Shown: piece by piece, positions 1-64,000 of the stretch | Position numbering within the stretch: the first letter of the stretch is position 1 | Layout: each line of letters opens with the position of its first letter | Assembly (NCBI RefSeq): GCF_008107445.1 | Contig: NZ_VSLD01000001.1 | Coordinates: forward strand, 434,001-498,000 | Length of the DNA stretch: 64,000 bases | Direction: 5' to 3' | Source: Arthrobacter echini | GTDB lineage: Bacteria > Actinomycetota > Actinomycetes > Actinomycetales > Micrococcaceae | Translations under genes and position numbers: made by a program | The notes under the pieces: model-generated | What the model saw: only the letters and a program-made list of their open reading frames with translations | Told to the model about the DNA's origin: nothing | Databases searched by the model: none

Positions 1-558
1 TCCCTGGCCCTGGTACTGCTGCCCACCCTCCTGTGGAGATTCGCCTCGGGCCAGGACGGGTACTGGGGCCCCGAATGGCATTACAGCGCCGTCCTCATGC
101 CGGTCCTCTTCCTGGCCCTGGTGGACGGCGTCCATACGCTCCGGACCAGCCCCCGACCGGTGGCCCGCACCGCGTCGCTGTTCGGAGTACCCCTCGCCGC
201 CGCCGCGAGCCTGGTCCTCCTGCCTGCCCAGCAGTTCGCCGTGCTCGCGGAACCGGAGACCTACCAGCAGTCCGAGCGCTGGGATGCCGCGCACCGCATG
301 ATGGCCCTCATCGACGAGGGCGCCTCCGTGGAGAGCGGAGTGGTCCTGATGGCGTACCTGGTCCCCGATGCGCGGGTCTACTGGATCGGGAACGCCAATC
401 CTGCGCCCGACTACCTGATCGTGGACGCCGACGACTGGAGCTGGGGTCCCGTGCGACCCGCCGACGCCGAGGCCCATGCCGAGCAGCTCTACCCGGGCAC
501 CGACTACACCGTCGACTTCGACGAGGCCGGTTACCAGCTCGTGCGGGCGGAACGCTGA
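1..558 (+). CDS. DUF2079-type polytopic membrane protein, C-terminal part
   Basis: The reading frame is open from base 1, so the gene begins upstream of the window and only about 185 C-terminal residues are seen. The visible part starts with a hydrophobic helix, then a WHYSAVLMPVLFLAL stretch typical of DUF2079 membrane proteins, another hydrophobic segment (LFGVPLAAAASLVLL), and an extracytoplasmic-looking tail. That tail resembles the soluble end of glycosyltransferase-like membrane proteins in this family (aspartates near YLIVDADDW). The biochemical role of DUF2079 proteins is unknown. An internal ATG at 97 is not the real start, because coding continues upstream. The family call comes from motif memory. 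Confidence 0.75.
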   Translation, partial: SLALVLLPTLLWRFASGQDGYWGPEWHYSAVLMPVLFLALVDGVHTLRTSPRPVARTASLFGVPLAAAASLVLLPAQQFAVLAEPETYQQSERWDAAHRMMALIDEGASVESGVVLMAYLVPDARVYWIGNANPAPDYLIVDADDWSWGPVRPADAEAHAEQLYPGTDYTVDFDEAGYQLVRAER

Positions 559-577
559 ATCCCGGTAGCCTTCAGGC

Positions 578-1090
578 ATGACCTCCGAGCAGCATCCGCC
601 CACCGATCCCGCCGAGCCACCCGCCAGGCGATCCGCCGGAAAATCCGCAGGGCAATCCGCAGGGCACGCCTCCGAGCCGGCGGACACCCGGGGCGCCGTC
701 CCGGCGGACGGTCAGCCCGCGCCGACGGACCACGACAGGACACCTTCGCGGGAGACCGCCGGCGGCGACACGACTGCACCGCAGGCCGCCCCGGAAAGCC
801 CTGTGGCCGGCGGTCCGGCCTACCGTGAGGTGACGGTCCGGAGGGCCCCGAAGATCGTGCCGTTCATGGTTCTCGGTGCCGTCCTCGGTTTCCTCGTGGC
901 CCTCGTGCTCGCCTATACGGGCCCGGTGGATCCCACCCTCACCCGCGGCTCGGTCCTGGGCTTCTTCACCGTCGCGTTCGCCGTTCCCGGGCTCCTCCTC
1001 GCAGCGCTGCTCGTCCTGGTCATAGACCGCCGCAGTATCCGGAAGGCGGAGCGGGCGCGGGCGGAGCGGGCCTTCGACGACGAGGCCTGA
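578..1090 (+). CDS. Small membrane protein with disordered N-terminus
   Basis: The 170-residue product has about 85 residues rich in Pro, Ala, Ser, Asp and Thr, then two hydrophobic helices (around FMVLGAVLGFLVALVLAY and VLGFFTVAFAVPGLLLAALL). It ends in a charged Arg/Glu tail, as expected for a two-helix membrane protein with a long cytoplasmic N-terminus. I do not recognise a catalytic family. The gene begins 19 nt after the DUF2079 gene. No Shine-Dalgarno is seen; a TAGCCT box ends 6 nt before the ATG, so it may be transcribed without a leader. Confidence 0.7.
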   Translation: MTSEQHPPTDPAEPPARRSAGKSAGQSAGHASEPADTRGAVPADGQPAPTDHDRTPSRETAGGDTTAPQAAPESPVAGGPAYREVTVRRAPKIVPFMVLGAVLGFLVALVLAYTGPVDPTLTRGSVLGFFTVAFAVPGLLLAALLVLVIDRRSIRKAERARAERAFDDEA

Positions 1091-1209
1091 CCTCCGCTTC
1101 CCGACTCCTGTCAACGCCCGAGTCGGAGTGGCTAACGGCCCACTCGTGGTGGTCGACAGTTAGAGTGAGCTGGCGGTCGAACGCCGCCCCGACCACCGAG
1201 GAGCACGCC

Positions 1210-1383
1210 ATGAAATCATTCGCCTGTGGAGATGTCGTACCCGGCTGCAACGCCCGCTGGGTCTGCAGCACCGAGGACGAGATCCTGGCCCAGGTAGCAC
1301 CCCACGCCACGTCCGCCCACGGCCTGACCGAGATCAGCCCGGAGCTCGTCAGCGCGGTCCGCAGCAATATCGTCACGGTCTGA
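1210..1383 (+). CDS. DUF1059 small cysteine-containing protein
   Basis: This 57-residue protein begins MKSFACGDVVPGCNARW and matches the DUF1059 family: small proteins with Cys residues near the start and a short C-terminal helix (GLTEISPELVSAVRSNI). Its function is unknown. The start was chosen at 1210 because a GAGGAG ribosome-binding site lies 8 nt upstream; an in-frame upstream codon at 1165 has none. It stands alone between the membrane protein and the EAL gene, on the same strand as both. Confidence 0.8.
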   Translation: MKSFACGDVVPGCNARWVCSTEDEILAQVAPHATSAHGLTEISPELVSAVRSNIVTV

Positions 1384-1424
1384 GCAAGACTCCCAGCGGC
1401 GCTACCGGAAGCGACGACCCGAGG

Positions 1425-2534
1425 GTGCACGAGGACATCGAGCTCCTCAGGGCCTGTACCGGCGAGGGTGTCACCTCCGCGTACCAGCCGATCATCAGCA
1501 CCGGTAACGGCACGATCGTCGGCTACGAGGCCCTCGTCCGTTTCCCCGGCTACGAGGAGAAGAACCCCGAGGCCTGGTTCTCCCGGGCGCGCCGCGCAGG
1601 CTGCGACGCGCAACTCGAGGCCGTCGCGCTCCGGCGCGCGTTCGAGCACCGCGCTTCCCTTCCCGGTAACTGCTTCATGACCGTCAACGTCTCGCCCCAC
1701 CTGCTCGTGTCACCGGAGATCCGCAGCGTGTGGGCGGACCAGGGCTCACTCGGCGGTGTGATGGTAGAGCTCACCGAACAGACCCCGATCGACTCCTATC
1801 TTGAGCTGGAGCCGCACCTGAACGCCCTGAAGTCCGCGGGTGCGCTCATCGCCATCGACGACGCCGGCTCCGGCTATGCGGGACTGCAGCATCTGCTCGC
1901 CCTGCGCCCGGCGATGATCAAGATGGACCGGGAACTCGTCCGCGACATCGACACCGACGAGGCGAAGCGGGCACTGCTGGAGATGCTCGGCCTGTTCGCG
2001 AGCCGGGTGGACGCATGGATCCTCGCGGAGGGCATCGAGCGCGTCGAGGAACTCGACGTGATCGCCGGCCTCGGGGTGCCGCTCGTCCAGGGCTACCTGC
2101 TCGGTAGGCCCGCGCCGCCCTGGTCCTCACTCGACCCGGATCTCGCCCTGCGACTCGCCACCCGACCGGACCCCGCGAGCGGCCACCTGGTGCGCGGAAT
2201 CCTCGAGCATGCACCGACGGCGTCGTCCCACGAGGCGGCCGCGGCCCTTTTCGCCGAGGGGGCGCACCTCACCGATGTCGTCCTCCTCGACGGCCGGCGG
2301 CCGGTCACGATCCTGTCCGAGGAGGCCGCCTACCTGGGCCTGGTGACCGCCGGGCTGATCGTCAATGTGGACACACCCGTCGACGAGGCGCTGTCGCGGT
2401 CGATCACCAGGGACCCGACGTCGCGCTTCACTCCCCTGCTCGTGAGCGACAACGCAGGTAGGTACGTGGGGATCGCCCGCATGGAGCGGCTCATCGGGGC
2501 GCTCGCCGGAGAGACCCGCGCCGCCCTGCCCTGA
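1425..2534 (+). CDS. EAL-domain c-di-GMP phosphodiesterase with C-terminal CBS-like region
   Basis: The 369-residue cytoplasmic protein should hydrolyse cyclic di-GMP. The EAL motif itself is at residues 35-37 (GYEALVRF). The other catalytic and metal-binding elements are also present: the Asn of VNVS, the Glu of ELTEQ, the Asp pair in IDDAGSGY near residue 145, the Lys of MIKMD, the Glu of LAEGIE and the Gln of VQGYLLG. It therefore looks active. Residues from about 250 to the end resemble a pair of CBS modules that could bind a nucleotide, which is inferred from their pattern. There is no GGDEF or membrane domain. The GTG start is uncertain, as no clear ribosome site is seen. It is relevant to the c-di-GMP riboswitch near 41.85 kb. 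Confidence 0.88.
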   Translation: MHEDIELLRACTGEGVTSAYQPIISTGNGTIVGYEALVRFPGYEEKNPEAWFSRARRAGCDAQLEAVALRRAFEHRASLPGNCFMTVNVSPHLLVSPEIRSVWADQGSLGGVMVELTEQTPIDSYLELEPHLNALKSAGALIAIDDAGSGYAGLQHLLALRPAMIKMDRELVRDIDTDEAKRALLEMLGLFASRVDAWILAEGIERVEELDVIAGLGVPLVQGYLLGRPAPPWSSLDPDLALRLATRPDPASGHLVRGILEHAPTASSHEAAAALFAEGAHLTDVVLLDGRRPVTILSEEAAYLGLVTAGLIVNVDTPVDEALSRSITRDPTSRFTPLLVSDNAGRYVGIARMERLIGALAGETRAALP

Positions 2535-2537
2535 TCT

Positions 2538-2569
2538 GCCGGGGCGCGGTCACCACCACGCGCCCCGGC
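2538..2569. terminator. Strong hairpin after the EAL gene
   Basis: An 11-bp perfect GC-only stem (2538-2548 with 2559-2569) with a 10-nt loop starts 4 nt after the EAL stop codon. There is no T-tract, as is common for actinobacterial terminators. It separates the EAL gene from purF. Confidence 0.7.
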
Positions 2570-2616
2570 GGTCGGCACCACGCGGCTCGCAGCGGGCGGC
2601 GTGAGAGAATGGCCGC

Positions 2617-4176
2617 ATGGTGCGCGGCGACGGACAGCTATCCCACGATCTTCTCCCCAACGAAAAAGGACCGCAGGACGCCTGCGGTGTCTTCGGCGTC
2701 TGGGCGCCCGGCGAGGAGGTCGCCAAGCTCGCCTACTACGGGCTGTACGCGCTGCAGCACCGCGGTCAGGAATCGGCGGGTATAGCGACCAGCGACGGCC
2801 GCCGCATCAATGTGTACAAGGACATGGGCCTGGTGTCCCAGGTCTTCGACGAACCGACGTTGAACACGCTCAAAGGGCACATCGCCGTCGGGCACTGCCG
2901 CTACTCCACCACCGGGTCCTCGCTGTGGGCCAACGCCCAGCCCACACTCGGCGCCACCGCCGCCGGCACGGTGGCCCTCGCGCACAACGGCAATCTGACC
3001 AACTCCGCCGAGCTCTACGAGATGGTGCTGGCCCGGCACGGGAAGCCCCGCGCCGGGGAACTGGCCCAGGGCAACACCACCGACACCGCGCTGGTGACCG
3101 CGCTGCTCGGCGGCGACGACGACCGCTCACTCGAGCAGACGGCGCTGGAGCTCCTGCCCGCCATCCACGGCGCGTTCTGCTTCGTCTTCATGGACGAGGG
3201 CACGCTGTACGCTGCACGGGATCCCCACGGTGTCCGCCCGCTCGTCCTGGGCCGGCTGGAACGCGGCTGGGTGGTCGCCTCCGAGCAGGCCGCCCTCGCG
3301 ACCGTGGGCGCGAGTTTCATCCGCGAGATCGAACCCGGGGAGTTCATCGCGATCGACGAGGACGGCGTACGCAGCAGCCGCTTCGCCCCGCAGACGTCCG
3401 CGGGCTGCGTCTTCGAGTATGTGTACCTTGCCAGGCCCGACGCCGCGATCGCCGGACGCTCGGTGTACGAGGCGCGCGTGGAGATGGGCCGCCAGCTGGC
3501 GCGCGAGAACTCGGAGGTGGGGGACATCGTGATCCCGGTCCCCGAGTCCGGCACCCCGGCAGCGGTCGGCTTCGCCGAGGAGTCCGGCATCCCCTTCGCC
3601 CACGGCTTCGTGAAGAACGCCTATGTGGGACGCACCTTCATCCAGCCCAGCGAGACCCTGCGCCAGCTCGGCATCCGGCTGAAGCTCAACGCGCTCGAGT
3701 CCGTGATCCGCGGCAAGCGCATCATCGTGGTGGACGATTCGATCGTCCGCGGGAACACCCAGCGCGCTGTGGTGCGGATGCTGCGCGAGGCCGGCGCCGC
3801 GGAGGTCCATGTGAAGATCTCCTCACCTCCGGTGCGCTGGCCCTGTTTCTACGGCATCGATTTCGCCTCGCGGGCGGAACTGATCGCCAATGGTGCCGCG
3901 GTGGAGGAGATCACGGCCTCCATCCGTGCCGACAGCCTCGCCTACATCTCCGAGGACGGCATGATCGATGCCACCCAGCAACCACGCGAGCGCCTGTGCA
4001 CTGCCTGCTTCACCGGGAAATACCCCATCCCGCTGGCCGACGACGACCGCCGGGGCAAAGAATTCCTCGAGCGCGTGAACCCCGCCGACAAGATCGGCGC
4101 AACGGGCTGCGACCCGGGACCGGGTGCCGAGCTGGAAGTGCTGCTGACCGACGACGACAAGAAGGAACGGGTATGA
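2617..4176 (+). CDS. purF: Amidophosphoribosyltransferase
   Basis: The enzyme catalyses the first committed step of purine synthesis, transferring glutamine-derived ammonia to PRPP to make phosphoribosylamine. The 519-residue protein carries a 22-residue propeptide before the nucleophile Cys23 (DACGVFGVW). The N-terminal Ntn glutaminase domain (YGLYALQHRGQESAG) is followed by a phosphoribosyltransferase domain with the PRPP loop VVDDSIVRGNT near residues 371-381. Cysteines in AGCVFEY, PCFYG and the CTAC pair fit the Fe-S cluster of the Bacillus-type enzyme. It overlaps purM by ATGA, so the two are translationally coupled. A GAGAAT box ends 6 nt before the ATG, so the transcript may be leaderless. 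Confidence 0.97.
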   Translation: MVRGDGQLSHDLLPNEKGPQDACGVFGVWAPGEEVAKLAYYGLYALQHRGQESAGIATSDGRRINVYKDMGLVSQVFDEPTLNTLKGHIAVGHCRYSTTGSSLWANAQPTLGATAAGTVALAHNGNLTNSAELYEMVLARHGKPRAGELAQGNTTDTALVTALLGGDDDRSLEQTALELLPAIHGAFCFVFMDEGTLYAARDPHGVRPLVLGRLERGWVVASEQAALATVGASFIREIEPGEFIAIDEDGVRSSRFAPQTSAGCVFEYVYLARPDAAIAGRSVYEARVEMGRQLARENSEVGDIVIPVPESGTPAAVGFAEESGIPFAHGFVKNAYVGRTFIQPSETLRQLGIRLKLNALESVIRGKRIIVVDDSIVRGNTQRAVVRMLREAGAAEVHVKISSPPVRWPCFYGIDFASRAELIANGAAVEEITASIRADSLAYISEDGMIDATQQPRERLCTACFTGKYPIPLADDDRRGKEFLERVNPADKIGATGCDPGPGAELEVLLTDDDKKERV

Positions 4177-5285
4177 GTTCGCCGAACCCCATCACCTACG
4201 CAGGCGCAGGTGTGGACGTCGAGGCCGGCGACCGCGCCGTCGAACTCATGAAGGACGCGGTCCGCGCGACGCACGGCGACGACGTCCTCGGCGGGGTGGG
4301 CGGCTTCGCCGGACTCTTCGACGTCTCCCGCCTCCTCACCTACACGCGGCCCCTCCTGGCGACGTCAACCGACGGTGTGGGCACGAAGGTGGCGATCGCC
4401 CAGGCCTTGGACATCCATGACACCATCGGTCTCGATCTCGTGGGCATGGTGGTCGACGACATCGTGGTGGTCGGTGCCGAGCCGCTCTTCATGACCGACT
4501 ACATCGCGTGCGGGAAGGTGGTCCCCGAGCGCATCGCCGATATTGTCCGCGGCATAGCGGCCGGCTGTTCCCTGGCCGGCACCGCACTCGTGGGAGGGGA
4601 GACAGCAGAGCATCCCGGTTTGCTCGGCGTCGACGAGTACGACGTCGCGGGCGCAGCGACCGGCGTCGTCGAGGCTGCGCACGTCCTCGGGCCCGAACGC
4701 GTGCAGAAGGACGACGTGGTGATCGGCATGGCGTCCTCGGGCCTGCATTCCAATGGCTACTCCCTCGTCCGGCGGGTCATGGACCGGGCCGGCTGGTCCC
4801 TCGAACGCCAGGTCCCCGAGCTGGGCCGGACCCTGGGTGAGGAGCTCCTGGAGCCCACCCGCATCTATGCCGCGCACTGCCTGGCCCTGGCTCGTGACGA
4901 CGCGGCGCAGGTCCACGGTTACAGCCACGTGACGGGCGGCGGCCTGGCCGCAAATCTGGCGCGGGTCCTGCCGCGCGGCCTCGAAGCCACCGTGGATCGC
5001 TCCACCTGGGCATTGCCGCCCGTCTTCTCCCTCGTCTCAGGACTCGGCGACGTGCCGCTCCCGGATCTGGAGCGCACGCTCAACCTCGGGGTGGGGATGG
5101 TGGCGATCGTCGGCGTCGCCGGGGCGGATGCCGCCGTGGCCCGGCTCAATGCGGCGGGCGTGCCCTCGTGGGTGATGGGAAGCGTCGGTACCCCTGCAGG
5201 CGGGGCCACCGAGGGGCCGGACTACGTGCAGGGCGCCAAGGGCGTGGACGGCGGGTCGGTACGCCTCGTCGGGGCGTACGCCTGA
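4173..5285 (+). CDS. purM: Phosphoribosylformylglycinamidine cyclo-ligase (AIR synthetase)
   Basis: This cytoplasmic enzyme of 370 residues closes FGAM to aminoimidazole ribotide using ATP, the fifth step of purine synthesis. PurM-family motifs are visible: ITYAGAGVDVEAGDRAVE at the start, STDGVGTKVAIA for ATP and magnesium, VGGETAEHPG, and GLHSNGYSLVR. The start at 4173 overlaps the purF stop as ATGA. The frame stays open far upstream opposite purF, but that extension is only a shadow of purF. The purF-purM pairing is standard in actinobacteria. Confidence 0.97.
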   Translation: MSSPNPITYAGAGVDVEAGDRAVELMKDAVRATHGDDVLGGVGGFAGLFDVSRLLTYTRPLLATSTDGVGTKVAIAQALDIHDTIGLDLVGMVVDDIVVVGAEPLFMTDYIACGKVVPERIADIVRGIAAGCSLAGTALVGGETAEHPGLLGVDEYDVAGAATGVVEAAHVLGPERVQKDDVVIGMASSGLHSNGYSLVRRVMDRAGWSLERQVPELGRTLGEELLEPTRIYAAHCLALARDDAAQVHGYSHVTGGGLAANLARVLPRGLEATVDRSTWALPPVFSLVSGLGDVPLPDLERTLNLGVGMVAIVGVAGADAAVARLNAAGVPSWVMGSVGTPAGGATEGPDYVQGAKGVDGGSVRLVGAYA

Positions 5286-5333
5286 CCCAGCAGAACGTTC
5301 CACCTGGAGACCTCCTCCCCCGGGAGAAGGTCG

Positions 5334-5447
5334 TGACCGCAGGGGCGGTCAGGTTCCGGGCCGGCCGGCGACCCGAGCCAATAGCTCGAAGGCCACGTGC
5401 CTCGAGGCCCACGAAAGACAGCGCATCGCCCCTGTAGGCCGATGCGC
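5334..5447. terminator. Two hairpins between convergent purM and the DUF3073 gene
   Basis: Downstream of purM, a 7-bp stem with a 4-nt loop lies at 5334-5340/5345-5351 and an 8-bp stem at 5421-5428/5440-5447. Neither is followed by a T-tract. They lie between convergent genes, so they are the best terminator candidates for both strands. Confidence 0.5.
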
Positions 5448-5469
5448 CATGCGTGGATCGCGGGAGAAC

Positions 5470-5703
5470 TCAGCCGGTGCGGCGGGCGCCGCTCTCCTCG
5501 CCGTCGTCGTCGTCGCCGTACTTGTCCGCGTACGCCGAATAGTCCGGCTCCTCCGGCTCGAAGGATTCGGGGCGCCGGGCAGCAGCACGACTCTCCTGAT
5601 CCGTGAGCTCTCGCTGCAGTGCGGAATAGTCCGTGGCCGGGCTGAAGTACTTCATGTCCCGGGCCTGCTTGGTAGCTTTTGCCTTTTGACGGCCGCGCCC
5701 CAT
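5470..5703 (-). CDS. DUF3073 protein
   Basis: The 77-residue protein begins MGRGRQKAKATKQARDMKY, the signature of DUF3073. These are small basic-then-acidic actinobacterial proteins commonly found beside purF-purM or bldC. The N-terminal half is lysine/arginine-rich and the C-terminal half is acidic (DKYGDDDDGEE). Its function is unknown; the basic N-terminus suggests a nucleic-acid or ribosome contact, which is only inference. I placed the start at the conserved MGRGR rather than the longer upstream codon at 5742. It runs convergently to purM. Confidence 0.88.
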   Translation of the reverse strand: MGRGRQKAKATKQARDMKYFSPATDYSALQRELTDQESRAAARRPESFEPEEPDYSAYADKYGDDDDGEESGARRTG

Positions 5704-6002
5704 GGCGTGACCCCCTTTGTGCGTCGATCCGGAGGTGGTCACTGGGGCACGAGGCCCAAGGCTGCAGCGAGGCCCCGGAGTATTTGGTCGAATTGTCGTA
5801 AGTCTAGGTTACATGCTTTCACCATCCCCGAAATGCCGCCCGGATGCTCCCGGTACGCGACGCCGCACGGCCGCCCGGCATGCCCCCGCCGCCGGCATCC
5901 CGCCCCTTGCGGGCACCCGGCCGGATGAACTTGGATGGAGTGCCGGCAGGTCGGGGCAACCAGCCCTCGAGCCACCGGAGATCCGAGGAGACAGGGGCCA
6001 CC
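5704..6002. other. Divergent intergenic region
   Basis: These 299 nt separate the divergent starts of the DUF3073 gene and the membrane protein gene at 6003, so promoters for both must lie here. The patch around 5775-5820 is AT-richer than its surroundings and is the likeliest promoter site. A purine-rich GAGGAGA stretch lies about 20 nt before the 6003 start. I see no gene or convincing operator. Confidence 0.4.
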
Positions 6003-6704
6003 ATGAGCACCGAGGGGCAGATCCCAGACGATCGGGGGGCGGCGCCGGAGAACGTTCCCGTGCCGGCGGCGACGACCGACGACCCCCGGACCGACGATGC
6101 GGGCGCCGACGGCGGATTCGCGACCGACGACGCGCCCACCCGGCTGGACCCCGAGCTGTCGGTGGCACGCGACACCATCGACCTGTCCGAACCCGATCTC
6201 GCACCCGCCGAGATCACTCCCGAGGTGGCCGACGCCGCCTCGCTCGATGCCGCTGCGGCCGAGGCACGCGCCGTCGCCGCCCAGGCGGAGGAGGCGAGTT
6301 CGCTCGTGGGGGGCCCGATGCCGCGGAACGCGCCGGTTGCCCGCGCCTCCCGCGACGGGACCGCGCCCGCCGGGGCAGTAGTGGAAGACGGGCCGGGCAC
6401 GTCCCCGACTCCTGGCGAAAGCTCGGACGGGAGCGCGTACCAGGGGGACCACGACGCGCCCACCGGGCGGCCCATCGCCGCTGGGGAGCGATCGGGCGAC
6501 CGACCGGACGAGGAGGAGCGGGCCACAAGGGACGAGCCCCGCACCCGGAGCATTGCACTCCCGCTGCTGCTGGTCATCGGAGCGGTCGTGGTGCTCGTCG
6601 GCCTGCTGATCTGGCTCGTCGCTTCCCTCGTGAGCGGTCTGGGCCCCGCCGATGCGGCACCCCAGGACCACCCGGCTCCGGTGTCGGTCCTCGTCCACGC
6701 GTGA
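6003..6704 (+). CDS. Single-helix membrane protein with long acidic disordered region
   Basis: The 233-residue product is mostly low complexity and rich in Ala, Asp, Glu, Pro and Thr. It is followed near residues 185-215 by one strong hydrophobic helix (IALPLLLVIGAVVVLVGLLI) and a short tail. It is therefore a bitopic membrane protein with an acidic cytoplasmic N-terminus. I do not recognise a family. The ATG at 6003 begins MSTEGQIPDD after a GGAGACAGGG stretch. An in-frame codon at 5844 would add a proline-rich segment with no ribosome site. Confidence 0.65.
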   Translation: MSTEGQIPDDRGAAPENVPVPAATTDDPRTDDAGADGGFATDDAPTRLDPELSVARDTIDLSEPDLAPAEITPEVADAASLDAAAAEARAVAAQAEEASSLVGGPMPRNAPVARASRDGTAPAGAVVEDGPGTSPTPGESSDGSAYQGDHDAPTGRPIAAGERSGDRPDEEERATRDEPRTRSIALPLLLVIGAVVVLVGLLIWLVASLVSGLGPADAAPQDHPAPVSVLVHA

Positions 6705-6735
6705 CGCGAGGGGAACCGATCCGGTTCCCCCCGCG
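6705..6735. terminator. Bidirectional hairpin terminator
   Basis: A 9-bp perfect stem (6710-6718 with 6722-6730) closed by a 3-nt loop is extended by CGCG/CGCG after one A-C mismatch. It lies between the convergent membrane protein gene and clpB, so it can serve both. Confidence 0.8.
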
Positions 6736-6745
6736 CCGTGCCGTC

Positions 6746-9361
<2,616 letters not shown>

Positions 9362-9403
9362 GAGTGGTTCCTTCCTCAACCCTGTGTGTCGTCCGACCAG
9401 TAC

Positions 9404-9424
9404 CTTGAGTCTACCCGACTCAAC
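9404..9424 (-). promoter_or_regulatory. HAIR element (HspR operator) of clpB
   Basis: CTTGAGT, 7 nt, ACTCAAC matches the HspR inverted repeat CTTGAGT-N7-ACTCAAG with one change. It lies 43 nt upstream of the clpB start. On the minus strand a TAGACT -10 box (9408-9413) falls inside the repeat, so bound HspR would block RNA polymerase. Confidence 0.88.
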
Positions 9425-9761
9425 TCTGGACGAGGTCGCTTCGACCGACTGAGCCGTGGAGATCCGTGTCACGGCGCGAACCCGCCCTCGTCGGGTCCAC
9501 CCCGATGCCTGCCAGGGGCACCGGCGTACAATGAAGTGCTCGCGGCATCCAGAATCCCGTGCCACCCGGGCCCGCCATACGCGAGGAATGCCGGACCTGC
9601 CGGACCTGGATGCCCCGGCCTCGATAGGCGGCATGTCCCTGGCGTGTGAGTTCCCGACACAGCGCTCCTGCGGCCGGCCTGCGCGCCGCCCGGCTCACGA
9701 TTGCCCCGGTTCGATCAGCACGATCACCACCGCTCGGGTGGTTTCCAACGAGAGGAACGAC
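9425..9761. other. clpB/bet divergent intergenic region
   Basis: These 337 nt hold no convincing gene. A good -10 box, TACAAT (9527-9532), points toward the bet operon but lacks a clear -35. A 9-nt tandem repeat TGCCGGACC lies near 9600. A GAGAGGAA ribosome site precedes the transporter start. I see no betI gene or obvious betaine-type operator here. Confidence 0.4.
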
Positions 9762-11906
9762 ATGAGTCAGAGCACCGACGCTCCGCCCACGGCCGATGCA
9801 GGAGGTGCCGCCGCGGAGACCGGCAGCACGGCCGAACCGCAGACCCGGGTCAACTGGACCGTCTTCATCGGCTCGGCCGTCGGCATCCTTGCCATCGCCA
9901 CCTGGGCCATCATCGACACCGCCGGCGCGGAGGCGGTCATCGGATCCCTGGTCACCTGGGTCTCCACCAATATGGGGTGGTACTACTTCCTCGTGGTCAC
10001 GCTCGTCGTGATCTTCGTGCTGGTGATCGCGCTGACGCGGGTGGGATCGACCAAACTGGGCCCCGATCACTCCAAGCCCCAGTTCAATCTCTTCACCTGG
10101 GCGTCCATGCTCTTCGCTGCCGGCATCGGTATCGACCTGATGTTCTTCAGCGTCTCCGAACCCGTGACGCAGTACCTCGCTCCTCCGCAGGGCGATGGCG
10201 CCACCGCGGAGGCTGCCCGGCAGGCACTCGTCCTCACCCTGTTCCACTACGGCATCACCGGATGGGCGCTCTATGCGCTCATGGGACTCGCGCTGGGCTA
10301 CTTCGCGTACCGGCACAATCTCCCCCTGAGCATCCGCAGTGCCCTCTACCCCATCTTCGGCAAGAAGATCGACGGCCCACTCGGCCACGGCGTGGACATC
10401 GCGGCCCTGCTCGGCACCATCTTCGGCATCGCCACCTCCCTCGGGATCGGCGTCGTCCAGCTCAACTACGGGCTGAAGCTGATGTTCGGACTGCCGGAGA
10501 ACCAGTCCGTGCAGATCGGCCTGATCGTCGTCGCCGTGGTCATGGCCACCGCGTCCACGCTCTCCGGCGTCGAGAAGGGCATCCGGCGGCTGGCGGAACT
10601 GAATGTCATCCTCGCCCTGGGACTCATGGTCTTCATCCTCGTGAACGGCAGGACCGCCTTCATGCTCGATGGCATCATCCAGAACACCGGAGACGTGCTC
10701 AGCCGCTTCCCCGGCATGACGCTGGACACCTTCGCCTACGACCGTCCAGGGGACTGGCTGCAGGGCTGGACGCTCTTCTTCTGGGCCTGGTGGATCGCCT
10801 GGGCACCCTTCGTGGGCCTGTTCCTCGCGCGGATCTCCCGCGGGCGCACCATCCGCCAGTTCATCCTGGGCACGCTCATGGTGCCGTTCGCCTTCATCCT
10901 GCTGTTCATCTCCATCTTCGGCAACAGCGCACTGGACATCGTCATGAACGGCAATGCCGCCTTCGGGGAGGTCGCGATGGCCCAGCCCGAACGGGCGTTC
11001 TACGGCCTGCTCGAGCAGTACCCGGCCGCGCCACTGATCATCGGCATCGCCACGTTCACGGGCCTGCTGTTCTACGTGACGTCCGCGGACTCCGGAGCCC
11101 TGGTCATGGCCAACTTCACGAGCCACCTCAAGGACGCCAGTTCCGACGGCGCCAAGTGGCTGCGCGTCTTCTGGGCGGCCGTCACCGGCCTGCTGACCCT
11201 CGCCATGCTGACCGTAGGCGGCGTCACCACGCTGCAGAACGCCACGATCATCATGGGCCTGCCGCTGTCCATCCTGCTGCTGTTCATCATGCTCGGGCTC
11301 TACCGGGCCCTGCGGATCGAGAACTCCCTGACCGACAGCTACCGTGCAAGCCTGCCGGGCATCATCTCGGGGCGTAGCGCGGAGGGCACGGCGAGCCGCA
11401 ATTGGAAGCAGCGGCTCACCCGTGCCATGAGCTATCCCGGCCCGCGGCAGGCGAACCGCTTCGTGGACGAGGTCGCGCTGCCCGCCCTGCAGGAGGTGCA
11501 CGACGAACTCCAGGCCCAGGGCGCCGACGTCACCCTCGGCACCGCGGTGGTGGAGACCTGCGGCATCCGGCACGTGGACCTCCACGTGGGACTCGGCGGC
11601 GAGCGTTCCTTCAAGTACCAGATCTACCCGGTCCAGTACGAGACGCCGTCCTACGCACCCGGCAACGCCGCCCTGGACCCGAAGTACTACCGCATGGAGG
11701 TCTTCTCCCTGGAGGGCAGCCACAGCTACGACCTCGCCGGGTACAGCAAGGAGCAGGTCATCACCGACGTCCTCGACCACTACGAGACCCACCTCGAATT
11801 CCTGCACCTGAACCGGTCCGAGCCCGGCAATACGGCCCTGATCGACGATCAGACCACCAAGGACAACTGGGAATCCGATTTCCCCCTCCAGGAGGAGACA
11901 AAGTGA
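9762..11906 (+). CDS. betT: BCCT-family choline/glycine betaine transporter
   Basis: This 714-residue secondary transporter should import choline (or betaine) with sodium or protons. It has about 12 membrane helices after a polar N-terminus. The family's aromatic core motif is seen in WTLFFWAWWIAWAPFVG. The long hydrophilic C-terminal tail (about 190 residues from ENSLTDSYRA) is like that of osmoregulated BetT proteins, where the tail senses osmotic stress. The ATG at 9762 follows GAGAGGAACGAC. The stop overlaps the GTG of betB, and betA follows, which strongly supports choline as the substrate. Confidence 0.93.
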   Translation: MSQSTDAPPTADAGGAAAETGSTAEPQTRVNWTVFIGSAVGILAIATWAIIDTAGAEAVIGSLVTWVSTNMGWYYFLVVTLVVIFVLVIALTRVGSTKLGPDHSKPQFNLFTWASMLFAAGIGIDLMFFSVSEPVTQYLAPPQGDGATAEAARQALVLTLFHYGITGWALYALMGLALGYFAYRHNLPLSIRSALYPIFGKKIDGPLGHGVDIAALLGTIFGIATSLGIGVVQLNYGLKLMFGLPENQSVQIGLIVVAVVMATASTLSGVEKGIRRLAELNVILALGLMVFILVNGRTAFMLDGIIQNTGDVLSRFPGMTLDTFAYDRPGDWLQGWTLFFWAWWIAWAPFVGLFLARISRGRTIRQFILGTLMVPFAFILLFISIFGNSALDIVMNGNAAFGEVAMAQPERAFYGLLEQYPAAPLIIGIATFTGLLFYVTSADSGALVMANFTSHLKDASSDGAKWLRVFWAAVTGLLTLAMLTVGGVTTLQNATIIMGLPLSILLLFIMLGLYRALRIENSLTDSYRASLPGIISGRSAEGTASRNWKQRLTRAMSYPGPRQANRFVDEVALPALQEVHDELQAQGADVTLGTAVVETCGIRHVDLHVGLGGERSFKYQIYPVQYETPSYAPGNAALDPKYYRMEVFSLEGSHSYDLAGYSKEQVITDVLDHYETHLEFLHLNRSEPGNTALIDDQTTKDNWESDFPLQEETK

Positions 11907-13408
11907 CCACGCAGAACCCACCGGCAACACTGTTCATCGACGGCGCCTGGGTGCCGGCATCGGACGGCAAGACACGCACCATCAGCTGTCCCGCCGACGG
12001 CTCGTTCGTCGCCGAGGTGTCCGAGGGCACGCGCGAGGACGCGGAGCGGGCCATCGCCGCCGCACGGCGCGCCTTCGACGGCGGTGCCTGGGCATCCGTC
12101 CCGGCACCCCAGCGCGGGGACTTCCTGCTCAGGGTGGCCGCCGAGCTGCGCGCCAGGAAGGACGAGTTCGCCCGCGCCGAGACGATGGACACCGGCAAGC
12201 GACTCGTGGAGAGCGAGATCGACATGGACGATATTGCCGACTGCTTCGAGTACTTCGGGAAACTCGCCGGCCAGAACGCCGGGCGGATCGTCGACGCCGA
12301 CAATCCCGGCGTGGTGAGCCGTATCTCGTACGAGCCCGTGGGGGTCTGCGCGCTCATCTCCCCCTGGAACTACCCCCTGCTGCAGGCGGCATGGAAGATC
12401 GCACCGGCCATCGGCGCCGGGTGCTCCTTCGTCCTCAAGCCCAGCGAGCTCACGCCGTCGACCGCCATCCTCATGATGGATGTGCTCGAACGCCTCGGAC
12501 TCCCCCAGGGCGTGGCGAATCTGGTCCTCGGCCCGGGAGCCGTGGTGGGCGCTCCGCTCTCGGAGAGCCCCGACGTGGACATGGTCTCCTTCACCGGCGG
12601 CCTCGAGACCGGCCGCATCATCGCGGCCTCGGCGGCCGGGACGGTGAAGAAGGTGGCGCTGGAACTCGGCGGGAAGAACCCGAACATCATCTTCGCCGAC
12701 GCGGACTTCGACGCCGCCCTGGACAACGCCCTCAACGGCGCCTTCGTGCACTCCGGCCAGGTGTGCTCCGCCGGAGCCCGGCTCCTCGTCGAGGAACCCA
12801 TCGCGGAACGCTTCGTCGACGAGCTCGTCCGGCGTGCCGGGCAGATCCGGCTCGGCGGCCCCTTCGACCCCGAGAGCGAGACCGGACCGCTGATCTCCGC
12901 CGCGCATCGCGACAAGGTCACCGCCTACGTCCGGAAAGGCGTCGAGGAAGGCGCCCGTGTACGCTGCGGCGGTGCCTGGGGTGAGGGCGACCTCGAGCAG
13001 GGCTTCTACTACACCCCGACCGTCCTGGACCGCGTGACGCGTGGGTCCTCCGTGCTCGTCGACGAGGCGTTCGGTCCCGTGGTCACGGTAGAGACGTTCA
13101 ACGGCGAGGACGAGGCCGTGGAACTGGGCAACGACACCCACTACGGCCTTGCCGGAGCCGTCTGGAGCCAGGACGCCGGGAAGGGCCAGCGCGTCGCAGC
13201 CCGCCTGCGCCACGGCACCATCTGGATCAACGACTTCCACCCCTACCTGCCGCAGGCCGAGTGGGGCGGCTACGGGCAGTCCGGCGTGGGCCGTGAACTC
13301 GGCCCCACGGGCTTCTCCGAGTACCAGGAGGCCAAGCACATCTACCACAACATCGACCCCGCCGTCACCGGCTGGTTCGACGCGCGGATCGAGGAGGAAT
13401 CAGCATGA
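11903..13408 (+). CDS. betB: Betaine-aldehyde dehydrogenase
   Basis: This NAD(P)-dependent aldehyde dehydrogenase of 501 residues should oxidise betaine aldehyde to glycine betaine in the cytoplasm. The catalytic Glu254 (VALELGGKNPN) and nucleophile Cys288 (SGQVCSAGARL) are in place, and the length is normal for ALDH. The GTG start overlaps the transporter stop and has GGAGGAG upstream; its stop overlaps the betA start by ATGA, so the three genes are translationally coupled. Sequence alone cannot exclude a related aminoaldehyde, but the bet context makes the assignment solid. Confidence 0.93.
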   Translation: MTTQNPPATLFIDGAWVPASDGKTRTISCPADGSFVAEVSEGTREDAERAIAAARRAFDGGAWASVPAPQRGDFLLRVAAELRARKDEFARAETMDTGKRLVESEIDMDDIADCFEYFGKLAGQNAGRIVDADNPGVVSRISYEPVGVCALISPWNYPLLQAAWKIAPAIGAGCSFVLKPSELTPSTAILMMDVLERLGLPQGVANLVLGPGAVVGAPLSESPDVDMVSFTGGLETGRIIAASAAGTVKKVALELGGKNPNIIFADADFDAALDNALNGAFVHSGQVCSAGARLLVEEPIAERFVDELVRRAGQIRLGGPFDPESETGPLISAAHRDKVTAYVRKGVEEGARVRCGGAWGEGDLEQGFYYTPTVLDRVTRGSSVLVDEAFGPVVTVETFNGEDEAVELGNDTHYGLAGAVWSQDAGKGQRVAARLRHGTIWINDFHPYLPQAEWGGYGQSGVGRELGPTGFSEYQEAKHIYHNIDPAVTGWFDARIEEESA

Positions 13409-15030
13409 GCACGCCCGAGGAGCAGATCAAGAAGACGACCTTCGACTACATCGTGGTGGGCGGCGGTTCCGCGGGCGCCGCGGTTGCATCGCGGCTGAGC
13501 GAGGACGCCGACGTCGAGGTGGCACTCATCGAGGCCGGCCCGGACGACCGCGGCAAGGAGGTGATCCTCCGCCTGGACCGGTGGATGGAGCTCCTCGAGT
13601 CGGGGTACGACTGGGACTACCCGATCGAGGCCCAGGAGAACGGGAACTCCTTCATGCGCCATGCGCGCGCGAAGGTCATGGGCGGCTGCTCGAGCCACAA
13701 CTCCTGCATCGCGTTCTGGGCGCCGCGGGAGGACATCGACGAGTGGGAGCAGCGTTTCGGTGCCACCGGCTGGAACGCGGAGATGGCCTACGAGCTGTAC
13801 CGCCGGCTGGAGAGCAACGAGGACGCCGGCCCCGATGCACCGCACCACGGTGACAGCGGCCCCGTCCACCTCATGAACATCCCGGCGCACGATCCCTCCG
13901 GGCAGGCTCTGCTCGACGCCTGCGAGCAGGCGGGCATCCCCCGCACGGCGTTCAACACCGGTGAGACCGTCATCAACGGGGCGGGCCTGTTCCAGATCAA
14001 CCGCCAGGCGGACGGCACCCGGGCGTCGTCCTCCGTCTCCTACATCCACCCGATCGCGGACCGGCCCAACTTCACGCTCCTCACGGATCTGCGGGCACGC
14101 GCGCTGCGCATCGACGAGGACAACACCTGCACCGGCGTCGACGTCGTGGACGGGGCCTTCGGACGCACCCGGGCCCTGACCGCGCGGCACGAGGTGATCG
14201 TGTCCGCCGGCGCCATCGACACCCCGAAGCTGCTCATGCTCTCGGGTATCGGCCCGGCCGAGCACCTCCGCCAGAACGGTGTCGCCGTGCGCGTCGACTC
14301 CCCCGGCGTGGGCGAGCACCTGCAGGACCACCCGGAGGGCGTCATCCAGTGGGAAGCGAAGCAGCCCATGACGGAGACCTCCACCCAGTGGTGGGAGATC
14401 GGCATCTTCACCACCACGGAGGACGGCCTGGAGCGGCCCGATCTGATGTTCCACTACGGCTCGGTGCCCTTCGACATGCACACCCTCCGCCAGGGCTACC
14501 CGACCACCGAGAACGGCTTCTGCCTCACCCCGAATGTCACGCATGCCCGCTCGCGCGGCACGGTCCGGCTGCGCAGCAGCGACTTCCGGGACAAGCCACT
14601 CGTGGATCCGCGCTATTTCACGGATCCGCACGACATGCGCGTGATGATCGCCGGCATCAGGACGGCGCGCGAGATCGTGGCCCAGCCCGCCATGGCAGCG
14701 TGGGCGGGCGAGGAACTGTACCCGGGCGCCGAGGTGCAGACCGACGAGCAGATCCGGGACTACATCACGAAGACGCACAACACGGTCTACCACCCGGCCG
14801 GCTCCGTCAGGATGGGCGCGGCGGACGATACGATGTCACCCCTCGACCCCGAGCTGCGGGTCAAAGGCATCACCAGGCTGCGCGTCGCGGATGCCTCCGT
14901 GATGCCCACGCTGACCACGGTGAACCCGAACATCACGGTCATGATGATCGGCGAGCGGTGCGCGGATCTCGTCAAGCAGGCGCGAGCAGCATCGACGCAG
15001 GACCGGTCCGTGGGCGCGACTGCGTCCTGA
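13405..15030 (+). CDS. betA: Choline dehydrogenase (GMC flavoprotein)
   Basis: This FAD-dependent glucose-methanol-choline oxidoreductase of 541 residues should oxidise choline to betaine aldehyde. The dinucleotide fold is at residues 14-40 (DYIVVGGGSAGAAVASRL). The GMC signatures GVGEHLQDHPEG and the active-site region YHPAGSVRMG with His463 are visible, as is the C-terminal FAD segment VADASVMPTLTTVNPN. It is the last gene of the bet operon, followed 6 nt later by a long hairpin. Whether it uses oxygen or the respiratory chain cannot be read from the sequence. Confidence 0.92.
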   Translation: MSTPEEQIKKTTFDYIVVGGGSAGAAVASRLSEDADVEVALIEAGPDDRGKEVILRLDRWMELLESGYDWDYPIEAQENGNSFMRHARAKVMGGCSSHNSCIAFWAPREDIDEWEQRFGATGWNAEMAYELYRRLESNEDAGPDAPHHGDSGPVHLMNIPAHDPSGQALLDACEQAGIPRTAFNTGETVINGAGLFQINRQADGTRASSSVSYIHPIADRPNFTLLTDLRARALRIDEDNTCTGVDVVDGAFGRTRALTARHEVIVSAGAIDTPKLLMLSGIGPAEHLRQNGVAVRVDSPGVGEHLQDHPEGVIQWEAKQPMTETSTQWWEIGIFTTTEDGLERPDLMFHYGSVPFDMHTLRQGYPTTENGFCLTPNVTHARSRGTVRLRSSDFRDKPLVDPRYFTDPHDMRVMIAGIRTAREIVAQPAMAAWAGEELYPGAEVQTDEQIRDYITKTHNTVYHPAGSVRMGAADDTMSPLDPELRVKGITRLRVADASVMPTLTTVNPNITVMMIGERCADLVKQARAASTQDRSVGATAS

Positions 15031-15036
15031 GCAGCG

Positions 15037-15089
15037 GCACGCGATCCCCCGTCACCGCACACCGCGTGCCGTGACGGGGGATCGCGTGC
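15037..15089 (+). terminator. 19-bp hairpin terminator of the bet operon
   Basis: A perfect 19-bp inverted repeat (15037-15055 with 15071-15089) with a 15-nt loop directly follows betA and is trailed by TTCCTCGT. It is the strongest intrinsic-type terminator in the window. Confidence 0.92.
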
Positions 15090-15102
15090 TTCCTCGTACA
15101 TA

Positions 15103-17088
15103 ATGAGCCGCATGGGGAAACTCCACCGCGCCACCACGTGCCTGACCGTTGCTGCCCTCGCCCTCAGCCTGACCTCATGCACCGATGATCGCCCCACCGC
15201 GGCGGACGCCGCCGGGACGCTCGCCGCGGGACTCGCCCAGCTCGACGTCGGGCAGTCCGCCTTCTCCTCCGGGGAGGCGGCGGAGGTCACCGCCGAGCTC
15301 GCGGCGATCACCGAGGGCTTCACGCCCGCGCCACCGCGGGTGACGGTCGGCGGGGTCGAGGAGACCGGCGAGGACACGGCGACGGCCACCCTGGACTACG
15401 TCTGGGATGTCGATGCCTCTGACAGGGACTGGACCTACAGCACGACGGCGGAGCTCACCCGCGTGGACGACGCCTGGCAGACCGCGTGGAAGCCCGGCGT
15501 CTTCGTGGAGGGTCTGCTGCCCGACGAGAAGCTCGCCCTGACGAGCACGCCGGCCGCCCGCGGCGACATCACGGGCGCGGACGGCGAGGTGATCGTCACG
15601 GAACGGCCCGTGCTTCGCGTGGGCATCGACAAGACGCAGGTCCCCGAGCCGAATCGGGCAACCTCCGCACGAGCACTGGCTGAGCTGCTCGAGGTCGATC
15701 CCGAGGCATACGCGGACCAGGTGGCCGCCGCGGGGGAAGAGGCCTTCGTCGTCGCCCTCGTGGTGCGCGACGACGCCGACCGGACCGTGACCGACGCGCA
15801 GATCAGCGCCATCGAGGGCGCTCTCGGCCAGCCCGGCACGCTCGAACTCGGGCCCACACGCACCTTCGCCCGGGAACTGCTCGGCAGCGTCGGCGAGGCC
15901 ACCGAGGAACTTGTGGAGCGCTCCGACGGTGCCCTCGAAGCAGGCGACATCACCGGTCTGAGTGGCCTGCAGCTCCAGCACGACGCGCAGCTCGCGGGCA
16001 CCCCGGGGCTGGAGGTCGACGCCATCACTGCCGGTACGGCGGCGAGCACGCAGCGCCTCTTCAGCAGTGCACCCGTGGCCGGCACGGATCTGGCCACGAC
16101 CCTCGATCCTCGCCTGCAGGCCCTGGGCGAACAGGTCCTGGCGGACGAACCCTCGGCATCCGCCGTCGTGGCCCTCCGACCCAGCACCGGGGAGATCCTC
16201 GCGGCCGCCAACGGCCCGGGCAGCGACGGACTGCAGACCGCGCTCCTCGGCCAGTACCCGCCCGGCTCCACCTTCAAGATCGCCACGACCCTCGCGCTCC
16301 TGCGGAACGGCTTCACACCCGATACGCCCACGAAGTGCACCGAGGAGGTGACCGTGGACGGCCGGAGGTTCAACAACGCCAGCACCTACCCCGAGCAGTT
16401 CATCGGCACCATCCCGCTGCTGGAAACCTTCGCGCAGTCCTGCAACACAGGGTTCATCGCCGCCCGTGACGAGGTCACCCAGGCCGACCTCGCCACCGCC
16501 GCCGCGGATCTCGGGATCGGCATCCCCGCGAGCATCGGCACACCCGCCTTCTTCGGCGCCGTACCCTCCGACGCGGAAGGGACAGCGCACGCCGCCACCA
16601 TGATCGGCCAGGGCGAGGTCCTCGTGTCCCCCCTGTCCCTGGCCACCCTGGCGGCCTCGGTCGGAGCCGGATCCCGGGTCACGCCCACCCTCCTCGCAAC
16701 CACCGAGACCGCCGAGTCCGCCGGGCCCGACGCCGGCAGTACGGGCAGCGGTCCCACCAGCCCCGCGACGGCGTCACCCGACGCCGCACCCTCCACGGAG
16801 GCGGTGCCGAGTTCGTTCACCCGGGCCGAGTCCGGGACGCTGAAGACACTCATGGGCGCCGTCGTCGAGCAGGGCGGCGCGCAGCTCCTGCAGGATGTCC
16901 CGGGTGACCCGGTCCTGGCCAAGACCGGCACGGCCGAGTTCGGCAGCGAGAAGCCGCCGCGCACCCACGCGTGGGTCGTCGCGCTGCAGGGAGATCTCGC
17001 CGTCGCCGTGTTCGTCGAGGAGGGCGAGCTGGGTTCCACCTCGGGCGGGCCGCTCATGCAGGCCTTCCTGAGGGGTGCAGCATCCTGA
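15103..17088 (+). CDS. Penicillin-binding protein with MecA-type N-terminal domain (lipoprotein)
   Basis: This extracytoplasmic class B transpeptidase of about 661 residues should cross-link peptidoglycan. The N-terminus is a signal peptide ending in a lipobox-like LTSC near residue 26. Then come an NTF2-like (MecA N-terminal) domain, a PBP dimerisation domain, and a transpeptidase domain. The transpeptidase motifs are STFK (Ser at about 389), SCN (about 446) and KTG (about 607). A Ser/Thr/Ala/Pro-rich insert lies before the last motif. Either ATG 15103 or 15112 could start it; a CATAAT box ends 7 nt before 15112, which would make that start leaderless. Confidence 0.9.
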   Translation: MSRMGKLHRATTCLTVAALALSLTSCTDDRPTAADAAGTLAAGLAQLDVGQSAFSSGEAAEVTAELAAITEGFTPAPPRVTVGGVEETGEDTATATLDYVWDVDASDRDWTYSTTAELTRVDDAWQTAWKPGVFVEGLLPDEKLALTSTPAARGDITGADGEVIVTERPVLRVGIDKTQVPEPNRATSARALAELLEVDPEAYADQVAAAGEEAFVVALVVRDDADRTVTDAQISAIEGALGQPGTLELGPTRTFARELLGSVGEATEELVERSDGALEAGDITGLSGLQLQHDAQLAGTPGLEVDAITAGTAASTQRLFSSAPVAGTDLATTLDPRLQALGEQVLADEPSASAVVALRPSTGEILAAANGPGSDGLQTALLGQYPPGSTFKIATTLALLRNGFTPDTPTKCTEEVTVDGRRFNNASTYPEQFIGTIPLLETFAQSCNTGFIAARDEVTQADLATAAADLGIGIPASIGTPAFFGAVPSDAEGTAHAATMIGQGEVLVSPLSLATLAASVGAGSRVTPTLLATTETAESAGPDAGSTGSGPTSPATASPDAAPSTEAVPSSFTRAESGTLKTLMGAVVEQGGAQLLQDVPGDPVLAKTGTAEFGSEKPPRTHAWVVALQGDLAVAVFVEEGELGSTSGGPLMQAFLRGAAS

Positions 17089-17170
17089 CCGGCACCCTGC
17101 CGCGGAGGGTTCTCCACATCGAGGACGCAGGAGGTCGGAGCACAGCTCATCATCCAGTAGCTTGACCATT

Positions 17171-17192
17171 CTCCGGCCCCCGCCGGCCGGAG
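17171..17192. terminator. Hairpin between the PBP gene and the flotillin gene
   Basis: An 8-bp perfect stem (17171-17178 with 17185-17192) and 6-nt loop lies 82 nt after the PBP stop and 27 nt before the flotillin start. It may end the PBP transcript or sit in the flotillin leader. Confidence 0.5.
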
Positions 17193-17219
17193 CAAACGAA
17201 GACCGTTGAAAGGCTCGCA

Positions 17220-18701
17220 GTGGATCTCACGTTCATCCCGCTCATCATCGGCGCGGCAGTGTTGCTCGTCGTCGTCATCGTCGCCATCGTCCTCGCCCGC
17301 ATGGCCCTGCACATCGCCAGCCCCGACCAGGCCCTGATCATCTCGTCCCGGGACAGCAAGGGCCAGCCGGATCCGGACAGCCAGCGCGTGGTCTTCGGCC
17401 GCATCTTCATCAACCCGTTCGCCCAACGCGCCTACCCGCTCTCCCTCGCCTCCCGGCAGGTGTCCCTGCGCATCGAGGGCATCTCCAAGAACGGCATCAA
17501 GCTCCACCTCACGGGCGTGGCCCAGGTCAAGGTGGGAGGCGACGCCGACTCGGTCCGGAAGGCGGCCCAGCGCTTCCTCAACCAGCAGGACGCCATCGAC
17601 CACTACACGCAGGAGACCCTCTCCGGCTCGCTGCGCTCCATCGTGGGCACCCTCACCGTCGAGTCGATCATCCGCGACCGCGCCACCTTCGCCAAGAGCG
17701 TGAAGGAGGAGGCCGAGCACTCCATGCACAACCAGGGTCTGGAGATCGACACCTTCCAGATCCAGTCGGTGGACGACGACTCCGGGTACCTGAAGAACCT
17801 CGGGCGACCCGAAGCGGCCCTCGCCGAGCGCAACGCGAAGATCGCCGAGGCCCGCTCCATGCAGGAGTCCGAGCAGGCCCGTGCCCTCTCCGACGAGCAG
17901 GTGGCGCTCGCCCAGCAGCAGCTGATCATCAAGCGTGCGGAGCTCAAGGAGGAGGCCGATGCCCGGCAGGCCCGCGCCGATGCCTCGGGACCCCTGGCCC
18001 AGGCCGAGCAGCAGGAGCAGGTGATCATCCGCGAGCAGCAGGTGGCCCAGCGACGCGCGGAACTGCGCGAGCGCGAGCTCGACACCGAGGTACGCAAGCC
18101 GGCCGACGCGGAGAAGTACCGCCTCATCCAGCAGGCCGACGCCAAGCTCGAGGAGCGACGCCGGGGCTCGGAAGCCACGGAGATCGAGGCCACGGTGGAC
18201 CTCGCCCGCCGCAAACTGGTCGCCGAGGGCGATCGCGTGGCAGCAGAGGCCGACGCCGCGGCAAACACCGCACGTGGCACGGCAGAGGCCGCCATCAACG
18301 AGGCCAAGGGCCGCGCCGACGCCGCCGTCATCGCCTCCCGTGGTGACGCCGAGGCAGGCTCCGCCGAAGCGCGGGGCAAGGCGGAGGCCGCGGGTATCGC
18401 CGCGCAGGCGGAGGCCTACGAGAAGTTCAACCAGGCAGCCATCCTCTCGAAGGTGCTCGAGGTCCTGCCGGCGATGGCCCGCGAGATCGCGGCGCCCATG
18501 TCGGCCATCGACACCATGACGGTGGTCTCCACCGACGGCGCGAGCCAGCTGAGCAGGAACGTCACGAACGGCGTCCAGCAGACCTCACAGCTGGTCAAGG
18601 ACACCACAGGGCTCGACATCATCGCCCTGCTGGGAGATCTCCTCAGGAACGCGGCCGAACCCGGTCCGAGGAGCTCGGGTAACCCCACCGGTTCCGAGTA
18701 G
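17220..18701 (+). CDS. Flotillin-like SPFH membrane scaffold protein
   Basis: This 493-residue protein should organise membrane microdomains. One N-terminal helix (LIIGAAVLLVVVIVAIVLA) anchors it. The SPFH/PHB domain follows to about residue 190. A long Ala/Glu/Lys/Arg-rich coiled coil with EA repeats runs to about residue 410. The C-terminal segment (VLEVLPAMAREIAAPM) is typical of flotillins. It starts with GTG at 17220 after AAAGG. The PBP gene lies upstream on the same strand. A functional link to cell-wall synthesis is plausible but inferred. Confidence 0.92.
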   Translation: MDLTFIPLIIGAAVLLVVVIVAIVLARMALHIASPDQALIISSRDSKGQPDPDSQRVVFGRIFINPFAQRAYPLSLASRQVSLRIEGISKNGIKLHLTGVAQVKVGGDADSVRKAAQRFLNQQDAIDHYTQETLSGSLRSIVGTLTVESIIRDRATFAKSVKEEAEHSMHNQGLEIDTFQIQSVDDDSGYLKNLGRPEAALAERNAKIAEARSMQESEQARALSDEQVALAQQQLIIKRAELKEEADARQARADASGPLAQAEQQEQVIIREQQVAQRRAELRERELDTEVRKPADAEKYRLIQQADAKLEERRRGSEATEIEATVDLARRKLVAEGDRVAAEADAAANTARGTAEAAINEAKGRADAAVIASRGDAEAGSAEARGKAEAAGIAAQAEAYEKFNQAAILSKVLEVLPAMAREIAAPMSAIDTMTVVSTDGASQLSRNVTNGVQQTSQLVKDTTGLDIIALLGDLLRNAAEPGPRSSGNPTGSE

Positions 18702-19155
18702 TCCGGCCTCGGCAGAGGTGGCAGTCCCAACTCTGTCGAGGCACCACGGTCAGATCCGGCCCAGCGGAAAGACCGCGGGATGGCCGAGGTCGCCCGCCGC
18801 TCCGCGTTCCCGAGGAGCAGGGCGGCAGCAGCGTCAGAAGTCTCATCCTCTCGTGTGCGGGTGCCGTGTTTTCCACAGCACCCTTGCAGGACAACTCTTG
18901 AGCGGCTTGGAGGCGTCATCGCGGCGCCTCCGGTCGCTGATGGTCCTACAGTGGTGACGCAAAGCGAGGGCGTCCAGGACCCGGGGTGCAGGCAGGTCGA
19001 AGGTGATCGTGGCAGCGCCAACAGCCGCCGACATGGGTTTAGGCTCGTGGCTCCTGCCCACGATGAATGCGTGGTGACACTGATCTCAGCAGGGCCACGA
19101 GCTCCTTACTAGCCAGGACACGAGCTCCGTTCCCCACGACCCGCTATGAACCCCT
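18702..19155. other. Gene-free spacer at the edge of a compositionally unusual patch
   Basis: These 454 nt after the flotillin gene contain no frame I can support. The text here is less GC-rich and less codon-biased than the surrounding genes. Open frames on both strands lack ribosome sites and recognisable motifs. It may be decayed coding DNA or the border of an insertion. Confidence 0.4.
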
Positions 19156-20073
19156 TCACCGGAACGTCCACGAAGAGCCAGCACCCGGGTCTAAGAGCCA
19201 GCTTGCGAAAGCAGCGAGGGAAAAGAGAATGACGCTACCGCACAACAGCATGTGTCCACGTGCGAGGTCTTTGGCGGCGGCCTTGGCACGACCGTAGAAT
19301 CGTTTGGCGTCGTGGGGAACGCGGTAGTCACGTGTGCGGGTGTCGAGGCGGTAGGGTCCGTTCGCTGCTCGCAGTATGAACCACGTGCTGAGCAGCGCCA
19401 GAAGCAACGCCAGGATTACCAGACCCGAGATGAAGTACAACTGCGCACCCTTGAACGAGGTCATCCACCCCTTGTCTGACCGCAGCGCCAAAGAAACAAC
19501 AATTATGGCCACCAGAGACGCAGACCCGATTCTCCACCCCTCGGCTCTCTTGCGTACCTCGGCCAGCAAGGCCGCGGCTTGGACCGAGTCAAGCTCGAAC
19601 GCAGGATCGTTCTCTCTTCCCCGGTGCTTCTTCTCAGCGATCGTCACGGTTGACAGAGGCTCACCGGCAGGGTTCGAGACTGCGGACGAGCCTGAGCGGG
19701 GATCTGCCGTTTTGCTCGCCTCTCCATGGTGACGCCACCGGCCAGCAGCTGCCCCCACTCCTGCTATCAGCGCTGCAGCGGCCGCTTTCGTGACGAGGCC
19801 GAATGTCACGCTGCCGTCACTGCCAGGACTGCCGCTCATGATCCGGGCCGCAGGGTGAGCGAGGGCTACTCGTCCGCGACGGGCAATCCGAGCATGACCT
19901 TCTGAGCCTCTGCGAGGGAGTATCACCACCCACGACTCCGACTGATTTTCATTCTGCCTGGCGGCTCGGTTGCGGTCCACCGCCGCCCGGGCAGCCGCGT
20001 CGGCGTCGGCTCTGGCGCGCGCCGTCGAGTGTCCACGACCACGGTTCCTGTCGTAGCTCGAAACCCAACTCAT
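19156..20073 (-). CDS. Orphan membrane protein in a lower-GC patch
   Basis: The 305-residue product has a basic, Ala/Arg-rich N-terminus (MSWVSSYDRNRGRGHSTARA), a short Ala-rich hydrophobic stretch, and three clear membrane helices in the C-terminal half. These lie near GSASLVAIIVVSLAL, LYFISGLVILALLLALLS and HMLLCGSVILFSLAAFASWL. I do not recognise a family. I put the start at 20073 because AAGGAG lies 7 nt upstream. Base and codon use differ from the neighbours (more A/T, more Ser/Lys/Asn codons), consistent with recent acquisition. No partner gene is visible, and effector or immunity roles would be speculation. Confidence 0.6.
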   Translation of the reverse strand: MSWVSSYDRNRGRGHSTARARADADAAARAAVDRNRAARQNENQSESWVVILPRRGSEGHARIARRGRVALAHPAARIMSGSPGSDGSVTFGLVTKAAAAALIAGVGAAAGRWRHHGEASKTADPRSGSSAVSNPAGEPLSTVTIAEKKHRGRENDPAFELDSVQAAALLAEVRKRAEGWRIGSASLVAIIVVSLALRSDKGWMTSFKGAQLYFISGLVILALLLALLSTWFILRAANGPYRLDTRTRDYRVPHDAKRFYGRAKAAAKDLARGHMLLCGSVILFSLAAFASWLLDPGAGSSWTFR

Positions 20074-20279
20074 GTGAGCTCCTTCGTGCGTCCGCATATT
20101 GACCTACATATCAGCGGGACCTCATTAGAAGTCGCGACGGCGGAATCTGTCAACAGGCTGCACCGCCGACCACCTGCGCCATGTGCCCTTCATTTGCTGC
20201 GATCGGTACTTCAACGGGCCGGTCACACCGTCATCAGCGGTCGATTTTGCTGCCTCTCCGGTGGGTGCCCGACGTCGCG

Positions 20280-20678
20280 TCAGCGGACCATGGGCAGGTA
20301 CGACGACGAGGGGACGATCACCTTGCCCAGCGGGGCCAGCGAGACCGGGATGAGCTTGAGATTGGCGATACCCAGCGGGATGCCGATGATGCTGACGAAC
20401 ATGGGGATGGCCGTCAGCACATGGCCGATGGCGATCCAGATGCCGGCGACGAGCAGCCAGATCACGTTGCCGATCGTGGAGAAGGCACCCAGCGCTCCGC
20501 CCCTGCTGATCACGGTCTGGCCGAACGGCCACAGCGCGTACACACCGATCCTGAACGAGGCGATGCCGAACGGGATGGTCACGATCAGCACGCAGCAGAG
20601 GATCCCCGCCGCGAAGTAACCCAAGGCCAGCCAGATGCCGCCGAACAGGAGCCAGATGATGTTCAGGAGTGCATTCAT
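20280..20678 (-). CDS. YccF-domain inner-membrane protein
   Basis: The 132-residue protein consists of two YccF repeats. Each pairs a hydrophobic segment with a conserved loop (NIIWLLFGGIWLALGY and NVIWLLVAGIWIAIGH, then IVTIPFGIASFRIG and IIGIPLGIANLKL). YccF proteins are small multi-helix membrane proteins of unknown function. The start at 20678 (MNALLNIIW) is set by the conserved N-terminus. About 200 nt of spacer separate it from the orphan membrane protein upstream of its stop. Confidence 0.9.
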   Translation of the reverse strand: MNALLNIIWLLFGGIWLALGYFAAGILCCVLIVTIPFGIASFRIGVYALWPFGQTVISRGGALGAFSTIGNVIWLLVAGIWIAIGHVLTAIPMFVSIIGIPLGIANLKLIPVSLAPLGKVIVPSSSYLPMVR

Positions 20679-20816
20679 GCGCCCATTCTCCCGCACGGCG
20701 TCCGGCACTGCACCTGCACCATCGCTCGACCACTACCACGGCCCCTGACGGACGGACGGAAGTCCCCCACCCATGATCGGGCAGGGGACTTCCGGGATGC
20801 TCGGACGCCGTTCCCG

Positions 20817-22487
20817 CTAGCGCGGACGGCGCTCGTTGGAGGCCGGGGCGCTCGCCCTGCGTGTCCCGCCGGAGCGCCGCGCGCCTTCGGAGCGGGGAGC
20901 CGATGTCGAGCTGCCCCGTCCCTGAGCTGCGGGTGCTCCTGCTGCCGGACGGCGCACCGCATCGCCCACGCGCTGCCCGGAGGCGGGGCGTCGGCTGCGC
21001 GACGACGTCTCCGACGTCGTGCGTGGCTCGGCGGCACGGCCGCGCGAGCCGCCCGACGAGGATCCTGACCCGGCGTCGGAGCCGAAGCGCGGTGCCTGCG
21101 GCTGGTCCTTGCGGCGCTCGGCGCGATTGCCCTGCGTCGACGGGGACTCCGCGGCAACACGCCCGCGCCCGCCCCTGCCGCCGCGTCCACCGGCAGCCGG
21201 GGCTGCGGTACCGCGGCGAGCGCGCTTGCGCTGGGCGTTGGCCCCGGTGGAGTTCCCCTCGCCGCGCGTCGTCTCCCGTGAGGCGAGCAGTGCCGCGCGG
21301 GTGCGGGGGTCGATCTTCTCGGCCATGTCGCCCACCAGCGAGAGCACGTGCGGCGAAGTGGCCTTGACGGTCTCGAACGCGACGTCCACGCCGGCCGCCT
21401 TCATGAGCTTGTGCACCTCGGACTTCTGCTCGGGCAGCGTGATCGTGACCACCGTGCCCGAGGAGCCGGCGCGGGCGGTACGCCCGGAACGGTGCAGGTA
21501 TGCCTTGTGCTCCGTGGGCGGGTCCACATGCACCACGAGCTCGACGTCGTCCACGTGCACGCCGCGCGCTGCGACATCGGTGGCCACCAGCACGCGGACG
21601 TCGCCGGAGGAGAACTCGGCCAGATTCCTGTCGCGGGCGTTCTGCGACAGGTTCCCGTGCAGGTCGACGGCCGGGATGCCGGCGTCGGTGAGGGTCTTGG
21701 CGAGCTTGCGTGCGTGGTGCTTGGTGCGCATGAACAGCAGTCGCTTCCCGGTCCCAGAGGCCAGCTGGACGATCAGCTGCTTCTTCTGGGTCTGGTCACC
21801 GATCAGCAGGACATGGTGCTCCATGGTGGTGACCGAGGCCTGGGGGTCGTCGACGGAGTGCGTGACGGGCTTGGTCATGTAGCGGTTGACGATCTTGTCC
21901 ACGCCGTTGTCCAGTGTCGCCGAGAACAGCAGGCGCTGACCGTCGGCGGGTGTGGTGTCGAGCAGCTTCTTGACCACCGGCAGGAAGCCGAGGTCGGCCA
22001 TGTGGTCGGCCTCGTCGAGGACGGTGATCTCGACGGACTCGAGCGTGATGAGCTTCTGGCGCATCAGGTCCTCGAGGCGGCCGGGGCAGGCGATCACGAT
22101 GTCGACGCCGGCGCGCAGTGCCTTCTCCTGGCGCTGCTGCGAAACACCGCCGTAGATCACCGTGGTCTTCAGCCCCAGCTCGTTGGCGAGCGGCTCCACG
22201 GTCGCGTTGATCTGGGTGGCGAGCTCGCGGGTCGGCGCCAGGATGAGAGCCAGGGGGCGTCCGGGCTTGCGGCGGTACGCAGCCTCCTGCTCGGACAGGC
22301 GGGTCACCATCGGCAGGGCGAAGGCCAGGGTCTTGCCCGAGCCGGTGCGGCCGCGTCCGAGGACGTCCTTGCCGGCCATGGAGTCCGTCAGGGACTTGAC
22401 CTGGATGGGGAATGGTTCGGTGATCCCCTGAGCGGCGAGATTCTCGACCAGCGTCTTGGGCACACCGAGGGCAGCAAAAGTAGTCAT
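20817..22487 (-). CDS. DEAD-box ATP-dependent RNA helicase
   Basis: The 556-residue protein unwinds RNA using ATP, probably in ribosome assembly or cold adaptation. The helicase core spans residues 1-380. Visible motifs are the Q motif, GRGRTGSGKT (Walker A), PTRELA, LDEADHM (DEAD), FSATL, and HRSGRTARAG in the second RecA domain. From about 400 onward the tail is Arg/Gly/Ser-rich (AAGGRGGRGGRGR), as in RNA-binding tails of cold-shock helicases. The start region is AT-rich, with no near ribosome site and a small hairpin just before the ATG. This suggests regulation in the leader. Confidence 0.93.
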   Translation of the reverse strand: MTTFAALGVPKTLVENLAAQGITEPFPIQVKSLTDSMAGKDVLGRGRTGSGKTLAFALPMVTRLSEQEAAYRRKPGRPLALILAPTRELATQINATVEPLANELGLKTTVIYGGVSQQRQEKALRAGVDIVIACPGRLEDLMRQKLITLESVEITVLDEADHMADLGFLPVVKKLLDTTPADGQRLLFSATLDNGVDKIVNRYMTKPVTHSVDDPQASVTTMEHHVLLIGDQTQKKQLIVQLASGTGKRLLFMRTKHHARKLAKTLTDAGIPAVDLHGNLSQNARDRNLAEFSSGDVRVLVATDVAARGVHVDDVELVVHVDPPTEHKAYLHRSGRTARAGSSGTVVTITLPEQKSEVHKLMKAAGVDVAFETVKATSPHVLSLVGDMAEKIDPRTRAALLASRETTRGEGNSTGANAQRKRARRGTAAPAAGGRGGRGGRGRVAAESPSTQGNRAERRKDQPQAPRFGSDAGSGSSSGGSRGRAAEPRTTSETSSRSRRPASGQRVGDAVRRPAAGAPAAQGRGSSTSAPRSEGARRSGGTRRASAPASNERRPR

Positions 22488-22798
22488 AAAAAGCTATGGG
22501 CTTTCTTCTCATCTTCCCCGGCACCGGTTGGGACCGGGGTTCGCCGAAGAAAAGTCAGACAGTGTCCACCGCGCCTGCTCGGAGAGCCGGGTACGGGACA
22601 AAAGAATGCGTTCATCGACGCAGGCTGCGCGAGGAGCTGGTGGAGATGTCCACCGTGCGCAGGCAAGTGGTTCAATCCTAGCAGCAGGCCTGCCCGCAGC
22701 CCGCATCGGCGCCTGGTCCTTCCTGGGCCTCTGCTGTCCGCGCCCGGCCGGTGGTCCCCATACGGGGGCACCAGGACCTGCCGGTAGCCTTGACCGTG
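22488..22798. other. Helicase leader and helicase/trmB divergent promoter region
   Basis: On the minus strand the DEAD-box leader holds an AT-rich stretch next to the start with a small AAAGC/GCTTT hairpin. Further upstream a 6-bp CCCCGG/CCGGGG stem is present. On the plus side a TAGCCT box (22785-22790) lies 8 nt before the trmB ATG. No gene is seen in these 311 nt. Confidence 0.45.
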
Positions 22799-23677
22799 AT
22801 GGAACCACCGACCCAGATCCCCGACCAGCCGTTCCGCACGCAGCCCGTGTCCTTCGTGCGGCGAGGCTCCCGACTCCAGGGCCGGCGCCGGGAAGCCTGG
22901 GAGGAACTGGCCGAGGACTTCCTCCTCGACGTGCCGCGCGTCCACGGCGCCGACACCTCGGTGGCGCCGGGTTTCGTCCTCGACATCGACGCCGCCTTCA
23001 GTCGATCCGCGCCCCTGATCATCGAGGTCGGTTCGGGCCTCGGTGAGGCGGTGGCGTCCGCCGCGACACTCGATCCGGACCGGAACTACCTGGCGCTGGA
23101 GGTCTACCGTCCGGGTCTGGCCCAGACCATGCTGCGGATCAGCCAGGAGGAGCTCACCAACGTGCGGACCAGCCAGGTCAATGCGGCCGAGGCATTCGCC
23201 GGCATGATCCCGGAGTCCTCTGCGGTGGAGGTGTGGACCTTCTTCCCGGACCCGTGGCACAAGACCCGCCACCACAAGCGCAGACTCGTCAAGGAGGACT
23301 ACGTGGAGCTGGTGGCACGGGTCCTGCAGCCCGGTGGCGTGTTCCGGCTCGCCACCGACTGGTCCAGCTACGCGGTGCAGATGCGCGCCGTCCTCGATGC
23401 GAGCGGACACTTCGAGAATCTGCACGACGGCGAACGCTCCGGTGCTCGGAGCCCGCTGACCCAGGTGTGGGAGAGCGGTGTGGAGACCGTGGTGGGAGGC
23501 GCACCCGTCCGGGAGGGCAAGGACCCGGTCAGCACGGGCAACACGGGGATCAACGAGGGGATCGACACCCTCGGAGGCTGGGCCCCGCGCTTCGACGGCC
23601 GGATCCCCACGAGCTTCGAGAACAAGGCCCTGACCGCGGGGCGGATGGTCTTCGACCTCGCCTACCGCCGCCGCTGA
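22799..23677 (+). CDS. trmB: tRNA (guanine-N7-)-methyltransferase
   Basis: TrmB methylates G46 in the variable loop of many tRNAs using SAM. The 292-residue protein has the SAM-binding region EVGSGLGEAVASAA and the family signature FFPDPWHKTRHHKRR. Late motifs (LATDWSSYAVQM, and TSFENKALTAGR near the C-terminus) also fit. About 60 residues precede the SAM domain. The start MEPPTQIPD at 22799 has no ribosome site but a TAGCCT box 8 nt upstream. It is divergent from the helicase gene. Confidence 0.95.
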   Translation: MEPPTQIPDQPFRTQPVSFVRRGSRLQGRRREAWEELAEDFLLDVPRVHGADTSVAPGFVLDIDAAFSRSAPLIIEVGSGLGEAVASAATLDPDRNYLALEVYRPGLAQTMLRISQEELTNVRTSQVNAAEAFAGMIPESSAVEVWTFFPDPWHKTRHHKRRLVKEDYVELVARVLQPGGVFRLATDWSSYAVQMRAVLDASGHFENLHDGERSGARSPLTQVWESGVETVVGGAPVREGKDPVSTGNTGINEGIDTLGGWAPRFDGRIPTSFENKALTAGRMVFDLAYRRR

Positions 23678-23725
23678 AGCGATGGCACCCGCAGTTCCTC
23701 CGATGATGCTGCCCGCAGCCGGTCG

Positions 23726-24952
23726 ATGACCGCGGTGCCGTGGCAGGGCCACGCGAGGGATTCCGCTCCCTACCGCCGCCTCCTGCTCGCCCTGCTCTTC
23801 GCCGGCCTGGCGACGTTCGCGCAGCTGTACTCGCTGCAGGGTGTTCTCACCGGCGTCGCCTCGGAGTTCGCGGTCTCCCCGGCGGACGCGGCTCTGGCTG
23901 TTTCCGCCGCGACCCTCGGGCTCGCCCTCGCGGTGATCCCGTGGTCGGCCGTCGCCGACCGCGCCGGGCGCCGGCGCACCATGAGTTGGGCCATCGGCGC
24001 CGCTGTCGTCCTCGGTCTGCTCGCCGCGGTGGCACCCACCTTCGAGTTGCTGATCCTGCTGCGCTTCCTCGAGGGCGTAGCGCTCGGCGGGGTTCCCGCG
24101 ACCGCCCTGGTGTATCTGCACGAGGAGGTGCAGCGGCTGCACGCGGCCGTCGCTGCGGGGACCTACATCGCCGGGACCACGCTCGGTGGTCTCACCGGGC
24201 GCCTCGTGGCCGGGCCACTCGGGGACCTGTTCGGCTGGCGGACCGGAGTGCTGGCCGTCAGCGTCCTGGCCGGTGGTGCCGCCGTCGCCTTCTTCCTCCT
24301 CGCGCCCCGCTCCCGCGGCTTCACCCCGAGCATGCGGGGCAGCGGACCGTCACTGGTGCACCGGGTTGCAGTCAATCTGCGATCGCTGCGCCTGGTGGCC
24401 CTCTACGGGCAGGGATTCCTGCTCATGGGGGGATTCGTGGCCGTCTACAACTATCTCGGCTTCCATCTCGAGGCACCGCCGTTCCTCCTGCCGGCCTCCC
24501 TCGTGAGCCTCTTGTTCCTCGCGTATCTCTCCGGGACCGTCACCTCACGCCTCGCAGGCAGCCTCAGCGTACGGGTGGGACGCCTGCCGGTCCTGCTCGC
24601 CGCGATCCCGGTGATCCTCCTCGGTCTCGCGGTGACGCTCGCCGACTCGATCCCCCTCATCGTCGTCGGCCTGCTGGTCTTCACCGGCGGCTTCTTCGCC
24701 GCACACTCCGTCGCCTCGGGCTGGACGCCGGCACTCGCGACCACGGGGCGGGCGCAGGCGTCGGGGCTGTACAACTTCGCGTACTACGCCGGATCCAGTG
24801 TTCTCGGGTGGCTCGGTGGCCTGTTCTTCGCACGGTTCGACTGGCCGGGCGTCGCCGGGTTCGCCGGCGCCCTCGCACTGCTGTCAGGGCTCCTCGCCGT
24901 CGCGGCCCTCCGCCGGGCTCCGGGAAGCCGACCCGTGCAGGGCACCGCCTAG
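23726..24952 (+). CDS. Major facilitator superfamily exporter
   Basis: This 408-residue protein has about 12 membrane helices. The loop 2-3 signature is present (ADRAGRRRTMSWAIG), as is a loop-4 acidic/arginine region. The overall shape (YSLQGVLTGVASEFAVSPADAALAVSA, with a central loop GFTPSMRGSG) resembles the YnfM/CmlA-like drug or metabolite exporters. The substrate cannot be read. It follows trmB by about 50 nt on the same strand and runs convergently into the next gene with only 17 nt between stops. Confidence 0.88.
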   Translation: MTAVPWQGHARDSAPYRRLLLALLFAGLATFAQLYSLQGVLTGVASEFAVSPADAALAVSAATLGLALAVIPWSAVADRAGRRRTMSWAIGAAVVLGLLAAVAPTFELLILLRFLEGVALGGVPATALVYLHEEVQRLHAAVAAGTYIAGTTLGGLTGRLVAGPLGDLFGWRTGVLAVSVLAGGAAVAFFLLAPRSRGFTPSMRGSGPSLVHRVAVNLRSLRLVALYGQGFLLMGGFVAVYNYLGFHLEAPPFLLPASLVSLLFLAYLSGTVTSRLAGSLSVRVGRLPVLLAAIPVILLGLAVTLADSIPLIVVGLLVFTGGFFAAHSVASGWTPALATTGRAQASGLYNFAYYAGSSVLGWLGGLFFARFDWPGVAGFAGALALLSGLLAVAALRRAPGSRPVQGTA

Positions 24953-24969
24953 CTCATGACACGGAACAC

Positions 24970-25521
24970 CTAGCCGCTCCGTCGTCCGGACCCGGCATGA
25001 TCCCGGGCATACGCAGCCGCCACCTCCTCCGGCGTCCCGTCGGTGTGCAGGAAATCGTGGTCGAGCTTCGCGGCCAGCTGGTCCAGGGCAGCCAAGAGCA
25101 CCCGGGCGCCGGCGCGCAGCTGCGGATTCTCACTCGCTGCTGCGCTGTCCCGGAGCGTCAGGGCGTAGGGCAGTTGGCACGCCAGCGCCAGCTCGGGATC
25201 GTCCTCCCGGAAGTAGTACGTCTCCGTGTGCTGCGTGAAGCCGATCCTCAGCTGACCCACGTCGTCCGCGACGGACTCCAGCGTGCGACCGGCCGCAGCG
25301 GGATCGAGCTGCGGGAGGTCGGCCGCGTAGCCGGCTGCCGCCATCGCTCCCGGCCCCACCGGCCCCAGTCGGTGGCCCGTGGCGTAGGAGATCCGCCACA
25401 GCGAGTACATCAGGCCGTGACTCAGCGCTCCCTTGCCGCTGGGATGGATCAGGCTGTGATAGATGTCCCGCAGCCCCAGGATCACGAGGACGAGCCCCAC
25501 GAGGGTCAGGAGGGCATCCAT
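24970..25521 (-). CDS. Ion-channel family remnant lacking the pore (internal deletion suspected)
   Basis: The 183-residue product starts with one membrane helix (LLTLVGLVLVILGL) and RDIYHSLIHPSGKGALSH. This resembles the N-terminus of actinobacterial two-helix potassium-channel proteins of about 340 residues. Its second half resembles their C-terminal cytoplasmic domain (TQHTETYYFREDD, LLAALDQLAAKLDHDFLHT). The pore module with a TxGYGD-like filter that normally lies between is absent. The joint appears near residues 55-75. A GAGGAG site 9 nt upstream supports translation, so a short product may still be made. The family match is from memory. Confidence 0.55.
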   Translation of the reverse strand: MDALLTLVGLVLVILGLRDIYHSLIHPSGKGALSHGLMYSLWRISYATGHRLGPVGPGAMAAAGYAADLPQLDPAAAGRTLESVADDVGQLRIGFTQHTETYYFREDDPELALACQLPYALTLRDSAAASENPQLRAGARVLLAALDQLAAKLDHDFLHTDGTPEEVAAAYARDHAGSGRRSG

Positions 25522-25588
25522 GGGCCCATCTCCTCTGCGGGCGTGGGGATCGGCGCCCGTGACCGGGTCACCGCAATGGGGGCTGACC

Positions 25589-26338
25589 TCATGCGGAGTG
25601 CACCGTGAAAGCGGCGAGGAACCCCAGTGTGGCGATGAGGCCCGAGTACAGGGAGTCGGATTCGAAGGCCTCCGGGATCATGGTGTCGGTGATCATCGCC
25701 AGGATAGCCCCTGCCGCGAGGGCGTTGACGAATGCGAGGGTCTCGGGGGCCGCGCCATCGAGCAGCAGGTAGCCGGCCAGGGCAGCAAGTCCCGAGGCGA
25801 GGGCGATGGCGCCCCAGATCCCGAACACATATCCGGCGCCCCTCCCGGCCCGCTTCCACCCGGCGCTACTGGAGAGGCCCTCGGGAACATTGGAGATGAA
25901 GACGGCCGCGAACATGGGGACGCTCACGCCGCTGCCGGCCAGGAAACCCAGTCCCAGGACCATGGACTCGGGGACGCCGTCCAGCAGGGCCCCGATGGCG
26001 ATGGCGCCCCCGCTGCCCGACTGGTCCTGCTCCGAGGACTGCTGGGTGCCGGACCGCTTGCGGTGACGTGCTCCGTACCGGGCCAGGACCAGGTTCGACC
26101 CCACGTAGACCACCGCGCCCGTGAGGAACCCGAGCGCTGTGGGGACCAGGCCGCCCTGGTCGGAGGCTTCCGCGACCAGCTCGAAGGTCAGCGCCGAGAT
26201 CAGCACACCCGACCCGAAGGCCATCACCGCCGCCACGACGCGGGCCGGTACCTGGACGAACCACGCGATGGCGCTGCCGACCAGCAGCGCCGCGCCCGCG
26301 GCGAGCCCGGCACCGCCGGCAAGTACCCACTCAGGCAC
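25589..26338 (-). CDS. ZIP-family metal transporter
   Basis: The 249-residue protein has about eight membrane helices and the ZIP metal-site motifs in its central helices (LLDGVPESMVLGL and ISNVPEGLSSS). A polar loop (residues about 90-110, Ser/Gln/Arg-rich) takes the place of the variable loop. Such proteins move zinc or other divalent ions, usually into the cytoplasm. It begins with GTG at 26338 after GGGAGG. The upstream region contains no Zur or DtxR box that I recognise, so regulation is unknown. Confidence 0.85.
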   Translation of the reverse strand: MPEWVLAGGAGLAAGAALLVGSAIAWFVQVPARVVAAVMAFGSGVLISALTFELVAEASDQGGLVPTALGFLTGAVVYVGSNLVLARYGARHRKRSGTQQSSEQDQSGSGGAIAIGALLDGVPESMVLGLGFLAGSGVSVPMFAAVFISNVPEGLSSSAGWKRAGRGAGYVFGIWGAIALASGLAALAGYLLLDGAAPETLAFVNALAAGAILAMITDTMIPEAFESDSLYSGLIATLGFLAAFTVHSA

Positions 26339-26397
26339 GGAGCCTCCCGGGAAAAGTCACCATATGCACCATCATTAGACGCCCCGGGAACCTGCCG

Positions 26398-27429
26398 TCA
26401 ACCCGCCGACACGTCGATCAGCACTTTGCCCGTGATCCCCTCTTCCACCGCGGCATGTGCCGCAGCCGTATCAGCCAGGACGAAGCGGTGTAGCGGTAGG
26501 CCGGCGGTCTCTCCCACGGGAAGGGCGCCGTCGACGATGGCCGCGTTGATGTCCTCGGCCGCGGCGTGCACGTCGGGCATGCCGACCGTGTAGAGCAGTA
26601 CGAACTGGTAGCGGACGTTGAGGCTGAAATGCTTGCGCACGTCCAGGCTCACCTGATCGCCGCCGTTGTTGGCGTAGACAGCGATGGAGCCGCGGTTGCG
26701 GATCACTGCCAGATCGAGATCGGCGTTCTGCGCGGGCGCCACTTCCACGATCTGGTCGACACCCTGGGGAGCGATCCGGCGGATCTCCGCGGCCGGATCG
26801 CCCGCCCGATAATCGATGACATGGTCAGCTCCGGCGGCTGTGGCCAGCGCGGCCTTCGCAGGTCCGCTCACCGTCGTGATCACGACGGCCCCGGCCCACT
26901 TCGCAAGTTGGATCGCTGCATGACCGACAGCACCAGCACCGCCGGCGACGAGGACCACGGTGTCGGCCAGCGCCCCCGGGTGCAGTCGACGCGGGCCGTC
27001 CTCGGCGATGGTGAGAGCCCGATGCGCCGTGACGGCTGGAACGCCCAGGCTCGCGCCGAGATCGAACCCGGCACTCTCCGGAAGCGAAAAGACCTGCTCT
27101 GCCGGCAGCACGGTGAATTCCTGCGCCGTACCGCCGTCGGCGCGTTGGTACGCAGCCAGGACCACCCAGACCCGGTCACCGATGTGAAGACCCTCGACGC
27201 CGGGGCCGACAGCGTCCACCACTCCGGCACCGTCCTGGTTCGGGACAACCTCCGGAAATGGCAGGGCCTCACCCGGTGCGGTGCCGCGGCGCGACTTCCA
27301 GTCGGTCGGGTTCACGGCGGAGACCACGATCCTCACGCGCACTTCCCCGGGCCCCGGGTCGCGGGCCCCGCGGTCAGCAAGCTCGAGAACAGAGGAATCA
27401 CCGGTCGCGCGGTACACGATTGCTTTCAT
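26398..27429 (-). CDS. Zinc-free quinone oxidoreductase-like medium-chain dehydrogenase
   Basis: The 343-residue NADPH-dependent enzyme belongs to the quinone reductase group of the MDR superfamily. The N-terminal GroES-like domain (SVLELADRGARDPGPGEVRVRI, VVPNQDGAGVVDAVGPGV) precedes a Rossmann domain (VVLVAGGAGAVGHAAIQLAKWAG). The cysteine ligands of zinc alcohol dehydrogenases are absent, consistent with reductases of quinones or enones. The start MKAIVYRATG at 27429 matches the family; a codon 12 nt upstream is also possible. It is divergent from the DUF695 gene. Confidence 0.88.
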   Translation of the reverse strand: MKAIVYRATGDSSVLELADRGARDPGPGEVRVRIVVSAVNPTDWKSRRGTAPGEALPFPEVVPNQDGAGVVDAVGPGVEGLHIGDRVWVVLAAYQRADGGTAQEFTVLPAEQVFSLPESAGFDLGASLGVPAVTAHRALTIAEDGPRRLHPGALADTVVLVAGGAGAVGHAAIQLAKWAGAVVITTVSGPAKAALATAAGADHVIDYRAGDPAAEIRRIAPQGVDQIVEVAPAQNADLDLAVIRNRGSIAVYANNGGDQVSLDVRKHFSLNVRYQFVLLYTVGMPDVHAAAEDINAAIVDGALPVGETAGLPLHRFVLADTAAAHAAVEEGITGKVLIDVSAG

Positions 27430-27709
27430 ACTCAGACCCAACCCTGCCCCGGACCGAAAATTCCCGGCGTGGGCTCGGGGCTGAGGCCGGCAGTGGAACG
27501 CCCAGGTGGCACGAGCCCCCGCGAGCCTGGACGATGGCCGGTGCGCGCAGGAGGCGCCCAGGGCGTTGTCGACGATGGCACCCTTCCACGCCTGCTGGGT
27601 GTCGAGGTCCAGGAGGAGCGTGCCGATGGATCCGCAGGCCCCGGGTCCCTACGGTGTAGATTCTCTGGGGTCGGAGCATCCGGGCCACCAGCAGAAGATC
27701 GCGGGGATC
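27430..27709. other. Divergent intergenic region
   Basis: This 280-nt spacer lies between the divergent oxidoreductase and DUF695-like genes. The only box I see is TAGATT near 27655, about 50 nt before the 27710 start. No gene or clear operator is present. Confidence 0.35.
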
Positions 27710-28741
27710 ATGGGACGTGTCAGGCGCCGGTGGGTCCGGCCACGCGGAACCGGCAGGGATCCCGTGGGCGCCTTCTGGCGGTGGTGGACGGACGACGGCG
27801 AGGAGCTGCTCACCGCCGCGACCCGCGCGGGCGACCTCGACGCCTACGCGAAGGTGATGACCAGGCGTGTCACCGCAATGGCGCGGGGACTGGAGTGGGA
27901 GACCCGTCCGGGCGCGGACGCCGAACACACGCTCTACGTCTCCGGCGGGTCGGACGCCTCGCTGCGCGCGGTCGCCGAGCGCTGGTTCCGCGCGTCACCG
28001 CCACCGGGCAGGCGCTGGGACTTCGCGCCCGCCCGCAGTGCGAAGCCGGAGATGCTGGAGGCCACCATCACCTACCGTGGCAGGACCTTCGACCTCACCC
28101 GCACCCGGGTGCACGCGGCCGTCCGGCGGGCGGGTGACGGCTTCATCGTCTCCGTCTTCAACCCGGGCTTCACCGGGAGGTGGGACGACGAGTACGGCCT
28201 GTGCGTCCTGTTGCTCGAATGGTTGCTCGGCGAGGACGACGTGCACCGCTGGGTGCGGCGCACGGACTGCATAGTGCACGACGTCGTGGACAGCATCCCG
28301 GCGCTCGAGCTGCCGGCCAGGGTCGCGGAGTTCGCGGCCGGTCAGCGACCATCGGACTGGCTACTCCTGGAGGGCACGTTCGGCAACGGTCGCCCCGTCC
28401 GGGTGCGGGTGCGGCGGCCGCTGCGCTGGATCGAGAATCCCCGCTCCGATCTCCACACCGCGCTGACAGTGCCGTTCGACGCCGATGACCGGGGGCTCCC
28501 TTGCGCCACTGCAGAGAACACACTGCGGAGGCTCGAGGATGCCCTCGTCGAGGAACTGGGGGCGCGCGGCATGCTCGTCGCTGCGGAGACGTCGGGCGGA
28601 GTGCGCACGCTCCATGTCTACTCCGATTCCGAGGACCCGAAAGCCCGGGCTGTCCTGCACGGCGCAGCCCGGCGGACCCGCGGCGCGAGGGTCCGGCACA
28701 CGCTCGATCCGATCTGGAAGAAAGTGCAGGATTTCGCATGA
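27710..28741 (+). CDS. DUF695-like cytoplasmic protein
   Basis: The 343-residue soluble protein has an N-terminal segment around residues 20-130 (FWRWWTDDGEELLTAATRAGD). The central part (ADGFIVSVFNPGFTGRWDDE, ending in LPARVAEFAAG) and the C-terminal segment (EELGARGMLVAAETSGG, RTLHVYSD) recall DUF695 proteins. Those are found in actinobacteria and proteobacteria and have no known activity. No catalytic motif is evident. The frame stays open upstream to 27506, but MGRVRRRW at 27710 is the most natural start. Its stop overlaps the next start by ATGA, so the two genes are probably co-translated. Confidence 0.65.
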   Translation: MGRVRRRWVRPRGTGRDPVGAFWRWWTDDGEELLTAATRAGDLDAYAKVMTRRVTAMARGLEWETRPGADAEHTLYVSGGSDASLRAVAERWFRASPPPGRRWDFAPARSAKPEMLEATITYRGRTFDLTRTRVHAAVRRAGDGFIVSVFNPGFTGRWDDEYGLCVLLLEWLLGEDDVHRWVRRTDCIVHDVVDSIPALELPARVAEFAAGQRPSDWLLLEGTFGNGRPVRVRVRRPLRWIENPRSDLHTALTVPFDADDRGLPCATAENTLRRLEDALVEELGARGMLVAAETSGGVRTLHVYSDSEDPKARAVLHGAARRTRGARVRHTLDPIWKKVQDFA

Positions 28742-29298
28742 GTCAACGCGCCCCCACGTTCATCGGCCATCTCATCGGCGCCTCGTTCGGCACGGTGTTC
28801 GTCCTCGTCAATGCCTCCGGACTACCGACGGGCGTCGCGATCCTGCTGCGGATCCTGGCCGTCGTCGCCTTCACCGTGGTGCTCCTCGGCTTCCTCCGCA
28901 CTTCCCGCGAGCTGCGGTCGGCCGCGCAGCCGGCGCCCGTGGGTTTCACCCGGTTCTACTGGATGGTGGTTGCACTCGAGGCGATCGCCCTGTTCGGTGG
29001 CCTCGCCCTCCTGCGCCCGATCGAACCGGCCGCAGCACTGGGTTGGATCGCCCTCGTCGTGGGAGTGCACTTCCTTCCGCTCGCCCGGCTGTGGCCGGAG
29101 GGTCGCACGCAATTGCTGTGGATCGCCGGCATCATGACCGCTCTGGGCGTACTCGGCCTGGCACTCGCGTTCTCCGTGCACGACGCCGTCCTGGTGTCCG
29201 TGGTGTCCGGCGTCGGCTCAGGCGTGGTGCTGCTGGCGTGGTCCCTCGTGCAGGCGTTCCGGACACTGACCGGACGACCTACGCGGCCAGGGATGTGA
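28738..29298 (+). CDS. Small polytopic membrane protein
   Basis: This 186-residue protein has about six hydrophobic helices (for example VAILLRILAVVAFTVVLLGF, VALEAIALFGGLALL, LGWIALVVGVHFLPLAR, AGIMTALGVLGLALAF) with short polar loops. I do not recognise a named family, although it resembles uncharacterised actinobacterial membrane proteins. It overlaps the DUF695-like gene as ATGA and is likely its partner. The start at 28738 is set by that overlap. Confidence 0.75.
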   Translation: MSQRAPTFIGHLIGASFGTVFVLVNASGLPTGVAILLRILAVVAFTVVLLGFLRTSRELRSAAQPAPVGFTRFYWMVVALEAIALFGGLALLRPIEPAAALGWIALVVGVHFLPLARLWPEGRTQLLWIAGIMTALGVLGLALAFSVHDAVLVSVVSGVGSGVVLLAWSLVQAFRTLTGRPTRPGM

Positions 29299-29350
29299 TC
29301 CCGACGGATCCGGAGTGCGATTCCGCCGGCCCGAGAGGGATGCCCGCTGC

Positions 29351-30034
29351 TCAGAACGCCGACGACGGCAGGTCCCGTTCGCCGTCGCGGATCGCGGTGA
29401 CGATGCGCTCGGCCACCGCCTCGGGATCCTTGCCCTGCGGCAGTTTCGGGGCCTGTCCCGCGATCGGACGGGAGGCCAGGCCGGTCTCGGTGTGCGGCGG
29501 CCTGGCATCGAGAACCGTCACGCCCTGTCTCCGCAGCTCCAGGGTCAACGCCTTCCCATAGGCACTGAGCCCGGCCTTGGTCGCCGAGTAGGCCGCCATG
29601 CCGGCGGTGGGCGACTCGGCGACGACGGCGCTGATCTGGGCCACGAACGAGCCTTTAGGGAGCATGGGTGCAACCTCCCGCATGAGTCGCATGTACCCGA
29701 GCAGATTGACGAGCAGGAGCTCGTCGAGGGTGTCGTCGTCGACCTCGACGGCCGGACCGAAGGCCACCACACCGGCAGCGAAGACCACTCCGTCCACACG
29801 GTTGCCCTCGACGGCTGCGACGATCTCCTGCGGACCGGTGGGCTTGCCGAGGTCCGCCGTGGCCTGCCCGACGACGGCGCCGCCGAGCTCATCGGCGAGC
29901 GTCGCGAGTTTCTCCGTGGAACGGCCGGACAGCGTCAGCCGTGCGCCCTGCGCCGCGAGCCTGCGGCACACCGCGGAGCCCAGGACCCCCGTGGCACCGA
30001 CGACGAGGACGTGGGAATCCTTGAGCTCAGTCAT
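29351..30034 (-). CDS. Short-chain dehydrogenase/reductase
   Basis: The 227-residue enzyme has the cofactor-binding glycine motif GATGVLGSAVC near residue 15. It has the Arg-containing LSGRSTEKL segment that favours NADP, the AAGV element, and the catalytic triad region with Ser about 30 residues before YSATKAG (Tyr/Lys pair). It should oxidise or reduce an alcohol/carbonyl of unknown identity. A TAGACT box ends exactly 6 nt before its ATG on the minus strand, so the mRNA is probably leaderless. Confidence 0.9.
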   Translation of the reverse strand: MTELKDSHVLVVGATGVLGSAVCRRLAAQGARLTLSGRSTEKLATLADELGGAVVGQATADLGKPTGPQEIVAAVEGNRVDGVVFAAGVVAFGPAVEVDDDTLDELLLVNLLGYMRLMREVAPMLPKGSFVAQISAVVAESPTAGMAAYSATKAGLSAYGKALTLELRRQGVTVLDARPPHTETGLASRPIAGQAPKLPQGKDPEAVAERIVTAIRDGERDLPSSAF

Positions 30035-30055
30035 GGGCCGAGTCTAGCAATCCGC

Positions 30056-30754
30056 CTACGGCGCGGGAGGGTGGTTTCGGGAGCTCCTCCGCTTGAGCTC
30101 GTCGAGTTCCTGCTGGGCTGCCGCGTCCGCCTCGAGCTCCTCGAAGGCCTGCTGCAACCGCCTGGACGACGGATCGGTCCAGGACAGCTCCTCGCGGGCC
30201 TGCACCTGGGCCTCGAAGCGACGCACCTCGAGTTCGGCAGTACGGCGCGCGGCCTCGATCGCTGCGGCCTCCCGGGACGAGGACGCGAGGGCATCGTGGA
30301 CGCCGAGCGCTGCCCGGGCCGCTGCGCGCCGCGCGAGCATGGCGTCGTAGTCCATCGCGTTCTGCTCGACACGCTGTTCGAGTCGACGCACATCCTCATG
30401 GAGCCGCCGGGCTTGCTGTTCGGCCTCACCGAGTTGCGCCGTCAGCGTCTCGAGGCGGCGGCGAGCGGTCATCGACTCACGGATCGCGCCCCGTGCGGCG
30501 TCGTCGTCCCCGCGCTGCACGGCGGCTGCCACCGCCAGTTCGACGCGGTTGAGATAGGCGGCCGCCTCATTCGCGGCGAGGCCCACGCGGTGGTGATGCG
30601 CGGCGACGTCGGCCGCTCCACGGCGCGCCTGCTCGAGCAGGGAACGCTGCGCCTGCTGCGCGTTCTGCGCCTGGGTCCGCGGATCCTGCCCGGACTCCGC
30701 ACTCGTGGCACGGTTGGCCCGCACGATGCGCGTGATGCGGCGTCTGATCGTCAC
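30056..30754 (-). CDS. PspA/IM30-like coiled-coil protein
   Basis: The 232-residue protein is nearly all helical and charged, with heptad-like runs (RRRLETLTAQLGEAEQQARR and REAAAIEAARRTAELEVRRFE). It has the basic N-terminus RRRITRIVRANRA and fits the PspA/IM30 (ESCRT-III-like) membrane-stress family. I chose the GTG at 30754, since the frame further upstream reads as antisense to its neighbour. It lies 47 nt downstream of the membrane-anchored coiled-coil gene on the same strand, so they may be co-transcribed. Confidence 0.65.
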   Translation of the reverse strand: MTIRRRITRIVRANRATSAESGQDPRTQAQNAQQAQRSLLEQARRGAADVAAHHHRVGLAANEAAAYLNRVELAVAAAVQRGDDDAARGAIRESMTARRRLETLTAQLGEAEQQARRLHEDVRRLEQRVEQNAMDYDAMLARRAAARAALGVHDALASSSREAAAIEAARRTAELEVRRFEAQVQAREELSWTDPSSRRLQQAFEELEADAAAQQELDELKRRSSRNHPPAP

Positions 30755-30801
30755 TGCCTGTCTCCCGGGGTGGTGGATGATGGACGGCTGGCGGGGACCT
30801 G

Positions 30802-31368
30802 TCACCCTTCCTGACGGTTCCCGTAGGAGTCCCGCCAGGTGGCCATGGCCGAGATCTCGGTGCGCAAGCGACCGGTGGCCTGCTCGAGCTGCCACGTGTC
30901 GATGGACCGGGAGGTCTGCAGGAGGCATCGGCGCAGGTCGGCGGAGAGCTCATCGAGCGCGCGGGCCTGTGCACCGAGATCGCTGGTCCACTCCTGCTTG
31001 AGTGCTCGATTCGGCTCACGGTCCGCTGTGCGGAGCAGACTCTCCAGGGAGGCGGCCGCACGGTCGATCTCCGCAGCAGCCCGCGGCAGGTCCCCGATCG
31101 GTCGTCCCTGCGCCGCAGCCTCGGCCAGCGCCCCGTGGGTGGCACGCGAGGACCTCTGCAACTCGACGATGAGTCGGGCCGGCTCCCTGGTCAGGCGATC
31201 GGGGGCGTAGGCGCGGGCGGCGAGCATGCCCCGGTCCCTGGTGCGCTCGATGATCCGCGTGCGCCTGATCCTCCGGACCACGAGCCAACCGGCCACCCCC
31301 GTACCCGCCCCGAGGGCAGCGACCACCCCGGCGCCGATGGCCAGGGCCTCGACGAAGAGCTCAAACAC
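30802..31368 (-). CDS. Membrane-anchored helical protein
   Basis: The 188-residue protein has one N-terminal helix (ALAIGAGVVAALGAGTGVAGW), then basic VVRRIRRTRIIERTRDRG and a long soluble helical domain without catalytic motifs. I recognise no family. The start is uncertain: GTG at 31368 places the helix right at the N-terminus, while the frame stays open into the promoter region of the alpha-glucosidase gene. The PspA-like gene follows on the same strand and may work with it at the membrane. Confidence 0.55.
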   Translation of the reverse strand: MFELFVEALAIGAGVVAALGAGTGVAGWLVVRRIRRTRIIERTRDRGMLAARAYAPDRLTREPARLIVELQRSSRATHGALAEAAAQGRPIGDLPRAAAEIDRAAASLESLLRTADREPNRALKQEWTSDLGAQARALDELSADLRRCLLQTSRSIDTWQLEQATGRLRTEISAMATWRDSYGNRQEG

Positions 31369-31491
31369 GGGGTAACTCGGAGTGGAGATCCATGCCCCAA
31401 GTGTGCCCGGGTCACCCGGCAAATTCCAGCGCTCGGGCCAGCCCGGACCCACCGGCCCGGCAGCGTCGGCGCAGCGCTCTTGCAGCACGAG

Positions 31492-31507
31492 TGTAAACGC
31501 TTGCACA
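31492..31507. promoter_or_regulatory. LacI-type operator 1
   Basis: TGTAAACGCTTGCACA has the central CG and AAACGCTT core bound by LacI-family maltose and sugar regulators. It lies 119 nt upstream of the alpha-glucosidase start. The nearby lacI-type gene at 33372 is the likely regulator. Confidence 0.6.
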
Positions 31508-31579
31508 TCTGCACCGGAACAGGGCGGCAACACAGACGAAATATTGCCAGGAATACCGCAAGAAAGCAGAAATCCTCGA

Positions 31580-31615
31580 TGCAAGCGTTTCCACAACATC
31601 GTCCTCCGTTATTAC
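31580..31615 (+). promoter_or_regulatory. LacI-type operator 2 overlapping the alpha-glucosidase promoter
   Basis: TGCAAGCGTTTCCA (31580-31593) is a second LacI-type site. Its right end is also a plausible -35 box (TTTCCA, 31588-31593), followed 16 nt later by TATTAC (31610-31615) as -10. Repressor binding would block the promoter. The ATG lies only about 10 nt after the -10 box, so the leader would be very short. Confidence 0.55.
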
Positions 31616-31625
31616 GCTGGAGCGC

Positions 31626-33368
31626 ATGTCCGAGATCATCCCCGTCCTGCACGAACGGCACGCAGCCGCATCAGCTGCCTTCCACGAGCCCCTCCACCCC
31701 GCGTCCGCGGACGACCAGTGGTGGCGTTCGTCCGTCATCTACCAGGTGTATCCGCGCTCGTTCCGCGACTCGAACGGCGACGGCGTCGGGGATCTTCCCG
31801 GGATCACCTCCGAACTGCAGCGACTGGCGGAGCTCAGCATCGACGCCGTCTGGCTCTCCCCCTTCTACACCTCGCCCCAGCGCGACGGCGGCTACGACGT
31901 CGCCGACTACTGCGACGTGGACCCCCTCTTCGGCACCCTCGCCGACTTCGATGTGCTCGTGGCACGCGCGGACCAGCTCGGGATCCGCGTCATCGTCGAT
32001 CTCGTCCCGAACCACTGCTCCAGCGACCACGCGCTCTTCCGGGCCGCCCTGGCGGCTCCGGCGGGTTCTGCAGCACGGGCGATGTTCATCTTCCGCGACG
32101 GCCGGGGCACCGACGGCAATGAGCCTCCCAACAACTGGCAGTCGCACTTCGGCGGACCGGCCTGGACGAGGATCGCAAACTCGGACGGCACGCCCGGCCA
32201 GTGGTACCTGCACCTGTTCGACTCCTCCCAGCCGGACTTCGACTGGGACAACCCCGCGGTCCACGCCGAGTTCGAGCGGATCCTCCGCTTCTGGCTCGAT
32301 CGCGGTGTCGGCGGCTTCCGGGTGGATGTGGCCCACGCGCTCATCAAGGCCCAGGGCCTGCCCGACTGGGGCGGACGCGCGGACGGCGGGTCCATGGAGG
32401 GCTTCCCCGGCTCGGCGGCGCCCATGTTCGGCCAGGACGGGATCCACGCGATCTACCGCAGGTGGCGGAGCATCCTCGCGGAGTACGACGGCGAGCGCAT
32501 CCTCTGCGCGGAGGCCTCGATCGATCCCCTGCCGCGACTCGCGGACTGGGTCCGTGCCGACGAGATGCACCAGGCGTTCAACTTCGCCTATCTGCACAAC
32601 CCCTGGGACGCGCACGGCCTGCGCAGCGTGGTCTCGTCCTCACTCGCGGCGTTCGACACTGTGGGCGCCCCCACCACGTGGGTGCTGAGCAACCATGACG
32701 TCGTCCGGCACACGAGCCGCTTCGGCCTCACCTACGGCGCTCCCCGCGGCGGGGACGGCATCGGGGCCGCGGACCCTCAGCCGGACACGGCGATCGGACT
32801 GGCGCGCGCCCGCGCGGCGTCCCTGGCCATGTTCGCCCTCCCGGGCGGCATCTACGTCTACCAGGGCGAGGAACTCGGTCTCCCCGATCACACCGCGATG
32901 CCCCACGACGCCCGGCAGGACCCGACCTTCGCACGCACGGGCGGCGACCGCCTCGGCCGTGACGGGTGCCGCGTGCCCCTGCCCTGGCGCGCCCAGGCGC
33001 CTGCGGCCGGCTTCGTCGATGCCGCGGGCACGCCCTGGCTGCCCCAGCCGGAGGGGTGGGCCGGCTACGCACGGGATCTCCAGGCGGAAGACTCGGACTC
33101 CACGCTCTCGCTCTACCGCGCGGCTCTGCGGCTCCGACGGGACCTGCGCCTGGGCGCCGGATCCCTCAGCTGGTCCCGCGAGTTCGAGCAGACCGACGTC
33201 GTCGCCTTCAGGAACGAGGACGTGATCGTGCTCCTGAACATGGGCGAGTTCGCCGCCCCCGTGCCGGAGGGGGCCGTCGTCGCCGCGAGCATGCCCGACG
33301 CCGTCGTCGACGGGCTGCTCGCCCCGAATGCGTGCGTCTGGCTCCTGACCGGGGCGGGCCGGGAGTAG
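31626..33368 (+). CDS. GH13 alpha-glucosidase / oligo-1,6-glucosidase type
   Basis: The 580-residue cytoplasmic enzyme should hydrolyse terminal alpha-glucosidic bonds of maltose-type or isomaltose-type oligosaccharides. It has the GH13 barrel with DSNGDGVGDLPGI and the DVVADYCDVDPLFG-like region. The catalytic triad is Asp234 (GFRVDVAH), Glu296 (ILCAEAS) and Asp358 (LSNHDVVRH), and a C-terminal beta-domain follows. There is no signal peptide. The LacI-type gene starts 3 nt after its stop, and two LacI-type operators lie upstream, so it is sugar-induced. No sugar transporter is found nearby. Confidence 0.93.
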   Translation: MSEIIPVLHERHAAASAAFHEPLHPASADDQWWRSSVIYQVYPRSFRDSNGDGVGDLPGITSELQRLAELSIDAVWLSPFYTSPQRDGGYDVADYCDVDPLFGTLADFDVLVARADQLGIRVIVDLVPNHCSSDHALFRAALAAPAGSAARAMFIFRDGRGTDGNEPPNNWQSHFGGPAWTRIANSDGTPGQWYLHLFDSSQPDFDWDNPAVHAEFERILRFWLDRGVGGFRVDVAHALIKAQGLPDWGGRADGGSMEGFPGSAAPMFGQDGIHAIYRRWRSILAEYDGERILCAEASIDPLPRLADWVRADEMHQAFNFAYLHNPWDAHGLRSVVSSSLAAFDTVGAPTTWVLSNHDVVRHTSRFGLTYGAPRGGDGIGAADPQPDTAIGLARARAASLAMFALPGGIYVYQGEELGLPDHTAMPHDARQDPTFARTGGDRLGRDGCRVPLPWRAQAPAAGFVDAAGTPWLPQPEGWAGYARDLQAEDSDSTLSLYRAALRLRRDLRLGAGSLSWSREFEQTDVVAFRNEDVIVLLNMGEFAAPVPEGAVVAASMPDAVVDGLLAPNACVWLLTGAGRE

Positions 33369-33371
33369 GGG

Positions 33372-34385
33372 ATGGTCGGCATCAGGGACGTCGCCCACCG
33401 GGCGGGCGTCTCCACGGCCACGGTGTCCCGCGCCCTCAGCGGCAACGGCCGCGTCTCGGTCGGCACCCGTACCCGGGTGCTGGAGGCCGCGAGCGAGCTC
33501 GGCTTCGTGGCGAGTTCCACGGCGTCGTCCCTCGCCTCCGGACGGCACCGCAACATCGGCGTGGTGGTGCCCTCGGTGGCCCGCTGGTACTACTCCCAGA
33601 TCGTGGACAGTGTGGCCGCCGCGCTGCTCCAGGCGGGGTACGACCTCACGCTCTACAACCTGAACGACGACGCCGCGCTCCGTGAGAGCGTCCTGTCCGA
33701 GTTCCTCCTGCGCCAGCGCTGCGACGGCGTCATCCCGGTCTCGCTCGAACTGGGCAGGGACGAGCTGGACCAGCTCCTGTCGGTGGGGAAGCCCGTGGTG
33801 GGGATCGGGGGCCCCCTGCCGGGCGCCGAGACCTACAGCGTGGACGACCACGAGATCGCCGCTCTCGCGACGGAGCACCTCATCCGACTCGGCCATCGCC
33901 GCATTGCCCACATCGGCGGCTTCGAGCTCGCGGAGAAGGACTTCCGGATCGCCGGGACGCGTCGGCACGGCTACGAAGCGGCGCTGGCGGGGGCCGGCCT
34001 GGAAGCGCGGAGGTCCTGGCAGGTTGCCGCGGACTTCACGATCCAGTCCGGCATGGCCGAGGCGCGGCAACTCCTGGGCCACCCGCACGACAGGCCGACG
34101 GCGGTCTTCTGCACCTCGGACGAGATGGCCATCGGCGCCCTCCTCGCGGCTCGCGAGCTCGGTCTGCGCGTGCCCGACGACGTCTCGATCATCGGGATCG
34201 ACGGACACGAGCTGGGCGAGGCGCTTGGGCTGACCACGGTTGCGCAGTTCCCCCAGGAGCAGGGCCGGCGGGCCGTCGAGCGCCTCCTGCAGGTCCTCCA
34301 GGATCCGTCGACGCTGCGGTCGGTCAACCACCCGGCGCGGACGGCGCTCGTGGTGCGCGCCAGCACCGCGGCGCCGACTGTCTGA
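33372..34385 (+). CDS. LacI/GalR-family repressor of the alpha-glucosidase operon
   Basis: The 337-residue regulator has an N-terminal helix-turn-helix and hinge (IRDVAHRAGVSTATVSRALS, then GLFGFV-type helix ELGFVASS). The [22 protein letters not shown] effector domain has typical segments (NIGVVVPSVARWYYSQIVD and ELGLRVPDDVSIIGIDG). It starts 3 nt downstream of the glucosidase and should bind the two CG-centred operators upstream of that gene, repressing its own operon. The inducer is probably a maltose- or isomaltose-type sugar, which is inferred from context. Confidence 0.93.
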   Translation: MVGIRDVAHRAGVSTATVSRALSGNGRVSVGTRTRVLEAASELGFVASSTASSLASGRHRNIGVVVPSVARWYYSQIVDSVAAALLQAGYDLTLYNLNDDAALRESVLSEFLLRQRCDGVIPVSLELGRDELDQLLSVGKPVVGIGGPLPGAETYSVDDHEIAALATEHLIRLGHRRIAHIGGFELAEKDFRIAGTRRHGYEAALAGAGLEARRSWQVAADFTIQSGMAEARQLLGHPHDRPTAVFCTSDEMAIGALLAARELGLRVPDDVSIIGIDGHELGEALGLTTVAQFPQEQGRRAVERLLQVLQDPSTLRSVNHPARTALVVRASTAAPTV

Positions 34386-34445
34386 GCCACGGCCCGTCGC
34401 CAGAGAACAGACCGACGAAGCTCCGGCGTTTTGAAGGCCTTCCTG

Positions 34446-35261
34446 TCAGGCGCCCCCGGGGATCTCCAGCCGGCCGTTGATCTCGGCTTCGACCTCGCGG
34501 GCAAGGGACCGGAGCTTCTTCCCATCCCGGGACGAGTAGGCCCGCGGCTCCTGGTCCATCACGCAGAGCGTACCCACCGTCCATCCCCCGGGCCCGCGCA
34601 CGGGATAGCCGGCGTAGAAACGGATGTAGGGGGCGCCCACCACCAGGGGGCTGGTACGGAAACGGACATCCTCACGTGCATCGCGGATGATCAGCGGCCC
34701 GGCACTGCGGATCGTCGCGTTACAGAACGAGGTTGCCCGCGGCATGTCCTGCTGGAGTGGCCCGAGGACGGACTTGAGGAACTGGCGGCGATCGTCGATC
34801 AGCGCGATCGTGGCCGTACTGCACCGGAAGAAGTCCTTCGCCTCCCGCGTGATGCGATCGAAGCGTTCCTCACCGGCGGTGTCCAGCAACTCCGTCCGCG
34901 CCACCGAGTCGAGGCGTTCCACCTCCTGTTCCTCCTCGGTGAACAGGAAGGCCCCGGCTACGCCCAGGCCCCGTCGCGAGTCGGTGGGTGATTCCTGCGG
35001 TTGGTCGGGGCGGTCGGGCGGACACGGCGGGATCAGTACAGCGGTGTCAGCCGTCGACTCCGCCAGGAGATGATTGGCAGCTTCGCCCAGCAGCTCGCAC
35101 TCCGTCCTCGACAGCTGCAGCACTCCCCCGACGAAGGCTTCGAGCTCGAACTGGGACACCCGCCCACCGATCGAGTAGTAGCCTATCCACACCTCGTCGA
35201 TCGTCACGCCCGACGCGGACAGGGCATCCCGGATACGCCTGGCATGCCCCTGCTGGTCCAT
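34446..35261 (-). CDS. GAF-domain sensor protein
   Basis: The 271-residue protein has an N-terminal helical module of about 70 residues (RRIRDALSASGVTIDEVWIGYYSIGG). A linker (PPCPPDRPDQP) leads to a GAF domain from about residue 120 (ERFDRITREAKDFFRCSTATIALID, SFCNATIRS, YPVRGPGGWTVGTLCVMD). It lacks an output domain such as ANTAR, kinase or GGDEF. The start at 35261 has GGAGG upstream. The next two genes are also GAF proteins, so this is a local sensor cluster. The ligand is unknown. Confidence 0.82.
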   Translation of the reverse strand: MDQQGHARRIRDALSASGVTIDEVWIGYYSIGGRVSQFELEAFVGGVLQLSRTECELLGEAANHLLAESTADTAVLIPPCPPDRPDQPQESPTDSRRGLGVAGAFLFTEEEQEVERLDSVARTELLDTAGEERFDRITREAKDFFRCSTATIALIDDRRQFLKSVLGPLQQDMPRATSFCNATIRSAGPLIIRDAREDVRFRTSPLVVGAPYIRFYAGYPVRGPGGWTVGTLCVMDQEPRAYSSRDGKKLRSLAREVEAEINGRLEIPGGA

Positions 35262-35441
35262 TCGAAAGCCTCCGTGCGGGCGCCGACGAATCATTCCGAC
35301 GAAACCTGGTCGATGTCCCGGGAACACGCATTCCCGCCTATTGCTCAGCAAGCTTACTACCGGGACGTGCCGCCGGAGTGGTCCATTACGCCTGACAGGA
35401 CGCGCGGCTTCTGGTAAAGGTTTCTGCCGGCTCCGGGGGGA

Positions 35442-36227
35442 TCAGCCCTGCACGATCTCCCCGGTCTCCACGAGGTGCTCGGCGATGGACCGTAACTTTC
35501 GGTTCGCCCGCGAGCTGGCGCGGTCCAGGATCACGAACGCCTGCTCACCCGTGATCTTGTACCGCTCGATCAGGATCCCCTTGGCCTGCCCGATCAGGTC
35601 CCTGGTGGCCAGTGCCTCGCCGAGCTGCTCCACCTTGAGCGCTTCGGCGAACGCCACGGCCGCATGCGCGGCCACCAGCAGTCCCACCTGCCGGGATTCT
35701 TCGGTGAAGGCGTTCCGCCGGGTCGAGTAGAGATTGAGTGCGCCCAGGTTGTCCCCCTCGACGTACAGCTGGAAGCAGAGCATGCTTCCGACCCCTGCCT
35801 CCGCCGCACGGTGGGCGAAGTCCGGCCACCGGGTCTCGCAGCTCATGTCCGGCACGTGCACAGTCTCGTGCTCGTACATCGCGTCCAGGCACGGGCCCTG
35901 CCCTGCCTCGTTCTGGAGGGTGTCCACACGCGCGGCCAGCGGGCCGGTCGGGGCTCGCGAGCCGATGCGCCGCCGCGCGTGGACCACACTGATGGATCCC
36001 TGGTCGACGCCCGGGATGAGCTCGACGGCGGCCGCGACCATGGTGGCCAGGATCCGGTCCGAGGAGTCCTCGTGCTGCAGGGACCGCGCGAGCTCACCCA
36101 GTCGCTTCGCCAGCGCATCCCGATCGCCTGCCCGCACGTCGCATCCTCGATCCGCGTCCACGACCGCTGCTGCGCTCTCCGTGGACACGGTGCCGGTCCC
36201 GTACCGCTGGTCACGATGTTCTCCCAT
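35442..36227 (-). CDS. GAF-ANTAR transcription antitermination regulator 1
   Basis: The 261-residue protein has a GAF domain (about residues 60-190: SISVVHARRRIGSRAPTG, NEAGQGPCLDAMYEHETVHV, LGALNLYSTRRNAF). A C-terminal ANTAR domain follows (residues about 200-255: LGEALATRDLIGQAKGILIE, then FVILDRASSRANRKLRSIAE). ANTAR proteins bind paired hairpins in leader RNAs and prevent termination. Start 36227 follows GGGGGTATGCC. It is divergent from the second GAF-ANTAR gene across 249 nt. Its RNA target is not evident in the window. Confidence 0.9.
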   Translation of the reverse strand: MGEHRDQRYGTGTVSTESAAAVVDADRGCDVRAGDRDALAKRLGELARSLQHEDSSDRILATMVAAAVELIPGVDQGSISVVHARRRIGSRAPTGPLAARVDTLQNEAGQGPCLDAMYEHETVHVPDMSCETRWPDFAHRAAEAGVGSMLCFQLYVEGDNLGALNLYSTRRNAFTEESRQVGLLVAAHAAVAFAEALKVEQLGEALATRDLIGQAKGILIERYKITGEQAFVILDRASSRANRKLRSIAEHLVETGEIVQG

Positions 36228-36476
36228 GGCATACCCCCGTCCTCTGCAGCCCAGTATCCCGTCCGAGGCGCGTGCTGACCAGACAGGCCCGGCCAGACCT
36301 GTCGGGAGGATCCGGATCAGCCCGCATCCGGGACGGAGGCGAGCCGGTTCCCCGGGAGCGCGCGGCCTGTACAGTGGGGCCATCGTTCAGTAGCGGGCGG
36401 TGCAGGTGTACTCCACTGCGCCGTTCGGGACACAGCCCGCGGGTGGAACACACCATCAACCGTGAGGACCTCCCTG
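36228..36476. other. Divergent region between two GAF-ANTAR genes
   Basis: These 249 nt must hold both promoters. A gently folded stretch near 36365-36400 (GGCC/GGCC arms) could form small hairpins, but I cannot show a pair of ANTAR-type hexaloop hairpins. Confidence 0.3.
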
Positions 36477-37286
36477 ATGAATAATCCTCTGACCAGCGCA
36501 AGCCCACCCCGACCGGCCCCGGATCTTGCAGCCACGCTGCAGACACTGGTACTCGACAGCACGGCCGTACGCGACTTCATGGATCGGCTCGCCCATCTGA
36601 TAGCCCAGCGTCTCACCACCGTCGACAGGACCGTTCTGTGCGGTATCACGCTGATCCGGCCCCGCTCTGCCGTGACGGTTGCGAGCAGCAGTGAACGGGC
36701 ACAGGTCATGGATGAAATCCAGTACTCGTTCGGGGACGGACCCTGTCTGGACGCTGCACGCCATCGGACCACCAATCATGTGCCGGATGTGCTCGACGAA
36801 GGTCAGCGGTGGCCCGAGTACCGGGCGGAAATTGCCCACCACGGACTCCGCTCCATTTTGGCGGTGCCGATTGCTCTGCCTGCCGCGGACACCGACAACG
36901 AGGTCGAGGCTGACCGCAGCGCCCACGCCGACAAAGCCACCGGCTGCGCGATCAACCTGTACGCCGACAATCCCCACGCGTTCTCGGCAGCCGATATCGA
37001 CGAGGCGCTGGATATTGCCCGCACCGTGACGACGACGTTGGCGATCGCGGTCCGGTTAGCGGGTACCAGCGACAGGGCGGAGCAGCTCGAAGCTGCGATG
37101 ACCTCCCGGACGGTCATCGATCTGGCAGCCGGCATCATCATGGCGCAGAACCGGTGCAGTCAGGACAGCGCCATGACCATCCTCAAGGCCGCCAGCAGCG
37201 CCCGTAATCTCAAGGTCCGGGACCTGGCGGCGACGGTCATCGCCTCGGTGTCGGCCGAACCCGCCCTTACGCACTTCGACGGCTGA
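36477..37286 (+). CDS. GAF-ANTAR transcription antitermination regulator 2
   Basis: The 269-residue protein has a GAF domain (ITLIRPRSAVTVASSSERAQ, YSFGDGPCLDAARHRTTNHV) with a polar insertion rich in Asp/Glu/Ala before GCAINLYADNPHAF. A C-terminal ANTAR helix bundle follows (LEAAMTSRTVIDLAAGIIM, MTILKAASSARNLKVRDLAA). I took ATG 36477 because GAGGA lies 9 nt upstream; a GTG at 36462 is possible. It is divergent from the first GAF-ANTAR gene. The two GAF domains differ, so they likely sense different signals. Confidence 0.88.
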   Translation: MNNPLTSASPPRPAPDLAATLQTLVLDSTAVRDFMDRLAHLIAQRLTTVDRTVLCGITLIRPRSAVTVASSSERAQVMDEIQYSFGDGPCLDAARHRTTNHVPDVLDEGQRWPEYRAEIAHHGLRSILAVPIALPAADTDNEVEADRSAHADKATGCAINLYADNPHAFSAADIDEALDIARTVTTTLAIAVRLAGTSDRAEQLEAAMTSRTVIDLAAGIIMAQNRCSQDSAMTILKAASSARNLKVRDLAATVIASVSAEPALTHFDG

Positions 37287-37334
37287 GGCCAACGCACCAC
37301 AGCGCTCGGTGCAGGACAACCGGTACCCCGAGGT

Positions 37335-37757
37335 CTAGTGCGAGGACCTGCCGGGGCGCCACACCACGAGCGCCTGGCTGCGGGGACGGGGTCGTTGTCC
37401 GCGCGCCAAGGTGACGACGTCCCCGGCCAGCCCGGCCGCGAAGACACGGCTCGAGTTGGCGGAGCCGGGCCGTGCCGCAAGCTCGGCAGCCAGTTCGAGG
37501 ATGCGCGACTGCAGAGCCGACACCTGGTTCTCGAGGTCGAGGATGCGCCGGATGCCCTCCAGGGACACACCCGCCTGGGACAGGCGCTGGATCTCGCGCA
37601 GGGTACTGACGTCCTTCTGCGAGTAGCGCCGTGCACGGCCGGCTGCGCGACTCGGGGTCACCAAGCCCAGGCGATCGTACTGACGTAGGGTCTGCGGGTG
37701 CATGTCGGCGAGCTCTGCGGCCGCGGAGATCACGTAGACGGGCACTGTGGGATCCAC
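37335..37757 (-). CDS. hspR: HspR, MerR-family heat-shock repressor
   Basis: HspR represses the dnaK operon and clpB by binding HAIR sites with DnaK as co-repressor. The 140-residue protein has the MerR-type winged helix (MHPQTLRQYDRLGLVTPSRA, YSQKDVSTLREIQRLSQAGV) and a short coiled coil (LENQVSALQSRILELAAELA). A basic Arg/Pro-rich tail completes it. It starts with GTG after AAGGAG. It is the last gene of dnaK-grpE-dnaJ-hspR, giving feedback control. HAIR sites at 9404, 41651 and 41704 are its predicted targets. Confidence 0.95.
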   Translation of the reverse strand: MDPTVPVYVISAAAELADMHPQTLRQYDRLGLVTPSRAAGRARRYSQKDVSTLREIQRLSQAGVSLEGIRRILDLENQVSALQSRILELAAELAARPGSANSSRVFAAGLAGDVVTLARGQRPRPRSQALVVWRPGRSSH

Positions 37758-37823
37758 TGCTGATCTCCTTCCGTCACCGGCATGACCGGCGTACTCGACT
37801 CTGGGATTACGGATCGGTCATCG

Positions 37824-38834
37824 TCACAGACCGGCCTTCGCGGCGAGGCCTGCGCGGGGATCGGCATCCTTCGTGGCGTCGCGGAACGCCTCGACCGCCG
37901 ACTGGGCCTCCTTCGACAGATTCTGCGGGACCACAACCTCCACCGTCACCAGCAGGTCACCGCTGGCCTTCGAGGTCTTCACGCCCCGGCCCTTCAGCCG
38001 TAACGTTCGGCCCGACGGCGTTCCGGCGGGGATCCGCATCTTCACCATCTCGCCGGTGAGGGTGGGTACCTCGATCTGGGCTCCGAGCACCGATTCGTCG
38101 AAGCTCACCGGCACCTGGACGCGGATGTTGTCACCTTCGCGTTTGAAGAGTGGGTGCTCCTTCACGTTGACCGTGACCATCAGATCACCCGGCCCGGCCT
38201 GGCCCGGCTGCCCCTTGCCCTTGACGCGGACCTTCTGACCGTCGCGGATGCCGGCCGGCACGCGCACATCGACCTGTTCGCCCGACGGTTCACGCAGTCC
38301 GATCGTGGTCCCCTTGATGGAACCCGCGAAGGAGATGGAGGTGCTCGCTGTGCGATCGGCGCCTTTCTGGGGCCGGGAAGTCTGGAAACCCCCCGGGAAT
38401 CCCCTGCCGCCCATTCCCCCCATGCCGGAGGACCCGCCGCCGAAGAGATCGGCGAACTCCGGGGGCAGGTTTCCGTTCGAGAACCCGGTGCGCTGACGCG
38501 ACCCGGCTCCCTGGTTGAACAGATTGCCGAAGACATCCTCGAAGCCTGCGCTCCCGCCTGCTCCGCCGCCTGCACCACCGGCGGAGAAGCGGGCACCGCC
38601 GCCCATGGCACGGATGGCGTCGTACTGCTGGCGCTCCTCAGCGTCGGAGAGGACCGAATAGGCCTCGGAGATGTCCTTGAACATCTTTTCGGACCCGGTG
38701 TCGCCCTGGTTCTGGTCCGGGTGGTGCTTCCGGGCGAGCTTGCGGTACGCCTTCTTGATATCGGCGTCACTCGCGTCCTTGGAGACACCGAGGATCTTGT
38801 AGAAATCCTTATCGACCCAATCCTGACTGGCCAA
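37824..38834 (-). CDS. dnaJ: DnaJ co-chaperone without the zinc-finger domain
   Basis: The 336-residue co-chaperone has the J-domain with HPD (ARKHHPDQNQG), a Gly/Phe/Met-rich linker (GGGSSGMGGMGGRGFPGG) and two C-terminal substrate-binding beta domains. The four CxxCxGxG repeats of type I DnaJ are absent, so it is a type II protein, like CbpA. It delivers clients to DnaK and stimulates its ATPase. A TTG start at 38834, with AAGGAG 7 nt upstream, is unusual and may lower its synthesis. It lies in the HspR operon, separated from grpE by a repeat-rich spacer. Confidence 0.92.
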   Translation of the reverse strand: MASQDWVDKDFYKILGVSKDASDADIKKAYRKLARKHHPDQNQGDTGSEKMFKDISEAYSVLSDAEERQQYDAIRAMGGGARFSAGGAGGGAGGSAGFEDVFGNLFNQGAGSRQRTGFSNGNLPPEFADLFGGGSSGMGGMGGRGFPGGFQTSRPQKGADRTASTSISFAGSIKGTTIGLREPSGEQVDVRVPAGIRDGQKVRVKGKGQPGQAGPGDLMVTVNVKEHPLFKREGDNIRVQVPVSFDESVLGAQIEVPTLTGEMVKMRIPAGTPSGRTLRLKGRGVKTSKASGDLLVTVEVVVPQNLSKEAQSAVEAFRDATKDADPRAGLAAKAGL

Positions 38835-38887
38835 CTGGTGTCTCCTTCCTAAGTACTTCGAATTCTGAGCGAGATGAGCGGTGGGTG

Positions 38888-39048
38888 CGCCGGGCCGGTT
38901 ACCGTGGAAGGCAGTTAGCGCCTGCCCCGGGATGCCGAAGTGAGGAGTATGCCGGGCCGGTTCCCGAGGAAGGCGGCTTTAATATTCCAAGGGCCGCCAG
39001 GGCCCGCCGGAATTTCGTTGCCGCCGATCGGGTACCGGCCCGGCATAC
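38888..39048. repeat. Repeat-rich spacer between grpE and dnaJ
   Basis: The 224-nt gap holds the GC-rich unit GCCGGGCCGGTT twice in direct orientation (near 38888 and 38951) and once inverted. The pair 38947-38961 and 39034-39048 is a perfect 15-bp inverted repeat with 72 nt between the arms. Further stems between CGGCGG and CCGCC runs near 38972-39010 fit inside. The structure lies within the dnaK operon mRNA. Confidence 0.7.
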
Positions 39049-39058
39049 AAGGTGCCGC

Positions 39059-39721
39059 TTATTCCGGCACGGCCACGATCACCTGTGCGGCACGCAGGAC
39101 ACGCTGGTCCTTGCGATACCCCACGCGGAGGATCTGGCTGACGCTGTCCGACTGGACGTCCGCGCTGGGCTGCTGGATGAGCGCCTCATGGATGTTCGGG
39201 TCGAAGGCTACGCCGACCTCGTCGATACGGGCTAGCCCGTACGTGGCCAGGATGCCCTCCAGCTTCCCGGCAATCGCCGCGAACGGCCCTTCCACCAGGT
39301 CCCCGTGCTGGCGACCGGCGTCGATGTCGTCGAGGACGGGCATCAGCGAGTTGAGTACGCCGATCACCGCCTGCTCGCGAGCCACATCCCGATCACGTTC
39401 CACCCGACGGCGGTAGTTCACGTACTCCGCCTGCAGGCGGAGTAGATCATCGCGCAGTTCGCCGACGACGTCGACCGCGGCGCTCGCCTCGCCGTCGGCG
39501 CCGGCCTCGTTCAGGATGGCCTCCGCCTGGGCGAGGGCATCCTGGTCCGAGCCCGACTCCGCAGGCGTTGCCTGCCCACCGGTCCCGGAACTCTCCGAGA
39601 CCGGTGTTTCGGCGTCGCTCTGCTGCCCACGGACGTTGCCCGTTTCAGGGTCGATCTTCCGATTGTCGCGAAAACTCACCGGCTCCGACTCGTGCTCTTC
39701 TTCGTTTCCGTGGTGCGGCAT
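39059..39721 (-). CDS. grpE: GrpE nucleotide exchange factor
   Basis: The 220-residue protein drives ADP release from DnaK. Its N-terminal about 90 residues are acidic and low in complexity (SESSGTGGQATPAESGSD). It then has the long helix dimer (ELRDDLLRLQAEYVNYRRRVE) and the four-helix/beta-wing part ending VGYRKDQRVLRAAQVIVAVPE, which fits the family. It starts 2 nt after the dnaK stop and is co-transcribed with it. Confidence 0.95.
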   Translation of the reverse strand: MPHHGNEEEHESEPVSFRDNRKIDPETGNVRGQQSDAETPVSESSGTGGQATPAESGSDQDALAQAEAILNEAGADGEASAAVDVVGELRDDLLRLQAEYVNYRRRVERDRDVAREQAVIGVLNSLMPVLDDIDAGRQHGDLVEGPFAAIAGKLEGILATYGLARIDEVGVAFDPNIHEALIQQPSADVQSDSVSQILRVGYRKDQRVLRAAQVIVAVPE

Positions 39722-39723
39722 GG

Positions 39724-41595
<1,872 letters not shown>

Positions 41596-41650
41596 GCAAG
41601 TTCCTTTCGACTGCCCGGGATTGCGAGGCGCTCATCCGCCGGGCGCGTAG

Positions 41651-41671
41651 ATTGAGCGTTCTGCACTCAAC
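41651..41671 (-). promoter_or_regulatory. HAIR element 1 of the dnaK operon
   Basis: ATTGAGC, 7 nt, ACTCAAC (41651-41671) matches the HspR operator, with the TTGAG and CTCAA cores intact. It overlaps the -10 box of the dnaK promoter. Confidence 0.88.
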
Positions 41672-41698
41672 TATAGTCGCGCGTGCCCGGCGGGACAA
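41670..41698 (-). promoter_or_regulatory. dnaK promoter
   Basis: On the minus strand TTGTCC (-35, 41693-41698) and TATAGT (-10, 41670-41675) are spaced by 17 nt. It is the clearest vegetative promoter in this region. HAIR 1 starts at the -10 box and HAIR 2 lies just upstream of the -35, so HspR can block access. Confidence 0.75.
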
Positions 41699-41703
41699 AT
41701 CGA

Positions 41704-41724
41704 GTTGAGCCACCTCCGCTCAAC
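41704..41724 (-). promoter_or_regulatory. HAIR element 2 of the dnaK operon
   Basis: GTTGAGC, 7 nt, GCTCAAC (41704-41724) is a perfectly symmetric HspR-type inverted repeat. It lies 53 nt centre to centre from the first, five helical turns apart, which would suit cooperative binding. Confidence 0.8.
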
Positions 41725-41825
41725 CCTGTGAATGGCCCGATCGATTGCAACGATTTGGTCTCCCTGGCGATGCCAGCCGCCGAAAAAGGTATACCAAAGC
41801 TCCGAGCCGTTGCTAGGATCATCGG

Positions 41826-41915
41826 GCGAGCAGCAGCTCGCCGACAAAGGCAAACCCGATGCAAATCGGGGACGCAAAGCCACGGGACCCAAGAGGTCAG
41901 CCGGGCCGCCGAAGA
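41826..41915 (+). promoter_or_regulatory. c-di-GMP-I (GEMM) riboswitch, A-type at the ligand position
   Basis: The core ACAAAGGCAAACC is followed by the P1b hairpin CCGAT-GCAA-ATCGG with a GNRA tetraloop (41855-41868). Next come GGGACGCAAAGCC (41869-41881), a GACC/GGTC stem (41886-41898), and GCCGGGCCGCCGA at the 3' end. Order and spacing match the GEMM-I fold. By alignment to the Vibrio Vc2 RNA, the base equal to G20, which contacts the ligand, is an A here. The usual closing helix P1 is not obvious. Instead a 7-bp GGCGAGC/GCTCGCC hairpin (41825-41842) precedes the core. A TAGGAT box (41814-41819) fits a start just before it. The response regulator starts 115 nt downstream. Confidence 0.9.
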
Positions 41916-42029
41916 GAACAGGTTCACGAAGCATGATTCGGACATCCCACGTCCCACTGGTTTCCGAACCGGCCGGCATCGTCTGGCCTCCTCCGGCTCC
42001 CCGCGCGGATCGCAGCGGAGCTACGGTCC

Positions 42030-42824
42030 ATGAGTAGCGCCTCTCCCGGAGACGGCCGGACCGCCGTCGTCATCGAGGACGATCTCGAGATCCGCAACCT
42101 CGTCTGCGCCGTGCTGGAGCAGGGCGGCTTCCAGGTCAGCTCTGCAGCCAGCGGACGCGAAGGTGTCAAGGTGGTCCGGGAGAAGTTGCCCACAGTGGTG
42201 ACCCTGGACATCGGGCTTCCCGACATCGATGGATACGAGGTGCTGCGGCGCCTGCGCTCCGACTCCGACTGCTACGTGGTGGTGCTGAGTGGACGCGCGG
42301 ACGAGATGGACATCCTCACCGCCCTGCAGGCCGGCGCCGACGACTACGTCCTCAAACCCTTCCGCCCACGTGAGTTGCGGGCCCGCATCGACGCGATGCT
42401 CCGCAGACCGCGGAGGCAATCGGCCCTACCTCCACCTCCTTCACCGCCCCGGGCCACCCAGGCGGACCTGACGCCTGACGCCGCGTCCCTGCTGCGCGTA
42501 GGCAGCCTCGTGATCGACGGCGACGCCCGCACGGCCACGTGTTCCGGCGTCGAACTGCAGCTCACCAAGACGGAATTCAATCTGCTGCACGACCTGGCCC
42601 GGAGCAACGGCGCGGTCCGGACCAAGAACGAACTGGTCCGGGTGGCCCGCGGACGCGACTATCGCGGTTACAACTTCGTGAGCCGCACCGATGAGCGGGC
42701 CATCGAGGTGCACATCGCCAATCTCCGCCAGAAGCTCGCCCGCGGACACGACGAGTCCACTCTGATCGCCACGGTGCGCGGGGTGGGCTTCCGGATGATG
42801 GAGCAGAGCGACGAGTCCTGCTAG
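42030..42824 (+). CDS. OmpR/PhoB-type response regulator under a c-di-GMP riboswitch
   Basis: The 264-residue regulator has a receiver domain with acidic pocket Glu/Asp (VVIEDDLEIRN) and phospho-acceptor Asp in VVTLDIGLPDIDG. The Thr/Ser-Lys switch residues are in VVLSGRAD and DYVLKPFRP. A proline-rich linker (PPPPSPPRATQ) and a winged-helix domain follow (LTKTEFNLLHDLARSNG, IEVHIANLRQKL). It binds DNA when phosphorylated. A GGAG site precedes ATG 42030. No histidine kinase is adjacent. A gene for an Hpt protein lies tail to tail with it. The upstream riboswitch makes its level depend on a cyclic dinucleotide. Confidence 0.93.
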   Translation: MSSASPGDGRTAVVIEDDLEIRNLVCAVLEQGGFQVSSAASGREGVKVVREKLPTVVTLDIGLPDIDGYEVLRRLRSDSDCYVVVLSGRADEMDILTALQAGADDYVLKPFRPRELRARIDAMLRRPRRQSALPPPPSPPRATQADLTPDAASLLRVGSLVIDGDARTATCSGVELQLTKTEFNLLHDLARSNGAVRTKNELVRVARGRDYRGYNFVSRTDERAIEVHIANLRQKLARGHDESTLIATVRGVGFRMMEQSDESC

Positions 42825-43276
42825 GGGGTATTGGACCGCCCGGGGTAGTTGGCGAGCAGCTCCCTGGTGGTGATCGCGGCGCTGACATGGAGGTCGGCGA
42901 GGGCGCGTCGGGCAACCTCCAGGGTGTCACCGGTAATGAGGTACTGCACGCCGAGTGCCACCTCGGTCAGCTGCAGGGCGCCCACCATCATGGAGGACGT
43001 GGTCACGCTGTGCAGAGCATCTGCTGCCCCCGCCACGTCACCCGAGTCGAGAAGGCGATCCACGCGATGGATCTTCCCGTCGAGTGAGTCGCAGAAATCG
43101 TGGGCGAACTGGGCAACCACCGTCCTGTCCGTGAAATCGTCCTCCATGGCGCGCAGCACGCCGGGGTCGACGACGGCCGGTCCGGCGGTGGCGGGACCGT
43201 GCACGACGTCGTCGTGATCCGTTGCTGCTGCCGCGTCCTCATGGGGTTCGGACGGCGGAGTCGATTGGCTGGGCAC
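42821..43276 (-). CDS. Hpt (histidine phosphotransfer) domain protein
   Basis: The 151-residue protein has a Ser/Pro/Asp-rich N-terminus and an Hpt four-helix domain. The phospho-accepting His lies in ALHSVTTSSMMVGALQLTE, preceded by DRLLDSGDVAGAADALHSV. Hpt proteins relay phosphate between hybrid kinases and regulators. Its stop shares the palindrome CTAG with that of the response regulator, so the pair is tail to tail with 4 bp of overlap. The start (GTG 43276) is uncertain, and MEDDFTDRT near 43150 is also possible. A partner kinase is not in the window. Confidence 0.78.
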   Translation of the reverse strand: MPSQSTPPSEPHEDAAAATDHDDVVHGPATAGPAVVDPGVLRAMEDDFTDRTVVAQFAHDFCDSLDGKIHRVDRLLDSGDVAGAADALHSVTTSSMMVGALQLTEVALGVQYLITGDTLEVARRALADLHVSAAITTRELLANYPGRSNTP

Positions 43277-43438
43277 CTCATTAGGGTAGCGATACCGGCT
43301 GAGAGCATTTCGGTGTCCGCATGTTCCTGCGCAAAGCTTGCGTAACGATATGGACACGCGGTATCTCGGGCGTTTCCGGCGTTGTAGGGCAACAGACGAA
43401 CCGGCTCAGGACCGCACAGGAATGGGAGATATTCACCT

Positions 43439-43771
43439 ATGAGCGCAACACCCCATATCGAGCTTGACCGCATCCTGGCGGCCCGCGAGCGGGACAACAT
43501 GGCCCCGACGATTGCCGCCCTGCTACGCCTCCACCAGGAGCACCCCGAGGATCCGCGAGTCCTCTACGAAGTGGGCGGGGCCTACGACACCGCCGGAGAG
43601 GAGGCGACGGCAGCCGGTTTCTATGAGCGAGCCATGGCAGCGGGGCTCGACGGCGCTGTACGGCAACGCGGAGTATCTGAGATCGCTCGCCGCCTCGGGG
43701 CCCTGACGAAGCAGGAGTCAGTCGGTAAGTGCACGCCGCATCGCAACACGGGGCCACGTATCGAGCCCTAG
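43439..43771 (+). CDS. TPR-like protein, probably truncated
   Basis: The 110-residue product starts with a tetratricopeptide-like helix pair (IAALLRLHQEHPEDPRVLYEVGGAYDTAGEEATAAGFYERAMAAGL). After about residue 75 the text turns basic and unlike TPR sequence. It also overlaps the convergent GNAT-like remnant by 54 nt, so the last part is likely not native. In another frame a short LYGNAEYLRSL ends at 43706, which hints at a frameshift. A GGAG site precedes the ATG. Homologous TPR proteins are usually longer. I treat it as decaying. Confidence 0.5.
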   Translation: MSATPHIELDRILAARERDNMAPTIAALLRLHQEHPEDPRVLYEVGGAYDTAGEEATAAGFYERAMAAGLDGAVRQRGVSEIARRLGALTKQESVGKCTPHRNTGPRIEP

Positions 43772-43996
43772 CTCTGCTTCATGCTCACGGATCCGGCGCA
43801 GTCCAGCGGGCAGCTGATCCGGCACATCGGCATCCACCCACGCCCGTCCGTCGCGCTGATAGGTGAGCATGGCTTCAACTGTCGCAGGTTCGTCGTCGGC
43901 GACGGCCGCCATCCCGAGCTCGCGGAAAGCGGCACCAGCGGCGCGCTCGACGTCCGACAGGGCCGCGAGATCCTCGAGCCGCGCGAGCCGCATCAC
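43718..43996 (-). pseudogene. GNAT acetyltransferase remnant with the centre missing
   Basis: The 92-residue frame starts like a GNAT enzyme (MRLARLEDLAALSDVERAAG, AYFRELGM-type FRELGMAAVADDEP). It ends like one (LPAGLRRIREHEAELGLDTW, PRVAMRRAL), but jumps straight from WVDADVPDQ to LPAGLRRIRE. The usual middle, about 80 residues with the acetyl-CoA-binding Q/RxxGxG/A loop, is gone, so it cannot bind the cofactor. The join near 43808 lies between two CCGGATC copies, a possible recombination footprint. It is in frame and could give a short peptide. The family pattern is from memory. Confidence 0.6.
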
Positions 43997-44038
43997 GGTG
44001 ATCTTTGCAGGAAAATCACGGCAGCCTCTGATCGATGC

Positions 44039-44568
44039 TCATGGTTTCCGGGCGATGATCGTGTACGTGCAGGGCACGAGCGAGCGCTCGGCCTCCGACC
44101 ACGCGAATCCGTCGGGCACCTCGACCATGCGTGGTGAGAACCGCCACGGCAGCGTAATGCCCTCGTCGACGTGCAGGATCTGCAGGCCGGCGGTGATCAG
44201 CGACATGAGGATCTCGGAGAGGGGATGCGCCCACTCGTAAGTCCGCGCGTGGACCACCGTGCCGCCTCCCGCATACGTGGACGCATCGTCGGGGAGAAGT
44301 CGACGCCGGTGACGCGTGCTCCCGCCCGCGCGAGCGACAGGGTATCGGTACCGATGTGGCACTGCAGGTGACAGACGTCCAAACCGTCCATGACGCCGTC
44401 GGGAAGGAACGGCGCCATGGCTGCCAGATCCGCCCGCACCACCGAACTCAGATAGTCGGGGTCGTCGAAGGCGCCGAGTGAATATGCCGCCTCATGCAGG
44501 GGCACCCGGTCTTCCCAGTTGTCCAGATTGGTCGAGCGCGCGGCATCCCAGCTGATCTCGTTCCCCAT
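44039..44568 (-). pseudogene. Broken SAM-dependent methyltransferase
   Basis: The 5' part (44568 down to about 44305) encodes an N-terminus with the SAM motif GLDVCHLQCHIGTDTLSLAR and GARVTGVDFSP. The 3' part, in another frame (to 44039), encodes a C-terminal half (GGGTVVHARTYEWAHPLSEI, ILHVDEGITLPWRFSPRMVE) of the same family. About 100 residues or more, holding the DxxxxG/LRPGG region, are missing between them, and the frame is shifted. So it is a pseudogene with a large internal deletion. It follows the GNAT remnant, and both lie in a decaying block. Confidence 0.75.
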
Positions 44569-44680
44569 GCAGAGAGCATACGAGGAAGGGAGCCTCCCTC
44601 GAGTCCTTCAGGACGCAGTAGGGTCGGACGATGCCCGACCAGTCAGCATCCGCAGTCGTCCGGGCCTGGAGAGCGTCCGC

Positions 44681-45076
44681 GTGAGAAGGACCCCGGCAGC
44701 CGCGACCGTCGTCCGGGACGCCGACGGCAGGTTTCTCCTGGTCCTGCGGGCCAATGCCCCCAGCGCCGGGCGCTGGTCCTTCCCGGGCGGTCGGGTGGAA
44801 GCCGATGAATCACTGGAGGACGCAGCCGTGCGGGAGACCCTCGAGGAGACCGGCCTCCACATCAGGATCGATCGCCTGCTCGGGTCGCTGGAGATACCGC
44901 ATGGCACGGGAGTGGTCTTCGAGGTCCACGACTTCCTGGCGAGCCCTGTCGGGGGCATCCTTCTGGCAGGCGACGACGCGGCCGACGCCGGGTGGTTCAC
45001 TCACCAGGAAATGACCCTCATGCCGCTCAGCGACGGTCTGCTCGAGTTCCTGGTGCGCGCGGAGATCCTCCCGTAG
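44681..45076 (+). CDS. NUDIX hydrolase (MutT-like)
   Basis: The 131-residue enzyme has a complete NUDIX box at residues 37-59 (GRVEADESLEDAAVRETLEE and TG). It hydrolyses nucleoside diphosphates linked to another group, and the short MutT/ADP-ribose-like size fits house-cleaning of nucleotides. The GTG at 44681 is preceded by GGAGAG at 9 nt, which I prefer to upstream codons. The gene runs convergently to the MMPL gene, with 22 nt between stops. The substrate is unknown. Confidence 0.88.
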   Translation: MRRTPAAATVVRDADGRFLLVLRANAPSAGRWSFPGGRVEADESLEDAAVRETLEETGLHIRIDRLLGSLEIPHGTGVVFEVHDFLASPVGGILLAGDDAADAGWFTHQEMTLMPLSDGLLEFLVRAEILP

Positions 45077-45098
45077 GGCCTCCCTATGGGAGCAGGGC

Positions 45099-47249
45099 CT
45101 ATCGCGGTGACGGTTCCCTGCCGAGCTTCGAGGGCCACCAGATCTTCGGTCCGATGTCGTAGGCCAGCGCAGGGATCAGCAGCGAGCGCACCAGCACCGT
45201 ATCGAGCAGCACGCCGAAGGCCACGATGAACGCGATCTGTGCGAGGAACAGGATCGGGATCACGCCGAGCGCCGCGAAGGTCGCTGCCAGGACCACGCCG
45301 GCCGAGGTGATCACCCCGCCGGTGACGCCGAGTCCGCGCAGGATGCCGGGCCTGGTCCCGATCCGCAACGACTCCTCACGCACCCGGGTCATGAGGAAGA
45401 TGTTGTAGTCCACCCCGAGCGCCACGAGGAACACGAAGGCGAACAGCGGCACGGAGGCATCGGCTCCCTCGAACCCGAAGATGTTGTTGAACACCAGAGC
45501 GGAGACGCCGAGCGCCGTAGCGTTCGAGAGCGCAACGCTGGCCACGAGCAGTACCGGGGCGAGCACCGAGCGCAGCAGGATGATCAGCACCACGAGGATC
45601 ACCGCGAGCACGATCGGGATGATCTTCACGAGGTCGGCGAGCGCGGTGTCGTTCGTGTCGATGGCCACGGCGGTCACGCCGCCCACCAGCGCGTCCGGAC
45701 TGGCGTCGTCGAGCGCTGTCCGCAGATCCCGCACCACATTCTCGGCTGTATCCGAGTCCGCAGGGTCCTGGAGGGTGGCGCTGATGAGCACGCGGCCGTC
45801 CTCGACGATCACGGCGCCGCCCGGATCGGTGGTCAGCGCCGCGTCGGAGATGCCGTCCTCCGACGTGACGACGTCGAGTGCGGCATCCTGATCGTCCTCC
45901 GGGGCAACCACGTACACGGGGCTGCCGGAGCCGGCGTCGAAGTGGCGGCCCAGGGCGTCCTGCCCGTCCACGGCGTTGGACGGCGCGAGGATCAACGCCG
46001 ATTGCGGCACTCCGCTGGCCTGCAGCTGGGTGAGTCCCAGGGCGCCGGCCACGAGGACCAGCAGTGAAGCTGCCCAGACGGCGCGGGGACGGCGCCCCAC
46101 GAGGTAGGCCACGCGCTTCCACAGTCCCTGGAGCCGCTCGAGCCCGGTCTCGGACCCGCCCTCGGTGGGCGCGAGGTGCTTGCCGTGATGCGGCGCGACG
46201 GCGGTGAGTGCCGCCGGATCGTAGCGCGGGCGCAGCGGCCAGAAGGCGGCGCGGCCGAACAGGAGCAGGACCGCCGGGAGGAAGGTCAGGGCGGAGGCGA
46301 GGGAGAAGGCGATACCGATGGCGGCGATGGGCCCGAGGCTCTTGTTCGAGTTCAGATCGGAGAACAGCAGGCACAGCAGCCCCAGGATCACGGTGGCGCC
46401 GGAAGCCAGGATCGGTTCCACGGCGCCACGATAGGCCACCCGCATGGCCTGCCACCTCGACTCGTTCTCGGCGAGCGCCTCGCGGTACCGGGCCACGAGC
46501 AGCAGGGCGTAGTCGGTGGCCGCGCCGATCACGAGGATGGAGAGGATGCCCTGGCTCTGTCCGCTGAGCTGGATCCAGTCCAGCTTGGCGAAACCGAAGA
46601 TCAGCAGGATCGACGTGGCGAGCGCGAACACCGCGGTCAGGAGTACCAGGAAGGGCAGCACGATGGACCGGTAGACGGCGAGGAGGATCACGAAGACCGC
46701 GCCGAGGGCCACTCCGAGCAGGATCCCGTCGATACCTCCGAAAGCGTCGACGAGATCGTTCGTGAAGCCTGCCGGGCCGGTCACGTACCCGGTGACGCCG
46801 TCGGGCAGCTCGTCCGTCAGCACCGAGCGGAGGTCAGTGACGACCTCACCGAGCTCGGCGTCGGGAGAGATGAAGGCGATGTACTGCACGGCGAGGCCGT
46901 CCTCCGACGGGATGGGACCGGCGAGGGCGGGGGCTCTCTCTGCAGGCGCCTCGAGACCGTCCACGGCACCGAGTGTGGCACCTAGCTCCTCGTAGGAACC
47001 GAGATCGCGCGGGTCGATCTCCGTCTCCGACTCGGCGACAATGACCGCGGGAAGTGCGTCCGAGTCACTGAACTGCTGCTGCAGTTCCCCGGCCTCCGTC
47101 GATTCTGCGCTCGCCGGGAGGAAGGACGCCTGATCGTTGCTCGAGACCTCGTCGAGCCGCCCGAAGGTGGGGCCACCGACTGCTGCGCCGACCAGCCAGA
47201 TCAGGACGACGACGACGGGTAGGAGCACCCTCAACCATCTGCTTCTCAT
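45099..47249 (-). CDS. MMPL/RND-type membrane transporter
   Basis: The 716-residue protein has 12 membrane helices in two halves, each with a large extracytoplasmic loop (about residues 40-180 and 375-510). MMPL motifs (DYALLLVARYREAL with an Asp, and DYNIFLMTRVREESL near residue 600) form the proton relay. It exports lipids, siderophores or drugs. The start MRSRWLRVLLP at 47249 follows GGGAG. It is divergent from the marR gene; a repeated operator lies between, so the MarR protein likely represses it. Its specific substrate is unknown. Confidence 0.92.
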   Translation of the reverse strand: MRSRWLRVLLPVVVVLIWLVGAAVGGPTFGRLDEVSSNDQASFLPASAESTEAGELQQQFSDSDALPAVIVAESETEIDPRDLGSYEELGATLGAVDGLEAPAERAPALAGPIPSEDGLAVQYIAFISPDAELGEVVTDLRSVLTDELPDGVTGYVTGPAGFTNDLVDAFGGIDGILLGVALGAVFVILLAVYRSIVLPFLVLLTAVFALATSILLIFGFAKLDWIQLSGQSQGILSILVIGAATDYALLLVARYREALAENESRWQAMRVAYRGAVEPILASGATVILGLLCLLFSDLNSNKSLGPIAAIGIAFSLASALTFLPAVLLLFGRAAFWPLRPRYDPAALTAVAPHHGKHLAPTEGGSETGLERLQGLWKRVAYLVGRRPRAVWAASLLVLVAGALGLTQLQASGVPQSALILAPSNAVDGQDALGRHFDAGSGSPVYVVAPEDDQDAALDVVTSEDGISDAALTTDPGGAVIVEDGRVLISATLQDPADSDTAENVVRDLRTALDDASPDALVGGVTAVAIDTNDTALADLVKIIPIVLAVILVVLIILLRSVLAPVLLVASVALSNATALGVSALVFNNIFGFEGADASVPLFAFVFLVALGVDYNIFLMTRVREESLRIGTRPGILRGLGVTGGVITSAGVVLAATFAALGVIPILFLAQIAFIVAFGVLLDTVLVRSLLIPALAYDIGPKIWWPSKLGREPSPR

Positions 47250-47290
47250 GAATCTCCCAGCTTCCCTCGAGTTATCTCTACTGAGAACTA

Positions 47291-47309
47291 TATCTATGAT
47301 GGAGATACT
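47291..47309. promoter_or_regulatory. MarR-type operator, copy 1
   Basis: TATCTATGATGGAGATA (47291-47307) lies between the divergent MMPL and marR starts. Its right part, ATGATGGAGATACT, is identical over 14 nt to the site at 47866. Arms TATCT/AGATA make a loose inverted repeat. Confidence 0.7.
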
Positions 47310-47337
47310 GAAAGACACCTAAGCTGGGACCGGAAGA

Positions 47338-47820
47338 ATGCGAGGGACCATGACGGTGAAGGACGAGCTCATGGGGCTCCTGCGCCAGTTCACCACGGAG
47401 ACCGATCGCTACGTGGACGTGGCCAGCGAGCGCGACAGCCTGTATCGCACCGATCTCCACGCCCTCAGCATCATGATCGGCGCGGCCCAGGCGGGCCTGA
47501 CCGTCACGCCCGGCCTGCTGCGCGAGGAACTGAATCTCAGCTCGCCGGCCACCACCGCCCTGGTGGACCGTCTCGACTCCGCGGGTCATGTGACCCGGCG
47601 GCGGAGCGACGTGGACCGTCGGCAGGTCCACCTCGAGATGACGGACCGGGCCCGCGCCACGGGAGCCGCGCTGTTCGCACCGCTCGCACGCCACATCAAC
47701 GGCGTCTTCGACGAGTACTCCGAGGAACAGCTGGCCCTGCTGCGCGACATGCTGCAGGGAGTGACGGACGCGACCGTCGCAGCGAAGAACGAGACGGCCG
47801 GAAACGCCGCGGCCTCCTGA
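47338..47820 (+). CDS. MarR-family transcriptional regulator
   Basis: The 160-residue regulator has the MarR winged helix (LHALSIMIGAAQAGLTVTPG, LSSPATTALVDRLDSAGHV, then wing RRRSDVDRRQVHLEMTDRA) between dimerisation helices. It should sense a hydrophobic or phenolic ligand and repress neighbouring genes. ATG 47338 or 47350 are both possible. It sits between two matching operators, one controlling the divergent MMPL gene and one the downstream TspO-like gene, so it probably regulates both and itself. Confidence 0.92.
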   Translation: MRGTMTVKDELMGLLRQFTTETDRYVDVASERDSLYRTDLHALSIMIGAAQAGLTVTPGLLREELNLSSPATTALVDRLDSAGHVTRRRSDVDRRQVHLEMTDRARATGAALFAPLARHINGVFDEYSEEQLALLRDMLQGVTDATVAAKNETAGNAAAS

Positions 47821-47858
47821 CGGACAGAGCGCGCGGGCATCGACGCGGGTTGCCTAAA

Positions 47859-47879
47859 TGTCTCCATGATGGAGATACT
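47859..47879 (+). promoter_or_regulatory. MarR-type operator, copy 2
   Basis: TCTCCATGATGGAGA (47861-47875) is a perfect 7-1-7 palindrome 10 nt upstream of the TspO-like start. It shares ATGATGGAGATACT with the first operator. Such identity across 570 nt strongly suggests one regulator. Confidence 0.8.
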
Positions 47880-47885
47880 TGACTC

Positions 47886-48746
47886 ATGGCTACCCCATCA
47901 CGCACTCGCGCTGCACAGACCACCGGCCCTCCCGCTCACGCGACGGTGGCGGACCGCGTACGTCAGATCGTCGTGTCCGTGAGTGAGGTCATCAGTCTTC
48001 TCGGCCCCCTGATCGGCTTCGGACTCATCGGCTCCGACGTGAGCAACACCTCCGGTGGCGATCTCGCGTCCAACGCCACCCTGGTAGCCCCCGGTGGCCC
48101 CGCCTTCTCGATCTGGTCGGTCATCTATCTCGGGCTGTTCGTTTACACCATCTGGCAGTGGCTGCCCTCGCGGACCGTCGACGCCCGGGCCCGGGCCACC
48201 GGCTGGCTCGTCGCGGCGTCCATGCTCCTGAACGCCCTCTGGCTCGTCGTGACCCAGGAGGGCTTGATCTGGCTCAGCGTGGGCGTCATCATCGGGCTGC
48301 TGGCCGTTCTCGTCGCCCTGGTCGTCCGCCTCACCCGCGTACCGGCACGGCAGGGATTTGCTGAAGCGCTGATCGTGGATGGCACGTTCGGGCTGTACCT
48401 GGGGTGGGTCAGCGTGGCGACGGCGGCCAATATCGCCGCCGCACTCGCATCATCCGGTGTGGCGACGACGGGTACCGGTTCGGAGTGGGCCGTAGCCGCC
48501 CTCGTCCTTCTTCTCGCCGGGTCCCTGACGCTCCTCCAGTTCCGCGTCGGCGGACGCTGGGCCGTAGCCGCCGCAGCATCATGGGGGCTGGCCTGGATCA
48601 CGGTGGCCCGTATCTCGGACGAGCCCGCGTCGATCATCGTGGCCACCGCGGCCGCAGTCGCCGCAGTACTCATCCTCGCCGTCACGGCCGTCATCCGGTC
48701 ACGAATCTCCGCCACTGACAGCGCACTGGGCCGGGTCGATCGGTAG
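47886..48746 (+). CDS. TspO/tryptophan-rich sensory protein-like membrane protein
   Basis: The 286-residue protein has about eight membrane helices. Segments typical of TspO-like proteins in actinobacteria are AFSIWSVIYLGLFVYTIWQW, MLLNALWLVVTQEG and GTFGLYLGWVSVATAANIAA. It may bind porphyrins or other hydrophobic signals; the assignment is by pattern. The ATG at 47886 lies 10 nt after the perfect MarR palindrome, so it is under the neighbouring MarR and may belong to a detoxification set with the MMPL pump. It ends convergently to the DsrE gene. Confidence 0.78.
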   Translation: MATPSRTRAAQTTGPPAHATVADRVRQIVVSVSEVISLLGPLIGFGLIGSDVSNTSGGDLASNATLVAPGGPAFSIWSVIYLGLFVYTIWQWLPSRTVDARARATGWLVAASMLLNALWLVVTQEGLIWLSVGVIIGLLAVLVALVVRLTRVPARQGFAEALIVDGTFGLYLGWVSVATAANIAAALASSGVATTGTGSEWAVAALVLLLAGSLTLLQFRVGGRWAVAAAASWGLAWITVARISDEPASIIVATAAAVAAVLILAVTAVIRSRISATDSALGRVDR

Positions 48747-48758
48747 ACGCTTCAGAGC

Positions 48759-49145
48759 CTAGAAGCGCACGTACGCCCATCCGAGCCACTGCCGCCGGGT
48801 CACCTGCCCGACAGCGGAGGACGCGACGGCAATGCTCTCCATGAGGCGTGCAGCATCCAGTCCGGCCGAGGCCAGGCTGTTGCTGCATGCAAGGATCCGG
48901 ACGCCGGCCTGCTCCAGCCCTGCCACGTCCCCGGCAAGAGAGGACCCCGCTGCGAGGGCGACGACGGCCGCTCCCTGGACAACGATCTCGAGCTGCGTCC
49001 CGGAGGGCAGGTCGGCCTGCGCGTTCACCGCGCTGCGGAAGGCGCCCCGCAGCGCGCGCTCCTCGGCTCCGGGCTCCTGGCTGAGGACATGAAGAACCAG
49101 GCCCCTCGGCTCGCCCTCGGCCGAGACGTCCTGGGAGGACGTCAT
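48759..49145 (-). CDS. DsrE-family protein
   Basis: The 128-residue protein has the DsrE/DsrF-like fold (LVLHVLSQEPGAEERALRGA, and a Cys in VRILACSNSLASAGL). Such proteins handle persulfide sulfur in relays. Its start overlaps the stop of the zinc-ribbon gene by ATGA, so the two are co-translated. The CsoR/CstR-type palindrome upstream of the pair supports sulfur or copper control. Whether Cys carries sulfur cannot be read from sequence. Confidence 0.8.
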   Translation of the reverse strand: MTSSQDVSAEGEPRGLVLHVLSQEPGAEERALRGAFRSAVNAQADLPSGTQLEIVVQGAAVVALAAGSSLAGDVAGLEQAGVRILACSNSLASAGLDAARLMESIAVASSAVGQVTRRQWLGWAYVRF

Positions 49146-49309
49146 CGACGCCCCAGCAGACGCTGGAAGAACCCGGGAGCCGGCGGGTCGGCTTTGTGGC
49201 CCTGGCAGCGCTGCCCCTTCGGTACCTGGCGCAAGACCTGATCCACATGCTGACCGCAGCCGGCCCACGTCGTCTTCCCACAGGTCCTGCACGTGACTGC
49301 CTGGCACAT
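49142..49309 (-). CDS. MCQAV-type small zinc-ribbon protein
   Basis: The 55-residue protein begins MCQAVTCRTCGKTTWAGCGQ. It has Cys2, 7, 10, 18 and 35 plus His21 and His38, consistent with a zinc ribbon. Proteins starting MCQAVTC are widespread in actinobacteria, but their role is unknown. The start was chosen at 49309 because AAGGAG lies 7 nt upstream. The DsrE gene follows with ATGA overlap, and a CsoR/CstR-like palindrome lies 43 nt upstream. Confidence 0.82.
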   Translation of the reverse strand: MCQAVTCRTCGKTTWAGCGQHVDQVLRQVPKGQRCQGHKADPPAPGFFQRLLGRR

Positions 49310-49351
49310 TCGATACTCCTTCATCGGTTCTGGTGACTACTAGGAAGAAGA

Positions 49352-49367
49352 ATACCCCCTGGGGTAT
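49352..49367. promoter_or_regulatory. CsoR/CstR-type operator
   Basis: ATACCCCCTGGGGTAT is a perfect 7-2-7 palindrome. It is nearly identical to the GC-rich operators (ATACCCC-N2-GGGGTAT) of the CsoR/CstR copper and persulfide repressors. It lies in the divergent gap, 43 nt from the zinc-ribbon start and 61 nt from the phosphatase start. On the minus strand a TATTCT box adjoins it. Confidence 0.78.
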
Positions 49368-49427
49368 CGAAGCGCGAAAGAGCGGCAGTCTGACAGTCGC
49401 TCCAAGCTGCCCGGCTAGGCTGGCGGG

Positions 49428-49946
49428 ATGTACCGCATCATCACCGTCTGCACCGGAAACATCTGCCGCTCCCCCATGGCCGAGCTCATGCTCACCGACG
49501 CGTTCTCGAAGGCGGGTCTCGAGAACGACGTCGTCGTGGACTCCGCCGGGACCACCGGGTGGGAGGCGGGCAACCCCATCGACCCGCGTGCTGCCGCGAA
49601 ACTGGCCGAGGTCGGCATCGACAGCGACGGACACCGTGCCCGCCGCTTCGAGTCCGAGTGGTATCGCGAGCGTGAGCTGATCCTCGCCCTCGATCTCGAT
49701 CACTACCGCGAGCTCCGGGAGAACGCGCCCGATGACGACGCCCGTGACAGGATCCATCTCCTCCGCGAGTTCGACCCGGCAACCACCGACACCGATCTCG
49801 AGGACCTCGGCATCTACGACCCCTGGTACGGCGATGCCAGCGACTTCGATGCCACCTACCGGATGGTGGACGGCGCGGTGGGCGGGATTGTGAGCTACGT
49901 GCGCCACGAGCTCGACGCCGACGTACCGGACGCCGACGTGTCGTGA
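49428..49946 (+). CDS. Low-molecular-weight protein-tyrosine phosphatase
   Basis: The 172-residue enzyme removes phosphate from tyrosines. The active-site loop CTGNICRS has nucleophile Cys8 and Arg14, and the general acid is Asp131 in DPWYGDASDFD. Actinobacterial LMW-PTPs act on kinases of capsule synthesis or as arsenate reductases; the former is more likely by sequence, but the substrate is open. A TAGGCT box ends exactly 6 nt before the ATG, so its transcript should be leaderless. It is divergent from the zinc-ribbon pair. Confidence 0.93.
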   Translation: MYRIITVCTGNICRSPMAELMLTDAFSKAGLENDVVVDSAGTTGWEAGNPIDPRAAAKLAEVGIDSDGHRARRFESEWYRERELILALDLDHYRELRENAPDDDARDRIHLLREFDPATTDTDLEDLGIYDPWYGDASDFDATYRMVDGAVGGIVSYVRHELDADVPDADVS

Positions 49947-49976
49947 CGCCCGAGCCGTCACGCTTACCATGAACGG

Positions 49977-50594
49977 GTGAACCCCTCCCTCTGGCTGGCG
50001 CTTCTCGGCGCCGGAACGATCATCAGCCTCATGCCCGGTGCCGGCGCCGTGAACACGATGAGCAATGCCCTGACCGTGGGCTTCCGCCGCTCCATCTGGG
50101 GGATCCTCGGCCAGCAGACGGCGCTGCTGTTCCACATCGGCGTCGCCGCGGCGGGCGTCGGGATCCTCGTGAGCAATTCCCCGCTCGCCTTCAATCTGAT
50201 CCGCTACACGGGCGCCGCGTACCTCGTGTATCTCGGTGTACGGAAATTCCTGCAGAAACCGGATCACGACGACATCCGGGCGCTGCGCGGGGGCGAGGGC
50301 GCCCTGTCGATGTTCCGCCGCGGTGTCTGGGTGAATCTGCTGAACCCGAAGGCCATCGTGTTCTTTCTGGCCCTGATCCCGCAGTTCATCAGGCCGGGGC
50401 ATCCCCTGCTGAGCCAGTACGCCGTGCTGGCGGTGACGGTGGTGGTCATCGACGTGCTCGTCATGTGGTTCTTCTACGCCGGTGCGGCGCGCTCCTTCCG
50501 ACGTTTCACGCGCCACGAGAGCGGCCAGCGCATCCTGAACCGCACCTTCGGCGCGCTCTTCGTGGGTGTCGGCGCCGTCCTCGCCGTGGCCTGA
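49977..50594 (+). CDS. LysE/RhtB-family amino-acid exporter
   Basis: The 205-residue protein has about six membrane helices and the family motif SLMPGAGAVNTMSNALTVGF at residues 15-35. Later segments (GVWVNLLNPKAIVFFLALIP) also fit LysE-type translocators, which export amino acids such as lysine, homoserine or threonine. The start is GTG at 49977, with TACCAT ending 6 nt upstream; so it is another leaderless candidate. The pabB-like gene starts 4 nt after its stop, and they may be read together. Confidence 0.9.
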   Translation: MNPSLWLALLGAGTIISLMPGAGAVNTMSNALTVGFRRSIWGILGQQTALLFHIGVAAAGVGILVSNSPLAFNLIRYTGAAYLVYLGVRKFLQKPDHDDIRALRGGEGALSMFRRGVWVNLLNPKAIVFFLALIPQFIRPGHPLLSQYAVLAVTVVVIDVLVMWFFYAGAARSFRRFTRHESGQRILNRTFGALFVGVGAVLAVA

Positions 50595-50598
50595 GCCC

Positions 50599-52674
50599 GT
50601 GCCCGCCGACACACCACTCCTAATCGCGGTGGACGGCCGCTCGGGTGCAGGGAAGACGACGCTCACCCTTGAGCTCGCCGCTCTCCTGCGCGAGCACCAC
50701 ACCGTCACCGTGTTCCATCTCGAGGACATCTATCCGGGGTGGGACGGGCTCGACGACGGCGTGGTGCGCTATGTGGAGCGCGTCCTGGAGCCGCTGCGGA
50801 CCGGGCAGCACGCGGCCTGGACCGCGTGGGACTGGGAGCGGGGCACCGACGGCGAACAACGGACGACGCCGGCGGCGGAGATCGTGCTGCTGGAGGGCGT
50901 GGGTGCCGCGGCGGCCCTGGCACGCCCACTGCTCGACGCCGTGATCTGGATCGAGGCCGATGCGCAGGTCCGGAGACGCACAGCCATCGAGCGCGACGGT
51001 AATACCTATGCCCCCTTCTGGCAGCGGTGGGCCGACCAGGAGGACCGCTGGTTGGCCGGCGATGATCCCGCTGCCGCGGCCGACGTCGTCATCCAGGGCC
51101 ACAGCAGCACGCCGTCGCCTGCCGCCGTCCGCCGTGCCCTGTCCACGCTGCCGTCCTGCGCGGTGCTGCTGGCGCCGGAGCGGGCGGGTCGGCGCGGCCT
51201 CACCGTGCAGTGCGAGCGCTTCGACGCCGTACCGGACACGTCAGCACTGTTCTCCGGGCTGTACGGCGCCAGTGCCGCTGCCGTCTGGCTCGACAGCTCC
51301 GACGCCGCCGGCACCACCCCGGCATCAAATTCCCGCGGCAGATTCAGCATCATGGCCGACGACGGCGGCTCCTTCGGCCAGCAGGCACGACACCGTAGCG
51401 GTGTCACGGAGATCAGCGCCGAAGCCGTCACCACACGCATCCGCGAGCCGTTCTTCCGCTGGCTCGACGACGTCTGGGGCCGGCATGCGGTGCGGACGCC
51501 GGAGGGGTACCCCTGCGAGTTCGCCCTGGGCTGGCTCGGGTATCTCGGGTACGAGCTCAAGCGCGAGACCGGCGGCGCCGACATCGGCTCCGGTTCGGAG
51601 CTGCCCGACGCCGCGCTGCTCTTCGCCGGACGCGCCGTCGTCGTGGACCACGCGGAGCGGGCCGTCTTCCTGCTGACGCTCACCGACGGCGGACCCGACG
51701 CGGATCGCACCGTTTGGCTCCGCCGTGCCAGGGCCGCTGTGGACGCCGCCGCGGCACTGAGCTCGGCGGGTATGCCGCCGTCGACCCCGGGTTCCCTCCC
51801 GGTGCCACACTTCACCCTGCGCGACTCGCGTGCGGAGTACCTCGACAAGATCCGCGCCGCCCAGGCGGAGATCACCGAAGGCAACACCTACGAGGTGTGC
51901 CTGACCACCTCGCTGACCGCCGAGACGGAACGGCTCGACCCTCTGGCCGTGTATCGGCATCTGCGGGCGGCCAGCCCCGCGCCGTTCGCCCACTTCCTCC
52001 GGTTCCCCGAATTCGCCGTCGCCAGCACCTCGCCCGAGCGCTTCCTGGAGCTTGACGCCGATGGGCACCTGCGCGCCGAGCCGATCAAGGGGACCCGGGG
52101 CCGCTCGGCCGACCCGGCCACCGACGCCGCCCTGCTCGAGGACCTCCGGACCTCGGCGAAGGATCGCGCGGAGAACATCATGATCGTGGACCTGCTCCGC
52201 AACGACCTCTCCCACCATGCCGTCCCGGGCTCGGTCACCGTGTCCCGGCTGTGCGCCACGGAGACCTATGCCACGGTGCACCAGATGGTCAGCACCATCG
52301 ACGCACGCCTCCGCCCCGGACGCCCGCGGGCGGGAGTGCTCGCCGCGGCCTTCCCGGCAGGGTCCATGACAGGTGCCCCCAAGATCAGCACCATGGCCAT
52401 CCTCGACCGCCTGGAGCGAGCCCCGAGAGGTCCCTATTCGGGGGCCGCCGGCTACTTCAGCCTCACGGGCGCCGCCGATCTCGCCGTCGTGATCCGCACC
52501 CTCGTGCTGCAGGACGACACGGCAGCCGACGGCGGCACCCGCCTCAGTCTCGGCGTGGGCGGGGCGATCACCGCCGATTCCGATCCGGCAGAGGAATGGG
52601 ACGAGGTGCGGGTCAAGGCGCGCGGCGTCCTGACCGCGCTGGGAGCCTCGTTCCCCGCTAGTGTCGATCCATGA
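50599..52674 (+). CDS. pabB: P-loop kinase fused to aminodeoxychorismate synthase component I
   Basis: The 691-residue protein joins two domains. The N-terminal about 190 residues are a P-loop kinase-like NTPase (LLIAVDGRSGAGKTTL, LEGVGAAAALARP), resembling uridine-kinase-like proteins. The rest is PabB, which converts chorismate with ammonia to 4-amino-4-deoxychorismate for folate: LGWLGYLGYELKRE, SPERFLEL, PIKGTRGR, DLLRNDLSHH, FPAGSMTGAPK. No glutaminase domain is present. The GTG at 50599 follows the LysE stop; a start 33 nt upstream is possible. PabC lies at 58548. Confidence 0.9.
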   Translation: MPADTPLLIAVDGRSGAGKTTLTLELAALLREHHTVTVFHLEDIYPGWDGLDDGVVRYVERVLEPLRTGQHAAWTAWDWERGTDGEQRTTPAAEIVLLEGVGAAAALARPLLDAVIWIEADAQVRRRTAIERDGNTYAPFWQRWADQEDRWLAGDDPAAAADVVIQGHSSTPSPAAVRRALSTLPSCAVLLAPERAGRRGLTVQCERFDAVPDTSALFSGLYGASAAAVWLDSSDAAGTTPASNSRGRFSIMADDGGSFGQQARHRSGVTEISAEAVTTRIREPFFRWLDDVWGRHAVRTPEGYPCEFALGWLGYLGYELKRETGGADIGSGSELPDAALLFAGRAVVVDHAERAVFLLTLTDGGPDADRTVWLRRARAAVDAAAALSSAGMPPSTPGSLPVPHFTLRDSRAEYLDKIRAAQAEITEGNTYEVCLTTSLTAETERLDPLAVYRHLRAASPAPFAHFLRFPEFAVASTSPERFLELDADGHLRAEPIKGTRGRSADPATDAALLEDLRTSAKDRAENIMIVDLLRNDLSHHAVPGSVTVSRLCATETYATVHQMVSTIDARLRPGRPRAGVLAAAFPAGSMTGAPKISTMAILDRLERAPRGPYSGAAGYFSLTGAADLAVVIRTLVLQDDTAADGGTRLSLGVGGAITADSDPAEEWDEVRVKARGVLTALGASFPASVDP

Positions 52675-53276
52675 ATCTGCTGCCCACCACCCTCCGCGGC
52701 ACCCGAGTGGTGCTCGAACCCCTCGCCGCCGGACATCACGACGGACTGGTGGCGGCGGCCCAGGACGGTGAGCTCTGGAACCTCTGGTACACCTCGGTTC
52801 CCACGCCCGACGGCATGGAGAAGGAGATCGAGCGGCGCCTCACGCTGCAGGACAGGGGCTCGATGCTCCCGTTCACCACGCGCCGGATCGATCAGAAGAC
52901 GGGCGAGCCCGCGGCGATCATCGGCATGACCACATATATGAATATCGACCAGGACACCCCACGGGTGGAGATCGGATCCACGTGGAACGCGGCCTCGGCC
53001 CAGCGCTCGGGCACCAACACGGAATCGAAGTACCTTCTGCTGCGCCATGCGTTCGAGCTGTTCGGCTGCCCGGCCGTGGAGTTCCGCACGCACTGGCTCA
53101 ATCACCAGTCGCGCGAGGCCATCCTGCGTCTGGGCGCGAAGCAGGACGGTGTGCTGCGGAGCCATTCACGCACGAAGAACGGCACGCTCCGTGACACCGC
53201 CGTCTATTCGATCCTCGAGCACGAGTGGCCCATGGTGCGTGACAATCTCCTCCACCGGATGTCGCGCCCTCACTGA
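52671..53276 (+). CDS. GNAT-family acetyltransferase (RimJ/RimL type)
   Basis: The 201-residue enzyme resembles the RimJ/L N-acetyltransferases (TLRGTRVVLEPLAAGHHDGL, AAIIGMTTYMNI, RVEIGSTWNAASAQRSGTNT). The acetyl-CoA region is KYLLLRHAFELFGCPAVEFR and the C-terminus is NHQSREAILRLGAKQDGVLR, so unlike the remnant at 43.7 kb it is complete. It likely acetylates a protein N-terminus or a small molecule. Its start overlaps the pabB stop by ATGA, so they are coupled. It reads as an ordinary full-length gene. Confidence 0.9.
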   Translation: MNLLPTTLRGTRVVLEPLAAGHHDGLVAAAQDGELWNLWYTSVPTPDGMEKEIERRLTLQDRGSMLPFTTRRIDQKTGEPAAIIGMTTYMNIDQDTPRVEIGSTWNAASAQRSGTNTESKYLLLRHAFELFGCPAVEFRTHWLNHQSREAILRLGAKQDGVLRSHSRTKNGTLRDTAVYSILEHEWPMVRDNLLHRMSRPH

Positions 53277-53284
53277 TGGCCGTA

Positions 53285-53314
53285 TTTCTACACGCTGTAG
53301 AAACTGTTTAGACT
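53285..53314 (+). promoter_or_regulatory. Palindromic operator overlapping the hmp promoter
   Basis: TTTCTACA-CGC-TGTAGAAA (53285-53303) is a perfect 8-3-8 inverted repeat. Its left arm includes TTTCTA as a possible -35, 18 nt before TAGACT (53309-53314) as -10. So a repressor would block the promoter. The next gene, hmp, starts 91 nt later. I cannot name the regulator; the site is unlike the longer Streptomyces NsrR box. Confidence 0.7.
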
Positions 53315-53404
53315 GAAGGCATACCAGTTTCGGTTCCGGGTCTGACGGCACCAGCGCCCGAGGAGTTCGTCCGGGCCGGACGCCAGCAGCGAAGGAGCCC
53401 GCCC

Positions 53405-54613
53405 ATGCTCTCCGATCTATCCCGCCCCGTCGTCCAGGCCACCCTGCCCGTGGTGGGTGAGAACATCACGGAGATCGCCCAGCGCTTCTATGCGCACATG
53501 TTCGACGAGCGGCCCGAGCTCATGGACGGCCTGTTCAACCGGGGCAATCAGGCCGACGGACGGCAGCAGCAGGCACTGGCCGGATCGGTTGCGGCCTTCG
53601 CGGGCTTCCTCGTCAATCAGCCCGACGAGATGCCCGACCACCTCCTTGCCCGCATCTCCCACAAGCACGTCTCGCTGGGGCTCCGCGCCGACCAGTACCA
53701 GATAGTCCACGACCATCTGATGTGGGCGATCGGCAATGTTCTCGGCGACGCGGTGACTCCCGAGGTCGCGGCCGCATGGGACGAGGTCTACTGGCTCATG
53801 GCGAATGTGCTCATCAATCAGGAACGCGCCATGTACGGGGCGCTGAGCCTCGAGCCCGACGCGATCTGGCGCACCTACCGTGTGAGCGAGAGGATCCAGG
53901 AGACGGACGACGTCGTCACGTTCGTCGTGGAGCGCACCGACGAGCGCGACGTCAAGCCGTCGCTGCCAGGCCAGTACGTCACCCTCCAGATGCTCATGCC
54001 CGACGGTGTGCACCAGCCGCGCCAGTACAGCCTCACCCGGGCCGACGACGGCCACCACCGCCGGTTCTCCGTCAAGCGCGTGCACGGGTTGCCCACACCC
54101 GACGGCGAGGTCTCCAATCTGCTGCACGACACCGTCTCCGTCGGCGACGAACTGACGCTCTCCGTCCCCGCAGGAGACGTGGTCATGAGCTACACCGACC
54201 GCCCCGTCGTCTTCGCCAGCGCGGGCATCGGCATCACCCCCATGGCCGGTATGCTCTCGCACCTGGTGAAGTCGGGCTCGCAGCGCAAGGCCATGCTGCT
54301 GCACGCCGACAACTCCGCCAGTAGCTTCGCGCTGCGCGAGCAGGTCCGCTCCGATCTCGCCCAGCTGCCCGATGCGTCCATGCACACCTGGTTCGTGGAG
54401 CCCTCCGAGCCCACCCAGACCGTGGAGAACGAGCTGGTGGGGTTCATGGACCTCACCGATGTGGGGCTTCCGGACGGCGCCGAGTACTACCTGTGCGGCC
54501 CGCTGGTCTTCATGCAGTCCGTGCGCAGCTCACTCATTGCCCGCGGCGTCCCGGCAAAGGACATCCAGTACGAGGTGTTCGGGCCCGACCTCTGGCTCGC
54601 CGACTTCCAGTAG
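53405..54613 (+). CDS. hmp: Flavohemoglobin, nitric oxide dioxygenase
   Basis: The 402-residue enzyme oxidises nitric oxide to nitrate with O2 and NAD(P)H. The globin domain (residues 1-140) has proximal His88 (SHKHVSLGL) and a distal Tyr/Gln region. The FAD domain has RQYSLTRAD. The NAD domain has GIGITPMAGML and the C-terminal YEVFGPDLWL. Length and order are normal. Its promoter carries a perfect 8-3-8 palindrome that should respond to NO or a related stress. It ends convergently with the nitronate monooxygenase, 7 nt apart. Confidence 0.96.
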   Translation: MLSDLSRPVVQATLPVVGENITEIAQRFYAHMFDERPELMDGLFNRGNQADGRQQQALAGSVAAFAGFLVNQPDEMPDHLLARISHKHVSLGLRADQYQIVHDHLMWAIGNVLGDAVTPEVAAAWDEVYWLMANVLINQERAMYGALSLEPDAIWRTYRVSERIQETDDVVTFVVERTDERDVKPSLPGQYVTLQMLMPDGVHQPRQYSLTRADDGHHRRFSVKRVHGLPTPDGEVSNLLHDTVSVGDELTLSVPAGDVVMSYTDRPVVFASAGIGITPMAGMLSHLVKSGSQRKAMLLHADNSASSFALREQVRSDLAQLPDASMHTWFVEPSEPTQTVENELVGFMDLTDVGLPDGAEYYLCGPLVFMQSVRSSLIARGVPAKDIQYEVFGPDLWLADFQ

Positions 54614-54620
54614 CAGCGCG

Positions 54621-55667
54621 CTACCCCGAGGGCAGCAGCGACCGCACGAGGGCCGCCGCGCTCCCGGCGATCGTCCGGTGGGCGTTGACGCCGGCCCACA
54701 GATTGAGCCGGTGCGGGTCATCCGCCGCGGCCGCTGCTGCCCGCAGCGGTGCGGTGAGGTGGTGCACCTCGGGGTAGGCCGGCGGCACGTCGGCATCGTG
54801 GTCGCGGATGAACTCGTTGAGCAGTGCGCGCGCGTACCGCCCGGAGAACGCTCTCGTGAGCGCGGTCTCCCCGAAGTCGTCCGTTGCCAGGGCTGCCCGG
54901 TGCGCGGGTTTCGTCCCTGCTTCGTCGGCGCGGAGGAAGGCCGTTCCGGCTTGCACGGCGACCGCACCGCGGGCGAGGGCCTCACGTGTGTCCTCACCCG
55001 AGACGATCCCTCCCGCTGCGATGAGGGGGATTCCCAGCTCGCGGAGGTCGTCAAGGAGCTCGAGCAGCGATGCAGTGCCGGGTTCGGCCAGCGGGTCGAA
55101 GGTGCCGCGGTGGCCGCCTGCCTCCGGCCCCTGCACCACCAGTGCATCGACGCCCGCCGCGACGGCCCGACCCGCCTCGGCGCGTGAGGTGACGGTCTGC
55201 ACGACGGCGGTCCCGGCGTGCTGCAGGGCGGCGAGCGCATTCCGCTCAGGGAGGTCGAACGTGAAGGATGCGACGGCAGGGGCGAGCTCGAGGAGCACAT
55301 CGATCGTGTTCGACCAGTCGTCGTCGTCATGGCGCGGTGCGCCGAGCGCGGTCCCCAGGGCAGCGGCGTCGGCCTCCAGGGACCGGGCGTAGGTCGCGAG
55401 ATCCGCCGGATCTGCGATGGAGGGCTGCGGCACGAAGACGTTCACGCCGAAGGACGCCCCCGTGAGGTCGCGTATGGTCTCGATCTCGCGTCGTACGGCG
55501 TCGGCGGTCTTGTACCCGGCGGCGAGGAAACCCAGACCACCGGCGATACCCACGGCGGCGGCGAGCGCTGGAGTGGACGGGCCTCCTGCCATCGGTGCCG
55601 CGACGACGGGCACCGCCAGCGCGCTAAGGTCGAATCTCCGGCCGGACCGGGAAGTGTTGGTGTGCAT
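54621..55667 (-). CDS. Nitronate monooxygenase
   Basis: The 348-residue FMN enzyme oxidises nitronates to carbonyls and nitrite. Motifs are PVVAAPMAGGPSTPALAAAV at the start, GGLGFLAAGYKT, VVQGPEAGGHRGTF for FMN and LIAAGGIVSGEDTREALARG. It belongs to the class I NMO family. The start at 55667 (MHTNTSRSGRRFDLS) is the best, as the upstream frame is unrelated. It is convergent with hmp; nitro or NO detoxification might link them, but only context suggests it. Confidence 0.9.
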   Translation of the reverse strand: MHTNTSRSGRRFDLSALAVPVVAAPMAGGPSTPALAAAVGIAGGLGFLAAGYKTADAVRREIETIRDLTGASFGVNVFVPQPSIADPADLATYARSLEADAAALGTALGAPRHDDDDWSNTIDVLLELAPAVASFTFDLPERNALAALQHAGTAVVQTVTSRAEAGRAVAAGVDALVVQGPEAGGHRGTFDPLAEPGTASLLELLDDLRELGIPLIAAGGIVSGEDTREALARGAVAVQAGTAFLRADEAGTKPAHRAALATDDFGETALTRAFSGRYARALLNEFIRDHDADVPPAYPEVHHLTAPLRAAAAAADDPHRLNLWAGVNAHRTIAGSAAALVRSLLPSG

Positions 55668-55769
55668 GATGCTCCGATCGCTCGTCGTACGAGGGTACGC
55701 ACGTGTTTCGTCGTCGCGCACTGTCCCACCGGCACCGCGCCGTGTCCGAATAGCGAGGAAAGAAGCTCT

Positions 55770-56267
55770 CGGTTGCACGTGGTCCACGGCGACATGACCA
55801 CGGCGACGGCGGGCAAGGACTTCTCGCTGGCGTTCCTGGTGTTCAACACCATCGCCAATCTGCTGATGCTGGACGACCAGGTTCGCTGCTTCGAGAACGC
55901 GGCCCGTCACCTCGCGCCCCGCGGGTGCTTCGTCGTCGAACTCTGGGTGCCGCAACTGCGCTCGCTGTCGCCGGGGCACGCAGGGACTGTCGAGGTCAGT
56001 GAGCCGGGGTACCTCCTCGTCGACACCTACGACGTCCTCGAGCAGCACGTCGTCTCGCACCACGTCCGCTTCGGATCGGAGGTGTCGGACGGTCGGGACG
56101 CGCACATCGCCCGGACACCGCACCGGTACGTCTGGCCCAGCGAACTCGATCTGATGGCCCGACTGGCCGGCTTCGAGCTGGAATCCAGGTGGGCCGACTG
56201 GGACCGCAGCGCCTTCACGGCTGACTCCCGCAGTCATGTGTCGGTGTATCGGCTGACCTCCGCCTGA
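55770..56267 (+). pseudogene. N-terminally truncated SAM-dependent methyltransferase
   Basis: About 166 residues match the C-terminal two-thirds of a class I methyltransferase (RLHVVHGDMTTATAGKDFSL, ARHLAPRGCFVVELWVPQLR, RYVWPSELDLMARLAGFELE). The first third, with the SAM glycine motif ExGxGxG, is absent. Upstream sequence is the promoter area of the divergent monooxygenase gene. No ribosome site is seen; a GTG codon near 55779 exists. So it is a 5'-truncated remnant and unlikely to bind SAM. It keeps good codon use, so the loss is recent. Confidence 0.7.
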
Positions 56268-56358
56268 CAGGCTGTGGGCGCCCCAGAAATACTGTCGGCG
56301 CTCTTCACCGGCGGCGCGGGCTGTGCCACGATGAGCGGATCACGAGATGGGGGACGCA

Positions 56359-56811
56359 ATGAAGCTCCATTGCCGCATGGCGCTTGCTGTCGGTTCGCTG
56401 GCACTCCTGGCAGCACCGGCCTGCAGCGCGCGCGAACCGGCCGTCGACGAGCTGCCGTCGTACGACTCGTTCGACGCCGTCCGGGAGGCCGTCACCGAAC
56501 AGCTCGAGTGCGAGGACGATCCACCGTCGCCCACGAGGGTCATGGGCGACAACGGCCAGATCCCCACGGAGTCGGAGAAGTGCACGCCCGCCGTCGAGAT
56601 CTTCTACTTCGACTCGCAGGAAGCCCGGAACGAGGCCTACGACACCCTTGCCTCCGCCGCCGAGTCGGACGGTTCCGTGTACTTCGCGGAGGGCAGGAAC
56701 TGGTTCGTCGTCGACTACTCCGAGGTGGCCGTCGGCGGGGACGACCCTCAGTCCCTGGATCTCGCGGGTCTGGCCGAAGCGCTCGGAGCCCGCTACACCG
56801 AGGCGACCTAG
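56359..56811 (+). CDS. Small predicted lipoprotein
   Basis: The 150-residue protein has a signal peptide with a lipobox (LALLAAPACSA; lipidated Cys at about 22). Its mature part is acidic, with two further cysteines (ECEDD and KCTP) that could pair. It ends in helices (DLAGLAEALGARYTE). I do not recognise a family. The start at 56359 is preceded by GGGGGA; an in-frame ATG is at 56347. It stands alone, convergent with the EamA gene. Confidence 0.7.
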   Translation: MKLHCRMALAVGSLALLAAPACSAREPAVDELPSYDSFDAVREAVTEQLECEDDPPSPTRVMGDNGQIPTESEKCTPAVEIFYFDSQEARNEAYDTLASAAESDGSVYFAEGRNWFVVDYSEVAVGGDDPQSLDLAGLAEALGARYTEAT

Positions 56812-56835
56812 ACCGAAGTGACGTAGGCGGCCGGA

Positions 56836-57726
56836 CTACAGTGGCCGCTCCAACGCACCGGGGAGGGACCCGAGTCCGGTCTGGCGGGTGCCCCTGCGCT
56901 GAGCTGCCGCTCCGGCCACCACCACCAGCACGATGCCGACTCCCTGCACGAGCGAGGGAATCTGGTGGAGCACCACGAGGCCGAGGAGCAGACCGAAGGC
57001 CGGTTCGAGTGCCATCAGGGTCCCGAAGGCGGTCTGGGTCATGCGCCGCAGGGCGAGCATCTCCAGTCCGAAAGGCACCACGGGGGCGAGCAGGGCCAGG
57101 CCCGCAGCGAGGACCAGTACCCGCCAGTCGAAATCCGCGACGACCTGGGGTACGCCGACGAACGCGGCGACCACCGCCGCGATGGGAATAGTCATCGTCA
57201 GCGCGCTGATCCCGGTGAACCTGTCCCCTACGCGCTGGGTGAGGAGAATGTAGGTGCCCCACCCGACACCCGCAAGGAGGGCGAAGCCGATACCGGGAAG
57301 ATTCACCTCCCCGCGCCAGGGCTCCGTCAGCAGCACCACTCCGATCAGGGCCAACCCGGGCCAGGTGAGCATCCGGGCGTTACCGCTGCGGAGTGCCGCG
57401 ACGGTGAGCGGTCCCAGGAACTCGATGGCCACGGCTGTACCGAGCGGGATGTGCTCGATCGCCGAGAGGAAGGCGACCGACATCAGCGCGCTGGCCGCCC
57501 CCAGTCCGAGGATGGGGAGTACGTCCTGCCGCCGGATGCGCCGTAGGGGTGGACGGGCGATCAGCAGGAAGATCACCCCACCCATCGCGAGGCGCAGCCA
57601 TGCGGTGCCGGCCGCTCCCACCTGCTCGATCAGCCCCACCGAGAGTGATGAACTGAGCTGGATCAGGAGCATCGCGGCAACGGCCAGCGTCCAGGGCGGT
57701 AGCGGCTCCCGCGAGGTCCCGGTCAT
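56836..57726 (-). CDS. EamA/RhtA-type drug or metabolite transporter
   Basis: The 296-residue protein has ten membrane helices in two EamA halves (SVAFLSAIEHIPLGTAVAIE, FLGPLTVAAL; then LMALEPAFGLLLGLVVLHQI), close to RhtA threonine/homoserine exporters. It likely exports an amino acid or related metabolite. Its start overlaps the stop of the B3/4 gene by ATGA, so the pair is co-translated. That coupling suggests that the exported substance and the B3/4 substrate are related. Confidence 0.9.
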   Translation of the reverse strand: MTGTSREPLPPWTLAVAAMLLIQLSSSLSVGLIEQVGAAGTAWLRLAMGGVIFLLIARPPLRRIRRQDVLPILGLGAASALMSVAFLSAIEHIPLGTAVAIEFLGPLTVAALRSGNARMLTWPGLALIGVVLLTEPWRGEVNLPGIGFALLAGVGWGTYILLTQRVGDRFTGISALTMTIPIAAVVAAFVGVPQVVADFDWRVLVLAAGLALLAPVVPFGLEMLALRRMTQTAFGTLMALEPAFGLLLGLVVLHQIPSLVQGVGIVLVVVAGAAAQRRGTRQTGLGSLPGALERPL

Positions 57727-58442
57727 TCCGCGGAGACCAGTCGCCGCGACACGTCGATGCCCGGGCTCATGCGGTCGAGAGCGGACGACAGCGCGGTGGC
57801 CGCGGCGCCCAGGGCCTCGTCGGTCATCGGGTCGAGTGCGTCGAAGATGAAGAAGGCCGTCCTGGTGCGCTCCGAGAGTGCGGTGCGCGGACCTTGCCGC
57901 CAGTTCCAGCGGCGGCAGGTCACCCCGAGGTCGTCGCGCCAGACCACTTCCCCCGCGGAGGGGTGTTCCACAGTGGGAACCCCGTCCGCGAAGGCCTCGA
58001 ATGGTTCGTCGCCGGTCGCACGCACGAGGCGGGCCGGCCCCCGGTACAGCGCGAGGTCCTCCCCGCCGATCGGCACCTGGTGCAGCACGGAGACGGCGTT
58101 GTAGATGTCGGTGAGCGCGTTCACGCGTGGAAGCCGATCCGCGGCTCTGCGGGTCAGTGCCTGCAGACTGTTGCGGGTGCGCTGCGGCTTCGCACCGAAG
58201 GCTCTGTAGGCCGCGCGCCATGCGGCGATGTGCGGCAGGTCCTCCACGGGGCCCGCGCCGAGGAGTGCACGGGCGTGCACTTCAGCGGCGTCGACCAGGT
58301 CGTCACTGACCGGGTTGCTGGGCGCCATGTCCAGTCCGTCGGCCACCAGGAGCAGTGCGCGGTAATCGGGCCGCAGCTCGAACACTGCCGGCTCGACGCC
58401 GCTCGCGTCGAGGAAATACTCGTGTGGACTGGTCCTGTGCAT
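57723..58442 (-). CDS. B3/4-domain protein (tRNA editing-like)
   Basis: The 239-residue protein has the B3/B4 domain also found in phenylalanyl-tRNA synthetase beta, where it removes mischarged tyrosine. Segments AWRAAYRAFGAKPQRTRNSL, LPRVNALTDIYNAVSVLHQV and PIGGEDLALYRG are typical of free-standing B3/4 proteins. It may edit a mischarged tRNA or bind a free amino acid. Start 58442 has a GGAG site. It is coupled by ATGA to an EamA exporter. The substrate is not known. Confidence 0.88.
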   Translation of the reverse strand: MHRTSPHEYFLDASGVEPAVFELRPDYRALLLVADGLDMAPSNPVSDDLVDAAEVHARALLGAGPVEDLPHIAAWRAAYRAFGAKPQRTRNSLQALTRRAADRLPRVNALTDIYNAVSVLHQVPIGGEDLALYRGPARLVRATGDEPFEAFADGVPTVEHPSAGEVVWRDDLGVTCRRWNWRQGPRTALSERTRTAFFIFDALDPMTDEALGAAATALSSALDRMSPGIDVSRRLVSAE

Positions 58443-58547
58443 TCGGGCTCTCCGTTCGGTGGGCTGCAGTGACGCCGGGTTCGCGCCGCGACGTCGAGGG
58501 GAAGGCCGTTCCTGCGACGGTCGCAACCACCCGCTACGCTGTGGCCC

Positions 58548-59426
58548 ATGACTGTACTGGTGTTCCTCGATCCGGCCCACGACGACGGCAGGATCGTCGA
58601 TGCGTCCCAGCCGCAACTCATGGCCACCGATCTGGGAGCCACCCGCGGCGACGGCCTCTTCGAGTCACTCCTCGCCGTCGACGGCGCTCCGCGGAAGCTG
58701 GAGGCCCACCTCTCGCGGCTCGCGGCGTCGGCTGCGGCCCTGGAGCTGACAGTGCCCGACGCCGGTGCCTGGCGCCGCGCCATCAGCACCGGCCTGCGCG
58801 AGTTCACGGCTGCGGAACCGGACCGGAGCAGCGCCGTCGTCAAACTGCTGGCCACGCGCGGCGTCGAAGGTGCCGACCAGGCGACGGCGTGGGTGCAGGT
58901 GAATCCTGTTCCCGCCGCCACCCTGGCGCAACGCGAGGCGGGCCTGCGCGTCCTGTTCCTCGAACGCGGGTACGACAGCACCGTGGCCCAGCGCGCGCCC
59001 TGGCTCCTGATGGGCGCCAAGACCCTCTCCTACGCCGTCAACATGGCGGCGGTCCGTCACGCCAAGGCGCACGGGGCCGACGACGTCATCTTCACCTCCT
59101 CCGACGGCAAGGTTCTCGAGGGCCCCACCTCGACCGTGCTCCTCGCCCACGACCGCGACGGGCAGAAGACCCTCATGACCCCGCAGCTCGAGAGCGGGAT
59201 CCTCGCCGGCACCTCGCAGAGCGCGCTCTTCGCAGCAGCGAAGGAGCAGGGGTGGGAGCTGGGCTACGGCCCGCTCGAACCGCACCACCTCCACGAGGCC
59301 GACGCCGTCTGGTTGATCTCCAGTATTCGGCTCCTCGCACCCGTGATCTCCCTCGACGGTCAGGAGCTGCGTACCTCGGCGACGCTGACGGCCGAACTCA
59401 CCGAACTCGTGGATCGTTTCGTCTAG
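58548..59426 (+). CDS. pabC: Aminodeoxychorismate lyase (class IV aminotransferase)
   Basis: The 292-residue PLP enzyme should release pyruvate from aminodeoxychorismate to give 4-aminobenzoate for folate. It has class IV features: ATRGDGLFESLLAVDG at the start, the Lys in LMGAKTLSYAVNMAA that binds PLP, FTSSDGKVLEGPTSTVLL, and ESGILAGTSQ. A branched-chain or D-amino-acid aminotransferase is possible, but pabB 6 kb away supports PabC. A TACGCT box ends 7 nt before the ATG, so it may be leaderless. Confidence 0.87.
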   Translation: MTVLVFLDPAHDDGRIVDASQPQLMATDLGATRGDGLFESLLAVDGAPRKLEAHLSRLAASAAALELTVPDAGAWRRAISTGLREFTAAEPDRSSAVVKLLATRGVEGADQATAWVQVNPVPAATLAQREAGLRVLFLERGYDSTVAQRAPWLLMGAKTLSYAVNMAAVRHAKAHGADDVIFTSSDGKVLEGPTSTVLLAHDRDGQKTLMTPQLESGILAGTSQSALFAAAKEQGWELGYGPLEPHHLHEADAVWLISSIRLLAPVISLDGQELRTSATLTAELTELVDRFV

Positions 59427-59485
59427 CCCCGGAACCCTACGAGTCCTTCTGTTACGTCCGGCGTCCGCCGTCGGAACGTCCTGTT

Positions 59486-59515
59486 TTGACCGCGGGGCTG
59501 GTCCTGCCCTAGCGT
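59486..59515 (+). promoter_or_regulatory. Promoter of the SAM-IV riboswitch transcript
   Basis: TTGACC (59486-59491) and TAGCGT (59510-59515) are separated by 18 nt. Transcription would begin near 59522, right at the 5' edge of the riboswitch, which supports both calls. Confidence 0.7.
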
Positions 59516-59523
59516 TTTTCCTG

Positions 59524-59655
59524 TAATCAAGAGTTCCAGCCATAGGCCCTGGCCGGCTGGACAGCAACCCTCTCCCGTAGTGGGGTGCTCCAGGTGAAGA
59601 TTCGGCCGCCGGGTCAAGTCCCCCGGTTGGCAAGTACGGTGTCGTGCGGTCCTGC
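59524..59655 (+). promoter_or_regulatory. SAM-IV riboswitch
   Basis: The RNA follows the SAM-IV layout: helix P1 AATC/GATT (59525-59528 with 59599-59602), then TTCCAGCC...GGCTGGA, the conserved CAGCAACCCTCT and GTGGGGTGCTCCAGGTGA core, a CCGGG/CCCGG hairpin near 59610-59628, and GGCAAG (59629-59634) that forms the pseudoknot. This class binds S-adenosylmethionine and lowers expression when SAM is abundant. It lies 150 nt upstream of the ABC transporter operon at 59805 on the same strand. Confidence 0.93.
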
Positions 59656-59804
59656 CCCGAGATCACGGGTGCACTGGCCGTCGGCGCACACGGCCCAGAA
59701 CAGCGAGCGTGTCAGCCCAGCAGTCCCCCTCTGCCTGCCGTCATCCGGCAATCCCCCCACCTCTCAGCATGCCCGTACGCGGGCCATCCTCGAAGAAGGA
59801 CTCC

Positions 59805-60719
59805 ATGACCTTGTCCCGCACCCTCCTCGCGGCTTTCGCCGTCCCCCTCCTCGCCCTGACGGTGTCCTGCGGAAGCTCCGACAGCGAACCAGCCTCGAAC
59901 ACCGACGCCCTTGCCGGCAGCGACCAGCAGTCGCTCGATCAGTACACCACCGAGCAGACCACCCCTCTCGACGAGATCGACACCGCGGAGCTCGACCTCA
60001 TCACCGACGGCACGCTGCGCGTCGGCACCCTCTCGGACGCGCCCCCCAACATCTTCCTGGAGGACGGCGTCTTCACGGGCTACGACAACGAACTGCTGCG
60101 CGCCATCGGTGACAAGCTCGGCCTCGAGGTCGAATTCGCCTCCACCGACTTCTCGGCACTCCTGGCGCAGGTGCAGAACCAGCAGTTCGACGTCGGCTCC
60201 TCCTCCATCTCCACCACGGCGGAACGCCGCGAGAACGTGGGCTTCACCAACGGCTACGACTTCGGCTACATGGCTGTGGTCGCCAAGGAGGACTCCTCCG
60301 TGGCGGGCTTCGACTCCCTGTCCGAGGACACCCGCGTCGGCGTGGTTCAGGGCACGGTCCAGGACGACTACGTCTCCAACACCCTGGGCCTGGAGCCCGT
60401 GCGCTTCCCCGACTACAACACGGTCTTCGCCAATGTGAAGAACGGCCAGATCGACGCCTGGGTGGCGCCGTCGCAGCAGGCCACGGGTCAGGTAAAGGAG
60501 GGCGACGGCACCACGATCGCCGAGACCATCATCAACACCGAGAACTTCACTGCATACGCCGTGAACAGCGACAACCAGCCGCTCATCGATGCCCTCAACG
60601 CGGGCCTCGACGCGGTCATCGCCGATGGCACGTGGACCGAGCTGACCGAGGAGTGGTACCCGGACCGCGAGCTGCCCACCGACTGGAAGCCCGGCAGCAA
60701 AGCCGTGGACGTCAAGTAG
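59805..60719 (+). CDS. Amino-acid ABC transporter substrate-binding lipoprotein, SAM-regulated
   Basis: The 304-residue protein captures a polar amino acid outside the membrane. It has a lipobox (LALTVSCGSS, Cys at about 23), an acidic linker, and the family-3 binding fold (GTLRVGTLSDAPPNIFLEDG, YDNELLRAIGDKLGLEVEFA, RRENVGFTNGYDFGY). With the SAM-IV riboswitch upstream, methionine or another sulfur amino acid such as cystine is the likely ligand, which is an inference. Start 59805 follows GAAGGA. Permease and ATPase follow in one operon. Confidence 0.92.
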   Translation: MTLSRTLLAAFAVPLLALTVSCGSSDSEPASNTDALAGSDQQSLDQYTTEQTTPLDEIDTAELDLITDGTLRVGTLSDAPPNIFLEDGVFTGYDNELLRAIGDKLGLEVEFASTDFSALLAQVQNQQFDVGSSSISTTAERRENVGFTNGYDFGYMAVVAKEDSSVAGFDSLSEDTRVGVVQGTVQDDYVSNTLGLEPVRFPDYNTVFANVKNGQIDAWVAPSQQATGQVKEGDGTTIAETIINTENFTAYAVNSDNQPLIDALNAGLDAVIADGTWTELTEEWYPDRELPTDWKPGSKAVDVK

Positions 60720-60728
60720 CCGCTCTGC

Positions 60729-61493
60729 ATGGACGCCCTCGAACAACTCGGCAAGACCTTCTTCGACTGGCAGGCGATGGTGGCCGTCCTGCCGGACCTG
60801 CTGACCGTCGGGCTGCCGAACACCATCATGCTCGCCCTGGCCTCCGGCATCATCGGGACCGTGGTCGGCATGATCCTGGCCATCATGGGGATCTCGCGCA
60901 ACCGGGCACTGCGGTGGACTGCGCGCACCTACACGGACATCTTCCGCGGGCTGCCCGCCGTCGTGATCATCCTGCTCATCGGCCTGGGACTGGGCCCGGT
61001 CCTCCGCGAGCTGACGGGCAGCACCAGCCCGTACCCCCTTGGCATCCTCGCCCTGTCGCTGATCGCCTCGGCGTACATCGGCGAGATCTTCCGCTCGGGT
61101 ATCCAGAGCGTGGAGAAGGGGCAGCTCGAGGCCTCACGAGCGCTGGGCTTCAGCTACAGCTCGTCCATGCAGCTCGTGGTGATCCCCCAGGGCGTGCGGC
61201 GCGTGCTGCCGGCGCTGGTGAACCAGTTCATCTCCCTCGTCAAGGAATCCTCGCTGGTCTACTTCATCGGTCTCATCGCCAGTGAGCGTGAGCTCTTCCG
61301 GGTGGGTAACGACGCGGCGAGCAACACCGGCAACCTGTCCCCCCTGATCGCCGCGGGCGTCTTCTATCTCTGCCTCACCATCCCGCTGACGCACCTGGTG
61401 AACTTCATCGACACCAGACTGCGCGTGGGGGCCAGGCAGAAGCCCGAACCGGACAACCTGGCCGCGCCGGTCGGGCAAGGAGCCAGAACATGA
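60729..61493 (+). CDS. Amino-acid ABC transporter permease
   Basis: The 254-residue protein has about five to six helices and the HisM/GlnP-type signature ([60 protein letters not shown]). The EAxxxG contact loop appears as EASRALGFS. It forms the channel for the substrate captured by the preceding lipoprotein. It starts 9 nt after that gene and overlaps the ATPase start by ATGA. Confidence 0.95.
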
Positions 61494-62230
61494 CCGCCAC
61501 CATCGAGTCGGGATCCCTGACCGGCAGGGACCTGCATCTGTCCTTCGGCGCCAACCGCGTGCTGCGCGGCATCGACCTGCACGTGGAGCGTGGCACGACG
61601 GCGTCCGTCATCGGCCCGTCCGGGTCCGGCAAGTCGACGCTCCTGCGGGTGCTGAACCGACTCATCGAACCGGACCGCGGTGACATCCTGCTCGACGGCC
61701 GGTCGGTGCTCAAGGACAATCCGGACGAACTGCGTCGGCGGATCGGCATGGTGTTCCAGCAGTTCAACCTCTTCCCGCACAAGACCGTGGTGGAGAACGT
61801 CTCGCTGGCGCTGCGCAAACTCCGGGGGATGCCCGCCGGGGAGGCCCGGGAATCGGCGCTCTCCCAGCTCGATCTCGTGGGGCTGAAGCACAAGGCCGAA
61901 GCCCGCCCGGGGGATCTCTCCGGTGGGCAGCAGCAGCGCGTGGCGATCGCCAGGGCCCTGGCGATGGGCCCGGAGGTGATGTTCTTCGACGAGGCCACCT
62001 CGGCCCTCGACCCGGAACTGGTCAAGGGCGTCCTGGCCCTCATGGCTGATCTCGCCACGGCTGGCATGACCATGGTGGTGGTGACCCACGAGATGGGGTT
62101 CTGCCGCAACGTCTCCGACACCGTCACCTTCATGGACGGCGGCGTCGTCGTGGAGACCGGTCCGCCCGCGGCACTGTTCGACGATCCGCAGACGCCGCGC
62201 CTGCGCTCGTTCCTCTCGGACGTGCTCTAG
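61490..62230 (+). CDS. Amino-acid ABC transporter ATP-binding protein
   Basis: The 246-residue ATPase has Walker [11 protein letters not shown]-loop [14 protein letters not shown], signature [17 protein letters not shown], Walker [15 protein letters not shown] and switch His (VVVTHEMGF), as in GlnQ/HisP. It powers import by the binding protein and permease encoded just upstream. It ends the operon; a 90-nt gap then faces the ECF gene on the other strand, with no clear terminator. Confidence 0.96.
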
Positions 62231-62320
62231 CCGTTCGCGGGCCTGGTTGCGGGGCCTTCCGGCGTCGGGCGTGGTCCCCAGATCAATACCTCCGGCCAAC
62301 ACCGCCGCCGGCGACGCGAC

Positions 62321-63118
62321 TCAGGTCAGGATGAAGTTCCAGGTCCCGGCGAGGACCGCCGTCGTCACCGCACCGACGGCGACGACGAGCCCGACGACGG
62401 CGATCACGGCGTCGAGCGGCGAATACGTGCTAGCCCGAGCCCAGGTACGTGTTCCTCCGCCGAAGCCGCGCGCCTCCATCGCCGTGGCCAGGCGGGTGGC
62501 GCGGCGGATGGCCTGCACGATCAGCCCGAAGGACTGCCCCAGCAGATTCCGCGTCCGCGCCACGACGGATCCGTCGGAGCCGATCCCCCGCGCATGCCGG
62601 GCCAGCCCGAGCGTCTCCCACTGCTCCACGAGCAGTCCCACGAGCCGCAGGGAGGCGAGCCCACCGAGCACGAAGCGGTGCGGGAGGTGCAGCTTCTGCG
62701 CGAGCGCGTCGGCCAGATCCGTCGGGTCCGTGGTCAGGAGGATGAAGATGCCCGGCAGCGCGAGCGCCAGGGCCCGGAGGCCGACGGCGATGCCCGCGGC
62801 CACGGACCCCTCGGTGAAGACGACGGGCCCGACGGCGAGCAGTACGTCCCCGGTCTTCTCGGCGAGCAGGGCCGTCCCGTAGGCACCCAGAACCGCGGCG
62901 ATCAGCAGCGGCCAGATGCGCCGGAGGAGTCCCCACACGCTGATGCCCAGCAGCGGCATGAGGGCGAGCTCGCAACCGAGCACCACGGTGGCACTCACCC
63001 AGTCGATGCTCGACATGAGCGCCACGGTGATCACGACGGCGGCGAACAGCTTGGAGACAGGGTTGGCCCGCAGGAGTGTCCTGCCCGTGAGGACCGGTGT
63101 CAGGTACGAGCTGCTCAT
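62321..63118 (-). CDS. ecfT: ECF transporter transmembrane component (EcfT)
   Basis: The 265-residue membrane protein has about five helices and the cytoplasmic coupling motifs of EcfT with Ala-Arg-Gly (GLARHARGIGSDG and ATAMEARGFGGG). These motifs dock the two ATPases. ECF importers take up vitamins or metals with a separate substrate-binding S protein. Its start overlaps the stop of the ATPase gene by ATGA. The S component is not within the window, so the vitamin is unknown. Confidence 0.93.
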   Translation of the reverse strand: MSSSYLTPVLTGRTLLRANPVSKLFAAVVITVALMSSIDWVSATVVLGCELALMPLLGISVWGLLRRIWPLLIAAVLGAYGTALLAEKTGDVLLAVGPVVFTEGSVAAGIAVGLRALALALPGIFILLTTDPTDLADALAQKLHLPHRFVLGGLASLRLVGLLVEQWETLGLARHARGIGSDGSVVARTRNLLGQSFGLIVQAIRRATRLATAMEARGFGGGTRTWARASTYSPLDAVIAVVGLVVAVGAVTTAVLAGTWNFILT

Positions 63119-64000
63119 CGGGACACCAGCCGTCCCGCCCCACCGGAGATATGCAGAGTGGCGCCGCCCAGGGCGTCGCTGAAGTCGGCGTCGTGCGTCA
63201 CGGACAGCACGGCGACGCCGTCGTCGACCAGTTCCCGCAGCAGCGTCACGAGCTCGGCCCAGGTCAGGGCGTCCTGCCCGAAGGTCGGTTCGTCGAGGAT
63301 CAGCAGGCGCGGTGCGGTGGCGAGCATGGTCGCCACGGACAGTCTCCGCTTCTCCCCGCCCGAGAGCGTGAAGGGATTGGCCCGCAGCAGATGGGTCAGC
63401 CGCAGCCGTTCGGCCAGCTCCGCGATGCGTGCGGTGTCGACGGTGTCGCTGATCCTACGCGGCCCGAACGTCAGCTCTTCCTCGACGCTCGCCGTCAGGA
63501 ATTGGTGCTCGGGTTCCTGGAACACGGTCCCGATACGCTGCACGAGCTGCGGCGAGCGCCAACGGTGGGGCGTGCTGCCGGCCGTCCCGGCGAGGCCCGG
63601 GTGCGCCACCAGCGTCCCGGCGCGCGGGCGGAGCAGGCCACCGAGAGTCAGGGCCGCGGTCGACTTCCCTGCACCGTTCGGCCCCGTGATGCCGAGGGCC
63701 TCCCCCGCCCGTATCTCGATCGCGAGGTCCTCGACAGCGGCGGGCCCGCGCCTGGTCCGCGCTACCGCGAGCTCGCGGGCCGACAGGAGAGCCGGCCCTG
63801 AACCGGAGGACGGCAGGGTGCCGCCGACGGGCGGCCGCCACCCCGGGATCCACACGCCGGCGTCGGCGAGTCTGGCGCGCGTGGCCTCCTGCACGAGCAC
63901 CGTGCCGGGTGGACCGTCGGCCAGGATCCCGCCACCGGCGTCGAGCACGATCACGCGGTCCACGACGTCGGCCCACACGGCCACGCGGTGCTCGACGACC
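63115..64000 (-). CDS. ECF transporter ATP-binding protein (tandem ABC domains), 5' end outside window
   Basis: The frame is open to the window edge, so only the last 295 codons are seen. It begins in the end of a first ABC domain (VVEHRVAVWADVVDRVIVLD). A second complete ABC domain follows, with Walker A GPNGAGKST, Q-loop VFQEPEHQFLT, signature LSGGEKRRLSVA and Walker B LLILDEPTFGQD. Two ATPase domains in one chain are common in actinobacterial ECF systems. It is coupled by ATGA to ecfT. The S gene probably lies further upstream on this strand. Confidence 0.93.
   Translation of the reverse strand, partial: VVEHRVAVWADVVDRVIVLDAGGGILADGPPGTVLVQEATRARLADAGVWIPGWRPPVGGTLPSSGSGPALLSARELAVARTRRGPAAVEDLAIEIRAGEALGITGPNGAGKSTAALTLGGLLRPRAGTLVAHPGLAGTAGSTPHRWRSPQLVQRIGTVFQEPEHQFLTASVEEELTFGPRRISDTVDTARIAELAERLRLTHLLRANPFTLSGGEKRRLSVATMLATAPRLLILDEPTFGQDALTWAELVTLLRELVDDGVAVLSVTHDADFSDALGGATLHISGGAGRLVSR

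Follow-up and report, generated by a model that had tools for sequence, protein, structure and literature searches.

A c-di-GMP-I-class aptamer, an overlapping leader ORF and an OmpR-type response regulator gene in Arthrobacter echini

Which ligand would an aptamer upstream of a two-component regulator gene read, and by what route could it act on that gene? The question is raised by a stretch of 64,000 nucleotides from Arthrobacter echini (contig NZ_VSLD01000001.1, positions 434,001 to 498,000), hereafter called the window, in which all coordinates are counted from the first letter. An earlier note on this DNA had placed a GEMM (c-di-GMP-I) riboswitch ahead of a response regulator gene and had read A in place of the ligand-reading G20. 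We examined the aptamer, its pocket, the stretch between aptamer and regulator, and related loci in other genomes.

Identity of the aptamer and its ligand pocket

The following features define the locus:

41840-41914, + strand: c-di-GMP-I class aptamer, with A19 at 41848, G20 at 41849, A47 at 41876, C92 at 41909 and a GNRA-type loop, GCAA
42030-42824, + strand: OmpR-type response regulator of 264 aa (Response_reg PF00072, 1e-26; Trans_reg_C PF00486, 2.8e-16)
42821-43357, − strand: HPt-domain protein, convergent with the regulator, the 3′ ends overlapping (PF01627, 4.7e-5, 24.0 bits, just under the cut-off of 24.6)

We searched the 64-kb window against all of Rfam with cmscan and found a match to RF03167 (c-di-GMP-I-GGC) at 41840-41914 (+), with 68.6 bits (E = 3.9e-14; gathering cut-off 59 bits), which was the sole match to a c-di-GMP class in the window. 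The same place was matched by RF01051 (c-di-GMP-I) with 64.4 bits (E = 3.1e-12; gathering cut-off 35 bits). This was the only RF01051 match in the 3.16-Mb genome, and the same search gave matches in 0 of 14 control genomes. Both covariance models scored above their curated cut-offs, and the RF03167 score exceeded that of RF01051 by 4.2 bits. P2 and P3 were paired in 100% of cells over 19 orthologous sequences, with one P2 pair changed on both sides and P3 invariant. A c-di-GMP-I-class riboswitch aptamer is present, 5′ of and in line with the regulator ORF. The GEMM riboswitch of the earlier note, upstream of an actinobacterial response regulator gene, was thus borne out, the RF01051 search proposed as a check having given a significant match. 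The only other Rfam match listed in the window was a SAM-IV riboswitch at 59525-59642 (90.3 bits).

We then assigned the pocket positions. In Vc2 numbering, G20 is unpaired and immediately precedes, on the 5′ side, the G21-C46 and C22-G45 pairs, and the standard c-di-GMP pocket consists of G20, A47 and C92. In the RF03167 alignment the window is gapless between the 5′ strand of P1 (41842-41843) and the inner GC pairs (41850-41851 with 41874-41875), and the base directly 5′ of these pairs, the position-20 equivalent, is G41849 (RF03167 model position 10). A41848 occupies RF03167 model position 9 and is position 19, directly 5′ of the ligand-reading G. It corresponds to RF01051 model position 10, for which the consensus shows 'a' in a line ('uaaugaaAAaGGCAAAc') read from alignments of related loci and not from that of the window itself. 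The A reported in place of G20 was a register error by one base. This correction matters, since no ligand-switching base is in fact present.

The RF03167 alignment, read with the RF01051 consensus, gave G at 41849, A at 41876 and C at 41909 as the pocket equivalents. In alignment A1 of the 19 distinct orthologous leaders, columns 37, 64 and 97 (positions 20, 47 and 92) were invariant and column 36 (position 19) was variable. We also inspected 40 aptamer loci fetched with the model out of 54 aptamer places from the family and genus searches. Position 20 was G and position 47 was A in 40/40, while position 19 was A in 20, G in 14 and C in 6; position 92 was assigned from the RF03167 alignment of the window and the alignment of the 19 orthologues. 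The G20 equivalent, called a selectivity factor in Cd1 (PMC9262584), is unchanged in the window aptamer. Judged by this comparison, the pocket is that of a plain c-di-GMP-I aptamer, although RF03167 scores higher.

That higher score, like the name of the best-scoring family, would point to a variant pocket that reads some other ligand. 'GGC' presumably refers to the G that the RF03167 consensus has at the position-47 equivalent, where the window has A as ordinary c-di-GMP-I aptamers do, and because of this difference we rejected the 'GGC' pocket. With the G20, A47 and C92 equivalents canonical and invariant in the orthologues, a variant pocket is improbable. The reading as a cGAMP (GEMM-Ib) or dual-ligand riboswitch depended on A at position 20, and once the register was corrected, no support was left for it. 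GEMM-Ib cGAMP riboswitches of Geobacter carry A at this position, whereas G stands there in the window, in the orthologues and in all the fetched loci. A genome search for cyclic-dinucleotide enzymes, of the kind suggested in the earlier note, gave 8 matches to GGDEF and 10 to EAL. It gave no match to a SMODS (DncV-type) cyclase, for which the same search was positive in 3 of 14 control genomes. The Asp of the GHxxGD motif, at which Hypr enzymes presumably differ, was present in 7 of the 8 GGDEF matches, and the motif search gave no call for the eighth (L028). We rejected G20A with cGAMP specificity and regard it as barely conceivable; what the window shares with the Geobacter RNAs is the overall aptamer fold (PMC8835794, PMC6274999). 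The GGDEF and EAL matches, the missing SMODS match and the usual Asp make c-di-GMP the expected ligand, whose binding we infer.

The window aptamer shares with c-di-GMP-I riboswitches of RF01051 a score above the cut-off, P2, P3, the GNRA-type loop, the pocket equivalents and a sense orientation 5′ of a gene. It differs in that a leader ORF, and not the main gene directly, follows the aptamer, and in having an additional hairpin, P0, at the 5′ end that competes with P1.

The leader ORF and its overlap with the regulator gene

Between the aptamer and the regulator lies a small ORF that the earlier note had overlooked, with these features:

41920-41923, + strand: Shine-Dalgarno-like AGGT of the small ORF, its AGG invariant in 19 leaders
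41933-42037, + strand: 34-codon leader ORF (MIRTSHVPLVSEPAGIVWPPPAPRADRSGATVHE), its stop inside the start of the regulator (ATGAGTAG)
42017-42020, + strand: GGAG within the leader ORF, a possible Shine-Dalgarno (SD) of the regulator's own, its form not kept among the 19 orthologues

The ATG at 41933 stands 18 nt past the aptamer, and the stop within ATGAGTAG is TAG. Of 129 distinct aptamer loci, 119 had a start codon with SD-like bases 17-30 nt past the aptamer core, whereas 200 shuffles gave a mean of 11.7 and a maximum of 21. Elsewhere in Arthrobacter, the start codon at this place opens a long gene at many loci. The comparison of loci shows a common SD and start geometry, into which the leader ORF of the window fits.

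Of 153 aptamers read by script, 28 are followed by a regulator orthologous to that of the window (58-100% identity), and these correspond to 19 distinct sequences. In 19/19 distinct loci we found a leader ORF out of frame with the regulator, having its own SD and a stop that overlaps the regulator start. The overlap is 8 nt in 16 loci and 4 nt (ATGA) in 3, the regulator starts of L033, L045 and L133 being taken from protein comparison for this count. The distance from ATG to ATG takes values of 91, 97, 103, 110, 115, 130, 133 and 161 nt among the 19 loci. When the intervening stretch was shuffled, the chance of an overlap was 0.08-0.57 per locus; since the loci are related, they do not count as 19 independent cases, and multiplying the per-locus chances would not yield a probability. 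Even so, the distance has varied without loss of the overlap, in three loci with a shift of frame, and this is difficult to account for without selection.

A similar arrangement has been described in M. tuberculosis for the B12 riboswitch of ppe2, where reporters showed a translated leader, uPPE2, an AUGA overlap and mainly termination-reinitiation (PMC11260477). That system and the present one, both actinobacterial, have in common an aptamer, an SD with an out-of-frame leader ORF and an AUGA-type overlap. They differ in ligand, aptamer class and target, and in that we infer the coupling here. The switch probably acts directly on the leader ORF.

Alternative pairing and the proposed control of translation

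The 5′ end of the leader contains the following features:

41811-41819, + strand: TGCTAGGAT, an extended -10-like promoter element, which would put the RNA 5′ end at about 41825
41825-41842, + strand: P0 hairpin, 41825-41831 pairing with 41836-41842, its 3′ arm overlapping the 5′ strand of P1
41837-41916, + strand: P1 in its extended form, 41837-41843 pairing with 41910-41916, which excludes P0

A general sigma-70 scan found no + strand promoter in 41590-42860. TGNTANNAT stood at a fixed place in 18 of the 19 distinct orthologous leaders, which suggests that the RNA probably begins at P0, near 41825. In the 19 sequences of A1, 94.0% of cells were paired for P0 (columns 13-19/24-30) and 93.0% for extended P1 (columns 25-31/98-104), six pairs being counted for the latter. 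Columns 25-30 are common to both, and P0 and P1 are therefore mutually exclusive. By this comparison, both can be formed in most orthologues. The outermost pair of P0 fails in 8 of 19 sequences, and P1 of the window is mismatched at 2 of 7 positions (41840 x 41913 and 41841 x 41912). Covariation is thin, one P0 pair (C-G to U-A, in one sequence) and one P1 pair being changed on both sides, and the pair-type numbers over the whole structures were not above those of shuffles (463/500 and 272/500).

Computed energies favoured P0 over P1 by 4.4-12.1 kcal/mol without ligand, the largest preference, 12.1 kcal/mol, belonging to the window's own sequence, whose P1 has an extra mismatch. In constrained folding the mean unpaired value of the SD was 0.41 in the P0 state and 0.36 in the P1 state; the SD was more open by more than 0.1 in the P0 state in 5 of 19 sequences and in the P1 state in 1 of 19. 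We rejected anti-SD switching because SD pairing showed no consistent change between the two states. With SD pairing hardly different, any occlusion would have to come from the closeness of P1. We also dropped the idea that GGACC in P3 pairs with the SD, since P3 is part of the aptamer and L107 would disrupt such a helix.

We consider it likely that the locus carries an ordinary c-di-GMP-I riboswitch acting on translation, in which the leader ORF is gated and the regulator follows by termination-reinitiation. The RNA would start near 41825 and, in the absence of ligand, P0 would hold the 5′ strand of P1. Binding of c-di-GMP in the G20/A47/C92 pocket would stabilise P1, whose 3′ strand would end three bases before the SD of the 34-codon leader ORF, and P1 formation would change how often ribosomes enter this ORF. 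Ribosomes finishing the leader ORF would then reinitiate at the overlapping ATG that opens the regulator gene. The level of c-di-GMP would in this way set the amount of the regulator, and phosphorylation, perhaps via the neighbouring HPt protein, would set its activity. The earlier idea that a cyclic dinucleotide controls how much of a two-component output protein is present is thus supported, and probably holds. As to direction, we lean towards an OFF switch, in which P1 beside the SD would block ribosome entry in the presence of c-di-GMP. The genes behind other such aptamers include those for a secreted protein with a GH26 match and a WhiG/FliA-like sigma factor; the usual logic of c-di-GMP would suggest opposite switch signs for these two, which speaks against the proposed mechanism.

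Other routes of expression were weighed against this mechanism. The small ORF might be untranslated or irrelevant, the switch acting through transcription termination, Rho, RNA decay or the regulator's own start. The possible GGAG before the regulator start in the window would fit such a route, as would the prediction that SD accessibility does not change between states. However, a search of the + strand in 41590-42860 gave no intrinsic terminator, conservation of the regulator's own SD is poor, the SD and ATG of the small ORF take the place that the main gene's start has behind other aptamers, and the start-stop overlap recurs in every distinct locus. We regard this route as unlikely. A sensing leader peptide that stalls the ribosome, with a conserved start functional as peptide, is less probable still and in our judgement very doubtful: an M-x-R-T N-terminus does occur in 16 of the 19 distinct leader ORFs, but the peptide is poorly conserved past the first codons, and in the RNAalifold consensus a conserved CGGAC can pair with GUCC beside the SD, which explains the conservation equally well.

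A recurrent module and the wider family of aptamers

Gating of a leader ORF ahead of the regulator would concern a gene set that recurs in Arthrobacter and consists of the aptamer, a small ORF, an OmpR-type regulator gene and a convergent HPt gene. Against NCBIfam, the best 25 of 101 matches of the regulator were OmpR-type regulators, with MtrA first and all far below the cut-off. The HPt gene lies beside the regulator in 26 of the 28 loci, the available sequence ending first in the other 2; the module was found via the aptamer, and the count covers only regulators with an aptamer. Of 149 family genomes searched, 6 contained close relatives of the HPt protein (E < 1e-20); all 6, among them the genome of the window, belong to the same genus. 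DnaK (39724-41595, − strand) was dropped as a part of the module, being a neighbour in only 6 of the 28 loci within the sequence available.

Within the genus, 32 of 38 genomes had RF01051 matches; within the family, under stricter filters, 13 of 197 had them. A DNA pattern occurred in at least 118 stretches of the genome collection, chiefly from Arthrobacter, Cellulomonas and Actinotalea, with a few other groups. The script that read the aptamers recovered 153 in 152 of 158 loci (two in L080, and at most one per strand of a locus) and missed L030, L036, L040, L065, L098 and L108.

Several other genes were observed behind related aptamers. Diverged paralogues of the regulator follow the aptamer directly at L004:1592-2212 and L011:1588-2499, where the ORF continues in frame into the receiver domain; the match in L004 is to the receiver domain only. 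The Asp of the window regulator's LDIGLP motif, which we take from family knowledge to be the phospho-acceptor, is replaced by Ser in L004 and by Gly in L011. In L006, L015, L029, L041 and other Arthrobacter loci, the aptamer precedes secreted-looking proteins of about 410-430 aa with IPT-like stretches seen by eye, and the protein of L006 matched Glyco_hydro_26 (1.3e-8). In a family member, at L007:105-228, an aptamer precedes the apparent start of a Flp/Fap pilin at a contig end (PF04964, 23.4 bits; cut-off 32.2).

In three loci (L161, L147 and L073), c-di-GMP-I-type aptamers lie just before a gene for a BldC-family regulator. For L161, from Cellulomonas denverensis, the first 60 residues matched NF033787 with 95.6 bits (cut-off 77), and L147 and L073 show by eye the same BldC-type stretch. 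In L075, from Cellulomonas marina, the aptamer precedes a 308-aa sigma factor of WhiG/FliA-like look with an extra N-terminal stretch; its first 100 residues gave 35.3 bits with NF004935, far below the cut-off, and no Pfam match, and a sigma factor of this type followed an aptamer at no other locus among those collected. In loci such as L052, L061, L066, L104 and L124, from Cellulomonas and Actinotalea, the aptamers precede similar small ORFs of about 38-63 codons, often of the form MDQRG... ...VPAQR.... The ORF of L052, the one searched, had no Pfam match. These ORFs are possibly a c-di-GMP-controlled family of small proteins. Two loci of Arthrobacter type (L118 and L146; WNZI01000019.1 and WNZI01000001.1) come from a record titled Vibrio cholerae 35D, with a DnaK 97% identical to that of the window, and this record is mislabelled or contaminated.

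In Actinobacteria, c-di-GMP is known mostly through protein receptors. Examples include BldD and WhiG (PMC9530166). Among the titles and abstract openings listed from the open-licence literature, none described an actinobacterial response regulator gene preceded by a c-di-GMP riboswitch; the aptamer family is known, and as far as this literature was surveyed, the arrangement of leader ORF and response regulator for c-di-GMP has not been described. We put at about even the chance that Arthrobacter and the wider Micrococcales use c-di-GMP through translational riboswitches on regulators, of OmpR type via a gated, out-of-frame leader ORF with coupling by termination-reinitiation and, in Cellulomonas relatives, of the BldC family and WhiG/FliA-like type. 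If this is true, the two-component system would need two inputs, the level of the messenger for the amount of the protein and phosphate for its activity. Conserved control of a two-component regulator through RNA, with a leader ORF as its immediate target, would then show how a diffusible messenger and a phosphorelay are brought together at a single gene.
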